Part shown: piece after piece, positions 1-43,174 of the stretch
How positions within the stretch are numbered: the stretch's first letter is position 1
Layout: every line of letters begins with the position of its first letter
Origin: a virus
DNA: 43,174 nucleotides
IMG/VR virus record: IMGVR_UViG_3300035701_000079
Coordinates: 1-43,174 of that record
Direction: 5' to 3' (one strand)
Translations under genes and position numbers: made by a program
Notes under the pieces: generated by a model
What the model saw: the letters and a program-made list of their open reading frames with translations, nothing else
What the model was told of the DNA's origin: nothing
Databases searched by the model: none

Positions 1-764
1 AGGAATCCTTGGGAGATTTAGGAAAAGATAAATCCCTTGAGCCGATCAAAGATTTTCACGGCCTAACAAAGAGTTATATTGATGCCCAGAAGATGATTGG
101 AGGTTCGATCAGACTTCCGGCAAAGGATGCGAAACCAGAGGATCGGCAGAAGGTTGTCAAAGACATTCTCGGTAAACTCAGGGCGAATGGTGTTCTCGAG
201 AATGTCCCAGAGAGTCCAGATAAGTATGAAATCAAGATGCCAACGATTGAAGGATTCAAAGTCAATGAACCCCTCTTTAATTCCTTCAGGGAATCGGCTC
301 ACAAGTTCGGTGTTACACCTTCTCAAGCCCAAGGAATGTTCGATTGGTATCTGAATTTTCAGGAAGAATCGGATAGACAGGAGCAAACTGCATTTGAAGA
401 AATGAAACAGGGGATGAAGAAAGAATTTGGTGGTCTCTATCCCCGCAAGATGGAGGCCGCAAGAAGGGCAGCGGCAAAGTATCTCGGTGTGGATGGGGAT
501 GAGATTATGAGTCAACTCCCTCCAGCAATCGGGAAAAGATTGGTCATGGCCTTTGCCGAGATAGGTGATCCTCTACTTGAAGATGATTTGATAACCGGAG
601 GGATTCCGGGAGTGGTCACCAAAGAACAGGTCAAGGCAAAAATCGATGCCATGATGAATGATAAGGCGCATCCTCTTAATGACATCAGCCATAGGGGCCA
701 TAAAGACGCAGTAGAAGAGTACACTGCATTACAACAACAATACATTCGCTTAGGCGGGAAATGA
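1..764 (+). CDS. Capsid assembly scaffolding protein, allele A (5' truncated by window edge)
   Basis: This is the T7 gp9-like scaffold that should guide procapsid assembly and leave before or during packaging. The window starts inside the gene: the reading frame is open from base 3, and the first visible codons match residue 41 onwards of the complete copy at 42221-43102. About 26 of roughly 253 aligned residues differ, while the DNA differs far more, so both copies look functional and under purifying selection. The protein is rich in Glu, Lys and Gln and predicted mostly helical, as scaffolds are. It sits just before the capsid genes. A TTG at base 9 could be mistaken for the start, but the alignment shows the gene simply continues upstream. 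Scaffold identity rests on position and composition, not a catalytic motif. Confidence 0.8.
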   Translation, partial: ESLGDLGKDKSLEPIKDFHGLTKSYIDAQKMIGGSIRLPAKDAKPEDRQKVVKDILGKLRANGVLENVPESPDKYEIKMPTIEGFKVNEPLFNSFRESAHKFGVTPSQAQGMFDWYLNFQEESDRQEQTAFEEMKQGMKKEFGGLYPRKMEAARRAAAKYLGVDGDEIMSQLPPAIGKRLVMAFAEIGDPLLEDDLITGGIPGVVTKEQVKAKIDAMMNDKAHPLNDISHRGHKDAVEEYTALQQQYIRLGGK

Positions 765-836
765 GGTTGTTATGTCGATAATGCAAGAAGCAATGTCAAG
801 GGAAGATTGGGATAGATCAGAGAAAGGGTTGCCTCC
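714..836. repeat. Exact terminal direct repeat, left copy (123 bp)
   Basis: Bases 714-836 are identical to 43052-43174, the last bases of the window. They span the end of the scaffold gene and the start of the following gene. Base 713 (a) differs from base 43051 (g), so the exact match starts at 714. This is the closing overlap of a circular or circularly permuted molecule of about 42,338 bp. Confidence 0.9.
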
Positions 837-1170
837 AGTTCCTAAGCAGAAGATTAATAAACCCGAACCTGAAAGACCAAGGGTTGAAAATGAAATAAAG
901 TTTAACGACATTCCTATTAACGATTTTGTAGAACTGGAATATGCAAGAAGGAAAACTGTAAAAAATATTCAGGGAGTTAGTTTTATTGGATACGAGGTCA
1001 GTATGATTCTTGGGCCATTAAAGAGAAAACCGGGAAGGCCAAAGGAATCAGAAAAAGACGATATTCAGGGTGAACCTAAAATCCTAACGGGATGGATGCG
1101 TGAGGGAGACTTTCTTTCCCTGGTTAGGACTTGCAGAAAGAAAATAAACGTACAGGTTATTAACTGGTAA
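772..1170 (+). CDS. Conserved small phage protein between scaffold and capsid genes
   Basis: The product has 132 residues and no fold I recognise. The start ATG follows a GAGGT ribosome site and lies 7 bases after the scaffold stop, so the two genes are probably cotranscribed. The N-terminal third is charged and proline-rich. Around residues 82-88 a basic stretch, KRKPGRP, resembles an AT-hook, which could bind the DNA minor groove; this is a motif resemblance only. The position before the capsid gene suggests a head-assembly or DNA-associated role. The start of a second copy of this gene is seen at 43110 because of the terminal overlap. Confidence 0.75.
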   Translation: MSIMQEAMSREDWDRSEKGLPPVPKQKINKPEPERPRVENEIKFNDIPINDFVELEYARRKTVKNIQGVSFIGYEVSMILGPLKRKPGRPKESEKDDIQGEPKILTGWMREGDFLSLVRTCRKKINVQVINW

Positions 1171-1311
1171 AAGAGCCCGGGAACCCGAAAGGGTCGGCTG
1201 ACACTTGGAAAGACAAGGGTTGGGGCCACCTCAAGGCTTAGAAGAATCCGGTTGGCGGGCAGTTCTTCGATAAATCTCAAATTAAAATTTGGGTTTGAAA
1301 GGAGAACTGCG
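1171..1311 (+). promoter_or_regulatory. Candidate structured leader upstream of the major capsid gene
   Basis: This 141-base non-coding gap can fold into a compact multi-stem RNA. GCCCG (1175-1179) can pair with CGGGC (1256-1260) and enclose three hairpins: ACCC-GAAA-GGGT (1183-1194, GNRA-type loop), CTTG/CAAG (1204-1207 with 1214-1217) and GCC/GGC (1225-1227 with 1235-1237). The capsid ribosome site (AAAGGAG) lies downstream at about 1299-1305. A role in translation or mRNA stability of the most abundant virion protein is inference. The short stems could arise by chance. Confidence 0.35.
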
Positions 1312-2178
1312 ATGGCTGAAACAATAACTGAACTCTACGTAAATCAGTACCAGAACACCATGCGCTTGCTATGCCAGCAAGCGGATTCTCGCCTCGAAGG
1401 AACCACGATCCCTCCAATAAAAATGGAAGGCGAGTACCTTTATTGGGAAAGCCTTGGAGCAACAGAAGCAATTCTTGTGCCTGGTCGTCATTCTGATACC
1501 CCTAATATAGAGCCGGATCATTCAAGAAGGAAGGCTGGGGCGGATTCTTATGTTTGGGCTACCCTTCTTGACAGAAAAGATGCGGCCAGAATGCTTGTTG
1601 ATCCAAAGGGAGCGTATCAGCAAGCCGCAAAAAACGCAATGAACAGGAGAAAGGACAGGATTATTCTTGCGGCCCTTGGTGGAAATGCGTTTATCGGAAC
1701 CGCAGGGACAGCGCTGGCTCTTCCAGCTGCCCAGAAGATTGCTGCTGGTGGAGTTGGCATGACTGTTGCTAAACTCTTGAACGCTAAACAACTTCTTGAC
1801 GAAGCCGAAGTCCCACCGGATGCCCAGAGATATTATGTCTGCCCAACAGAGGATATTATCGATCTATTGGGTACGGTAGAAGTGACAAGTGCGGACTACA
1901 ATACAGTAAGAGCACTTGTTTCCGGTCAGATTGATACCTTCCTGGGTTTCAAGTTTATCCAGACGGAATTGATCTATCAGGAAAATGCTTCTACTACGGC
2001 AGCCTGGTTCTCTTATGCCTACTGCAAAGGGGCAATTGGCTATGGGAACATCGAGGATATCACTGTAAGGTTGACCGAGAGAGCAGACAAGAACTATGCC
2101 TGGCAACCCTATGTTTCCATGGACATGGGAAGCACAAGAGTGGAAGATGTTATGGTCGTGGAAGTGGCGAATGTGTAA
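1312..2178 (+). CDS. Major capsid protein
   Basis: This is the likely HK97-fold head protein, 288 residues, that forms the icosahedral shell. I chose ATG 1312 because a strong AAAGGAG site precedes it; an in-frame ATG at 1252 lacks such a site and falls inside the structured leader. The protein resembles the phage capsid family found downstream of scaffold genes in podoviruses: a basic helix near residues 105-117 (QAAKNAMNRRKDRIILAALG), a Gly/Ala-rich middle, and a C-terminal beta region that ends YVSMDMGSTRVEDVMVVEV. No N-terminal delta domain is evident, in line with the separate scaffold gene. Its neighbours are the scaffold upstream and a putative decoration protein downstream. Confidence 0.85.
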   Translation: MAETITELYVNQYQNTMRLLCQQADSRLEGTTIPPIKMEGEYLYWESLGATEAILVPGRHSDTPNIEPDHSRRKAGADSYVWATLLDRKDAARMLVDPKGAYQQAAKNAMNRRKDRIILAALGGNAFIGTAGTALALPAAQKIAAGGVGMTVAKLLNAKQLLDEAEVPPDAQRYYVCPTEDIIDLLGTVEVTSADYNTVRALVSGQIDTFLGFKFIQTELIYQENASTTAAWFSYAYCKGAIGYGNIEDITVRLTERADKNYAWQPYVSMDMGSTRVEDVMVVEVANV

Positions 2179-2198
2179 AGGTAGTTTTGACAATAACC

Positions 2199-2237
2199 CT
2201 CCGGGTAATCCCTCGGAACATGGAGGGAACCCCGGAG
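2199..2237 (+). other. Stable hairpin after the capsid gene
   Basis: CTCCGG (2199-2204) pairs with CCGGAG (2232-2237), and TCCCTC (2209-2214) pairs with GAGGGA (2223-2228), giving a two-tier stem with an internal loop. No T-run follows, so it is a poor intrinsic terminator. It may protect or process the capsid mRNA, or attenuate transcription. It lies in the 105-base gap before the 2284 gene. Confidence 0.5.
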
Positions 2238-2283
2238 CGTAAGTTCTCCGCGTGAGGTATGAGAACAAAAAAGGAGAAAGATC

Positions 2284-3045
2284 ATGAGAGATTTTAATGT
2301 GAATGGTGAAATTGTTGGGAGACCATATCAGGCCGTGAACGAACAGAGTTTAACCCAGAAATACCCCATTGGCATGAAATATGAAAGTTGGGGAAAGATA
2401 TGGAGATATTCCCGTGCCGTGGCCGGTATTGCTGTAGCCCATAGGTGTGCCTTTAACCTGGCAACTACACCCTGGGATGGTAACGACGATGGTTACTCTA
2501 TCGGTACAGGTGGTGGAGGAGCCGGTACTATTACTGGAGCGGCAGGAGATTCAAGGGTTCTCATTACGACCGCCGCGCATCTCCACACTCTTGACGAATT
2601 CCAGAATGGCATATTAAACGCTTTTCCAACAGAAACATCGAACCAGGTTTGGCAATTTCGGATCATTGGGAATGATCTGGGGTATAATACGACTCATTTT
2701 TGGGCGTATATCGACCCGCCACTTCCTCTCGCTATGGCAGCGGTTCCTTGTGACATACAACCGAGTCCTTACATGAACTGTGCGGATGATGGTACAACGA
2801 GCACGACTGTTGTCTGTGTTCCAGAATTGATTATAACGTCAGGTTATTACTTCTGGGGACAGACCAAGGGACCCTGTTATGTTTCTGGTTATGGAGATAC
2901 CACTGTAAACCAGAGAACTATTGGGGCCAGCATTCCGGGTGGAGGTTCTATGGCTTACGCAACAATCGGGAAGCAGTGTATTGGATGGATGATCGGAAAC
3001 AACGTGACAGCCGATGATTCAACCATTATGTTGATGTTGGAGTAA
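2284..3045 (+). CDS. Putative head decoration or structural protein
   Basis: The product has 253 residues, with no signal peptide and no catalytic motif that I recognise. It follows the major capsid gene and has its own strong ribosome site (AAAGGAG). The sequence is rich in Gly, Thr, aromatic and beta-prone residues, with a Gly-rich loop near residues 78-90 (GTGGGGAGTITGAAG) and six cysteines. Its position and an abundance-type ribosome site suggest a head-decoration or second capsid-associated protein. It could instead be a head-fibre protein. Confidence 0.55.
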   Translation: MRDFNVNGEIVGRPYQAVNEQSLTQKYPIGMKYESWGKIWRYSRAVAGIAVAHRCAFNLATTPWDGNDDGYSIGTGGGGAGTITGAAGDSRVLITTAAHLHTLDEFQNGILNAFPTETSNQVWQFRIIGNDLGYNTTHFWAYIDPPLPLAMAAVPCDIQPSPYMNCADDGTTSTTVVCVPELIITSGYYFWGQTKGPCYVSGYGDTTVNQRTIGASIPGGGSMAYATIGKQCIGWMIGNNVTADDSTIMLMLE

Positions 3046-3061
3046 ACCTTAAAACCTTAGC

Positions 3062-3086
3062 GGGGGAACCGAGGTTCCCCCCTTTT
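3062..3086 (+). terminator. Probable intrinsic terminator after the capsid module
   Basis: GGGGGAACC (3062-3070) pairs perfectly with GGTTCCCCC (3073-3081) around a two-base centre (realistically a CGAG loop), followed by the short run CTTTT. The stem is very strong but the T-run is short, so it may work as a partial terminator that lowers expression of the accessory genes relative to capsid. Confidence 0.6.
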
Positions 3087-3102
3087 CCAAAAGGAGAGGG
3101 TT

Positions 3103-3258
3103 ATGGCTACAAAAGCGGATAAGGCAGAAGAACTACGAGAAGAAAAAGCCGAACAGAAGAGAGAAGATAAGGCAGAAACAAAAAGACTTGGAAAAGATCA
3201 GCAGGAAAAGAACGAACAACACAGGGCTTTTTTGAAAAGATTTGTAGAAGCAAAATAG
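3103..3258 (+). CDS. Small highly charged helical protein
   Basis: This short gene encodes 51 residues starting at ATG 3103, behind an AAGGAGAGGG ribosome site. About half of the residues are Lys, Glu, Arg, Asp or Gln, in a pattern expected for one long amphipathic helix or coiled coil. I recognise no family. The small size, strong ribosome site and location after the capsid terminator fit a minor structural or assembly-chaperone protein. Confidence 0.6.
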   Translation: MATKADKAEELREEKAEQKREDKAETKRLGKDQQEKNEQHRAFLKRFVEAK

Positions 3259-3269
3259 GTAAGGGAATT

Positions 3270-3545
3270 ATGCCTGCTTTTTTGATAAAGAATTTCCCCA
3301 CATTTGAAGAAATTTCAAAATACTTGAATGAAATTCTGGCTATGATTCCGCATGGACCCCCTGGCCCACAGGGAGAGCAAGGAATTCAGGGTATTAAAGG
3401 AGAACCAGGTTCCACTAAAGATTGTTGGCCTATTGATTCTGTATTCTCCTGTGTAGTCGATACCGATCCCGAGAAACTGTTTGGATTCGGTAAATGGGAA
3501 CTGGTAGCAAAAGAACCATTCTATGCTTGGCAAAGAAAGGAATAA
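3270..3545 (+). CDS. Short collagen-like phage structural protein
   Basis: The product has 91 residues. Residues 1-27 form a helical head. Residues 29-47 are about six Gly-X-Y triplets (GPPGPQGEQGIQGIKGEPG), the collagen pattern that lets phage fibre proteins trimerise. The C-terminal 40 residues, with LFGFGKWELV near 75 and a final YAWQRK, resemble the end domain seen in tail-collar and baseplate-type proteins. It should therefore be a small trimeric fibre or collar component. It belongs to the same run as the following exported protein. No export signal is visible here. Confidence 0.6.
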   Translation: MPAFLIKNFPTFEEISKYLNEILAMIPHGPPGPQGEQGIQGIKGEPGSTKDCWPIDSVFSCVVDTDPEKLFGFGKWELVAKEPFYAWQRKE

Positions 3546-3556
3546 GGAGGTTTGAA

Positions 3557-3886
3557 ATGAAGAAATTTCTATTGATATTGCTGTTGATATTAATTAGCGC
3601 ATCCATTGTCATGGCAGATTCTTATGAATCGATCACGGTTGCAGGAACCTCCATCGGTCTAACCACTGCAACGTATGGCAGGGCAACATGGGGGATATGT
3701 AGGGTTGAAACAGCGGAGATCCGCTATACAATGGATGGGGCAACTACCCCGACGGATGCGATAGGGGTTCTGTTAGAACCCTTTGAGTGGGTTATCCTGA
3801 ATAACCCTGACCAGTTGCGTAACTTTAGGGCGATAAGGACGACAGGGACTTCAGGATACCTGAAATGCCATTACTTCCAACGATAA
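3557..3886 (+). CDS. Small protein with Sec signal peptide
   Basis: The product has 109 residues. ATG 3557 follows AAGGAGG at ideal spacing; an earlier in-frame start lies inside the previous gene and would hide the signal peptide. Residues 1-20 are a textbook Sec signal: MKK, a Leu/Ile-rich core, and a cut after VMA. The mature part (about 89 residues) is beta-rich and ends TSGYLKCHYFQR. I recognise no family. It is 14 bases upstream of the giant fibre gene, which has a similar signal, so both may be exported and act together. A phage structural protein with a cleavable signal is unusual. Confidence 0.65.
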   Translation: MKKFLLILLLILISASIVMADSYESITVAGTSIGLTTATYGRATWGICRVETAEIRYTMDGATTPTDAIGVLLEPFEWVILNNPDQLRNFRAIRTTGTSGYLKCHYFQR

Positions 3887-3899
3887 TAGGAGAATCGAG

Positions 3900-6800
3900 A
3901 TGAAGAAGATCATTGTTTGTTTGCTCATGGCTTTGACCTTTTTGTGTGTCCAGACCACTTTCGCACAAATGCGACCTATGCCACCCCCTGTAGTGCCAAT
4001 ACGGGCCCTCGACTGCTCCCCGTTTATAACGGAGGGCATGATATGTTGGGATACCGACAATGACAAACTCTATGTTGGCACGGGTGCTGCCGCCTTGGAA
4101 TTGGGGACGGCAGGGGCGACTACATTTCTTGCCTTAACTGATACCCCAGCTTCCTATGCTACCTTTGGTGGACAATATGTGAAGGTAAACGCAGGGGCGA
4201 CGGCCTTGGAATTTACCGCTGCCACCGTAGCCGGACACACAATCTTGGATTCTACTGTTCATACGGATGCTCTCACCGGCACGGTTGTCAGGGGAGATCT
4301 TATTATTGGGAACTCAACCCCGAAATGGTCACGTTTGGCTAAATCTGCATCTGGCTCAGGACTTATTTCTGGAACAAACGATATTGGATGGTCATCGTGG
4401 TACACATTTGGTACGGCTGCTCAGTCCTATACTTTCCCGACTACTACGCAGTATTTAGCTCCAAATCCCTTAACAACGATAGGGGATCTTCCTTATGCGA
4501 ATTCGACAGCTACTCCTGCAGGATACGGTAGGATTGCTGCTGTGGCAATAGGACAGGTGCTTGCATCAGCAGGAACCGGAACCGCTCCAGTATGGTCGGC
4601 ATCTCCACAGGTTACTTCCATTGAGTTAGGTCATGCTACGGATACTACGTTGGCAAGATCCGCTGCCGGGATTGTTACAATAGAAGGAGCGTATGTTGCA
4701 TTGAATCCGGCAACTACAATAGGTGATCTTATCTACGCTTCCTCTACGGCTACCCCTGCCGCTCTAAGCAGGTTGGCCGATGTAGCGGCTGGAAGTTATC
4801 TTAGATCAGGAGGGGTAGGGGCTGCTCCACTTTGGTCAACTCTTCTCCTACCGAATTCTGGTACAATCTACAAACTTGCAGCTTACACGGCAGCTAACAC
4901 TTTGACTGAGTTGGGTGCTGTGGGAGCAACCGGACAACTCCTTGTCGGGGCGACAGGAGGTATCCCAACATGGTCAGTCACGACCCTCACAGACGGAACG
5001 AATGCCTTTACCATCACAAATGGAACAGTATCCTTTCTTGTAAACACCTCTGGCACGATTGGAAGTGCAGCCTATACATCAGCAGGTGCTTACTCTCCAA
5101 TAGCAGGTTCATCCAGTATTGTAACGGTTGGGGCCTTAACAGCCGGTTCTCTTGCCACTGGCTTTACTCCAGTAACGGTGCCACTTGGGGGCACCGGGGC
5201 ATCTACTTACGCTCTAAATGGTGTTCTTTATGGAAATGCTGCCAATGCCATTGGAGTGACAGCAATCGGGGCTGAAGGTCAGTTGCTTCGGGTTGGGGCT
5301 TCACCATTTGTGCCAGCCTGGACAACCGCTACCTGGCCTGCCACGGTTGCCGATGGATCAGTCTTGGCCACTAATGCCGCTAACACTATGTCTGCTATCA
5401 CGTGGCACGCTGCAGGGACAAAGGTTCTAACCAATGCTTCCGGTACGATTTCATGGGAAGATGCGGCGGCTCCAGGGGCTCACGCCATTGTTGGAGCATC
5501 ACATACGTTAGCAGCCGCCACCGCCGGAACGATCTTACGGGCGAGCGCCGCCGATGCCTTTACGTGGACTACTTCCACGTTTGCCGATACTTATGCCGTA
5601 GGGACTGTCCTTCACGCAGGGACGGCGAATACTATTACTGGTCTTGCTCCAGGAGCCATTGGATCCTTCCTGATGTCTAACGGTACAGGGGCTGCACTTA
5701 CTTACCTAGCTCCTGGTGCCGCTACCTACATATTAGTTGGTGCCGGAGTGACCACTATTCCCGTGTGGACAGCCCCAACAGGTACAGGATCTCCAGTGTT
5801 GGGAACATCCCCTACCTTCACGACTCAACTCACAACCCCCAAAATTGCAAGTGTTGGAAATCTTACAATCGATGCCGTCAACGCTGCTGCCAACTCTACC
5901 GTTGCTATTGGAAATTCAGCGGCTACGTACGTGGCGGATGTAACAGTAGACGGTGGCTTAGAAATAGAGGGACTTTTAAAGGCTGGAACATCACATACTA
6001 CCCTCACGGATGCAGCAGGGAAGGTTCTTTCGGCGGCCCTTAACACGGTTGCCGTGGGTCAGGGGGGAACCGGAGCGACGAGTTTTACTGCTAACAGTTA
6101 TCTCAAGGGAAATACGACATCAGCCCTGATTGAAAGAACCTATAATGAAGTCAAGACCGACCTTTCCCTTAATAATGTAGAGAATACGGCCCTGAGCACT
6201 TGGACTGGTGCAGCTACCATTGCCACAGTCGGAACAATTTCATCTGGTGTATGGACAGGAACCGCAATTACCGCCGTAAGGGGTGGGACTGGACAGACCG
6301 CCTATACAATAGGGGATCTCCTTTATGCAGATAGTACGACTACATTGGGGAAACTTGGAATCGGGACTTCTGGATACGTCCTTACGTCAGCCGGTGCTGG
6401 TGCTGCTCCTGCCTGGGCAACTCCTGCAGCCGCCGCAGCCCATGTTCTTGATAGTGCCTCTCATACAATTACCGGGAAAACAGCCGGTCAGGTCCTACGG
6501 GCAACCGCAGCGACAACCTTTGGATTCTCGACCTCAACATTTGCCGATACCTACACCATAGGAGGACTTCTTGTTGCCTCTGGTGCCAACACAGTTACGG
6601 GTTTGGCTACCGGAACAAATGGTCAGATTCTTTTAGGTGTTACAGGGGCCGTTCCAGCATGGGGTACTGATCTTGCAACAGCAACGACCATAGGAACTGC
6701 CTACATTCACAGGGTAGGCGGAACGGACGTTGCGGTAGCAGATGGAGGGACTGGTAAATCGACCTATACCCTTTACTCCATCCCCTATATGTCTGGAACT

Positions 6801-9800
6801 ACAACCTTTGGAGAAATTGCGATCGGGACAGCCGGTCAATACTTAAAAACAAATGCAGGTGCAAATGGTTATGATTGGGGGACTCCTGCTGGAGCCGGTG
6901 ATGTTATATCGGTGGGTGACTGTACTGACGGGGCCTGTCTTGATGCCCATGATGCGGGAGCAGGGACCTACATCGATCTCTATAGTGCCACCGCCATTAC
7001 CAGATTAGTCAATACATCTGGAGTGATGGAAGCCAAGGTGGGAGCCACTGCCGCCTACGCGAGTTTCAAGGCGGCCGACATTACCACCGTGGCCGTCAAC
7101 GGCTCCAACAGGCTCACCATCACCAACAACACGGCCATCGCGCCCACGGCTTCCGTCAACGAAATCTACCCGGAAGCGAATATCTGGAAAATAAACGAGA
7201 ATGGCACGGAATACTCAATAGTTCTTGGTGCAACAGGCAGCCCGATAAAGTTTGCCGGTGCCTTGACTTCGGGGGGAATCCCGTATGCGAGTGCGGCCAA
7301 TACGATAACCTCAACCGGCGCCCTCACTCAGTATGGCGTCCTTTACGGAGGCGGCGCGGGGAATCCTCCGGTTGCCGTCACTCCCGGAACCACGGGTCAG
7401 GTCTTGGCCGGCACAACGGGCGGCGCCCCTATATTCACTAACCTTGCGACCCTGAATACACCTTCAAGGGGCGGCACCGGCGTTGCACAGGCAAGCGACC
7501 TGAGTACCATCACAATCACCGGGGCCTATCCCCTCACCATGACGCTCGGGGTTGCCACAAGCGTAAATTACAGCAACTTCCCGTCAGGTGTCAGCACCTA
7601 CATCAAACCCTCCGCCACAACCATCGTTCCTATCGGCGGAGACATCAACACCTACATCACCGCAGCAACGGCAGGCGATACCCTGATGCTCTCCTCCGGC
7701 ACCTACACTATCACCTCCGCCATCAACGTGAGCAAACAACTAAACATCGTGGGCCAGGGAAGTGCCGGCCAAATATCAGCACTTGAAACAGATGTTCATG
7801 GAACACGCATCAACGTAGCCACCGCCGGCATCGACGCATTTAACATCACGTCCAGCAACGTCAGGATTGCCCATTTATCCCTCGATTTCACTTCCGCTGC
7901 AACAGGCACCACCAGGGGATTCGTTGTAGCAAACAACCTTGATGGAATTACCTTCAACAATGTGGATGTGAACTTTGCTTCGTGTGCCGGGGCTAAGACG
8001 GCATTTGATATTCTTGGTTCAACGGCAGTTATCCGAGCCTGCACATTCAATGTGACCTCCAACAACCTTGCTGCCCTTGGAGTCTACTACCACAATGACA
8101 GCTCCACTACCGGGGCAAAGGTTCTCGACGTATATCTCACCTACGGTCATTGCATAGCAGGAAACACGAGAAGCAGCGCATACTGGACCTACAACAACAA
8201 TGACACAGATTTAATCACGATGAACATTTACAACTCCACGGGATACAGCGCCACCGGCACAGCCAACGACGATGCCGCAGCCACAACTTCAACCACGAGT
8301 AGTGCTGCCCGAATGAACGTGTATGGATGCTTCCTGAGTGGTGCAGATGCAGACGTATCCCAGGGGGGAACCAACACCATCACGATCTACGGAGGAATCC
8401 TCGTCAACAACACCACGGCAGGATCTCCCACATACGGAGGCACGGTAGCAGCTTCGGCCTTTACTGGCACCATCACCAACGCAACTAACGTGTCAATGCT
8501 CAACGAGTCCACGGACACAACCTGTTTCCCGGCTTTCCTCACGGACAGCACCCCTGGAAACTTCCCCTTAAAGACCGTTTCAACCCTGACGTTCAATTCA
8601 AATACCGGGGCGCTTGGCGCGACCTCTTTTTCGGGAAGCGCATCGGGATTGACAAGCCTTCCGGCAGCGAATTTACTCATAGCGTCCCAGGCGGTAGGAG
8701 ATCTGCTTTATGCCTCAAGCGGAACGGTATGGTCGAGATTGCCTGATGTAGCGGCAGGACAGCCGCTTCTTTCCGGCGGGGTAACGACGGCGCCCGCATA
8801 CGCAGGATACACCTTCGCGGGTACGGCGTCGCAAACCTACACCTTCCCGACGACAACGGGATATTTAGCGCCGAACCCATTGACCACCATCGGCGATATT
8901 CCATACGCAAACACTACGGCAACTCCCGCAGCTTACGGCAGGATAGCGGCCGTGGCTGCCGGACAGGTGCTTACGTCGGCCGGTACAGGCACGGTGCCTG
9001 CATGGTCGGCAAGTCCTTCCATCACCGCCTTAACGGTGACGGGTGCCAATCCTGGAATCGTTCTCGGAACCGCCTCCGGTAACAGGGGCGAGATTCTTCT
9101 TCACAACGCTTCCAATGCTTATCATTTCGAGATTTTCTCAGGAGCAAGCGGCGCAGATCTTAGCTGGACCCTGCCCATCGCGGCGCCGGCAGGCAACAGT
9201 TACCTTGTGACTGCCGCCACAACCGGAGCATTGAGTTACACCAACCCCGATACTTTCTCCGTGAAGGCCGGGTCATCCAGTATCGTCACCGTCGGCGCAT
9301 TGTCGGCCGGCTCTCTCGCAAGCGGTTTTACTCCGGTCACGGTGCCGCTTGGAGGAACGGGGGCGTCCACTTACGCCCTTAACGGCGTCCTCTACGGAAA
9401 TGCCGCAAACGCAATCGGTGTCACAGCGATAGGTGCTGAAGGCAATATTTTAGTTGTTGGAGCATCTCCCTTCGTTCCAGCGTGGTCAGCGGGTACAGGG
9501 ACGGGAGTACCAGCGAGAGGAACCTCTCCTGTATTCACGACCTCGATCCTTCCCTCTGCGGCAGGAGCCACGGCAATAGGTACAACCGCTCTTCCCTTTT
9601 CCAGTATCTTCATAGGGGATGCTGCAACTAACAATGTGCAACTTATCAATACGGCGGCTGCAAGTGCGGTAGTCTTAACCCTTCCCTCGACCTCTGGAAC
9701 TCTTGCAAGATTGGAAGATAAGATTTCAGATCTTGCCGCTGTAACTTCAGCAGAATTGTATGGGAAGGTAAGTGATGAGACGGGATCAGCTTCAGGTTCT

Positions 9801-10262
9801 CCACTTCTTGTTTTCAATCAGGGACCAACCTTAGTAGCCCCTGCCCTCGGTGCAGCCACAGCAACCTCCCTCATTGCCACAGGGATAGTTGACGGAACTG
9901 CTCCAATCGTCATCACGGCGACGTCAGCAGGATACACTCTTGGGGCTACCTATAAGAGTGGTTATACCTTTGCTCATCCAGTTGCGGCTGCGGCTTCCTT
10001 CACAATGACTCTCCCAGTAGCAGCAGCGGGACTCCAGTACTGTGTTGGGAATTATGCAGCTCATACAGGAACCCTTACGGTCTGGACGAATAAGCCAGGG
10101 GGAGCAGGGACACAGTACATTGATCTTGACGGAGTCCTTACGGCCAATACCGGAAACGTGCATGCTACAGCAGTAGCTGGTAACCTTGGATGCTTTATTG
10201 GATTAGATGCTAATAACTGGAAGTTTATTCCAACAAAAGGAACATGGGCTAAGGGGCCGTAA
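3900..10262 (+). CDS. Giant repeat-containing fibre-like protein with Sec signal and internal beta-helix
   Basis: The product has 2120 residues and should be an elongated adhesin or tail-fibre-like protein. Residues 1-22 form a Sec signal (MKK, hydrophobic core, cut after TFA). Residues 36-60 carry a fibre-type head motif (WDTDNDKLYVGTGAA). Most of the rest is imperfect repeats of about 40-70 residues built on phrases such as TIGDLxYA and GQVLTSAGTGTAPxWS, interspersed with GGTG turns, as in long phage fibres. Residues about 1245-1530 look like a right-handed parallel beta-helix (pectate-lyase fold), for example INTYITAATAGDTLMLSSGT. The C-terminus is a compact domain ending NNWKFIPTKGTWAKGP. 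From about base 7030 to 9450 the DNA is clearly richer in G+C third positions than the flanks, and blocks inside it repeat earlier blocks almost exactly in protein but not in DNA, so the gene is a mosaic. It is the longest gene here and starts an export-signal-rich block. Confidence 0.75.
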   Translation: MKKIIVCLLMALTFLCVQTTFAQMRPMPPPVVPIRALDCSPFITEGMICWDTDNDKLYVGTGAAALELGTAGATTFLALTDTPASYATFGGQYVKVNAGATALEFTAATVAGHTILDSTVHTDALTGTVVRGDLIIGNSTPKWSRLAKSASGSGLISGTNDIGWSSWYTFGTAAQSYTFPTTTQYLAPNPLTTIGDLPYANSTATPAGYGRIAAVAIGQVLASAGTGTAPVWSASPQVTSIELGHATDTTLARSAAGIVTIEGAYVALNPATTIGDLIYASSTATPAALSRLADVAAGSYLRSGGVGAAPLWSTLLLPNSGTIYKLAAYTAANTLTELGAVGATGQLLVGATGGIPTWSVTTLTDGTNAFTITNGTVSFLVNTSGTIGSAAYTSAGAYSPIAGSSSIVTVGALTAGSLATGFTPVTVPLGGTGASTYALNGVLYGNAANAIGVTAIGAEGQLLRVGASPFVPAWTTATWPATVADGSVLATNAANTMSAITWHAAGTKVLTNASGTISWEDAAAPGAHAIVGASHTLAAATAGTILRASAADAFTWTTSTFADTYAVGTVLHAGTANTITGLAPGAIGSFLMSNGTGAALTYLAPGAATYILVGAGVTTIPVWTAPTGTGSPVLGTSPTFTTQLTTPKIASVGNLTIDAVNAAANSTVAIGNSAATYVADVTVDGGLEIEGLLKAGTSHTTLTDAAGKVLSAALNTVAVGQGGTGATSFTANSYLKGNTTSALIERTYNEVKTDLSLNNVENTALSTWTGAATIATVGTISSGVWTGTAITAVRGGTGQTAYTIGDLLYADSTTTLGKLGIGTSGYVLTSAGAGAAPAWATPAAAAAHVLDSASHTITGKTAGQVLRATAATTFGFSTSTFADTYTIGGLLVASGANTVTGLATGTNGQILLGVTGAVPAWGTDLATATTIGTAYIHRVGGTDVAVADGGTGKSTYTLYSIPYMSGTTTFGEIAIGTAGQYLKTNAGANGYDWGTPAGAGDVISVGDCTDGACLDAHDAGAGTYIDLYSATAITRLVNTSGVMEAKVGATAAYASFKAADITTVAVNGSNRLTITNNTAIAPTASVNEIYPEANIWKINENGTEYSIVLGATGSPIKFAGALTSGGIPYASAANTITSTGALTQYGVLYGGGAGNPPVAVTPGTTGQVLAGTTGGAPIFTNLATLNTPSRGGTGVAQASDLSTITITGAYPLTMTLGVATSVNYSNFPSGVSTYIKPSATTIVPIGGDINTYITAATAGDTLMLSSGTYTITSAINVSKQLNIVGQGSAGQISALETDVHGTRINVATAGIDAFNITSSNVRIAHLSLDFTSAATGTTRGFVVANNLDGITFNNVDVNFASCAGAKTAFDILGSTAVIRACTFNVTSNNLAALGVYYHNDSSTTGAKVLDVYLTYGHCIAGNTRSSAYWTYNNNDTDLITMNIYNSTGYSATGTANDDAAATTSTTSSAARMNVYGCFLSGADADVSQGGTNTITIYGGILVNNTTAGSPTYGGTVAASAFTGTITNATNVSMLNESTDTTCFPAFLTDSTPGNFPLKTVSTLTFNSNTGALGATSFSGSASGLTSLPAANLLIASQAVGDLLYASSGTVWSRLPDVAAGQPLLSGGVTTAPAYAGYTFAGTASQTYTFPTTTGYLAPNPLTTIGDIPYANTTATPAAYGRIAAVAAGQVLTSAGTGTVPAWSASPSITALTVTGANPGIVLGTASGNRGEILLHNASNAYHFEIFSGASGADLSWTLPIAAPAGNSYLVTAATTGALSYTNPDTFSVKAGSSSIVTVGALSAGSLASGFTPVTVPLGGTGASTYALNGVLYGNAANAIGVTAIGAEGNILVVGASPFVPAWSAGTGTGVPARGTSPVFTTSILPSAAGATAIGTTALPFSSIFIGDAATNNVQLINTAAASAVVLTLPSTSGTLARLEDKISDLAAVTSAELYGKVSDETGSASGSPLLVFNQGPTLVAPALGAATATSLIATGIVDGTAPIVITATSAGYTLGATYKSGYTFAHPVAAAASFTMTLPVAAAGLQYCVGNYAAHTGTLTVWTNKPGGAGTQYIDLDGVLTANTGNVHATAVAGNLGCFIGLDANNWKFIPTKGTWAKGP
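4401..4607 (+). repeat. Fibre module 1, first copy
   Basis: Residues 168-236 of the giant fibre gene (69 residues) repeat at 8808-9017 (70 residues), differing at about a dozen positions plus one inserted residue. The shared core includes TFPTTT, YLAPNPLTTIGD and GRIAAVA. Codons are AT-leaning here and GC-leaning in the second copy. Confidence 0.8.
5103..5279 (+). repeat. Fibre module 2, first copy
   Basis: Residues 402-460 (59 residues, beginning AGSSSIVTVGAL) recur at 9267-9443 with only two Thr/Ser differences. The DNA of the two copies differs at about a quarter of its bases. Confidence 0.85.
8808..9017 (+). repeat. Fibre module 1, second copy (GC-rich codons)
   Basis: Residues 1637-1706 of the giant fibre are the counterpart of 4401-4607. 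The protein is strongly conserved while most third codon positions have changed, so this copy most likely came from a divergent relative and is not a fresh duplication. Confidence 0.8.
9267..9443 (+). repeat. Fibre module 2, second copy (GC-rich codons)
   Basis: Residues 1790-1848 of the giant fibre are 57/59 identical to residues 402-460 but use mainly different synonymous codons. Directly after this block the codon use returns to that of the rest of the window, which marks a likely recombination boundary near 9445. Confidence 0.85.
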
Positions 10263-10546
10263 TGAAAAGTAGCTTTATCAAACCCTGGGAGGTAGTGTTG
10301 GCGGCGTTGATAGTGTTCCTTGCCTGCTCTACCTCCCTATACTGGTATGACCGATTCAGCAAATATCGTAAACACAGTGTTGAAATTGAGATGAGAACTA
10401 ATTGGGAACAGGAAACGAACAAATGGCAGAAGGATGCGACGGATAATGTGAATGCACTCATAAAATCACAACGGGAGGTTCTTACTGTCTTGAATGCCAA
10501 TTTTGAAGCTGGTAGGTTGATCATTCCCCAAAAGGAGAAAAAGTGA
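10262..10546 (+). CDS. Small membrane-anchored coiled-coil protein
   Basis: The product has 94 residues; the start overlaps the fibre stop by one base (TAATG), which implies translational coupling. Residues 10-28 are one transmembrane segment (EVVLAALIVFLACSTSLYWY region). The remainder is a hydrophilic helix or coiled coil ending in lysines, so the body should face one side of the membrane. This layout is that of an i-spanin or a membrane-anchored virion chaperone. Its place between fibre genes, far from the lysis genes, favours a role with the exported fibre proteins. The function is unproven. Confidence 0.6.
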   Translation: MKSSFIKPWEVVLAALIVFLACSTSLYWYDRFSKYRKHSVEIEMRTNWEQETNKWQKDATDNVNALIKSQREVLTVLNANFEAGRLIIPQKEKK

Positions 10547-11352
10547 ACCGACGTGAATTCATTAAACGAGCATATCAACTCGGTGGTTTAGCAGCCCTGA
10601 TCTCGCTGGGTATAAAACCTGAAACACTTAATGGTGCGGTACTTCAGGGAATAATAGGCTCAGCAAGTCCGAGTGGTGGTGCCTCCTATCCCGACATCAT
10701 CTTCTATTGGGGATGTGAGACAACTACGGCTGAGAAATCAGCAGGGGATAATCTTGCCACTTTAAACGGTGACAGTGTACTTTCAACCGCTCAACACCCT
10801 GTAGGTCTTAAATCACTTTCTATTCCTACTACTTATGATTATGCTATTTTCGATGTAAGTGGTGGTGATATTGCGGATCATATTTCTGGAAGAATAGGGG
10901 CGTATGTTTACTGGACTACATTACCAACAAATCAGGATACGATATTTCATATAAGTTATAACGATGCCAATAGGATAGTTCTTTGGCTTTGGTTCGATAA
11001 TGTCGATTATCATCTTTATCCACGTTATTATTCTGGCGGTTCAGCAACAAGTTATGAAACTCGTGGTACAACAACAATCGCAATCAATACATTGTATTTC
11101 ATTGAGGTGGCATGGGATTTAGTTGGTGTAAGTCCAAATATTAATCCAAATCTTAAACTCTATGTCAATGGTGGATTGGATGCATCAGATACCACCGTTG
11201 TAGCAACTTGGGCTGGTACTCCAACAAAATTTGAACTTGGATCATACAGTTCTGATGGTGGAGGAATACTTTTTATAGATCAAGTGTTAAGTTCAAATGA
11301 TCCTACAAGGGATTTATATGCAATTCGTGATCTTACTTCTTTTCCTGATTAA
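10543..11352 (+). CDS. LamG-like (concanavalin fold) protein with Tat-type signal
   Basis: The product has 269 residues and starts at GTG 10543 (GTGA overlap with the previous stop, AAAGGAG upstream). The N-terminus NRREFIKRA followed by a moderately hydrophobic segment (residues 12-24) matches the twin-arginine (Tat) export pattern. Residues about 45-265 resemble a LamG/concanavalin-like jelly roll: IIFYWGCE start, LKSLSIP, an aromatic-rich middle, then LKLYVNGGLDASD and KFELGSYSSDGGGILFIDQV, typical of carbohydrate-binding laminin-G domains. The likely role is glycan binding. Tat export would imply folding before export, and is inference from the motif. Confidence 0.6.
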   Translation: MNRREFIKRAYQLGGLAALISLGIKPETLNGAVLQGIIGSASPSGGASYPDIIFYWGCETTTAEKSAGDNLATLNGDSVLSTAQHPVGLKSLSIPTTYDYAIFDVSGGDIADHISGRIGAYVYWTTLPTNQDTIFHISYNDANRIVLWLWFDNVDYHLYPRYYSGGSATSYETRGTTTIAINTLYFIEVAWDLVGVSPNINPNLKLYVNGGLDASDTTVVATWAGTPTKFELGSYSSDGGGILFIDQVLSSNDPTRDLYAIRDLTSFPD

Positions 11353-11360
11353 GGATAGAG

Positions 11361-12701
11361 ATGGGAACATATTACGTTGATTCAACAACCGCTTCTACGA
11401 ACTGGGCAAACGCTACCAATATAGCCACTCCCTGCACTCCTTTAACAGCCTTTGCCAATACTGTTGCTGATGACATTGTTTATTTTAGGGGTGGAAGTGG
11501 TGACAACTATGACGCTTACCCAGACTACTATGAAGATCCCTACTTTCAGCCTACAAACAGTGGTACATCTGGTCATCCAATAACCTTCAAGAATTATCCT
11601 GGTGAAACCCCTATAATCAGAAATAAGGGAAGTGATTATACTGGTTTCCCCGTTATAGGAACTTCAGGTAAAAATTGGATAGTCTTTGATGGATTTCAAT
11701 TTGGAGACAGTCAGAACTATACGGTTGAGGGCATTCCAACTATGAGGATTCAGAATGCTTCTACGAACATCACGGTTAGGAACTGCGTATGGAAGTGCCC
11801 AAACGAAACTAGTCTTGGTGCTAATATGCAGGCTATTTACATCGTGGGGAGCAGTACTAGTTCAAGAATTGTGAATACCACGATTACGAACTGCTACTTT
11901 TCTGGAGGAATGAATACTAATCCAAGTGTTCATTATAATAGTATTAATATGTACTATAATGACAATACGGTTATAGAATACTCCACGTTTGAAAATTCAT
12001 TCGGTGGAGTAAACTTCAAAAGTGCTAACATTAATTCTAAGATTAGATATTGCTTCTTCCGAAACTTGCAAGATGGTATTGCTGCTATTAAGATAGCTAC
12101 TTTCGTGGATACTTGGAGCAATATAAGTATCTACCAAAATATTGCAATACTTGAGGCCATAAATGGTGGCTTTATTGGAACTTACAATAACGCTATGGGA
12201 GGAACAGGAGCCTACATCTACAACAATTCCATTTACGGATCTTCTGGAAGTTATAACGGAATTTACGTTGACACGGAAAGTCCCTCAGTAGCAAATATGA
12301 ATTTTTGGAACAACGTGCTGGACAGATCTGGAAAAGCTATGAGGTGGCAGGCATCTAATTCCCCCACCTACAGTGATTACAATATCTATTACAATGGCCA
12401 ACTTTTTGAGATGGGGGGAAGCAATTATACGACTTTAGCACTATGGCGAACAGCATTAGGAGGACAGGCAGATGGTGATGAGGCTAATTCTTGGTACGAA
12501 GCAATAACATGGGACAATGCTGGTGGTACTACACCAGCAGATTATAAATTTACTTCTACCAACAAAAACAATGGCAGAGGAGGAGCTTATTCCTCTGTAA
12601 TTGGGGCATATATTACGGGAAATGAACAAATTGGGTATTTGGAAGATACAGGTTCAGCTTCTATAAGAGGAGTACGCATAATTGGAGGATCAGTACGATG
12701 A
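11361..12701 (+). CDS. Right-handed beta-helix protein (pectate-lyase-like fold)
   Basis: The product has 446 residues and no evident signal peptide. It starts TYYVDSTTAST, the usual entry of parallel beta-helix proteins, followed by DDIVYFRGG, GHPITFKNYPGETPII and then many short beta-rungs rich in Asn (NITVRNCVWKC, VNTTITNCYF, NSKIRYCFFRNL, AYIYNNSIYGSSG). This fold is common in phage tailspikes and depolymerases that bind or cut surface polysaccharides. I cannot assign catalytic residues. The C-terminus ends IRGVRIIGGSVR, possibly a tail for contact with a partner. It overlaps the next gene by 4 bases (ATGA). Confidence 0.7.
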   Translation: MGTYYVDSTTASTNWANATNIATPCTPLTAFANTVADDIVYFRGGSGDNYDAYPDYYEDPYFQPTNSGTSGHPITFKNYPGETPIIRNKGSDYTGFPVIGTSGKNWIVFDGFQFGDSQNYTVEGIPTMRIQNASTNITVRNCVWKCPNETSLGANMQAIYIVGSSTSSRIVNTTITNCYFSGGMNTNPSVHYNSINMYYNDNTVIEYSTFENSFGGVNFKSANINSKIRYCFFRNLQDGIAAIKIATFVDTWSNISIYQNIAILEAINGGFIGTYNNAMGGTGAYIYNNSIYGSSGSYNGIYVDTESPSVANMNFWNNVLDRSGKAMRWQASNSPTYSDYNIYYNGQLFEMGGSNYTTLALWRTALGGQADGDEANSWYEAITWDNAGGTTPADYKFTSTNKNNGRGGAYSSVIGAYITGNEQIGYLEDTGSASIRGVRIIGGSVR

Positions 12702-13000
12702 TTAATCGCCGTACTCTTTTAAAATTAGGGCTACTTGCTTTGGGGGGAGCTTTCATGCAGTTTGATTCCAAGGAATTGATGCTCACAGCCGACGATCTAC
12801 CTCCAAAGACATTTGACGAGATTGAGATAAAAATAGACCAGCATCAACCATTTCTGACCGATCTTATGATTATGTCGGATGGTAGGCAGAGATTGTTTTA
12901 TGATGTAAGTAAACTTCCTCATGGGAAGCATGAGGTGTGGCTGAGGGGTGTTAAGAATCACAAGTTTGGCCCTGTGACAAAGTTTGAGTTTAGAATATAG
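12698..13000 (+). CDS. Small protein with Tat-type signal
   Basis: The product has 100 residues. The N-terminus INRRTLLKLGLLALGG is a near-ideal twin-arginine signal (RRTLLKL) and resembles the Tat-like start of the 10543 product. The remaining 70 residues look like one small beta-sandwich: DEIEIKIDQHQPFL, then RQRLFYDVSKLPHGKHEVWLRG, then FGPVTKFEFRI, a pattern reminiscent of fibronectin type III or Ig-like modules. It is coupled to the beta-helix gene by an ATGA overlap. The function is unknown; an exported accessory binding domain is the simplest idea. Confidence 0.6.
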   Translation: MINRRTLLKLGLLALGGAFMQFDSKELMLTADDLPPKTFDEIEIKIDQHQPFLTDLMIMSDGRQRLFYDVSKLPHGKHEVWLRGVKNHKFGPVTKFEFRI

Positions 13001-13009
13001 GAGGTCATT

Positions 13010-13336
13010 ATGAAGAAGATTGTCCTACTTACATTGGCTATCGTGTTCATGTCATCTCTCGTTTATGCGGCTCCATTTTTGGTCTGTGACCCACAGACTG
13101 GCGTTACCAGTTACAAATTGACGGGTCCAGCGTGGGTTCCCGCCTCTGTTCCTGCCCAGGCGGATGGGAGTCTAAAGTTAGACGTATCGGTCGCAGCGAT
13201 TGGAACAAACTCTCTTACAGCGGCAGCTTGCAAGACAGATCCCACTTGGGGGGAGGTTTGCAGCAGCTCCGTCCCTTTCGCATTCACTCGACCATCTCCG
13301 CCTGCTACGATTGGAAACATAAGGCTTATACCATAA
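13010..13336 (+). CDS. Small Sec-exported Ig/FnIII-like protein
   Basis: The product has 108 residues, with an AGGAGG ribosome site. Residues 1-20 are a Sec signal (MKK, hydrophobic core, cut after VYA). The mature 88 residues carry four cysteines and a beta-sandwich-like pattern: PFLVCDPQTGVTSYKLTG, then GSLKLDVSVAAIGTNSLTAAAC, then VPFAFTRPSPP and IGNIRLIP. Similar small domains with a PFLVCDPQ start occur in phage structural regions, but I cannot name a family. The cysteines with an export signal would suit disulfide bonds in the periplasm. Confidence 0.6.
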   Translation: MKKIVLLTLAIVFMSSLVYAAPFLVCDPQTGVTSYKLTGPAWVPASVPAQADGSLKLDVSVAAIGTNSLTAAACKTDPTWGEVCSSSVPFAFTRPSPPATIGNIRLIP

Positions 13337-13343
13337 GGCATGA

Positions 13344-14222
13344 ATGGTGGATAAAATGATGAAGAAATTCCTTGTTATTTGTATCCTAATATTTTCCATT
13401 CTCGGAAATACTTCAGCCGCGACTTTCTCTGGTGGCAGTATGGTGGGGGGAGTAATTAATGTATTTTCCCCTACACAAATCTCTGGTCTTGTCCTCTGGT
13501 TAAGATCTGATCTTGGGATAACTAAGGATGGGGGTAATTTAGTAAGTGCGTGGGCAGACCAAAGTGGAAATGGGAACAATGCAACTGCTTACGGAAGTCC
13601 TCTCTGGAAGGACAACCATATAAATGGCCATTCCACAATATATCTTAATGGATCAACTGATTACTTCTTGGCTAATTTAGTGGCAACCAAAGGATATTTT
13701 TCCGGCATAGATAAACCGATGTCTATATTCATTGTAGCCACAATGGAAAAAGTAACTTTTGATGATGCATATAATGGAACATTGGCGTCGGTAAATTCGA
13801 GCGATCCTAATGGTGCCAATGAGCATATTTTCCGTTTTTACAATTATGGATTAAATATGCAGATAGATAGATGGGATGATGCTTTTAATCAAAAAACTGG
13901 TACCGGGGATGGAATACCTTATGAACCCATTACTTATGCTCGTCCACATCTATGGGAACTTGTGTTTACTGGAACGACCGTGAGTATATATAGGGATGGA
14001 GGGGCCACGGTTACAGCCGCAGATTTGGATGTTGGTACAGCTGCTCTTGATACATATTTTTCGATAGGTGTGATTAAAGAAAACGCAGCTCCTTTCTACT
14101 ATTGGATAGGGGATATTACAGAAGTTATAGTATACAATTCTGATTTATCTGATGCTAATCGTCAATCTGTCGAATTATATATTAACACCAAAGCCCAAGG
14201 AACAGGTTATGCGATTTATTAA
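13344..14222 (+). CDS. Sec-exported LamG-like lectin-type protein
   Basis: The product has 292 residues if started at ATG 13344 (AAGG at 13335-13338); an ATG at 13356 would remove only four residues and leave the Sec signal intact (MMKKFLVICILIFSILGNTSA). The mature protein is a LamG/concanavalin-like domain: SGLVLWLRSDLGI, VSAWADQSGNGNNAT, STIYLNGSTDYFLA, MSIFIVATMEK, then VSIYRDGGATV and IGDITEVIVYNSDLSDANRQ, the usual strand order of the family. The likely role is surface-glycan binding. It ends the export-signal block; the T7-like tail genes start after it. Confidence 0.65.
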   Translation: MVDKMMKKFLVICILIFSILGNTSAATFSGGSMVGGVINVFSPTQISGLVLWLRSDLGITKDGGNLVSAWADQSGNGNNATAYGSPLWKDNHINGHSTIYLNGSTDYFLANLVATKGYFSGIDKPMSIFIVATMEKVTFDDAYNGTLASVNSSDPNGANEHIFRFYNYGLNMQIDRWDDAFNQKTGTGDGIPYEPITYARPHLWELVFTGTTVSIYRDGGATVTAADLDVGTAALDTYFSIGVIKENAAPFYYWIGDITEVIVYNSDLSDANRQSVELYINTKAQGTGYAIY

Positions 14223-14277
14223 GATTGATGATGTTTCGATACCAGTTCCCGGGAAGTGTAGTGATAGGAGATAAATT

Positions 14278-14835
14278 ATGAGTTCGGAAATTGAAATTTG
14301 TTCTGCTGCCTTAAATAAACTCGGTCATGAATCTATTTTATCATTTGATGATCTTACACCCAGGTCTAATCTATGTAGAGACTTTTATCCATCGGTGAGA
14401 GATGCAGTCTTGAGAGCTTATCCCTGGAATTGTGCTCTAACACAACAGGCATTGGCCCACGATGTAGCCCTTCCTTTATTCGGTTATGCCTACAAATTTG
14501 CACTCCCTACCGTTCCTTATTGTTTAAGAGTATTAAAGATCGAGGATGATCCTGAATTCAATATAAAAGGTAGATATATCTATACGGATGAGACTGCTAT
14601 CAATATCGAATTCATAGCGAGGATTACTAACCCGGGACTATTCGATTCTCTTCTAAAAGAAGCGATAGAGGCGAGACTTGCTGCAGAATTGGCTTACCCG
14701 ATCACGAGGACACCATCGGTAGCCCAGACCATGTGGGCACTCTATGAAGCAAAATTGAGAGAGGCGAGAACAATGGATGGGATGGAAGGAAATATACAGC
14801 CTTGGGAATCAAACGATTTGATTAATTGCCGATAG
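14278..14835 (+). CDS. Tail tubular protein A (T7 gp11-like)
   Basis: The product has 185 residues, against 196 for T7 gp11. It has the hallmark N-terminal region of this family: EIEICSAALNKLG, SFDDLTPRSNLCRDFYPSVRDAVLRAYPWNCA. The protein forms the dodecameric adaptor between the portal and the nozzle of the short tail. It begins the T7-order tail module and is followed by the gp12-like nozzle gene. A GGAG site precedes the start. Confidence 0.9.
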   Translation: MSSEIEICSAALNKLGHESILSFDDLTPRSNLCRDFYPSVRDAVLRAYPWNCALTQQALAHDVALPLFGYAYKFALPTVPYCLRVLKIEDDPEFNIKGRYIYTDETAINIEFIARITNPGLFDSLLKEAIEARLAAELAYPITRTPSVAQTMWALYEAKLREARTMDGMEGNIQPWESNDLINCR

Positions 14836-14904
14836 GAATAGGGTATCAAGTTTTATGTAAAAATTGTAACTGGATAAAACACATTGAAAATATAAGGAGT
14901 AAAC

Positions 14905-17238
14905 GTGTCCGCAAAGACCAGACCGATCTTTAATAATTTTTCGAGCGGTGAAATTTCCCCTAAGATCGACGGTAGAATCGATCTCACACAATATTTTAAT
15001 GGAGTTCAAGAACTCCGTAACTGGCTCTGTGTTCCGCAGGGCGGAGCAAAGACAAGGGGTGGATTTCATTTTGTAGCAACAACCAAGAATAATGAACAGG
15101 CACGATTAATTCCCTTCCAATTCTCAGAACTCCAGAATTATATACTCGAATTCGGAGACGAGTATATCCGGTTCTTTATGAACTGCGGTCAGATCATGGT
15201 GGGAGACGGGGCTGAATTAGTCACGAATGGGGACTTTCCTGCTGGTATCGCAAGTTGGCTGGATATATCTATCGGAACTGGCACGGTGACATGGGATACC
15301 AACCACATGGAAATTAGTGGGGAAGCGACCGGTATTGGATGGGCAGAACAAGAAATAACCACGGTAGACGAGAGCGTCTATTTATTGGAATTTGATGTAA
15401 CGGCCTTTCCATTAACCGTGAGGATTGGAAGCACATCGGGGGATGATGATATATTAGCAGATACGATTTATGCAGTGGGAGTCGATCATCAACTTTTCTT
15501 TACTGCTAATGGGACGAGTGCTTTTATTCAGTTTAAAACTGCAAGTGATAATCTGGCAGAATTGGATAATGTAAGTTGCCAACTTGCAATCCCTTATGAA
15601 ATAGTAAGTCCATATTATTCCGACGATGATCTTTGGTCTATCCGGTTTGTTCAGGATGATGAGAATCTTTTCCTTGTCCATCCATTATATCCACCACAGG
15701 TCTTGACAAGGGGGGTTGGACACACAAGTTTCACGATTGATCCAATCACGTTTATCGATGGGCCTTACGAAGATCAGATCAATACGCCAACCATTACACC
15801 ATCTGCGACGACAGGGAATATATTTTTAACCGCATCTGCTCCTTTATTTAATGTCGCAAACCATGTTGGAACCCTTTGGAGAATTCTGAACGGTGCAGCC
15901 TGGGGATATGTTGTGTTGGTAGCGAATGCCTCAAATAGTACAACCCATTTCCACGCCACCGTTCTAACAACTCTTGGAGGTGTAGGGGCGTCAACGTACC
16001 ATTGTGAGGGTGCATGGTCAGACCTAAATGGATGGCCGAGGGCAATATGCTTCCACGAAGGAAAACTCTTATTTGCCAGTACCTATGAGCATCCACAGAC
16101 GATATGGGGATCAAAGAGTGGAAAATATAACGATTTCACCCCTGGGGTTCTTGATAATGATTCCTATTCCTTCACACCATCCGATCTCAATATCATTAGG
16201 TGGATATCTCCCGGGAGAGTCCTTTCCATTGGAGCCTTTAATGCAGAGGCAACCGCTGTAGGGCCGAGTGACGGGCCGATTACCGCAGTTGACCCGCCCA
16301 GAATTAAATCAGAAACCAATCATGGGAGTTCGGATCTAATCGCTCCCGTCAAAGTTGGAAAAGCAATTCTCTTTTTACAAAAGGCAGCCAGAAAGATTAG
16401 GGAATTTGTCTATTCCTACACGGAAGATGCTTACGGGGCTCCAGATATAACAATGGCTTCTGAACATCTATTTGACTTAGACATCCTTGATTTGGTTTAT
16501 CAGCAGGAGCCGGATTCTATGCTGTGGGCATTAAGGGCAGATGGAGTGCTTCTACCATGTACCTATGACCGTACGTTAGACCCAACCAAGGGTGGAATAG
16601 TTGGATGGGCAAAGGCGTATACAGACGGATTATTTGAGAGCATCGCGACAATACCTTATCAGGATAAAGACCAATTATGGGCAATGGTGATTCGGACGAT
16701 AGGTGGTGTCACAAAAAGGTATATCGAATATTACGATCCTGATATTTGCGTAGATTCAGGACTGACTTATTCTGGAGCGGCAACCACCACGATTTCGGGA
16801 CTAAAACATCTTGTCGGTAAATCGGTAGTAATTGTGGGTGATGGTGCTCCCTATCCCGCTCAAATCGTGCCAGCCAGCGGGGAATTAACAATCGATCCAC
16901 CTGCATCAGAGATTTATGTCGGTCTTGCCTACACTCCAACATTAGTCACAAATAGACCCGAAGTGCAGATTTCTGGAACGTCTCAAGGATTAATGAAGGC
17001 ATGGAACAAGATTATTGTGAGGGTATTAGAGACGACGGGGATAACGATAAATGGACAGGTTGTACCGGCCAGAACTTCAGAAGATCTTATGGGTTCTGCA
17101 CCCGCACCATTTACGGGAGAAGTTCACGTTTTGAATTTGGGATGGGACACGGAAGGACGGATAACAATAATCCAACCATTGCCCTTGCCAGCCCACATTA
17201 TTTCGATAACAGGGGATTTGGTTGTGGGAGATTCGTGA
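14905..17238 (+). CDS. Tail tubular protein B / nozzle (T7 gp12-like)
   Basis: The product has 777 residues, against 794 for T7 gp12. The start is GTG 14905 behind AAGGAGT. The N-terminus is typical of the nozzle family: NNFSSGEISPKIDGRIDLTQY, then LRNWLCVPQGGAKTRGGFHFV and YILEFGDEYIRFF. The middle and C-terminal halves hold the beta-propeller-type repeats of the nozzle (YEHPQTIWGSKSGKYNDF; QKAARKIREFVYSY). It makes the distal tube through which DNA leaves and where fibres attach. The stop overlaps the next gene start. Confidence 0.92.
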   Translation: MSAKTRPIFNNFSSGEISPKIDGRIDLTQYFNGVQELRNWLCVPQGGAKTRGGFHFVATTKNNEQARLIPFQFSELQNYILEFGDEYIRFFMNCGQIMVGDGAELVTNGDFPAGIASWLDISIGTGTVTWDTNHMEISGEATGIGWAEQEITTVDESVYLLEFDVTAFPLTVRIGSTSGDDDILADTIYAVGVDHQLFFTANGTSAFIQFKTASDNLAELDNVSCQLAIPYEIVSPYYSDDDLWSIRFVQDDENLFLVHPLYPPQVLTRGVGHTSFTIDPITFIDGPYEDQINTPTITPSATTGNIFLTASAPLFNVANHVGTLWRILNGAAWGYVVLVANASNSTTHFHATVLTTLGGVGASTYHCEGAWSDLNGWPRAICFHEGKLLFASTYEHPQTIWGSKSGKYNDFTPGVLDNDSYSFTPSDLNIIRWISPGRVLSIGAFNAEATAVGPSDGPITAVDPPRIKSETNHGSSDLIAPVKVGKAILFLQKAARKIREFVYSYTEDAYGAPDITMASEHLFDLDILDLVYQQEPDSMLWALRADGVLLPCTYDRTLDPTKGGIVGWAKAYTDGLFESIATIPYQDKDQLWAMVIRTIGGVTKRYIEYYDPDICVDSGLTYSGAATTTISGLKHLVGKSVVIVGDGAPYPAQIVPASGELTIDPPASEIYVGLAYTPTLVTNRPEVQISGTSQGLMKAWNKIIVRVLETTGITINGQVVPARTSEDLMGSAPAPFTGEVHVLNLGWDTEGRITIIQPLPLPAHIISITGDLVVGDS

Positions 17239-17678
17239 TTGAAATCAGACCTTATGTTCCCGAGGACTACATGAAAATCCAGCGAAGGCATTTTGACTCT
17301 CTCACGTTTATGAATTTCCCGAATCCTCGGTTGATCTCTGAGAACCTTGCCAGGGGACCCGCCTTCACAGGGGTTGCCCCAGAGGGAATAGTGGGTTCTG
17401 GGGGCATCCTGCCTCTTTGGAAGGGGGTGGGTGAGGCATGGGTGGTATCTTCGGAGCTCGTAAATCTCTATCCTTTGACCTTTGCAAAGGTAATTTGGAG
17501 AAAACTGAAGGAATTGATTGAAAATAATCATTTTGAGAGAGTACAAACAACGGTCGATAAGGATCATTTTGTCAGTCAGAAATGGGTAGAAAGAATGGGT
17601 TTTGAAAAGGAAGGATTAATGAGGAAGTTTCTGGGTGGAAGGGATTTTTATAGATATGCCTTAATAAAGGAGAAATAA
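17235..17678 (+). CDS. T7 gp13-like internal virion/assembly protein (GNAT fold, DUF2833-type)
   Basis: The start is GTG 17235, in a GTGA overlap with the nozzle stop and behind GGGAG, giving 147 residues (T7 gp13 has 138). Longer in-frame starts lie deep inside the nozzle gene and are rejected. The sequence resembles the gp13/DUF2833 family with an acetyltransferase-like fold: VIEIRPYVPEDY at the start, GVGEAWVVSSELV in the middle, then FVSQKWVERMGFEKEGLMRKF, the typical GNAT end. It is needed for proper assembly of infectious T7 particles; an acetyltransferase activity is not established. The order 11-12-13-14 matches T7. Confidence 0.85.
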   Translation: MIEIRPYVPEDYMKIQRRHFDSLTFMNFPNPRLISENLARGPAFTGVAPEGIVGSGGILPLWKGVGEAWVVSSELVNLYPLTFAKVIWRKLKELIENNHFERVQTTVDKDHFVSQKWVERMGFEKEGLMRKFLGGRDFYRYALIKEK

Positions 17679-17679
17679 T

Positions 17680-18138
17680 ATGGCAGTAGCGATACCTTTA
17701 ATTGTTGCTGTAGCTTCGGTGGGAGCAACTGTTTATAGTGCCGTATCATCAAGTCAGGCCCAGGCAGATGCAGAACGTACCGTAAAACATCAAGAAATGA
17801 GAGCCGCAGATCAGGCAAGAAAGATATCCGCCCAGAATGCATCAGATCAGGAAAAGAGACACCGTGCCATACTTGGAACCCAGGAGGCCAGATATGGTGC
17901 ATCCGGTCTATCAATGGAAGGTAGTCCCCTTCTTGTCCAGATGGAATCGTTAAAAGAAAGTGAAGAGCAACTAAGAAGAATCAAGGAAGGTGGAGAAATA
18001 GGATACCAGACCGCTTCAGAACTGGCACAGGCTGCAGGGAAAAGAGCCCAAGATGCCCAGACATCAGGATATGTTAATGCCATTGGGTCAGCGGCTACTG
18101 GAACATATAAAATAGGCCGATCGCACGATTGGTGGTGA
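17680..18138 (+). CDS. Internal virion protein (T7 gp14-like)
   Basis: The product has 152 residues. The first 25 residues are hydrophobic and small (AIPLIVAVASVGATVYSAVS), as in gp14-type ejection proteins that insert in the host outer membrane. The rest is an Ala/Gln/Glu-rich helix: QAQADAERTVKHQEMRAADQ, then GTQEARYGASGLSMEGSPLL, which is the conserved signature of this family. T7 gp14 has 196 residues. It should sit inside the capsid and be ejected ahead of the DNA. It is flanked by gp13- and gp15-like genes. Confidence 0.85.
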   Translation: MAVAIPLIVAVASVGATVYSAVSSSQAQADAERTVKHQEMRAADQARKISAQNASDQEKRHRAILGTQEARYGASGLSMEGSPLLVQMESLKESEEQLRRIKEGGEIGYQTASELAQAAGKRAQDAQTSGYVNAIGSAATGTYKIGRSHDWW

Positions 18139-18140
18139 TT

Positions 18141-19541
18141 ATGAGAATCCCAATAATTCAGGCAACAGAAGAATTAAAGCAAATCCCCGTAACCTCAACT
18201 GGAACAGGATTTACTCGTACTTCACAGGCAATAGGAAGGTTAGGTGAGGACATCCTGAATATTTCTACTGATATTGCGAACAGACAAAGCAATATCAGGA
18301 TGGTTACGGAACAGGCACAGGCTGAAATTGACATGGAAGCGGCAAACGAGGATATTGTAAACAGACTTAGGAAGACCGCTAATCCAGACACTTATTATCA
18401 GGAGTGGGTGAAAGAGTTTCAGGAGACAGCAAACAAAAGACTCGAGGGTGTGAAGGGGGTAAGGACAAGGGCAGCGGTAGAAACTGCTCTTAGCAGAATA
18501 GGATCGAGAGAAATTGTTCAGCAAAAGAATTATGCGAATAAGTTATGGGTGGATACTGAAAAGGCGAAGTTGGGAGAGATACTTTCAAATTATGCAACGA
18601 AGGATAAATACGAAGAAGGAATAAAATTGATTGAACTATCCAGGGACATTTACAGTCCAACCGAACTCCTAACCTTAAAGAATAGTTTCAAGACTATCGT
18701 TGAAAAAACAAGAATAGATTTGGCAGATGTCCAGGCTGATAAGGCGATAATGAATGACCCCAAGAATGCCCTTATTAATCTTCACGATTCAGGTTATCTT
18801 TCTAACCTTCTTCCTAAACAGAGACAGGATAAGATTGAAAAGGCTCAGGTAGCCCTCAAGGTTTGGGAAAATGAACAAGAGAAGAAAGTAAAGGAAGCGG
18901 AGAAATTGGCACATGATACTGAGGATAGAGAGATCGGCAATCAATTCATGGATGGCAATTTAAAGAATGCCTATGTCCTTGCACAATCGTCTAAGACTCT
19001 CACGGGAGATGAAAAAAGAACATGGGCAAATGCGATCGAGACAAAGTCAAAAGAGAAGGAAGAGAAGATAGAACCAAATGTGGAAGCGGCAGAAATTCTG
19101 ATGATTAACGATCTCATTAGCAAAGAGGTGGATCCAAATGTCATAAAGAATTCTATTATCATTAGCCCTCGTTTAAGTAAGGGAAACAAAGAACAATATT
19201 TGCTTAAACTGGAAACTAAATTAACCCAGGAAGTCAAAGACGGAAGAAATCTTGGATATAAAGATATTCAGGATATCATTATTCCGAAACGGGGGATGCT
19301 CACAGATTTGCTTGAAACTCCAGCCGAAACGATGGCTGTTAAGAAAGCCCAGATGGCTTTTGATGATTGGATAGATACTCAGATAAAAGCCGGAAAGGCT
19401 CCTTCGATGATGGAAGTAAGAAGAAAGGCTCAAGATTTAGCAAATTATTATCAGGTTGGGATTGCCGAAAAGATTAGTGAGATGGAAAAAGAGGCAAAGA
19501 AAACAGTGGAAGAAATTAAGAAGGCTAAACAAAAGAAATGA
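18141..19541 (+). CDS. Internal core / ejection protein (T7 gp15 position)
   Basis: The product has 466 residues from ATG 18141; GTG and TTG codons just upstream would add up to four residues and overlap the gp14-like stop. It is almost wholly helical, rich in Lys, Glu and Ala, with long coiled-coil-like regions (VKEAEKLAHDTEDREIGNQF; MEKEAKKTVEEIKKAKQKK). Its size is smaller than T7 gp15 (747), but its place between gp14- and gp16-like genes identifies it as the middle component of the ejection core. It overlaps the next gene by 4 bases (ATGA). Confidence 0.75.
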   Translation: MRIPIIQATEELKQIPVTSTGTGFTRTSQAIGRLGEDILNISTDIANRQSNIRMVTEQAQAEIDMEAANEDIVNRLRKTANPDTYYQEWVKEFQETANKRLEGVKGVRTRAAVETALSRIGSREIVQQKNYANKLWVDTEKAKLGEILSNYATKDKYEEGIKLIELSRDIYSPTELLTLKNSFKTIVEKTRIDLADVQADKAIMNDPKNALINLHDSGYLSNLLPKQRQDKIEKAQVALKVWENEQEKKVKEAEKLAHDTEDREIGNQFMDGNLKNAYVLAQSSKTLTGDEKRTWANAIETKSKEKEEKIEPNVEAAEILMINDLISKEVDPNVIKNSIIISPRLSKGNKEQYLLKLETKLTQEVKDGRNLGYKDIQDIIIPKRGMLTDLLETPAETMAVKKAQMAFDDWIDTQIKAGKAPSMMEVRRKAQDLANYYQVGIAEKISEMEKEAKKTVEEIKKAKQKK

Positions 19542-22500
19542 GTCCACAAACTCGGCCATTAGAAGTAGAACCATTGCAGAGACAAAATATTCCCGGATTG
19601 GGATTGGTTCCCCGATCTTTGCCCGACCCAGTCCCTTTCGATATTGATGGTTATTTTAACGAATGGAACATAGCACAGCCAAGAGAAAGGATGGGAGAGA
19701 ATAAAACTAACTTTACCAATGTTATGTATTCCTTCACAAAACCTTTTCTTGCCCAAGGGTATAATTCAATGGCCGCCCTGAATAGGGGAGCCGCCGGATT
19801 TTATGCTCATCTTGATTCGATAGCAGATTTTGTGGAGGCTTCAGGGTTCGGAAAGAAAGAGGGTTTATTTGAGAATCTTGCGAAGATATCGGCAGAGAAG
19901 GCGGATTACTGGAAACAGAGAGCCGAGAAGGTAGGGATAGGATTTGTAGACGAACTTGTTTCTGAAGCGGTCGGCGGATTTGTGCCAGGTGTAACTCAAT
20001 TCTCAATGGATGTTGCTTCAGGGTTTACTTTTCCTTACATGGCAGGGGCAGCAGAAGCAGCCAAAAAAGGAGAACAACCTTTTGTTGCTGGCATAGTTGA
20101 AGCTGCCAAAACAGGCACACTTTATGGAGTCTTCAGAATGATGGCTCCATTAAAGAAATACCTTCAGGCCCCTACCATGGGAACGATCTTTGGACTTCAG
20201 GAGATGGAGGCCGCACCAGAAGGAGAAAAGGCGAAAGCATTTGCAAAGGGAGCAGGCATCGGCCTTGCTTATTCCCTTGCTTCTCCTGGAGGGAGGCTTG
20301 GGTTGAATGAGATCAAGGAGAATATCAGGCCCGAGTTGGAGAAGGCAAAACAATTAGTAGAGACAGGTGGAAAGGTTTTGGTATCGGAAAGAGGAGCGAT
20401 AGGAGAAAAGAAGCCGGAAGAACCTGAAACACGACCCCGTAAATTCCTAAAAACAGTAGAGGAGGCGACAGAAACCGCTCCAGAGATAAAGGAACGAATC
20501 AAAAAAATGCCTGAAGAGGCAAAAGACTACTATGTTCAACCCAATAAGGAATCTTTGGAGAAGGCGAGCAAACGGATTGAGACTGAAGGGTTAGATCAAA
20601 CCGTCGATTATGTCTTGAGCGAGCAACCTTTAAGTGCTGAAAAGGGAGCGACCTTCATTAAACTGATGGAGGATTTTCAGAAGCAAGGTGATTATGACAG
20701 AGCGATTCAGATGGTTGAGGCCTATGATATGCAACTAAGAGAGGCAGGTCGTTTTGTTCAGGCCGCAAGCATTTGGAATAAACTGAGTCCTCCTGGATTC
20801 ATAAGATGGGCAGACAAACAACTTGACGCAACGAAAGCAAAATATAGTTGGGTAGATACAGTCTTTGGGAATAAACCCGAATCGTTCACTCTCTCCAAAG
20901 AAGAGAAGAAACAGATATTTGAGAAGATGACAGAAATAAACAAGATGCCAGAAGGGATAGAAAAAACGGATGCGACCCTTGAAATGATAGATCAAGTTGC
21001 CCAAAAGGTTCCTCCTTCGGTGAGTGAATTGATCGATGCTTATCGTTATCAAAATATGCTCTCTTCTCCAAGGACTCACATGAGAAACATCGGAGAGAAC
21101 ATTTTCAATACTTTCATGACAAGACCTATTGATCTCACAACCAGGGGGGCATACGATTGGACTAAATCGGTTCTGTTTGGGAAAGAACGAGAAGCCTATG
21201 TTTCGGATGTTCCTGCCTATATGAAATCCTCTATAAATGCTGTTCCAAATGGTATCAAAGCATTTATGAAAGTATGGAGTTTAGAGAGTGGTGCAGAGAT
21301 TGGAAAGCCAGAAGTAGGATTGGAAGTAAAGACTGAATTTCAGAGAGCCAGAACAAAGCAAATGCCGAGTTGGTTGACGATCATTCCCAGATTCATGGAA
21401 GCATCCGATAAGTTTAACTCTGCCTTGATAGGAGCTGGTGAGTTTTCTATTCAGAAAGAAAGAGGGGCCACAGATGCAGAGGCTTACCAGAGAGCAAGTC
21501 AACTTGCGGAGAAATACCTTTACAGAGATAAACTCGATCCGAGCGATCCTGATCTTTCCTATTTTTCAAAGGCATTGGAATCAGTTGGAAAAGTAGTTGA
21601 ACAGACAAGAAAACTCCCCGTGCTTAGTTATTTGAGCAAGTGGTATGTTCCATTTATTAAGACCCCGATCAACAAAGGTGTCCAGATGGTAGAACATAGC
21701 CCCTTGGGATTGGCAAGGGCAGATTTCAATAATGAGGCCATGGGGAAGATCATTGCAGGAAGTATATTTACGGGAATTGGAGCTATTTTTGCTATGGAAG
21801 GAGATACAACATGGAATCCCCCTACTGACCCAAAAGAAAAGGAATTGTTCTATGCATCAGGAAGAAAACCTTTCTCCGTGAGGATGGGGGATAAATGGGT
21901 TCCGGTTTGGTATCTTGGCCCATTTGCCTTGGCCTTTGCAATTCCAGCAGCCGTTAAATATTATGTCCAGGATCAGAAGCAAGGTTTGACCAAAGACGGA
22001 TTTGAAAAACTTCTTGAAACGGCTGAAGGGATCGCACAGTTTATCGGAAGTCAAACTTCTGTTCAATCAATTGGATCTCTTTTTTCTGCTTTGAACGGAG
22101 ATATAGATTTTAAATTTACTTCGCAGACTGCCTTTACATTAGGGCAAATTATCCCTGGACAGTCTTTGATCCGATATGTCAATACGATCATCGATCCAGT
22201 TTATAGAAAACCAAAGGGATTTCTTGAACAAATCGAAAAGGATTTGCCAATTCTCAGCCAAAGACTTCAAGAAAGACAGACACCATTTTTTGAGCCATCG
22301 GTAAGGGAAACTCACAATTATTTTCTCCCTTATGATATTGGAACGAAAAAAGAACTTTATGAGTCTATGCTTCCTTTTCAGAGATATCAGTTGAGACAGA
22401 AACATCTTGAAAACAAAGTAGATGAATTAACCAAAAAAGTTAGAAAAGGAGAAATGACCCCTGAAGATTCGATGAAAGAGTTGATTAAAATTATAGAAGT

Positions 22501-22561
22501 GATACCTAAAAATCTTGAACAATTTGGGGCAGAATTACAAAAACAAGGAGAAAAACCATAG
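19538..22561 (+). CDS. Large internal virion / ejection protein (T7 gp16 position, polyvalent-type)
   Basis: The product has 1007 residues (T7 gp16 has 1318). I see no lytic transglycosylase motif at the N-terminus, unlike T7 gp16. A Gly/Ala-rich hydrophobic region lies at about 130-175, a motif NMLSSPRTHMRNIGENIFNT at about 505-525 recalls a domain of large polyvalent phage proteins, and hydrophobic segments occur at about 734-752 (IIAGSIFTGIGAIFAME) and 784-811 (WYLGPFALAFAIPAAVKYYV). The C-terminus is charged and helical. It should form the channel that carries DNA across the inner membrane. Without a transglycosylase, wall penetration may depend on another virion part. Confidence 0.75.
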   Translation: MSPQTRPLEVEPLQRQNIPGLGLVPRSLPDPVPFDIDGYFNEWNIAQPRERMGENKTNFTNVMYSFTKPFLAQGYNSMAALNRGAAGFYAHLDSIADFVEASGFGKKEGLFENLAKISAEKADYWKQRAEKVGIGFVDELVSEAVGGFVPGVTQFSMDVASGFTFPYMAGAAEAAKKGEQPFVAGIVEAAKTGTLYGVFRMMAPLKKYLQAPTMGTIFGLQEMEAAPEGEKAKAFAKGAGIGLAYSLASPGGRLGLNEIKENIRPELEKAKQLVETGGKVLVSERGAIGEKKPEEPETRPRKFLKTVEEATETAPEIKERIKKMPEEAKDYYVQPNKESLEKASKRIETEGLDQTVDYVLSEQPLSAEKGATFIKLMEDFQKQGDYDRAIQMVEAYDMQLREAGRFVQAASIWNKLSPPGFIRWADKQLDATKAKYSWVDTVFGNKPESFTLSKEEKKQIFEKMTEINKMPEGIEKTDATLEMIDQVAQKVPPSVSELIDAYRYQNMLSSPRTHMRNIGENIFNTFMTRPIDLTTRGAYDWTKSVLFGKEREAYVSDVPAYMKSSINAVPNGIKAFMKVWSLESGAEIGKPEVGLEVKTEFQRARTKQMPSWLTIIPRFMEASDKFNSALIGAGEFSIQKERGATDAEAYQRASQLAEKYLYRDKLDPSDPDLSYFSKALESVGKVVEQTRKLPVLSYLSKWYVPFIKTPINKGVQMVEHSPLGLARADFNNEAMGKIIAGSIFTGIGAIFAMEGDTTWNPPTDPKEKELFYASGRKPFSVRMGDKWVPVWYLGPFALAFAIPAAVKYYVQDQKQGLTKDGFEKLLETAEGIAQFIGSQTSVQSIGSLFSALNGDIDFKFTSQTAFTLGQIIPGQSLIRYVNTIIDPVYRKPKGFLEQIEKDLPILSQRLQERQTPFFEPSVRETHNYFLPYDIGTKKELYESMLPFQRYQLRQKHLENKVDELTKKVRKGEMTPEDSMKELIKIIEVIPKNLEQFGAELQKQGEKP

Positions 22562-22686
22562 TGGTAGTGAACGAAGTATGTCCAATTTGTAACAAAATAA
22601 AGAAATTGGTGTCGCATCATTTATCGTATGCCCCAGAGATAATTATTAATATTTGCTACAGTTGCCATTGGGATTTCCATGACTGA
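22561..22686 (+). CDS. Miniature HNH-like zinc protein
   Basis: This 41-residue gene starts at GTG 22561, overlapping the previous TAG by one base, with CAAGGAG 10 bases upstream (a second GTG at 22567 is possible). It carries CPIC at residues 7-10, LVSHHLSYAPE in the middle and CYSCHWDFHD at the end. This is the compact core of a Cys-rich HNH fold: CxxC, HH, CxxCHxxxH. It lacks most of the flanking parts of a real HNH nuclease, so it is either a minimal zinc protein or the remnant of a homing endonuclease between late genes. Confidence 0.6.
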   Translation: MVVNEVCPICNKIKKLVSHHLSYAPEIIINICYSCHWDFHD

Positions 22687-22762
22687 AGATTATAAAAGGG
22701 CTTGTAACATAAGAACTAAAAAATTCAGGCAATCTAAAAAATTAAAGGAGATTCAACCATGA
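22679..22762 (+). CDS. Tiny basic ORF, possible coupled peptide
   Basis: ATG 22679 lies inside the end of the mini-HNH gene, and the stop overlaps the ATG of the fibre gene (ATGA). It encodes 27 residues, about one third Lys or Arg. No ribosome site of its own is evident. It may couple translation across the gap or be chance. Confidence 0.3.
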   Translation: MTEDYKRACNIRTKKFRQSKKLKEIQP

Positions 22763-23943
22763 CAGTAGCAACCGAAATCTCACGAAATGACCGAGTCGGT
22801 ACCGGAGCCCTCGACACCTTTATATTTGAATTCGAGATTTATACTAAGACAGACATAGTAGTTTATGTCGATGGAGTCTTTCAGCACGTCGATGTTGATT
22901 ATACGGTTCCGGCGGCAGGGATCAACAATCCGGCTGGTGGGACGATAGTATTTGCGGTTCCTCCTATTCTCAATGCTGAGATTGCTATTATCCTTGATCT
23001 TCCATTAACCCAATTAGCAGACTTTGTAGAAGGGGATAAATTGCCAGCGGAGACGCTTGAGACGGCAATAGATAGATTGGTTAAATTGGCCCAAGCGCTC
23101 AAGAATATGTCCCTAAATGTTCTTAAGGTTCCAGTATGGAGTACATTAGGAGATATAACGGTTCCTATTGCGGCAGGGGAATTTCTTGCCTGGAATGCTG
23201 ATGGAGATAACATTGTCACCGTTCCTACCTGGGAATCAGGAGATCCGCTTCCTATTCATGGGGACGATCATGAAAATGGGGGGATAGATGAGATAACCGT
23301 TACCGGCCTATCTGGTTTGTTAGCCGATTCGCAAACCCCTATACAACATCCTTTAGATTCTGCTACTTTGCATAGCACTCCAACAAACATTACAACGTGG
23401 AATGTTTCAGTGACAGCACATGGGCTTTGTCCAATAGCCCCAAATGATACTGCAAAAGTTCTGAAAGGTGCTGGTGCATGGGCATACGAAAGGGTGGTTC
23501 AAGTAGTCAATTTTCAAACTGGTGCAGTTGCGACCGGATCAACTTTGATAGTAGTTGACGATAGTATACCACAAAAAACGGAAGGTGATGAATACCTGAC
23601 GTTGGCAATTATTCCAAAGAATGCCTCTAATCTTATTAAAATAGATGTCGTTGTTAATTTAAGCACCAGTTATGCGACAACTTGTGGTCTACTTGCAGCA
23701 CTTTTTCAAGATAATGCTTCAAATGCTTTGGCCGCTGGAACTGTGGTTTCAATAGCTGCGAACTATATGAATCAAATAATATTTACACATTGGATGATTG
23801 CTGGAACTGTGATATCTACTACCTTTAAAGTTAGAGCTGGTGCAAATCAGGCGGGAACAACAACTCTAAATGGATACGGATCTGCAAGGTCATTAGGTGG
23901 AGTTATGGCCTCATCTATCACAATCACGGAGATATCGGCATAA
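22759..23943 (+). CDS. Tail fibre protein (T7 gp17-type N-terminal domain)
   Basis: The product has 394 residues (T7 gp17 has 553). Residues 1-125 match the T7 tail-fibre N-terminal domain that binds the nozzle: EISRNDRVGTGALDTFIFEF, IVVYVDGVFQHVDVDYTV, GTIVFAVPPI, then LPLTQLADFVEGDKLPAETL and the helix AIDRLVKLAQALKN. The distal part from about 250 is beta-rich (VVQVVNFQTGAVATGSTLI; FKVRAGANQAGTTTLNGYG), a receptor-binding tip seen in many environmental phages. It starts after a strong AAAGGAG site. It is the standard fibre, so the large exported fibre-like proteins upstream are additional. Confidence 0.85.
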   Translation: MTVATEISRNDRVGTGALDTFIFEFEIYTKTDIVVYVDGVFQHVDVDYTVPAAGINNPAGGTIVFAVPPILNAEIAIILDLPLTQLADFVEGDKLPAETLETAIDRLVKLAQALKNMSLNVLKVPVWSTLGDITVPIAAGEFLAWNADGDNIVTVPTWESGDPLPIHGDDHENGGIDEITVTGLSGLLADSQTPIQHPLDSATLHSTPTNITTWNVSVTAHGLCPIAPNDTAKVLKGAGAWAYERVVQVVNFQTGAVATGSTLIVVDDSIPQKTEGDEYLTLAIIPKNASNLIKIDVVVNLSTSYATTCGLLAALFQDNASNALAAGTVVSIAANYMNQIIFTHWMIAGTVISTTFKVRAGANQAGTTTLNGYGSARSLGGVMASSITITEISA

Positions 23944-23972
23944 CTTGACAATCAAAAAGGATAGGAGAAAAT

Positions 23973-24227
23973 ATGCCAATCTGTGAAGAACATAGCGTGG
24001 TTATGAAATGTCTGGGAGCCTTAGAACAAGGGCAAAGCGATATAAAAGGTACTCTCACAACCATGAATAATTCTCTGGTTGAAATAAAAACGCTCCAGAA
24101 TAATGGAGTTGTAAAGGTGGCTGTGGAGAAAACAAAGGCTACTATTCTTTATTGGGTAATTGCCATAACGATAGGGGGTCTTATCGTTGGTTTGATAAAT
24201 ACGGGTTTGAGAGCATTTACGAAATGA
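23973..24227 (+). CDS. Holin-like protein with N-terminal coil and C-terminal membrane segment
   Basis: The product has 84 residues. Residues 1-50 form a soluble helix, and residues about 57-76 a transmembrane segment (ILYWVIAITIGGLIVGLI), ending in basic residues. This order, coil then membrane helix, is like XhlA-type haemolysin/holin accessory proteins. It sits three genes before the M15 peptidase in a tight cluster, so a role in host lysis is likely. It starts behind AGGAG. Confidence 0.6.
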   Translation: MPICEEHSVVMKCLGALEQGQSDIKGTLTTMNNSLVEIKTLQNNGVVKVAVEKTKATILYWVIAITIGGLIVGLINTGLRAFTK

Positions 24228-24415
24228 GTGAAAAGGAATTCCTCACAGCACCAGAAGAGAAATCCTGCGAACTCTGTTTTAAGGTTGCCATGTTATATAA
24301 TAGGAGAGAGAGATTAATTTCAGAAGGGCAAGAGAAATTAGCTGTACGACTTGATATCCATATTAAGCAAACCCTTATAGATTTAAAAGATTGGATGATG
24401 AAGAATGACACTTAA
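24224..24415 (+). CDS. Small lysis-cluster protein
   Basis: ATG 24224 overlaps the preceding stop (ATGA), giving 63 residues. The sequence is charged and helical with one CELC motif near residues 15-18. I recognise no family. It overlaps the endolysin gene by 11 bases, so expression is coupled to lysis. Confidence 0.6.
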   Translation: MSEKEFLTAPEEKSCELCFKVAMLYNRRERLISEGQEKLAVRLDIHIKQTLIDLKDWMMKNDT

Positions 24416-24734
24416 AGAAGCGAGAATAAAATTCAGTTATCTTTTTGCAGAGAAACTTCTTCCCAGGGCCCGGGAGTTAGGTTTTGAGTATGCCTTCGAT
24501 GAGATCACTAATCATCAGGGACAGGGCCACATGAAAGATAGTCTGCATTACTCCGGGTGCGCGGGGGATCTCCTTCTCTACGATGCAAAGGGATATGTTA
24601 CGGACACAAAAACCTATCAACCCCTGGGGGAGTATTGGGAAGGGCTTGATGAGAATTGTCGCTGGGGGGGGAGGTGGGGGGACGGGAATCATTTCTCCTT
24701 TTCCCCTATTGAGTTATTTGGGGGAAGGAAATGA
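24405..24734 (+). CDS. M15-family peptidase endolysin
   Basis: The product has 109 residues and should cut peptide cross-links in the host cell wall as an L-alanyl-D-glutamate or D-Ala carboxy-type M15 peptidase. The zinc-binding signature SxHxxGxAxD is present (SLHYSGCAGD, Ser46-Asp55, with His48 and Asp55 as ligands). The second part, WGGRWGDGNHF (87-97), supplies the catalytic Asp93 and ligand His96. The length fits single-domain phage endolysins. No signal peptide is present, so a holin must release it. The W-G-G-R-W-G-D codons form an eight-G run (24664-24671) and a six-G run, prone to slippage or sequencing errors. Confidence 0.85.
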   Translation: MTLKEARIKFSYLFAEKLLPRARELGFEYAFDEITNHQGQGHMKDSLHYSGCAGDLLLYDAKGYVTDTKTYQPLGEYWEGLDENCRWGGRWGDGNHFSFSPIELFGGRK

Positions 24735-24868
24735 AAGATCACCTTGGTTTAGATAAGTATGTAAGGGCTGGCTACGTCGTGAAGGTGGTTAAACTCTGCC
24801 CTAACTGTCTCTGTCCCATAGAGGCAGTCATCGGGGGCAAGAAAAAGAAGAAAGGAGTAAAGAAATGA
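24731..24868 (+). CDS. Small basic protein with CxxC motif
   Basis: This 45-residue gene is coupled on both sides by ATGA overlaps. It has one CPNCLCP knuckle in the middle and a Lys-rich tail. One CxxC is half a zinc site, so it may dimerise around a metal. The function is unknown. Confidence 0.55.
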   Translation: MKDHLGLDKYVRAGYVVKVVKLCPNCLCPIEAVIGGKKKKKGVKK

Positions 24869-25074
24869 TAGAAATACTGAAAAATGATAAGTTGTGGGTT
24901 ATCGTGATTGTTGGCATAATTTCGGTCATCAGTATTTTCATGATTCCAGACAAAGCTGACACAATCATTCTGGCTGCCCTAAGTGGCTTGTTTGGCGTTG
25001 CAGTAGGTCAGAGAATGGGAGGACAAAGGACAGGAGATCAGCCGAACGGTGGACAGGTTCAACCACCTAAATAG
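24865..25074 (+). CDS. Small two-helix membrane protein, probable holin
   Basis: The product has 69 residues. Hydrophobic segments at about 9-27 (LWVIVIVGIISVISIFMI) and 33-47 (TIILAALSGLFGVAVG) are joined by a short Asp/Lys turn, followed by a polar, Gln/Gly-rich tail. This is the shape of a class II holin. It ends the lysis cluster and the long late operon and is followed by a strong terminator. AAAGGAG precedes the ATG, which overlaps the previous stop. Confidence 0.65.
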   Translation: MIEILKNDKLWVIVIVGIISVISIFMIPDKADTIILAALSGLFGVAVGQRMGGQRTGDQPNGGQVQPPK

Positions 25075-25093
25075 GAATAAGGAGAATAGACAT

Positions 25094-25133
25094 AAAAAAA
25101 GGGCGGCCATATCCATCCAGACCGCCCTTTCCC
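25094..25133. terminator. Bidirectional intrinsic terminator between convergent operons
   Basis: GGGCGG (25101-25106) pairs with CCGCCC (25122-25127), with seven A bases on the left (25094-25100) and TTT on the right. It works as an ideal terminator for the minus strand and a good one for the plus strand. It lies exactly between the end of the late plus operon and the last minus-strand gene. Confidence 0.9.
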
Positions 25134-25157
25134 TTGTCCTGCGTCATCCTGGCTATC

Positions 25158-25736
25158 TTAGGCCGGTGTTTGAGGTGCTTCTCCCTTCTCAGCGTCAATT
25201 TTCTCCTGTAAGAGCTTATTCTTATCCGTGATCTCCTCCCAGGATGGTATTGCCTCGGTCCCAAAGACCTTCCTTGCCGTAGCCCAGAAATTAAACGCCA
25301 ATGCCAGAAGTCCATTGATTAGCAAAAGAACCATGCTGACATCCATCTGGGATTGTATGGGTTTAACTGCCCCGATCGATACCAATAGGGTTATGACGGA
25401 GTTAATCAACGGTTGGATCTGGGCATAAGCCTGTTCCGGAGTGATCGGTTTAGTTTTAGATAACTCAATCGAGACCCTTAATGCCTTGTTTGCCGCATCG
25501 AAGGCCGGAACGATCTCTTTTGCCCACTTCTCCTGATGTTTTGGATTCGCGATGATGAACGCTTTGCCGGTATCGAAAAGGGTTCCAAGTTGTGTCTGCA
25601 AGTCATTCAAGACAATCCTTCCCTTCTCGTCAGGACTCAAGGCCTCCCATTTATCCTGAATCCCAGCGCATCCCGAAAACCATATACCGTAAATACCTAA
25701 TAACACCATTACTACCAAAAACTTGAACTTTCTCAT
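25158..25736 (-). CDS. Phage-encoded lipoprotein
   Basis: The product has 192 residues with a lipoprotein signal: basic start MRKFKF, hydrophobic core, lipobox FSGC with the modified Cys at 23. The middle is helical, and a second hydrophobic segment lies at about 132-155 (VSMVLLLINGLLALAFNFWATA), then an acidic tail. It should be anchored in the inner or outer membrane. Phage lipoproteins often block re-infection or form the outer spanin; its length exceeds typical o-spanins, so an exclusion or envelope role is open. AGGAGG-type site upstream. It is last in the minus operon. Confidence 0.7.
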   Translation of the reverse strand: MRKFKFLVVMVLLGIYGIWFSGCAGIQDKWEALSPDEKGRIVLNDLQTQLGTLFDTGKAFIIANPKHQEKWAKEIVPAFDAANKALRVSIELSKTKPITPEQAYAQIQPLINSVITLLVSIGAVKPIQSQMDVSMVLLLINGLLALAFNFWATARKVFGTEAIPSWEEITDKNKLLQEKIDAEKGEAPQTPA

Positions 25737-25751
25737 AGGCTACCCCCTCCT

Positions 25752-26009
25752 CTACTTCTTCGGCTCGTCTTTCTTCTTCTCTGGCGCCGGTTTAGGTTTC
25801 TCTACTACTTGACCATCCTTAATGGTGAACCCCATAGCGTCTAACTTCTGTCCAAAGTCCTGTAGGGCTCGGAACTGGGGTAGCATCTGTTGAGCTACGT
25901 TAAACTCAGCAACAAGTGCTCGATATTCCCAGTTCAACTCCTCCTTCTCTCCGGCCAACACTACCGATGCAAATAACATGATGAGTAAAACGATAATCAA
26001 TCTTTTCAT
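25752..26009 (-). CDS. Small Sec-exported protein
   Basis: The product has 85 residues: a Sec signal (MKRLIIVLLIMLFASVVLA, cut before GEKEE), a helical middle and a Lys/Pro/Glu-rich tail (KPKPAPEKKKDEPKK). It overlaps the upstream coiled-coil gene by 4 bases and has a perfect AGGAGGT site. Together with the lipoprotein it could form an envelope pair, possibly an unusual spanin system, but neither half is a clear match. Confidence 0.65.
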   Translation of the reverse strand: MKRLIIVLLIMLFASVVLAGEKEELNWEYRALVAEFNVAQQMLPQFRALQDFGQKLDAMGFTIKDGQVVEKPKPAPEKKKDEPKK

Positions 26010-26665
26010 TTTGTCACCTCCTTTCTTGTTTGATAAAGTTTTTCATCCACCAATGGTACCACCTTATTGTGACTCCTTGCAAACTTTTCGTGCTTGTCAA
26101 TGGCATCCCACAACTTCTTTATCTTTCTTACCCATTTAGCATTTACATCCATGAAATCACTTACCATCTGCTGCAATTGCTCCTGCCCATTTTTAAATCC
26201 ATCTCGCTCAGTCTCTGCCTCCCTTGCCAGATCACTTTGTTTTGCTAACATAGAGGCATTTAGTTTTAGGTCTGATTCCAAATGTTTGACTCTCCACTCA
26301 AGAGCGTTTATATATGCCTGTTGTGCAGCCAAAGAAGATTGCCTTGATTGTTCCTTCATAAATTGCAAATCAGCATCTTCATGCGGGGCTTGCCATTTTG
26401 ATAATTCTGATTCCAACTCCTTGATTCTGGAGTTAGCTTGCTCTAAATCTTTGTGCCAGTTCCGATCTTGTAACTTCCAAAACTCGCAATCTTCCTGTTT
26501 ACATTCAACTCGCTCTTCCAACTCCTTCACCCTTGCTTCAAGGGTTGAGATTCGGGAAAGAAGAGCAATCTTCATGTTTCTTGGTAGTAGGAAGGTTTGT
26601 GTAATAACAGAGCCATAATCTTGCTGGTTCAAATAATTTTCAATACTCTCAATCAATTTTGTCAT
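26006..26665 (-). CDS. Long coiled-coil protein
   Basis: The product has 219 residues. I use ATG 26665, nine bases after AGGAGG; a TTG at 26674 abuts the ribosome site and is ruled out. Residues 30-190 are a near-continuous heptad-like helix (TLEARVKELEERV; ANSRIKELESELSKW; EWRVKHLESDLKLN). No signal or membrane segment is visible. It heads the export trio and is coupled to the secreted protein by ATGA. It may be a scaffold or DNA-associated coil; the role is unknown. Confidence 0.6.
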   Translation of the reverse strand: MTKLIESIENYLNQQDYGSVITQTFLLPRNMKIALLSRISTLEARVKELEERVECKQEDCEFWKLQDRNWHKDLEQANSRIKELESELSKWQAPHEDADLQFMKEQSRQSSLAAQQAYINALEWRVKHLESDLKLNASMLAKQSDLAREAETERDGFKNGQEQLQQMVSDFMDVNAKWVRKIKKLWDAIDKHEKFARSHNKVVPLVDEKLYQTRKEVTK

Positions 26666-26765
26666 TTCCCTCAACCTCCTAAGTTACCTGTATCATGAAA
26701 TTCCAGTTCTCTCAAACACCAGTAATGGTAATATAGTGGTCCTATGTTTGAGTGAACATAATAAT

Positions 26766-26942
26766 CTATTTGTTTGAAGTAGGTTTAGAAAATCGTATAG
26801 GAATTAATTTTGCTACCGCCCAATTCCACTTTCCTGCATATTCAAGCATTTTCTTTTTCTTTCCAGAACATTGTATTTTCCCTTGGTTGTCAAAACAGAC
26901 TATGTCATACCCCTTCTTACCTCCATAGAAAGACTGTTTCAT
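26766..26942 (-). CDS. Small basic protein, unknown
   Basis: This gene encodes 58 residues from ATG 26942, seven bases after AGGAGG. The sequence KGYDIVCFDNQGKIQCSGKKKK followed in the protein by a Trp pair is basic and beta-prone; I see no known family. It belongs to the run of small early genes. Confidence 0.5.
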   Translation of the reverse strand: MKQSFYGGKKGYDIVCFDNQGKIQCSGKKKKMLEYAGKWNWAVAKLIPIRFSKPTSNK

Positions 26943-26943
26943 T

Positions 26944-26972
26944 ATTCATCCTCCTTTATTGCCTGATACAGT
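26944..26972. repeat. 29-bp direct repeat, copy 1
   Basis: Bases 26944-26972 match 26998-27026 with one mismatch. They include the ribosome site used by the 26942 gene; the other copy encodes the end of the 27256 gene. A short duplication probably created the ribosome site of the following gene. Confidence 0.7.
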
Positions 26973-26980
26973 ACTCATAC

Positions 26981-27256
26981 CTAAACATCCTTTCCCCATT
27001 CATCCTCCTTTATTGCCCGATACAGTCTCTCAATCTCCAAGCCCTCGTTGTTTTCTGCCATGAGGTCGGAATCGGCAGAAGTTTGAGAAGTTTTACGTCC
27101 GGCAAATCGGGTGGCAAGTCGCTCTCGCTGACTTGTCTCGCTCCGAGCAATCTGCAGGAGGGATAATAGATATTTAATTTGTCCATCTTTTACCAAACAA
27201 ATTTCGCATAAACATTTACCAAGTTGTGCCTCAATCTTCTCAATCTCTTTACTCAT
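26981..27256 (-). CDS. Small early protein, unknown
   Basis: The product has 91 residues, largely helical and charged, with CLCEIC near residues 15-20 and a Ser/Thr/Arg-rich middle. The start overlaps the preceding stop (ATGA). No known family recognised. Confidence 0.55.
   Translation of the reverse strand: MSKEIEKIEAQLGKCLCEICLVKDGQIKYLLSLLQIARSETSQRERLATRFAGRKTSQTSADSDLMAENNEGLEIERLYRAIKEDEWGKDV
26998..27026. repeat. 29-bp direct repeat, copy 2
   Basis: This copy lies 54 bases from the first and codes for the last part (YRAIKEDE) of the minus-strand protein at 26981-27256. Confidence 0.7.
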
Positions 27257-27393
27257 CCCTCAACCTCCTTCTCTGGCTCTGGTATAGGTTCCTCGTCTTT
27301 CTCTGGTTGATCTCTATACCAATCCTCATATTGCTGTTGATAAATTCTTGGGTCTCCATTTGGATTATTTAGCAAATCAGGATAAATCTTCAT
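27253..27393 (-). CDS. Small acidic protein
   Basis: This gene encodes 46 residues, starting at ATG 27393 behind GGTTGAGGG, and overlaps both neighbours. The N-terminus is Tyr/Asn-rich and the second half is a Pro/Glu-rich acidic tail (PEKDEEPIPEPEKEVEG). The function is unknown. Confidence 0.5.
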   Translation of the reverse strand: MKIYPDLLNNPNGDPRIYQQQYEDWYRDQPEKDEEPIPEPEKEVEG

Positions 27394-27583
27394 CCCTCAA
27401 CCCCCTTTCGATTTCTGATACCCTCTCTAATAAATATCTTTGTATTTTAGAAATCATCTTCGAAATATCTTTTCTGTCATAAAGAGGATTCTGAAACCGT
27501 AATTCACTCCAGTCTATGCTAATAACTATTCCATCTTTAATCCCAATCTTTATTATAAAGTCCGGTTCAACCTGCCTAATCAT
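27377..27583 (-). CDS. Small early protein, unknown
   Basis: The product has 68 residues: a beta-prone first half (PDFIIKIGIKDGIVISIDW) and a charged helix at the end. It overlaps the next small gene by 17 bases and the previous one by 8. I recognise no family. Confidence 0.5.
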   Translation of the reverse strand: MIRQVEPDFIIKIGIKDGIVISIDWSELRFQNPLYDRKDISKMISKIQRYLLERVSEIERGLRDEDLS

Positions 27584-27728
27584 CTTTCAACCTCCCTATA
27601 ATGTGAATCAGACTGGTTATTGTTTGAAAGATCATAAATAATATACCATCATTCTTCCTCTCCCAAACCTCTTCGTGATGTGAGTTGTCTTCGGTTCGTT
27701 CCCATCTGATCTTTAAGTATGTTGACAT
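27576..27728 (-). CDS. Small early protein, unknown
   Basis: This gene encodes 50 residues from ATG 27728, seven bases after AGGAGG. An aromatic, charged first half (YLKIRWERTEDNSHHEEVW) precedes a hydrophobic helix near residues 30-45. Its leader contains the GC-rich stem element at 27750-27824. Confidence 0.5.
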   Translation of the reverse strand: MSTYLKIRWERTEDNSHHEEVWERKNDGILFMIFQTITSLIHIIGRLKDD

Positions 27729-27749
27729 CTCTAAACCTCCTTTCAGGCG

Positions 27750-27824
27750 TGGGGTGGGCAGGACTTCTCATCCCACAAGTTTCATTGACTCAGGCTTCTC
27801 GCTTTGCGACCAGCCACCACCCCA
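27750..27824 (-). ncRNA. Candidate structured RNA element, copy A
   Basis: In this non-coding gap TGGGGTGG (27750-27757) and CCACCCCA (27817-27824) form a perfect 8-bp closing stem. An inner hairpin (TCGC-TTT-GCGA) and a TGGG/CCCA pair are also visible. The edges GGGTGGGCAGG and CCACCACCCC recur in the same order at 28757-28838. The minus strand is favoured because copy B keeps its stem there through a G-U pair. It sits in the leader of the 27728 gene. I cannot assign it to a known RNA class. Confidence 0.4.
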
Positions 27825-27841
27825 TAAAGTTGTTTATAGAA

Positions 27842-27931
27842 TTATGATTTTAATACCCTCCAAGAATTCTTATTCCACCAAGTAAATTCATGACCCTTAT
27901 AGTTATCCCTTTTAATTTTTATGTCCCACAT
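27842..27931 (-). CDS. Possible tiny ORF
   Basis: ATG 27931 opens a 29-residue frame rich in Trp, Lys and Asn (HEFTWWNKNSWRVLKS). It overlaps the end of the 45-residue gene upstream. There is only a weak GCGAG ribosome site, so it may not be real. Confidence 0.25.
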   Translation of the reverse strand: MWDIKIKRDNYKGHEFTWWNKNSWRVLKS

Positions 27932-28049
27932 ACTCGCTTTTATCAGTTACTTCTAAATTACGACATGGTTTACCTTCGTCAATCTGGAAACAAATATCTG
28001 TATTCACCTTGGACCAACTCTTTCGGTTGCGGCATTGGATATAGGGCAT
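27912..28049 (-). CDS. Small basic early protein
   Basis: This gene encodes 45 residues from ATG 28049, three bases after the preceding stop, with GAAGGT at a short distance. It is rich in Lys, Arg and Asn and has three cysteines. I recognise no family; tight spacing suggests cotranslation with the upstream gene. Confidence 0.4.
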   Translation of the reverse strand: MPYIQCRNRKSWSKVNTDICFQIDEGKPCRNLEVTDKSEYVGHKN

Positions 28050-28052
28050 GGG

Positions 28053-28340
28053 TTAACCTTCTGCCTTGGCGATAAGATTCTTGGCTATTGCCTGATATGT
28101 TTCCAGTAAACTCCCCAGATCACTATCTTTATATGGCCCTTGTGCCACTGCGTAGCAGAACTCTAATAACTCAGGAGCCGAAGCGATCAAGTAAGTATTG
28201 GCTTCTGCTTCTTCCATGTTTTGTACTTTGGCTATGAGTTCTCCAGCACGATTGGGCGCAGTTACATATTGATTATATTTATAAAAAGGTGTACCTGCTC
28301 CATCAAAATGTGCTTTCCAGGGTCCAGGTGTATGTTTCAT
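28053..28340 (-). CDS. Conserved phage hypothetical protein (HTPGPW family)
   Basis: The product has 95 residues and starts MKHTPGPWKAH, with ANTYLIASAPELLEFCYAVAQ in the middle. This HTPGPW...LIAxAPELLE layout is a widespread small phage early protein whose role is unknown. A clear AAAGGAG site precedes the ATG. It belongs to the minus early operon. Confidence 0.75.
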   Translation of the reverse strand: MKHTPGPWKAHFDGAGTPFYKYNQYVTAPNRAGELIAKVQNMEEAEANTYLIASAPELLEFCYAVAQGPYKDSDLGSLLETYQAIAKNLIAKAEG

Positions 28341-28418
28341 AATGTTCTCCTTTCTAATTCCCTCATCCCTTTATAGGGCTTAGTGTGACGAGCACATCCA
28401 ATTGGCTCAGGAGTTATT

Positions 28419-28691
28419 TTATGTGCGGGCAGGAGGGGTCATCGACGACCAATAAATGCTTTTCCCTACTGTTCTTGGCTGTCCCTTGGATCGCAATCCA
28501 CCGCACCATTTCATCTGCCCCTGTCCAGGTCGGTCATTCTGCCCCGGTATCTTTCCTCTTGCGATTATATGAACCAGCGGTCTTATGAATGCCCTCGATG
28601 CAGGGGCAGAATTACTGATAATGTCCATTAGTACATACCAAAGCTGTTCCACTTTGTTGGAGTGAAGCCTTACATACTTGGCAAATTCCAT
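28419..28691 (-). CDS. Doubtful ORF
   Basis: A 90-residue frame from ATG 28691 lacks a nearby ribosome site, and its second half (GQNDRPGQGQMKWCGGLRS) is of low protein-like quality. A different frame of the same strand looks more protein-like in parts. I list it only because it is the longest frame in the gap. Confidence 0.2.
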   Translation of the reverse strand: MEFAKYVRLHSNKVEQLWYVLMDIISNSAPASRAFIRPLVHIIARGKIPGQNDRPGQGQMKWCGGLRSKGQPRTVGKSIYWSSMTPPART

Positions 28692-28707
28692 ATGAACTCA
28701 GTTTACA
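28612..28707 (-). pseudogene. Zinc-ribbon-like fragment without a proper start
   Basis: This 31-residue frame contains YGICQVCKASLQ followed by ALVCTNGHYQ and a stop: a CxxC...CxxGH zinc-knuckle pattern. No start codon lies in frame. A seven-residue frame begins with ATG 28725 behind the same stretch, and a one-base frame change at about 28703 would join the two into a plausible zinc protein of about 36 residues. It is either a decayed gene, an assembly indel, or chance. Confidence 0.3.
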
Positions 28708-28756
28708 TCACCACCTTTCATAAGCGTGGGCAGGAGGCAGCGGATCTTCGTAATTA

Positions 28757-28838
28757 GGGTGGGCAGGTAGCCCAGACCTGCACTTGGCTGTTCCAATTTA
28801 ATGGTTTATCAGTATGGGTTGGTTCTCACCACCACCCC
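28757..28838 (-). ncRNA. Candidate structured RNA element, copy B
   Basis: GGGTGGGCAGG (28757-28767) and CCACCACCCC (28829-28838) are the same edges as in copy A, enclosing different sequence of similar length. GGGTGG/CCACCC forms the closing stem; the next pair is A-C on the plus strand but G-U on the minus strand, so a minus-strand RNA is favoured. An inner GCAGG/CCTGC hairpin (28763-28767 with 28777-28781) is also possible. Confidence 0.4.
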
Positions 28839-28896
28839 TTAGCCTCCCCTTCCTGAGATGTCCGCTTAGATTGGGTTATCACCCGCTTAGCCCACA

Positions 28897-29541
28897 TCAT
28901 ATTTGTGTTTTTATCTTTTTATGTAAATTGTGAATTTCCAGTAAATGTAAAAATGTTTCCCATGCTTCAGGCAAAGATTGTCTAAATCTATGGTCAAAGG
29001 CCGCCTCTTCTTTGGAGAAACGGATGAGATTGAATCCACCATCCAATAAAATATCACCATGATTTTCTTCCCATGCCACGCGATATGCTGCAACCTGGAT
29101 TAAATGATCTTCATAAACCCCGCCAGATTTCCAATCCAATAGTGAAGGTTTGTCATTGATGAGTCCGATATAATCCGGTGTCGCTCCAAATTGATACTTC
29201 TCTGAAATAAGATTCGGTTCAATGGCGATAGGTTTCACATGATTTCTTTCTTTCCATTCCAGGAAATTCAGGAAACAAGTTTCAGCCTTATCTAAAAATT
29301 CTTTGGGATATTTTGAAGTATCAATGGGACGTTGTTTCAGGTCTGATTCAATAAGCGCGTGAGCAATGGTTCCTGCATCGGCAGCCTTATCTCTGGTCTC
29401 TCTAAAATCCCTCCCTTCTTTCCCTTCGTTCCATGCCCAATACATTAAGGGGGCCTTACTCCATCCGAGATTAGATCCGATAATGGTTGTCACTCCAGAC
29501 AGTCTTTCTCCTTTTTCATTTTTATATGGGATTGTTGGCAT
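28897..29541 (-). CDS. PD-(D/E)XK exonuclease (Cas4/RecB-like)
   Basis: The product has 214 residues. The nuclease signature is complete: AGTIAH with His61, a possible acidic residue Glu108, GATPD with Asp123, DWK (Asp136, Lys138), and QVAAY (Gln149, Tyr153). This H...D...DxK...QxxxY order is that of RecB/Cas4-type exonucleases in phage recombination modules, where the enzyme resects DNA ends for an annealing protein. No four-cysteine iron-sulfur cluster is visible. It lies two genes downstream of an Mgm101-type annealing protein and overlaps the DUF736-like gene by one base, so the three act as a cassette. Confidence 0.85.
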   Translation of the reverse strand: MPTIPYKNEKGERLSGVTTIIGSNLGWSKAPLMYWAWNEGKEGRDFRETRDKAADAGTIAHALIESDLKQRPIDTSKYPKEFLDKAETCFLNFLEWKERNHVKPIAIEPNLISEKYQFGATPDYIGLINDKPSLLDWKSGGVYEDHLIQVAAYRVAWEENHGDILLDGGFNLIRFSKEEAAFDHRFRQSLPEAWETFLHLLEIHNLHKKIKTQI

Positions 29542-29750
29542 TAAAAAGGTACCTCCTCTCCTTCGTCTTTAGGTGGTAATTCTTCTCTTGATTGTTGAGG
29601 GTAAACTATCCAGTCAGGATGTTTACTCTCTTTCTTATTCCTATTGGAAAAGATAATGACTTTCTTCCCACCGATGTTACCCATCATATAATCATTTCCA
29701 TTCTTATCCTGGTTGATCCACAAGGCCCCAATTTTCTCCATCTGTGCCAT
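29541..29750 (-). CDS. DUF736-like small protein
   Basis: The product has 69 residues. The pattern KIGALWINQDKNGNDYMMGNI, KVIIFSNRNK, HPDWIVYP and an acidic C-terminus (PPKDEGEEVPF) matches DUF736-type proteins of phages and mobile elements. The acidic, aromatic-ended tail recalls single-strand binding proteins that recruit partners. Its position between annealing protein and exonuclease supports a role in DNA recombination or ssDNA handling. One-base overlaps on both sides suggest coupled translation. Confidence 0.7.
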   Translation of the reverse strand: MAQMEKIGALWINQDKNGNDYMMGNIGGKKVIIFSNRNKKESKHPDWIVYPQQSREELPPKDEGEEVPF

Positions 29751-30601
29751 TACTTTCCCTCCTCAAATTTTTTCTTCAACTCATCTTTGTGTTTTGTAAC
29801 CTTTTCCATATCATTCGGTAAAAGATTTAATTCCCATTCGTGGTAGTGTTTTTTATATCCATTGCGGAGCTCGTGAATATTCTTGTATCCCTCAAGGTGC
29901 TTGACAACCTCTTTCATATACAAAACAGATTGCTCGGGAGTGATTTGTTTCTGTTCTACTTCAGGACCAGCATTTAAAGCGTTACCTTGATCTTCTGCGG
30001 GTTGTGTGTTTTGCTTACTGTTTTTCTTTATCCAAAGGTTCTTTTTCTTATCTTTATCGTAATATTCCTCAGCATACTTTTCTTTCCATCCTCTAACAAA
30101 AGATGGTTTCCAGAGTTCAAGGGATATACCTAAGCCCTTACAAAGGCGCATTAAAGCATTGCTCTTCGCTCCTTCTACGGCATCTCCATACGTCATCCTG
30201 GCGTTACTGGGTTGATATTCTTGTTCTCCTATGGCGAAGCCTGCTAATTTACCCTGAATCATAAGATAGAAAGGCCAATAGACATGATTTCCCTGGAACT
30301 TAGGCATATCCTTGGGGATGATTGCCCAACTAACTCCAAAGGCATCTCTAAGCCTTGAAACATATTCCATCCAAGGGAGATAGATTAACCCATCTGGTCG
30401 GATCTCCACGTCCTCATCCTTAACTGGAGCAAATAAGATTTTCTTCTTTTCTTCTGACAATTCGATTGTTCCAGCAAGAGGTATAAGTTTCTCTATTTCT
30501 TCTGCTACACGAGATACGGAAATGATTTCTTTTTTAGATTTCAATTCCCCCGAAGGTGGAATCGTTTCGTCACTTAGTAGCAAAGCCTTTTCGTTTTCCA
30601 T
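29750..30601 (-). CDS. Single-strand annealing protein, Mgm101/Rad52 superfamily
   Basis: The product has 283 residues and should anneal complementary single strands in phage recombination and replication. The Mgm101 core spans residues 60-170: GLIYLPWMEYVSRLRDAFG (71-89), IQGKLAGFAIGEQEY (115-129), then DAVEGAKSNALMRLCKGLGI (140-159) and ELWKPSFVRGW (162-172). The last motif, AxSNALMRxCKxLGIxxELWxP, is the hallmark shared with yeast mitochondrial Mgm101. The C-terminal third (residues 190-283) is a charged, variable tail that may bind partners. It is followed by the DUF736-like protein and the exonuclease, as in other SSAP-nuclease operons. Confidence 0.85.
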   Translation of the reverse strand: MENEKALLLSDETIPPSGELKSKKEIISVSRVAEEIEKLIPLAGTIELSEEKKKILFAPVKDEDVEIRPDGLIYLPWMEYVSRLRDAFGVSWAIIPKDMPKFQGNHVYWPFYLMIQGKLAGFAIGEQEYQPSNARMTYGDAVEGAKSNALMRLCKGLGISLELWKPSFVRGWKEKYAEEYYDKDKKKNLWIKKNSKQNTQPAEDQGNALNAGPEVEQKQITPEQSVLYMKEVVKHLEGYKNIHELRNGYKKHYHEWELNLLPNDMEKVTKHKDELKKKFEEGK

Positions 30602-30759
30602 TATTCCCTCCTTTCATCTTTCTTTTTCTTCTCCCTCCAAAACCCACTAATATAAACGCACATGATATTGTTCTTTAGCCACTCGCAATATTCCGACCGT
30701 TCACAATGGAGACGGCAGAGGTCTTTTAAGGCTGGAAGGGTTAGGGCCCCGATCATCAT
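30601..30759 (-). CDS. Small cysteine-rich protein
   Basis: I use ATG 30759, which overlaps the upstream stop (ATGA) and follows GGAGG; longer starts would run over the whole upstream gene. The product has 52 residues with four cysteines (LKDLCRLHC, EYC, IMC) and a Lys/Glu-rich tail, so a zinc site is possible. No family recognised. Confidence 0.6.
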   Translation of the reverse strand: MMIGALTLPALKDLCRLHCERSEYCEWLKNNIMCVYISGFWREKKKKDERRE

Positions 30760-30986
30760 TTCTTCAACCTCCCCCCATGGATTTTCTTCTCCAGTAATGT
30801 TATCCGTACGCCCATGTCTGCCAAATCCTCGGCCATCAATCGATTGGTTCGCTTGATCTCTGCCTGAGCAGTAATAAGTTGCGGCTCCACTTGGACAATA
30901 CGCCAATATTGTCCAGTAGCAATACCTATCATGAATATAAATAGCGTCCACGGTACCCAATTCCAGAATGTTCCGTCACGGTTCAT
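30756..30986 (-). CDS. Small membrane protein with coiled coil
   Basis: The product has 76 residues: membrane segment at 11-28 (VPWTLFIFMIGIATGQYW), then a helix with heptads (LITAQAEIKRTNRLMAEDLA). This is the layout of an i-spanin or a membrane-linked early protein. Its location among early genes, not beside lysis genes, leaves the role open. Confidence 0.6.
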   Translation of the reverse strand: MNRDGTFWNWVPWTLFIFMIGIATGQYWRIVQVEPQLITAQAEIKRTNRLMAEDLADMGVRITLLEKKIHGGRLKK

Positions 30987-30996
30987 GATACCTCCG

Positions 30997-31101
30997 TTAA
31001 AAGAATAGTATTTTCAGGAATGGAATAAATACCACCCAGGTCAGATACCCCAAACAACATCCGATAACCAGCCAGCACCCAATCTCATAAATGTCGCTCA
31101 T
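30997..31101 (-). CDS. Tiny membrane protein
   Basis: This gene encodes 34 residues, behind a GGAGG site, one base after the preceding stop. Nearly the whole length is hydrophobic (WLVIGCCLGYLTWVVFIPFL), so it is a single-pass membrane peptide. Such peptides occur in phage early regions; the function is unknown. Confidence 0.5.
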   Translation of the reverse strand: MSDIYEIGCWLVIGCCLGYLTWVVFIPFLKILFF

Positions 31102-31102
31102 C

Positions 31103-31210
31103 TCATACCTCCACCGGCTCAATAGACTTTTCCTTCCTCACCGGATCCCTGTGAAGATGGAATCCGGGAAGTAATTTCCTGATAAGCCACTCGATCAGTT
31201 TTTTTCTCAT
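31103..31210 (-). CDS. Tiny basic protein
   Basis: This gene encodes 35 residues from ATG 31210, overlapping the methyltransferase stop (ATGA) and preceded by AAGGAG. It is amphipathic and basic at the start (RKKLIEWLIRKLLPGFHLH). The function is unknown. Confidence 0.5.
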   Translation of the reverse strand: MRKKLIEWLIRKLLPGFHLHRDPVRKEKSIEPVEV

Positions 31211-31947
31211 TTTTTCTCCTTCCTAAAGTCAAATACCTCTTGCCTCAGTCTCTTAACCGCAATCTCACAATATTTCGGGTTTATCTCTATCCCTATGGAC
31301 TTCCGGTTGAGGTTCTTAGCTGCAACACAGGTTGTGCCGGAACCGAGGAAGGGATCAAGAATGATATTTGATGGTGTGCGATCAATGAGATGGATCCCGA
31401 GTCTAATGGGCCATTGTGCTGGATGTTCCCTGCCTTCATTAAAATTAGACTGTGGTGCTGTGATTACAAACCAATTAACAGTATTGATTCCAAATTCATC
31501 TGCCCTTTTCATTGGCGTTCGTTTTCCCTTATAGAAACTGAGAAAGAAATCTGTCATATTGTTCCAATCTCCAGATATTCTTTTGGTCCCACCGATGAAA
31601 TTAGGTTTACACCAAATAAGTATTTGAGCATAAATGAAACCCATTTCCTCTGCTAATTGTTTGAACCAATAAAGCATTTTTTCTCTAACAGCAATATACA
31701 TTCTTGAATTTTTAGCCATCACTTTTAGCAAATTAAGAAGATAAATTTTGTTTAGATTTACAAATTCAGTTTGTGGTAGATTATCTTCATAAGTTCCGTA
31801 ATCTAAATCAATATTGTATGGTGGACTCGTCACCACCAAATCCACACTCTCAGGCTCCATGAGGGGCATGATTTCAAGGCAATCTCCACAGTAAATCGTT
31901 GCCCAGTCGTCTTGGTAGAAGAGATAATCTTTAAGTTGCTTTAACAT
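31207..31947 (-). CDS. DNA methyltransferase, beta class (N4-cytosine or N6-adenine)
   Basis: The product has 246 residues. The catalytic motif IV TSPPYN lies at residues 40-45 and the SAM-binding motif I DPFLGSGTT at 198-206; motif IV before motif I is the beta-class order. The final ...GIEINPKYCEIAVKRL is typical of motif II. A Ser at the first position of SPPY is common in N4-cytosine enzymes but not decisive. No restriction nuclease is nearby, so it is an orphan enzyme, probably protecting phage DNA from host restriction. The start overlaps the preceding gene by 17 bases. Confidence 0.88.
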   Translation of the reverse strand: MLKQLKDYLFYQDDWATIYCGDCLEIMPLMEPESVDLVVTSPPYNIDLDYGTYEDNLPQTEFVNLNKIYLLNLLKVMAKNSRMYIAVREKMLYWFKQLAEEMGFIYAQILIWCKPNFIGGTKRISGDWNNMTDFFLSFYKGKRTPMKRADEFGINTVNWFVITAPQSNFNEGREHPAQWPIRLGIHLIDRTPSNIILDPFLGSGTTCVAAKNLNRKSIGIEINPKYCEIAVKRLRQEVFDFRKEKK

Positions 31948-32176
31948 CCTTCTTATCCTTCCTCTTAATCGCCTTCTTGACTTGTGCCGTACATTTAAGA
32001 TCGACCAAATATGGACATTTTTTTAAGGTGCAGACTTCATCGCTGAGTTTGAATTTCTGACGTGATTTCTCACAAATGAAGTAGGGAATAAGATTTCTCC
32101 TTTCTGGCCGGTAGGGGATGTGCCACAGACATTGCTCCCCTTTATAACGCGCCCTGCTGTCTCTGTGGTGAGGCAC
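31931..32176 (-). CDS. Small cysteine-containing early protein
   Basis: The product has 81 residues if GTG 32176 is used, the only start in the frame before a stop; its ribosome site is poor. Four spaced cysteines (EQCLW, FICEK, EVCTLKKCPYL, LKCTAQ) suggest a metal site, followed by a basic tail. No family recognised. Confidence 0.5.
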   Translation of the reverse strand: MPHHRDSRARYKGEQCLWHIPYRPERRNLIPYFICEKSRQKFKLSDEVCTLKKCPYLVDLKCTAQVKKAIKRKDKKDVKAT

Positions 32177-32232
32177 CGGCCATGTTCAAATAACTACTAC
32201 CTACCCTCTTCCGCCATCTCAGGTTATGAAGA

Positions 32233-32556
32233 TTAACCCCCCGTCACAGTCCTCCCGCCATTGCTGGTCTTATGTGTGGACTCAGGGGAGATGGGTTCAT
32301 TCTCTTCTTTTAATGCTGTTCCATCTTTTTTAGTATAAATATCTTCTTCCTGATCATCTAAGAAGGATGATAAAGCTGGCCCAATTACATCCAGTTTACG
32401 GTATAATCGATTTGATAGCATCGTCAGGATATCTGCCGATGCTTTCGTGATTCCAACCTGATCGATATACCTCTCGATAATCTCGATCAGATCAAAATAA
32501 TAGACACGTTCATTTGACATTTGGTTATCCCCGGAAGGAATGGGATTAGATTTCAT
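32233..32556 (-). CDS. First gene of the minus operon, unknown
   Basis: The product has 107 residues from ATG 32556; an alternative ATG at 32520 would give 95. Residues 18-70 are helical (YFDLIEIIERYIDQVGITKA), and the tail is polar and Thr/Ser/Glu-rich. It is read away from the HTH gene across a 105-base control region. Function unknown; an early regulator is possible from its position. Confidence 0.6.
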   Translation of the reverse strand: MKSNPIPSGDNQMSNERVYYFDLIEIIERYIDQVGITKASADILTMLSNRLYRKLDVIGPALSSFLDDQEEDIYTKKDGTALKEENEPISPESTHKTSNGGRTVTGG

Positions 32557-32661
32557 GGCTTTCTTTTATCATACTTTTTTTGAGTTGTCAAGTAAAATCT
32601 TTATCAATCTAAAAATAATTTTCCTTGACAAACTTTAATTTTTATGGTAAGCGTATAAAGC
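32557..32661. promoter_or_regulatory. Divergent early control region
   Basis: This AT-rich gap separates the minus early operon from the plus early operon. A consensus -35 TTGACA occurs on the plus strand at 32625-32630 and on the minus strand at 32591-32586. The -10 matches are poor (plus: TAAGCG at 17-base spacing, or TATAAA at 32654). The words CTTGACAAAC and TATG are shared with the promoter at 36553. It is the likely site of early promoters and of a regulator such as the adjacent HTH protein. Confidence 0.55.
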
Positions 32662-32835
32662 ATGAATCCAATAACGATGATTTATAAATTGAAATTGAAG
32701 GGTTACAGCCTTGTAGATATTGGCACTTTAACAAAAGCATCCCGCCAGCTTGTATGGGCATCAATTCATAAAAACCCCCAGCGGGGAAAAATGAAAGAAA
32801 TTAGAAACAAAATTGAAGAGATAATAAATTCATAA
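32662..32835 (+). CDS. Small helix-turn-helix regulator (Ner/Cro-like)
   Basis: This gene encodes 57 residues. The pattern KLKGYSLVDIGTLTKASRQL, then VWASIHKNPQRGKM and a helix ending in KIEEI, is that of small Ner/Cro-type DNA-binding proteins (helix 2 at about 15-22, recognition helix at about 26-34). It should bind operators in the divergent region just upstream and switch early transcription. No ribosome site precedes the ATG, and the promoter elements end just before it, so the mRNA may be leaderless. Confidence 0.65.
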   Translation: MNPITMIYKLKLKGYSLVDIGTLTKASRQLVWASIHKNPQRGKMKEIRNKIEEIINS

Positions 32836-32838
32836 AAG

Positions 32839-33207
32839 ATGACTCAATTCAAATGCTTCTTCTGTAACAATCCTGCTGATCGAGTGGCATACTATTCAAA
32901 AACTTACGGTAGCAAAATGGGTAGGACCATAGAAAACCCCACGCTCACCTGTGAGCCCTGTTATCGTTCTCCGAGGATAATCAATCAGATCAATCCAATG
33001 AGGGGCGGGGACGAAGGCGTTTATTCTTTCACGTTTTCCAATATAGCAAAATGGGATAATAAACAATTGGCATATCATCTTTCAAAGAAACTTTGGCAGA
33101 TCAACCACCTTTCAACCAAACCTATGCAGAAATTAATATGGAGAATCCATTTTGTCCATCAATCCCCGAAATCAAAAGATACTGGAATCGGCGCTACAAT
33201 ATCATAA
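32839..33207 (+). CDS. C2C2 zinc-binding protein
   Basis: The product has 122 residues. CFFC at 6-9 and CEPC at 38-41 form a zinc ribbon; the region between contains YYSKTYGSKMG. The second half is basic and helical. The last 56 bases overlap the primase-helicase start in another frame. DNA or RNA binding is plausible. Confidence 0.6.
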   Translation: MTQFKCFFCNNPADRVAYYSKTYGSKMGRTIENPTLTCEPCYRSPRIINQINPMRGGDEGVYSFTFSNIAKWDNKQLAYHLSKKLWQINHLSTKPMQKLIWRIHFVHQSPKSKDTGIGATIS

Positions 33208-34777
33208 TTTAGGCTTTAACGTCATTCCGGTAAATCAAGATAAGAAACCTCTTATTAAATGGGAATCCTACCAAAAACAAGGGTCCACAAAAGAAGAAAT
33301 ACAAAATTGGTTTTCAAGGTTTAAAGATCCCAATATTGCTCTTGTAACTGGAGAAATATCTGGCCTTCTGGTAGTCGATACCGATACTGCAGCCTCTATC
33401 CAAGAAGTTCAAGATTTCCTTCCAGAGAATTTAGTCACCCCCATCCAACGGACCCCACACGGGGGCAAACATTTTTTCTTTAAGCATCAAGAGGGATTTT
33501 CTAATAGGGCAAGGTTAGCTCCAGGGATAGACATTAGAACCACCGGAGGATATATTGTCGTCGATCCGAGTACCAATGGAAATGGTTTAACCTGGACATG
33601 GATTGAGGGTCTCAGTTTATTTGAGATCGAACCGGCGCCCTTGCCCGATGCGCTCTTGTCTTATTTACAAGTATTTGCATTTGGTTTTAATAAGGGAACC
33701 ACAGAACAACCACAACCTTCGACCACAAGCGACCACAAATACTTTGAATTTGGCAGAAGAGATGAAGACCTTTTCCATGCGGCGAATACAATGACAAAGG
33801 GGGGGGCGGAACCAAATTATATTTGTAATGTATTGGAAAGATTGATATTTTCTTGGGGAGAAAATACAGATAGAACATGGATTGATGCTAAAATTAAGAG
33901 TGCTTTAATGAGGATTGAAAGAAAAGATAGAAATATCTCGGAAGAAGTAAAACAGTGGGTCCTGACCACAAAAGGCCACTTCACGACCACAGATAACCAC
34001 AACGGGCTACATCTGACCACAAAACAGGAGAAAAAGGCCGGGAACATGGCTTTACTTAGAATGGTAGATGACGGGATACTTGAAAGATATGGAGAAAAGA
34101 ATGGTTGTTATAGGCTAATAGAGTCTAATTCTGATGAAATTGATTTTCTTAATATTGAGGATAAAATAGTTGATATTTTATGGCCTTTTGAAATTCAGGA
34201 ATGGGTCAAAATTCTTCCAAAAAATATTATTGTGGTTGCTGGAGAGGCCAACGCGGGCAAGACGGCCCTCCTTTTATCGACCTGTTTTATGAATATGGGT
34301 AAATTCAAAATAAATTACTTTTCTTCCGAAATGGGAGCAATGGAACTACGAGATCGCCTAAATAAATTCGAAGCCAATTTGGTACATTGGAAAGAAAATA
34401 TCAATTTTAGGGAGCGTTCCTCTAATTTTGCAGATGTCATAAAGCCAAACGATGTAAATATTATTGATTTTTTAGAAATTACTGATGAATTTTATAAGGT
34501 TGGAGGAATGATTAAACAAATTTATGATAAGTTAAAAAAGGGGATAGCAATTATTGCCTTGCAGAAAAATCCAAAGACGGACATTGGCCTTGGTGGTATG
34601 AGAAGTATAGAAAAGGCAAGGCTTTATCTATCAATGGAAGATGGCAGAATTAAAATTGTCAAAGGTAAAAATTGGGCATCTTCTTACAATCCCAATGGAA
34701 TTTCAAGAAAATTCAAACTGGTGCAAGGAGCTAAGTTCATACCAACGACAGATTGGCAAAAGGAGGATCCGAAATGA
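33152..34777 (+). CDS. Primase-polymerase / helicase fusion
   Basis: The product has 541 residues from TTG 33152, with GGAG eight bases before; no ATG fits. Residues 14-165 are a Prim-Pol (bifunctional primase-polymerase) domain: GFNVIPVNQDKKPLIKW, catalytic VVDTD (Asp76, Asp78), TPHGGKH (His103, His107) and GIDIRTTGGY (Asp127). Residues about 345-541 form a RecA-like ATPase of the DnaB/RepA type: Walker A GEANAGKTALL at about 364-374, a Walker-B-like IAIIAL, then a TDIGLGGMRSIEKARLYLSM motif. It should prime and unwind phage DNA; host polymerase must then extend. An eight-G run at 33799-33806 lies between the two domains. Confidence 0.9.
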   Translation: MSINPRNQKILESALQYHNLGFNVIPVNQDKKPLIKWESYQKQGSTKEEIQNWFSRFKDPNIALVTGEISGLLVVDTDTAASIQEVQDFLPENLVTPIQRTPHGGKHFFFKHQEGFSNRARLAPGIDIRTTGGYIVVDPSTNGNGLTWTWIEGLSLFEIEPAPLPDALLSYLQVFAFGFNKGTTEQPQPSTTSDHKYFEFGRRDEDLFHAANTMTKGGAEPNYICNVLERLIFSWGENTDRTWIDAKIKSALMRIERKDRNISEEVKQWVLTTKGHFTTTDNHNGLHLTTKQEKKAGNMALLRMVDDGILERYGEKNGCYRLIESNSDEIDFLNIEDKIVDILWPFEIQEWVKILPKNIIVVAGEANAGKTALLLSTCFMNMGKFKINYFSSEMGAMELRDRLNKFEANLVHWKENINFRERSSNFADVIKPNDVNIIDFLEITDEFYKVGGMIKQIYDKLKKGIAIIALQKNPKTDIGLGGMRSIEKARLYLSMEDGRIKIVKGKNWASSYNPNGISRKFKLVQGAKFIPTTDWQKEDPK

Positions 34778-35130
34778 ATAACCGGGCCAAAGGTTTAGCG
34801 TTCTGCCGCGAGGTTAGGAAGATCCTCGAGGCACTTGGTCATCAAGTGGAGGGTCCAGGCTATGGGATTGCATTCTATGGCGGGCGTATGGCTCCAGTCC
34901 ATCGCGATTATTTTGGAGTGTTCGATCTGGTATCTATATTTGAGGGCCAGACTTATTGGCATCAAATATCTACTCCGAGCAATAAGGCTGTTAAAGTTAA
35001 GGCGATTATTGCGAAATCTCTTTCCGGTTGGGTCTGGGCCCGGGCCTCAAATGGCAAGATATTCTATAGGGTATTTATTGTCAAGACCTCGGGCGCTGTC
35101 GAAGAGGCGGAGATCCGATGGAAGGTATAA
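34774..35130 (+). CDS. Putative nuclease-like protein (PD-(D/E)XK resemblance)
   Basis: The product has 118 residues from ATG 34774, behind AAAGGAGG, overlapping the primase stop. RAKGLAFCREVRKILEALGH, then FGVFDLVSIFEGQTYWHQISTPSN and a Lys-rich helix resemble the fold of PD-(D/E)XK resolvases, but the usual E-x-K is replaced by HQIS, so catalysis is uncertain. The neighbouring primase-helicase supports a DNA-processing role. A VRR-NUC or Holliday-resolvase relative is the best guess. Confidence 0.5.
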   Translation: MNNRAKGLAFCREVRKILEALGHQVEGPGYGIAFYGGRMAPVHRDYFGVFDLVSIFEGQTYWHQISTPSNKAVKVKAIIAKSLSGWVWARASNGKIFYRVFIVKTSGAVEEAEIRWKV

Positions 35131-35231
35131 GGATCCCTGGTGGTGGGATAAGGATTGGCATATCCGCTAAAAGCCTGTCCTGGGTCATCCTGGGCTCAAT
35201 AGTGCACATAAATAGAGAGGTATTGAGATGA
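35118..35231 (+). CDS. Small ORF bridging two early genes
   Basis: ATG 35118 lies inside the end of the nuclease-like gene with GGAG five bases before, and the stop overlaps the next ATG (ATGA). It encodes 37 residues, Gly/Ile-rich then mildly hydrophobic (LSWVILGSIVHI). It fills the 97-base gap exactly, which favours a real coupled peptide. Confidence 0.4.
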   Translation: MEGIRIPGGGIRIGISAKSLSWVILGSIVHINREVLR

Positions 35232-35512
35232 AATGTCATTGGTTCCAATGTGGCGGATGGATTAAGCCTGACGGAAACTGTGGAAAATGTGGCCGGACTG
35301 GAAACTTACCTTACGAGCTGGGGATCAAGGCGAAGCAGGACCAGCACAATATTTTAGAGCCCGAGCATGGACCCCTCTGGAAAGGGAAGGGACACGAAGC
35401 AGGCTATCAGAAGAAAACGGTTAGGAAGCCTTGCGCAAGGCGAGGAGCGAATAAAAGAAGGACTAAATCCGGGTCAAGAGCCAAAGCCAAATGGACAGAT
35501 AGCCTAAGATAA
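35228..35512 (+). CDS. Zinc-ribbon protein with basic tail
   Basis: The product has 94 residues. CHWFQC (3-8) and CGKCG (18-22) form a compact zinc site; the C-terminal 35 residues are strongly Lys/Arg-rich (RKPCARRGANKRRTKSGSRA), a likely nucleic-acid-binding tail. It ends the plus early operon and is followed by a terminator. Confidence 0.65.
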   Translation: MKCHWFQCGGWIKPDGNCGKCGRTGNLPYELGIKAKQDQHNILEPEHGPLWKGKGHEAGYQKKTVRKPCARRGANKRRTKSGSRAKAKWTDSLR

Positions 35513-35559
35513 AAAAGAGTTGCTTCATTTCACTCCCTCCCCTCTACTCACGGCTATTA

Positions 35560-35580
35560 GGGGTTAATTTAATCCCTTTT
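35560..35580 (+). terminator. Intrinsic terminator of the plus early operon
   Basis: GGGGTTA (35560-35566) pairs with TAATCCC (35570-35576, one G-T pair) around ATT, followed by TTTT. It lies between convergent genes. Confidence 0.6.
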
Positions 35581-35588
35581 CTTTCCAG

Positions 35589-35801
35589 CTAAAATACAGA
35601 TCTTCTGTTCTGTTTAAAGAAGAAATTGCACTCAAGCTCATTATTCGCTTCTTCGATCTTATTCTCTGCCTCTGGATTGCCATTTCTTAGGCCATATTTC
35701 CGGTAACAAGGCCAACAGACCACAAGGCCGATCTCTTTGTATCCTTCACACAGTGGACATCTACCCCAAGCCCTTACGTTTTCGTTGTCAACCTTTATCA
35801 T
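35589..35801 (-). CDS. Zinc-ribbon protein
   Basis: The product has 70 residues with CPLC at 15-18 and CWPC at 29-32, a four-cysteine ribbon, and an acidic helical tail. AAAGGAGG precedes the ATG. It is one of several CxxC microproteins in the window. Confidence 0.65.
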   Translation of the reverse strand: MIKVDNENVRAWGRCPLCEGYKEIGLVVCWPCYRKYGLRNGNPEAENKIEEANNELECNFFFKQNRRSVF

Positions 35802-35848
35802 TTCAATCCTCCTTTCAAATAAAAAGGGCAGCCAATAGATTTGAGGCC

Positions 35849-36139
35849 TTAATCGTATGAATTGTTTAGTTCCCGGATCGCTTCTTCCAATTCGGTTAAT
35901 AAATTATTTGGGCATTCTGAATATAACTGCTCCCACCATTCCTTAAGATGCAATCTGCTATGCCCTGAATTAGTTAATGCCTTAAGATTAGAAATGTCGT
36001 TGTCAAAAGGGTTGCCATTGATATGATGCACACAAATATTGCTTGCCAATTTATAACCCAAAACTTTTTCTAACTTTGTTCTTGCAATTTGTCTTGATCT
36101 GCAAGGACTAATAAACCCATCTTTAGGCTTTCTTCCCAT
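35849..36139 (-). CDS. HNH endonuclease
   Basis: I use ATG 36139 (96 residues); an earlier in-frame start would overlap the zinc protein upstream and add an implausible N-terminus. The HNH motif is clear: VHHINGNPFDNDISNL (His38, His39, Asn41, Asn51) and GHSRLH (His60, His64). Such free-standing enzymes nick DNA; next to terminase genes they can act in packaging, as in HK97-type phages, or be homing endonucleases. It is on the opposite strand to the terminase genes. It overlaps the upstream zinc protein by 17 bases. Confidence 0.82.
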   Translation of the reverse strand: MGRKPKDGFISPCRSRQIARTKLEKVLGYKLASNICVHHINGNPFDNDISNLKALTNSGHSRLHLKEWWEQLYSECPNNLLTELEEAIRELNNSYD

Positions 36140-36281
36140 TTTCTGTATCCTTGATCCATTCATAACAATCCTCACAAAGATAAATGCCTTGATACCAAAT
36201 AATATACCAAAGATGATCAATTCCGCAGAGCTGGCATTTATAGAGTTTGATATATTCAAAGTAAATAGGGATTTCAATCAT
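36123..36281 (-). CDS. Small C2C2 zinc protein
   Basis: This gene encodes 52 residues from ATG 36281, behind GAAAGGAAA. CQLCG (16-20) and CEDC (38-41) are the zinc knuckles, separated by an aromatic stretch (HLWYIIWYQGIYL). It is the first gene of the short minus operon with the HNH enzyme. Confidence 0.6.
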   Translation of the reverse strand: MIEIPIYFEYIKLYKCQLCGIDHLWYIIWYQGIYLCEDCYEWIKDTENGKKA

Positions 36282-36682
36282 GGATGGTTTCCTTTCTCAT
36301 TTTTTACTTTATAAGATGCAAAGGCTGTGCCAAAATCTAACCACCTGAAATCATTAGTCTGTTCATAAAAGAACACAGATGTTTTTTACCTTTTTGCATA
36401 GCAAAACAGCTAACTCTCTGAAATGATTGAGTCAATTTTTGGTATGGCTTTAACAAAAAACGGCACCCCATTATTAAATGATTCACGTACACGTGGATGA
36501 CTAAAAACACAATCTGTAACTTAATATAATAACTACCCTCTGCTGATTTTTCTTGACAAACATTTCAATCTATGTATATATTCCTATTTATTGATTCTCA
36601 CGCAGCTAAAAAAAGAACGAGGCAAAGAAGATGATATAAAGAATCCAATCCCGAAGTGCCTTGCATACATCCAAAGGATTGA
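36282..36682. promoter_or_regulatory. Late control region with sigma70-type promoter
   Basis: This 401-base gap separates the divergent HNH and terminase operons. A good promoter, TTGACA (36553-36558) and TATATA (36575-36580, spacing 16; TATATT at spacing 18), points at the terminase genes. Possible operator features: TTTGC-ATA-GCAAA (about 36393-36405), the related words CTGAAATCATTAGTC and CTGAAATGATTGAGTC about 70 bases apart, and a CACGTG site near 36491. A weak hairpin with a T6 run lies at 36359-36387. A 31-codon TTG frame (36591-36686) is not convincing. Confidence 0.6.
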
Positions 36683-37159
36683 ATGAGTAAACAAGCCCAA
36701 GATATAGTTGAAACAAACCAAACATCACCCTATCCAGTAAACATCAGAGCCCAAAAGAATATCCCCATTGAAAGAATCATCGAACTAAGAAATAAAAAAC
36801 TGTCCCCAGAAGAAATAGGTAAAATATTAGGATGTTCAGGCGTTAACGTATTACAGCGCCTTAAAAGCCTCATCTACGAAGTAGACCTTATCGAACCCTT
36901 CAAAAAGAATAGAGCTAATATCTTCGCATTCCATCAGAATAGAATTATACACTCAATTAGTCCTGCTGATTTAGAAAAGGCAGGATTAAGAGATAAGGTC
37001 GTAGCTGCTGGTATTCTTTACGATAAGGAGCGCTTGGAAACTGGTCAATCAACCTCCAATATCTTCTACGCCGACCTGATTAAGGCCCGGCAGATAGTCG
37101 ATCGGGAGATCCAGGAAGCTGAAGTAGTGGACAATATGTCCGATAATGAGGGTAAATGA
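36683..37159 (+). CDS. Probable small terminase subunit
   Basis: The product has 158 residues. Residues 27-58 form a helix-turn-helix (IERIIELRNKKLSPEEIGKI, then LGCSGVNVLQRLKSL). The second half is helical (LRDKVVAAGILYDKERLETG), as in many TerS proteins, and ends in an acidic tail. It should recognise phage DNA and feed the large terminase two genes downstream. The HTH alone would also fit a regulator; context decides. Ribosome site AAAGGA. Confidence 0.7.
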   Translation: MSKQAQDIVETNQTSPYPVNIRAQKNIPIERIIELRNKKLSPEEIGKILGCSGVNVLQRLKSLIYEVDLIEPFKKNRANIFAFHQNRIIHSISPADLEKAGLRDKVVAAGILYDKERLETGQSTSNIFYADLIKARQIVDREIQEAEVVDNMSDNEGK

Positions 37160-37299
37160 GTGATTTGACTTGTTTGCATAGCCTATTCACAAGATTCACC
37201 ACACCTAAGTTACTGATTACATTGGGATATATGGGAGTTATGTCTGATAATGTTGATTATGTCTCTCTTGGGATTCACAATGTCATGGGGGTGAAATGA
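37156..37299 (+). CDS. Possible small coupled ORF
   Basis: ATG 37156 overlaps the TerS stop (ATGA) and opens 47 residues with no known features apart from a hydrophobic middle (PKLLITLGYMGVM). It fills much of the gap before the next gene. No ribosome site of its own. Confidence 0.35.
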   Translation: MSDLTCLHSLFTRFTTPKLLITLGYMGVMSDNVDYVSLGIHNVMGVK

Positions 37300-37308
37300 T
37301 TCCGGGAG

Positions 37309-37324
37309 CCCCCCACCCCCCCCC
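37309..37324. repeat. C6-A-C9 homopolymer tract
   Basis: A run of six C, one A and nine C lies in the gap between TerS and the zinc-ribbon gene. The minus strand could form G-rich structures. A GGGAGA/TCTCCC hairpin (37339-37344 with 37356-37361) follows. Confidence 0.8.
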
Positions 37325-37387
37325 TCTTGAGTGGATTTGGGAGATCGATGTAGACTCTCCCTGGGTACGAAAATATAAAGGGCTATT

Positions 37388-37669
37388 ATGACAAACAATG
37401 TTAATCCCCAAAAGGTTTATGATGTTCGTAATTTAGGTATAGAAGAGACTGATTCTTGTCCATGCTGTAAGCGTCAGTTGAAGGCGTTAGTGGAAGAGAA
37501 TGAGGGCGGGGCAATGCAGGGGAAGGGTGGAGAGTGGATTTGTTTGGGGTGTGGTTCGATGTTTATACCGAAGTCGAGATTGAGGAAGATGGTGGAGGCA
37601 TTGAAACAGCAACAGAGTAGGATTATAAAGCCTCAACTTGTGATTCCGTCTGGGATAGGTAGGGGATGA
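37388..37669 (+). CDS. Zinc-ribbon protein next to the large terminase
   Basis: The product has 93 residues. CPCC at 24-27 and CLGCG at 52-56 form a zinc ribbon, followed by a basic helix (IPKSRLRKMVEALKQQQ). The stop overlaps the TerL start (ATGA), so it is probably a packaging accessory. No known name. Confidence 0.7.
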   Translation: MTNNVNPQKVYDVRNLGIEETDSCPCCKRQLKALVEENEGGAMQGKGGEWICLGCGSMFIPKSRLRKMVEALKQQQSRIIKPQLVIPSGIGRG

Positions 37670-39195
37670 GAAAGGCCATAAAAGCTGAAGTTATTCCTGA
37701 GACTAAGAATCCCCGTCTTGTAGAGCTTTACAAGAAGAGGGCGGAGTATGATAAGCAGTTGTCCGGGGTTGATATCCCGAAGTATATGGAGGAGAATAAG
37801 ATTCACTTCTTTAAGCCGATAGAGCCTTATCAGAGTAAGGTTCTGGAGCTTATTCATGCTGGAAAGACTGTAGTAACGCTTCAGGGCGGGAACGGGATAG
37901 GGAAGACTACCCTTGGGGCAGTGATTGTAAGTTCGGCAGCCCTGGGGATTCAGCCTTGGGATAAACAGGAGACTCGGTGGGGAAGGAAGGGGATTAAGAT
38001 AAGGATTCTCTGTTCGGATTGGGAGAAGCACGCGAAGATGGTTATTGTACCAAAGTTAATGGAGTGGCTTCCCATGGGGCAATACACGACTTCGAAGAAC
38101 AATACTGGTGTAGATTCTCTGTTTAAGTTTAAGAATGGATCCAGTATTGAGCTTATGACGAACAAGGAAGATACGAAGGACCATGAGGGATGGGAAGGAG
38201 ATATCGTCTGGGCGGATGAGCCGTTGCCGGAGGACAAATATGTTGCGAATCTTAGGGGTTTGAGAAAGGCAGATGGGAAGGGTCTCTTTCTTATTACCAT
38301 GACTGCGGTTAGCGAGGCCTGGATACTTGATAAGATCGTGAGAAACGTCCATCCTTCTTTTGCTTCTGTCACCGAGATCCCGATGAATGCTAATCCATAT
38401 TTGCCCAAAGAGCATATGGAAACGATCATGGCGGCCTATGGCAAGAAGGAGAGAATCGCCCGGATCGAGGGGAAATGGCTCAACCTGGTCGGTCTTGTCT
38501 GGCCTTCATTCAACCCTGATCACATCATCGATCCTTTTGACATTCCTACCGACTGGCCGGTGGTTCCTATGATCGATCATCATCCCTCTCACCCGAATGC
38601 AATATCTTACTATGCCGTAGATCCCTTTGATCGGGTCTATGTGATAGACGAGACCTGGGGACACATGAGCCCCGAGCAGGAGGCAGACGATATCATCCGG
38701 CATCAGACGAGAAATGCCTGGAGGATCAAGGAGGTTTTTATCGATCCTCTTTCTAAGGGAGACATGGCCTACATCAAGAATAGGGGCCTCGATATCCCAG
38801 ACACTTTCACGGTGTTGAAGGAAAGACTCTGGAGACATGGGATCGATCTTTTTGTTGCGACAAAGGACAAAGATTCTGGCATTAGGAACGTCGAGAAGAT
38901 GTTGGATGGACCCAATAAGACCCCTACCCTTTTCTTCTTTAGGAGTTTGGACAAGATTCAGGATGAAGGTCATATCTGGGAGATTCAGCGCTGGACGTAC
39001 GATGACAACAACAAACCCCGGGATGAGAACGATCATTTCATGGAAAACCTTTACCGGATGACCCTGACCGGAGTGAAGTATAGCAAGCCAAGAAGGGATG
39101 GGGATAACCTGAAGTCTCAGACGGAGTTTGAGGTTTTCCAACCCGGGTATGGAATAAGAGAAGAAACACAGACAGAGTTCAATATTTGGAGGTAG
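37666..39195 (+). CDS. terL: Terminase large subunit
   Basis: The product has 509 residues and is the packaging motor with nuclease. Walker A GGNGIGKTT lies at 74-82 and Walker B IVWADE at 180-185. The nuclease half begins near 265 (LVWPSFNPDHII; MIDHHPSHPNAISYYAVD), with acidic residues suited to metal binding, and ends with an NDHFMENLYRMTLTGVKYSK region. It is of the podovirus type without a clear match to T7 gp19 in sequence. The overlapping ends suggest terminal redundancy or circular permutation but do not settle the packaging mode. Confidence 0.92.
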   Translation: MRKAIKAEVIPETKNPRLVELYKKRAEYDKQLSGVDIPKYMEENKIHFFKPIEPYQSKVLELIHAGKTVVTLQGGNGIGKTTLGAVIVSSAALGIQPWDKQETRWGRKGIKIRILCSDWEKHAKMVIVPKLMEWLPMGQYTTSKNNTGVDSLFKFKNGSSIELMTNKEDTKDHEGWEGDIVWADEPLPEDKYVANLRGLRKADGKGLFLITMTAVSEAWILDKIVRNVHPSFASVTEIPMNANPYLPKEHMETIMAAYGKKERIARIEGKWLNLVGLVWPSFNPDHIIDPFDIPTDWPVVPMIDHHPSHPNAISYYAVDPFDRVYVIDETWGHMSPEQEADDIIRHQTRNAWRIKEVFIDPLSKGDMAYIKNRGLDIPDTFTVLKERLWRHGIDLFVATKDKDSGIRNVEKMLDGPNKTPTLFFFRSLDKIQDEGHIWEIQRWTYDDNNKPRDENDHFMENLYRMTLTGVKYSKPRRDGDNLKSQTEFEVFQPGYGIREETQTEFNIWR

Positions 39196-39198
39196 GAT

Positions 39199-39324
39199 AT
39201 GCCATTAACAAAAAAAGGATTAAAGATTAAAAAGGCCATGAGGGCAACTTACAAAGATAAAAATAAGGCCGAACAGGTATTTTGGGCGAGCAAGAATAAG
39301 GGGAAAATTTCGGGTGTGGATTGA
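39199..39324 (+). CDS. Small conserved podovirus protein
   Basis: This gene encodes 41 residues, starting PLTKKGLKIKKAMRATY and ending KNKGKISGVD, behind GGAGGTAGG. Nearly identical layouts occur as tiny genes between terminase and portal in podoviruses. It is very basic, so it may contact DNA or the motor. The role is unknown. Confidence 0.7.
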   Translation: MPLTKKGLKIKKAMRATYKDKNKAEQVFWASKNKGKISGVD

Positions 39325-39351
39325 AGGCCCAAAATCATACGAACTGATTTT

Positions 39352-39882
39352 ATGCGAAGAATCTGGATCGCAATTTTTATTATAGGATTATTAATAATGG
39401 GTAGTGTCACAGCCAAAATAATGCGGGATGCAAAGGAGGCGAGAAAGATGGGAGATGCAGGTGCGGGAGTGGGTGGTGATACTGGAGGAACAGGTTTAGG
39501 ATTAGCAGAAGCTACGGCAATGTCACAAGCCGAAGCAGAGGGACTTGGGGCTTTTAATGCACCAGCGGTAGACGCAACGACATCAATGGCTCAAGCCGAA
39601 GCGGAAGGTTTAGGGGCTTATGGTGCTGCCCCAGGATTACCAGCAGGTTCAACTTCGAATGTTGGGACTCCCACAGGTGATGTCTCTCCTGTCGGTGGTG
39701 CTGGACACGAACAAATCCCTACACCTAAAGCCTGGGAAGCTACCGCAGAAAAGGCAGCGGAGAAAGGCGAACAGAAGGCAGAGATCACAAGAAAGAAAAG
39801 GAGACGTTCCTTATTGACAGAAGAAGAAGGTGGAATCCTTGGAACCTCTCCCGTCTATCGCCGGTCTATTTTGGGGAGATAA
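39352..39882 (+). CDS. Membrane-anchored or exported Ala/Gly-rich protein before portal
   Basis: The product has 176 residues. Residues 4-21 are hydrophobic (IWIAIFIIGLLIMGSVTA). An Ala/Gly/Glu-rich low-complexity region follows with the motif QAEAEGLGA twice (about 59-67 and 81-89). The C-terminus RRRSLLTEEEGGILGTSPVYRRS ends LGR, a motif common to small podovirus proteins encoded just before the portal. It may be a head-completion or virion protein. Confidence 0.6.
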   Translation: MRRIWIAIFIIGLLIMGSVTAKIMRDAKEARKMGDAGAGVGGDTGGTGLGLAEATAMSQAEAEGLGAFNAPAVDATTSMAQAEAEGLGAYGAAPGLPAGSTSNVGTPTGDVSPVGGAGHEQIPTPKAWEATAEKAAEKGEQKAEITRKKRRRSLLTEEEGGILGTSPVYRRSILGR

Positions 39883-39885
39883 AAG

Positions 39886-41547
39886 ATGCCTCTTACTACC
39901 GACGAAATAAGATTTCATATTGACAGAAATGAAGATCTGAAAAGCATCCGTCTTCTCTACGAACCTCTATGGGAAGAAATAGCGGAATACATCTTCCCGA
40001 GAAGGATCGGGATTGGCTACAAGTCGACCCCTGGACAGAAACAGACTTCGAAGCAATATGATTCTACCGCCGAACAATCCCTAAATCTTCTTGCTGCATC
40101 CATGCACGGAACCCTTACCCCGTCATCCTCTATCTGGTCTTCCTTTAAACTTAGGGATGAAAATTTGAACCGGAGAAAAGAAGTCATGGACTGGCTTGAG
40201 GCGTGTGCAAACGTAATGAGTATTGCCCGTCATCAATCCAACTTCAACTCCGAGATTCACGAAGCCTATCTTGATAAGGCCGGATTCGGAGAAGCCTGTA
40301 TATTCGTCGAAGAGAAGCCAATCTTCTATCCTGGGTTTAACGGTCTTCAATACAAAGCCCTCTCTAACTCTGAATACTGCACTTCCGAAAATGCAGAGGG
40401 AAAAGTGGATACTCTTTACAGAGAGTTTGAGCTTTCAGTAAGAGCGGCAATTAAGAAATGGGGAGAGAAAAATCTTGGCGAAAAAGTAAGGGCCAAATCC
40501 GAAAAGAAACCTGATGAAAAATTCAAGTTCATTCATTGTGTCTATCCAAAAGAGATGGAATTCCAAAGGATGGATGGAACGAAACAATGGGTTTCTTACT
40601 ACATCGGGGTAGATGACAAGAATGTGGTTTTAGAAGCTGGATACTACGAATTTCCGTTTATCGTTCCTCGCTGGTCTAAATCTTCGGGTGAAGATTACGG
40701 AAGGGGTCCCGGGCATACTGCCCTGCCTGATGTAAAAACCCTAAACAAGGCGAAGGAATTTGGACTCAAGGCATGGGCTAAAGACCTTGATCCTCCTACA
40801 TTTGAGAAGGACGGAGGAGTTATTGGGTCACTGAAACTCTTCCCAGGTGGCCGGAATATTGCCCGTGACAAAGAATCTATTTGGACCCTCGATCATAAGA
40901 TTCGCTATGATGTTTCTCAGATAAAAGAAGATCAACTTAGACAATCCATCAGGGCGGTTTTCTATGCTGACCAATTACAACTTCCTGAAAAATCCGACAT
41001 GAGGGAAATGGAAGTAGCCGTAAGATATGAGCTCATGCAAAGAATTCTCGGGCCTACCCTTGGAAGATTTGAAGGGGAAGGACTGAACCCCCTTATCGAA
41101 AGAGAATTTGGTATTATGATGAGGGCGACTTCCGGGAAATATCAGGTTCTTCCTCCTCCCCCTCCGATTATGGCTCGTATGGGTGTGAGAGACATAGATA
41201 TTGAGTATGAGGGACCCCTGGCAAAGTCCCAACGCCAGGCAGAAGTAACGAGGATGCAGAAAGTGATTGGTCTTGTAGGACAAATCGGTCAGGTCTATAC
41301 AGATGTTTTTGACAATTTTGATGGGGACGAAATAGCAAGGCATACCGCAGAAGTTGAAGGGATGCCCTCCAAGACAATGAGATCAGTAGAAGAGAGAGAT
41401 GCGATTAGGGAACAGAGAGCAAAGGCACAGGCAGCGGAACAGAAGAAACAAGACTTAGAACGACTTGCCGCAGGGATTAAGGATGTGACTCCCGCGGGCA
41501 AGGCGATGATGGAGCAAATGGGTGGACAGAAAACCTCTCATGGTTAA
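39886..41547 (+). CDS. Portal protein (T7 gp8-like head-tail connector)
   Basis: The product has 553 residues, against 536 for T7 gp8. The family pattern is plain: a helical start (DLKSIRLLYEPLWEEIAEYI), then YDSTAEQSLNLLAASMHGTL and PSSSIWSSFKLRD, then RGPGHTALPDVKTLN and a C-terminal Gln/Ala-rich helix. It forms the 12-subunit ring through which DNA enters and leaves and which nucleates the capsid. It lies between terminase and scaffold, as in T7-type phages. Confidence 0.93.
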   Translation: MPLTTDEIRFHIDRNEDLKSIRLLYEPLWEEIAEYIFPRRIGIGYKSTPGQKQTSKQYDSTAEQSLNLLAASMHGTLTPSSSIWSSFKLRDENLNRRKEVMDWLEACANVMSIARHQSNFNSEIHEAYLDKAGFGEACIFVEEKPIFYPGFNGLQYKALSNSEYCTSENAEGKVDTLYREFELSVRAAIKKWGEKNLGEKVRAKSEKKPDEKFKFIHCVYPKEMEFQRMDGTKQWVSYYIGVDDKNVVLEAGYYEFPFIVPRWSKSSGEDYGRGPGHTALPDVKTLNKAKEFGLKAWAKDLDPPTFEKDGGVIGSLKLFPGGRNIARDKESIWTLDHKIRYDVSQIKEDQLRQSIRAVFYADQLQLPEKSDMREMEVAVRYELMQRILGPTLGRFEGEGLNPLIEREFGIMMRATSGKYQVLPPPPPIMARMGVRDIDIEYEGPLAKSQRQAEVTRMQKVIGLVGQIGQVYTDVFDNFDGDEIARHTAEVEGMPSKTMRSVEERDAIREQRAKAQAAEQKKQDLERLAAGIKDVTPAGKAMMEQMGGQKTSHG

Positions 41548-41788
41548 TCAAGCCCAACTGGAGATGATCCAGGATTATGCTATCACCTTTACTTCGCCTT
41601 CGGGGAAGAGAGTGTTGGAGGATCTGGAAGTATCTTACGGTGGGGAATGCCATGTGAAGGGAGACTTATACGAAACTCTCGATAGAACTTCAAAAAGGGA
41701 TTTTCTTGAAAGAATAAAGGAGATGTTAAAGAGGGCCGAAGGAGGTCTTGAAATAGAAGAAGAACAAAAGGAGGAGGAAAATGCTTAG
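41540..41788 (+). CDS. Small protein between portal and head genes
   Basis: ATG 41540 gives 82 residues; GTG 41522, with GGAG at good spacing, would give 88. The pattern FTSPSGKRVLEDLEVSYGG, then TSKRDFLERIKEMLKR is that of a common small phage protein near the portal, with an acidic tail. Role unknown; it overlaps both neighbours. Confidence 0.65.
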   Translation: MVNQAQLEMIQDYAITFTSPSGKRVLEDLEVSYGGECHVKGDLYETLDRTSKRDFLERIKEMLKRAEGGLEIEEEQKEEENA

Positions 41789-42206
41789 ATCAGAGTACGT
41801 TGGTATGGTTAATATTTTAAGGGGTACTGTTAGACCTGCGGTTTGCCATATGCCAAGGGCTCCCATACAAACTGATGTAGCAGGATTGCATAGCCTTGGA
41901 TATGATTTTGCGGATGGCGCCCATGTTGCTACGATTATGGGACTAAGGACTACCCGCCTCGCTGCATTTGCTGATCAGGAATATGTTTATCACGGTGTTA
42001 GGGCTGAAATGGCTGGGACGACTACTAATGGCAATAAGGTAATTTCTGGGTTGCCATCCACAACCGGATTGGCCGTTGGTATGGCAATTTCTGGAACAGG
42101 AGTTGGAGCGGCATCTGTTATTGCCAGCATTGATAGTTCAACTCAGGTTACTGGCACGGTCAATTCAACTGCTTCGGCGGCCGTTGCTATCGTGTTTACA
42201 AAATAA
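41781..42206 (+). CDS. Small structural protein with Ig-like C-terminal repeat domain
   Basis: The product has 141 residues. The first 75 are unassigned. Residues 77-141 (GTTTNGNKVISGLPSTTGLA, then GMAISGTGVG and a Thr/Ser-rich end) match a small beta domain often found on phage head and tail surface proteins. A start at ATG 41808 is possible, but 41781 follows GGAGG and overlaps the previous stop. Confidence 0.6.
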   Translation: MLRSEYVGMVNILRGTVRPAVCHMPRAPIQTDVAGLHSLGYDFADGAHVATIMGLRTTRLAAFADQEYVYHGVRAEMAGTTTNGNKVISGLPSTTGLAVGMAISGTGVGAASVIASIDSSTQVTGTVNSTASAAVAIVFTK

Positions 42207-42220
42207 GAGGAGGTAATTTT

Positions 42221-43102
42221 ATGGGAGAAGAAGGACAAGTAGCAGGGAGTCAGGGCAGTCTCCCTATCGGGGGAGAAGGTGCCGGATCTGCGGGTATTGA
42301 TTGGTCCAAGGGTGGAGTTGAACATTTCCAGGGTTTTAAGGAATCCCTGGGGGATTTGGGAAAGGAGAAATCCCTTGAACCGATCAAAGATTTTCATGGG
42401 ATGGCGAAGAGTTACATAGATGCCCAGAAGATGATTGGAGGTTCGATCAGACTTCCGGCGAAGGATGCGAAACCAGAGGACAGGGATAAGGCCGTCAAGG
42501 ACATTATGGGGAAACTCAGGGGGGCTGGAGTTATTGAGAATATCCCTGAGAGTCCAGATAAGTACGACATTAAGGTTCCGACGGTTGAGGGGTTTAAGGT
42601 AAACGAACCCTTATTCAATTCCTTTAGAGAATCGGCACATAAGTTTGGTGTTACTCCTTCTCAGGCGCAAGGAATGTTTGACTGGTATCTCAACTTCCAA
42701 GAAGAGTCCGACAGACAGGAACAAACGGCATTTGAAGACATGAAACGGGGGATGAAAAAGGAATTTGGTGGTCTTTATACCCGAAAGATGGAAGCCGCCA
42801 GGAGAGCGGCGGCAAAGTATCTCGGTGTGGACGGGGATGAGATTATGAGCCAACTGCCTCCTGCGATCGGGAAAAGATTGGTAATGGCTTTTGCTGAAAT
42901 AGGAGATCCCCTCCTTGAAGACGAATTGACCACCGGATCAATCCCGGGGGTGGTCACCAAGGATCAGGTGAAGGCCAAGATTGATGTCATGATGAACGAT
43001 CCAAAACATCCCTTGCAGGATATTAGCCACAGACAACACAAGGAAGCGGTGGAAGAGTACACTGCATTACAACAACAATACATTCGCTTAGGCGGGAAAT
43101 GA
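42221..43102 (+). CDS. Capsid assembly scaffolding protein, allele B (complete)
   Basis: The product has 293 residues (T7 gp9 has 307). The first 30 residues are Gly/Glu/Gln-rich (GEEGQVAGSQGSLPIGGEG), the rest helical and highly charged, ending TALQQQYIRLGGK. It sits between the head genes and the capsid gene, as scaffolds do. It is the full form of the truncated gene at the window start. AGAGGAGG precedes the ATG. Confidence 0.82.
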   Translation: MGEEGQVAGSQGSLPIGGEGAGSAGIDWSKGGVEHFQGFKESLGDLGKEKSLEPIKDFHGMAKSYIDAQKMIGGSIRLPAKDAKPEDRDKAVKDIMGKLRGAGVIENIPESPDKYDIKVPTVEGFKVNEPLFNSFRESAHKFGVTPSQAQGMFDWYLNFQEESDRQEQTAFEDMKRGMKKEFGGLYTRKMEAARRAAAKYLGVDGDEIMSQLPPAIGKRLVMAFAEIGDPLLEDELTTGSIPGVVTKDQVKAKIDVMMNDPKHPLQDISHRQHKEAVEEYTALQQQYIRLGGK

Positions 43103-43174
43103 GGTTGTTATGTCGATAATGCAAGAAGCAATGTCAAGGGAAGATTGGGATAGATCAGAGAAAGGGTTGCCTCC
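43052..43174. repeat. Exact terminal direct repeat, right copy (123 bp)
   Basis: These bases equal 714-836 exactly. The divergent scaffold sequence before them (42339-43051) aligns without gaps to 1-713. Confidence 0.9.
43110..43174 (+). CDS. Start of the small post-scaffold gene (truncated by window edge)
   Basis: This is the first 65 bases of the gene that is complete at 772-1170, seen again because the molecule closes on itself. Confidence 0.85.
   Translation, partial: MSIMQEAMSREDWDRSEKGLP

Follow-up and report, generated by a model that had tools for sequence, protein, structure and literature searches.

The window analysed here is the whole of IMG/VR virus record IMGVR_UViG_3300035701_000079, a stretch of 43,174 bases. 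Family matches among its proteins identify a head-tail connector, a Prim-Pol (with a weak DnaB-type match), a PD-(D/E)XK exonuclease, and an Mgm101-type protein. Ranked by the connector protein, the annotated phage in first place is Pelagibacter phage Baldr (45%; 230 matching records, all below 60%), which has a gene order broadly like that of the window. Terminase relatives were found at nine loci in IMG/VR, including L108 (73%), L109 (63%), and L110 (59%). No host was identified because none of the 20 pattern-matched stretches obtained by terminase alignment against genome_contigs was a relative. The DNA of the region studied below had no match in annotated phages.

A repeated stem element between early genes

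The original prediction, made from the sequence of the window, described two copies (A and B) of a GC-rich stem element on the early minus strand, with shared edges and differing interiors. Both edges were found where they had been placed: GGGTGGGCAGG lies at 27752-27762 and 28757-28767, and CCACCACCCC lies at 27814-27823 and 28829-28838. The additional GGGCAGG sites that had been reported at 28427 and 28728 are also present but are reassigned here, as the first is the 3' edge of a third copy (C) and the second is the 3' strand of the outer stem of a larger element, Q, which encloses copy B. The other strand has four more GGGCAGG sites elsewhere in the window. Copy C, the enclosing element Q, and the tRNA-like character of the base had escaped the first reading. 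The three copies in the window are as follows.

27748..27825, minus strand: copy A, with an 8-bp closing stem (P1), hairpin P2, a small hairpin, and hairpin P3 abutting P1
28419..28509, minus strand: copy C, with P1 GUGCGG/CCGCAC, P2 UGGAU/AUCCA, and P3 GUAGG/CCUGC; contains the GGGCAGG site at 28427
28753..28840, minus strand: copy B, with P1 GGGGUGG/CCACCCU, P2, and P3 GCAGGU/ACCUGC; lies inside element Q

Copy A is flanked by ORFs 27576-27728 and 27912-28049, neither of which has a family match, and copy B is located between the exonuclease gene and ORF 28053-28340. A further ORF in that interval (28419-28691) overlaps copy C. A coding explanation for 28419-28691 was dropped, as this ORF has no family match and its frame meets a stop, judged by eye, in the matching block of L118.

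A descriptor based on A and B detected copy C; it consists of a 6-bp stem, UGG, and then CCUGC 35-130 nt further on. It matches the 43 kb window at three places, all on the minus strand and within 1.1 kb of each other. Because it was derived from A and B, only the match at C (28423-28507) counts as an independent success; here the UGG and CCUGC edges of A and B recur on the recoded stem GUGCGG/CCGCAC. First-order Markov simulations of the window yielded a mean of 0.19 descriptor matches, and three matches within 1.2 kb on one strand were obtained in none of 300 simulations. Other loci, many of which had been fetched with a similar pattern, gave 29 matches in 1.75 million strand-bases (1.4 per window length).

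Copies in other uncultured phages

Four further copies were found in three other phages, which brings the total to seven (A, B, and C in the window, two in L108, and one each in L118 and L110).

L108 416-528, minus strand: copy A', seen by eye in the L108 early genes
L108 577-659, minus strand: copy L108_2, seen by eye in the L108 early genes
L118 8890-9002: the L118 copy, found by a hairpin pattern common to A and A'
L110 1986-2079, minus strand: the L110 copy, found with the descriptor

The two L108 copies are on the contig of L119. The L118 copy is located in a 127-bp stretch that is 93% identical to L108; the two phages share patches that are 76-97% identical, the longest being 427 bp at 88%. 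The L118 phage has no match to the terminase or connector of the window. Whole-copy identity is 50-67% between copies, except for that between the L118 copy and A' (91%). The original prediction had raised the concern that the repeat might be due to chance should neither further copies with compensatory changes nor a transcript exist; the idea passed the test on copies, as five more were found (one in the window and four in the three other phages), with compensatory stem changes.

Pattern searches beyond these phages returned few candidates. In IMG/VR, a GGTGGCTG-hairpin pattern matched L118 and L119, of which L119 shares its contig with L108, and a core-interior pattern matched the same two contigs only. 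A Coriobacteriaceae locus, the single GGTGGCTG-hairpin match in genome_contigs, was rejected, as the CCUGC edge was absent in the 250 bases read and it scored 13.2 bits. A scan of IMG/VR with the pattern GTGGGCAGG...CCACCACCC gave 29 stretches, which were treated as background. The L118 copy had no match in annotated phages, and no copy of the element was detected in Baldr at E <= 10.

Covariation of the closing stem

The seven copies were combined into a single alignment (A1), which has 15 invariant columns, every one of them in the edges. MAFFT misaligned copy C against the other window copies. The covariation score of P1 across the seven copies is 0.464, compared to 0.036-0.143 when the pairing partners are slid, and was reached by none of 500 shuffles. 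Similarly, 91.1% of P1 cells are paired in the seven copies, compared to 41.1-62.5% when slid. Two weaker measures gave four pairs with a double change vs 2.4 (reached by 25 of 500 shuffles) and eight further pair types vs 6.7 (reached by 145 of 500 shuffles). At individual positions, three copies have U-A and four have C-G at pair 3; G-C, U-A, and G-U occur at pair 4, together with a single A-C mismatch (in L108_2); pair 5 is G-C, G-U, or U-A; and pair 8 is formed in four copies (as C-G, A-U, or U-A) but not in the other three of seven. Copy A' and the L118 copy differ by double changes at P1 pairs 8 and 9. The pairing of C and of the L110 copy was selected for, both having been found by a descriptor that demands pairing, while A' and L108_2 (found by eye) and the L118 copy (found by hairpin pattern) were chosen without a pairing filter.

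The claim that a change in the stem keeps pairing only as minus-strand RNA holds for the outermost pair of copy B (G-U, vs A-C on the plus strand) and applies to that terminal pair only. Over all copies, P1 on the sense strand has four G-U pairs vs one A-C.

We built two covariance models. Model R1 was made from all seven copies and so matches these by construction. Run over eight whole records, it had matches in four and none in the records of L109, L106, L107, and L031. Among 100 loci that included all 29 stretches from the pattern scan, only L021 (26 bits) and L005 (18.1 bits) were matched at E <= 1. Model R2 was built from the four non-window copies only and applied, with filters off, to the whole window. 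Its three top-ranked matches, all on the minus strand, are copy A (33.5 bits, E 3.3e-5), copy C (14.7 bits, E 0.29), and copy B (13.9 bits, E 0.44), and the next match scores 11.4 bits. Taken singly, A is significant in this leave-out test, and C and B fall short.

Predicted folds and resemblance to tRNA

From the predicted folds we infer a common plan, in which P1 encloses three parts: hairpin P2, which starts at UGG; a middle part that varies; and hairpin P3, which has CCUGC for its 3' strand and abuts P1. The P1/P2/P3 arrangement is the minimum free energy (MFE) fold of A, C, A', and the L118 copy. In copy B it is predicted at -26.4 vs an MFE of -27.0, i.e. 0.6 kcal/mol above, and in the L110 copy it lies 4.3 above the MFE. 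L108_2 forms only P1 (with a mismatch) and a 4-bp P3, at 3.2 above its MFE. Copy A has an MFE of -34 (z -4.23), and none of 200 shuffles was as stable; with longer flanks, z is -2.73 and two of 200 shuffles were as stable. A' and the L118 copy are also far more stable than shuffles (z -5.07 and -4.67, respectively), while the L110 copy (z -1.14), B (z -0.88), C (z 0.07), and L108_2 (z 0.51) are not significantly better than theirs. The summed folding energy of the copies is -239.5 in sense vs -219.7 in antisense, with the antisense fold slightly better in B, C, and L108_2.

As modelled, the base of the element resembles the acceptor stem and T-stem of a tRNA. In the proposed folds (which are MFE folds in A, C, A', and L118 only), a P1 of 6-10 bp abuts a P3 of 4-6 bp, compared to the 7-bp and 5-bp helices of the tRNA plan, and this predicted acceptor-like closing stem with a 4-6 bp hairpin against its 3' strand would be a feature in common with tRNA (RF00005) and with tRNA-like RNase P substrates. 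The likeness is most complete in the L110 copy, which has an acceptor-like stem and a canonical T-arm (GCAGG-UUCGAGU-CCUGC) and matches the tRNA model at 22.1 bits (E 0.011, below the cut-off of 29), with the D and anticodon arms not aligned. The 3' part of this copy matched 22 records at E 0.1-0.4; among the best 20 of the 22, 18 matches lie over annotated tRNA genes and two over no feature. The T-loop motif of tRNAs is UUCRANY. It is found in the L110 copy and is absent from the other six of seven copies. Unlike tRNA, the copies have no D or anticodon arm and no 3' CCA, the window copies have no T-loop, stem length is variable, and scores are below the cut-off. No tRNA was detected in the window by ARAGORN or at the RF00005 gathering cut-off of 29 bits, and at E <= 10 the tRNA model had no match around the window copies or in the L118 copy. 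The length of P1 varies, the T-like loops span 4, 7, 24, or 31 nt, and CCA is lacking, so a strict RNase P substrate is not supported. A tRNA of L021, the locus that R1 matches at 26 bits, has the same edges. This tRNA (L021 410-495, minus strand; 36.3 bits) is odd in having a stretch of 29 nt where the model has 17 (the anticodon arm), and it adjoins another tRNA that ARAGORN could not type.

Further elements in the early gene gaps

Four other candidate elements were annotated on the minus strand of the window.

28358..28417, minus strand: element R, UAACUCCUGAGCCAAUUGG ... AAGGGAUGAGGG, just upstream of the ribosome-binding site of ORF 28053-28340 and following copy C
28514..28610, minus strand: element H, with stem UCUGCCCCUG/CAGGGGCAGA, between Q and C
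28725..28896, minus strand: element Q, with outer stem GUGGGC/GCCCAC, a hairpin, an AGCGGA/UCCGCU helix, and copy B in its apical part
32106-32181, minus strand: element P, with closing stem GGCCGGU/ACCGGCC, near the start of the minus early operon

Q has counterparts at L118 8523-8622, where there is no insert, and at L108 532-722 (minus strand), where L108_2 is nested at the corresponding point. TAA is found on both sides of copy B inside Q. The proposed inner helix of Q reads AGCGGA/UCCGCU, AGCGAG/CUCGCU, and AGCCAUG/CAUGGCU in the three phages and covaries across these three sequences, whose helix strands were picked by eye and typed by hand. The MFE fold of Q in L118 uses a different inner helix, and MAFFT aligned the three Q sequences poorly.

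Element H is represented in L118 (8620-8745) by blocks with 22 of 23 and 22 of 24 identical bases. Its conserved blocks are CUGCAUYGAGGGCAU and GACCUGRACAGGGGCAGA, the ends of which pair, and a similar CAUCGAGGGCAU is present at L110 1787-1801. In the H region (28526-28622) the plus strand folds better than the minus strand (z -4.14 vs -0.92). Element R is kept at L108 5400-5461, where it is preceded by element P. The P stretch is 93% identical to L108 5459-5563, with a neighbouring stretch at 81%, and a pattern for this element matched L119 only. An AGGGG/CCCCU pseudoknot looks possible by eye in P. The early gaps of these phages therefore seem, from the arrangement of Q, H, R, and P across them, to hold exchangeable modules.

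Possible roles of the element

The repeat appears to be a genuine structured RNA element, unlisted so far and located between the early genes of a few uncultured phages, in which the sequence has changed and the pairing has largely been kept. Its shared plan is a covarying closing stem of 6-10 bp, an invariant inner UGG and CCUGC, and a fast-changing interior. Each of the seven copies has the same sense as its neighbouring genes. For four of them (A, A', L118, and L110) a Shine-Dalgarno sequence lies 3-9 nt beyond the end of the copy and is followed by a start codon, the Shine-Dalgarno sequence of A' being only AGGA; copy A ends 8-9 nt before the AGGAGG and ATG of ORF 27576-27728. There is no Shine-Dalgarno sequence directly downstream of B, C, or L108_2. 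At the gathering cut-offs of Rfam 15 there were no matches in the window, L118, L119 (the contig of the L108 copies), or L110, and no such phage element appears among the titles listed for the open-access literature. Like the candidate structured RNAs reported from metagenome comparisons, as far as the excerpts of PMC2864571 and PMC8040213 describe them, it comes from intergenic comparison of partly uncultured sequences. The element is a putative unlisted cis-acting structured RNA of phage early transcripts, its newness being judged against Rfam 15.

The element may help to process or control early mRNA. The Shine-Dalgarno placement, the gene sense, and the tRNA-like plan of the base lead us to favour, tentatively and with rather less than even confidence, a reading in which A, B, and C form one structured-RNA family in the early minus-strand mRNA that would serve as an intercistronic processing or 5'-protection site. 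In broader terms, such modular intercistronic RNA elements of early mRNA are probably processing or stability sites, the mechanism of which we infer. This agrees with the earlier suggestion of a structured leader RNA or processing site in terms of gene sense and the position of four of the seven copies. P1 and P3 could stack in the manner of a tRNA acceptor stem and T-stem, and the early mRNA would be cut at the intercistronic cis element; alternatively, the message downstream would acquire from the element a structured and protected 5' end, close before its ribosome-binding site. With a tRNA-like base, the element would be a fitting target for RNase P or for a nuclease that processes tRNAs in a similar way. 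The combination of constant base and free interior is in keeping with a feature that is recognised at its base, such that the base would be the recognised part and the interior a free spacer. Polycistronic mRNAs are named in the titles of references of PMC11143913. If real, the element would represent an undescribed family of phage structured RNA, supported by covariation, without an Rfam match, and nested within another candidate element. A small phage would then be seen to divide or regulate its long early operon by means of RNA modules, and the tRNA-like base makes RNase P cleavage a direct test.

Several other explanations were weighed. A chance repeat, to which the short edges, the differing interiors, and the four GGGCAGG sites on the other strand might point, is extremely improbable: it is largely refuted by the covariation of P1 and the leave-out model, which ranks A, C, and B on top, and the simulations did not reproduce the cluster (0/300). 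REP- and MITE-like repeats have a terminal inverted repeat, a variable interior, and nested copies. The present element is alike in all three respects, and it could be a mobile stem-loop DNA module that spreads by insertion, with the RNA structure a by-product of its terminal inverted repeats. B and L108_2 occupy the same point of Q while the Q of L118 has no insert, TAA flanks B, and A' and the L118 copy are 93% identical over 127 bp, the phage of the latter having no terminase or connector match to the window. The shared insertion point also fits common descent, and we regard mobility as unlikely given that 7/7 copies are in gene sense, that P1 favours the sense strand by four G-U to one A-C, that its covarying double changes suggest upkeep of the stem, that the flanks, read by eye, have no constant target duplication (B alone has a possible TAA duplication), and that no transposase was found among the window proteins scanned. 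There is likewise only a small probability that the copies are decayed tRNA genes, i.e. phage tRNAs now drifting after loss of the D and anticodon arms. The acceptor and T-arm of the L110 copy (22.1 bits) and the edges shared with the L021 tRNA speak for such an origin, yet drift would break the acceptor stem, which instead covaries, and the T-loop motif is absent in 6/7 copies, with no tRNA score for the window and L118 copies.

Two regulatory alternatives concern the early operon itself. In the first, a put-like antitermination or anti-pausing RNA, the nascent element would bind RNA polymerase and allow read-through of the long early operon. As described in the available portion of PMC9378689, putL and putR of HK022 are about 70 nt long, lie in early operons, and each comprise two stem-loops, with putL just downstream of the promoter and putR about 270 nt downstream. 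The copies described here are alike in belonging to a phage early transcript, in being structured and of similar size (about 75-113 nt), and in occurring more than once per genome. In contrast to the two stem-loops of put near early promoters, as that portion presents them, they are closed by a long-range stem around an interior and lie deeper in the operon; element P (32106-32181), which lies nearest to where the minus operon starts, has a different sequence, and there is no Rfam match. A put-like function is accordingly doubtful. A riboregulator, that is, a ligand- or protein-responsive switch controlling translation of the downstream small genes, is very unlikely: four copies precede a ribosome-binding site and the edges are invariant, but a ligand pocket would be expected in the interior, and conservation there is poor. 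A wider scenario is speculative, and we see a low likelihood for it. Here the phage group would own a set of RNA domains (the A/B/C family, Q, H, R, and P) and exchange them among the gaps between early genes, with one domain nested in the loop of another; the A/B/C family would derive from the acceptor/T-arm half of a tRNA, which would have persisted as the base for recognition while the interior was free to vary, and host tRNA-processing enzymes would cut the early mRNA at chosen points.

Other features of the window

Intrinsic terminators and sigma-70 promoters were dropped as explanations, as their counts in the window are close to expectation (5 terminators vs 4.4 expected and 13 promoters vs 13.0 expected); the terminator at 27749 is on the plus strand. 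The contig ends (1-836 and 42339-43174) are 84% identical over 836 bp and both match one L111 locus, so that this looks like a circular join at which one gene is present in two strain variants. Window 26665-27742 contains a long start signal, GGAGGTTGAGGGATG-like and on the minus strand, that is common to six places before small early ORFs.
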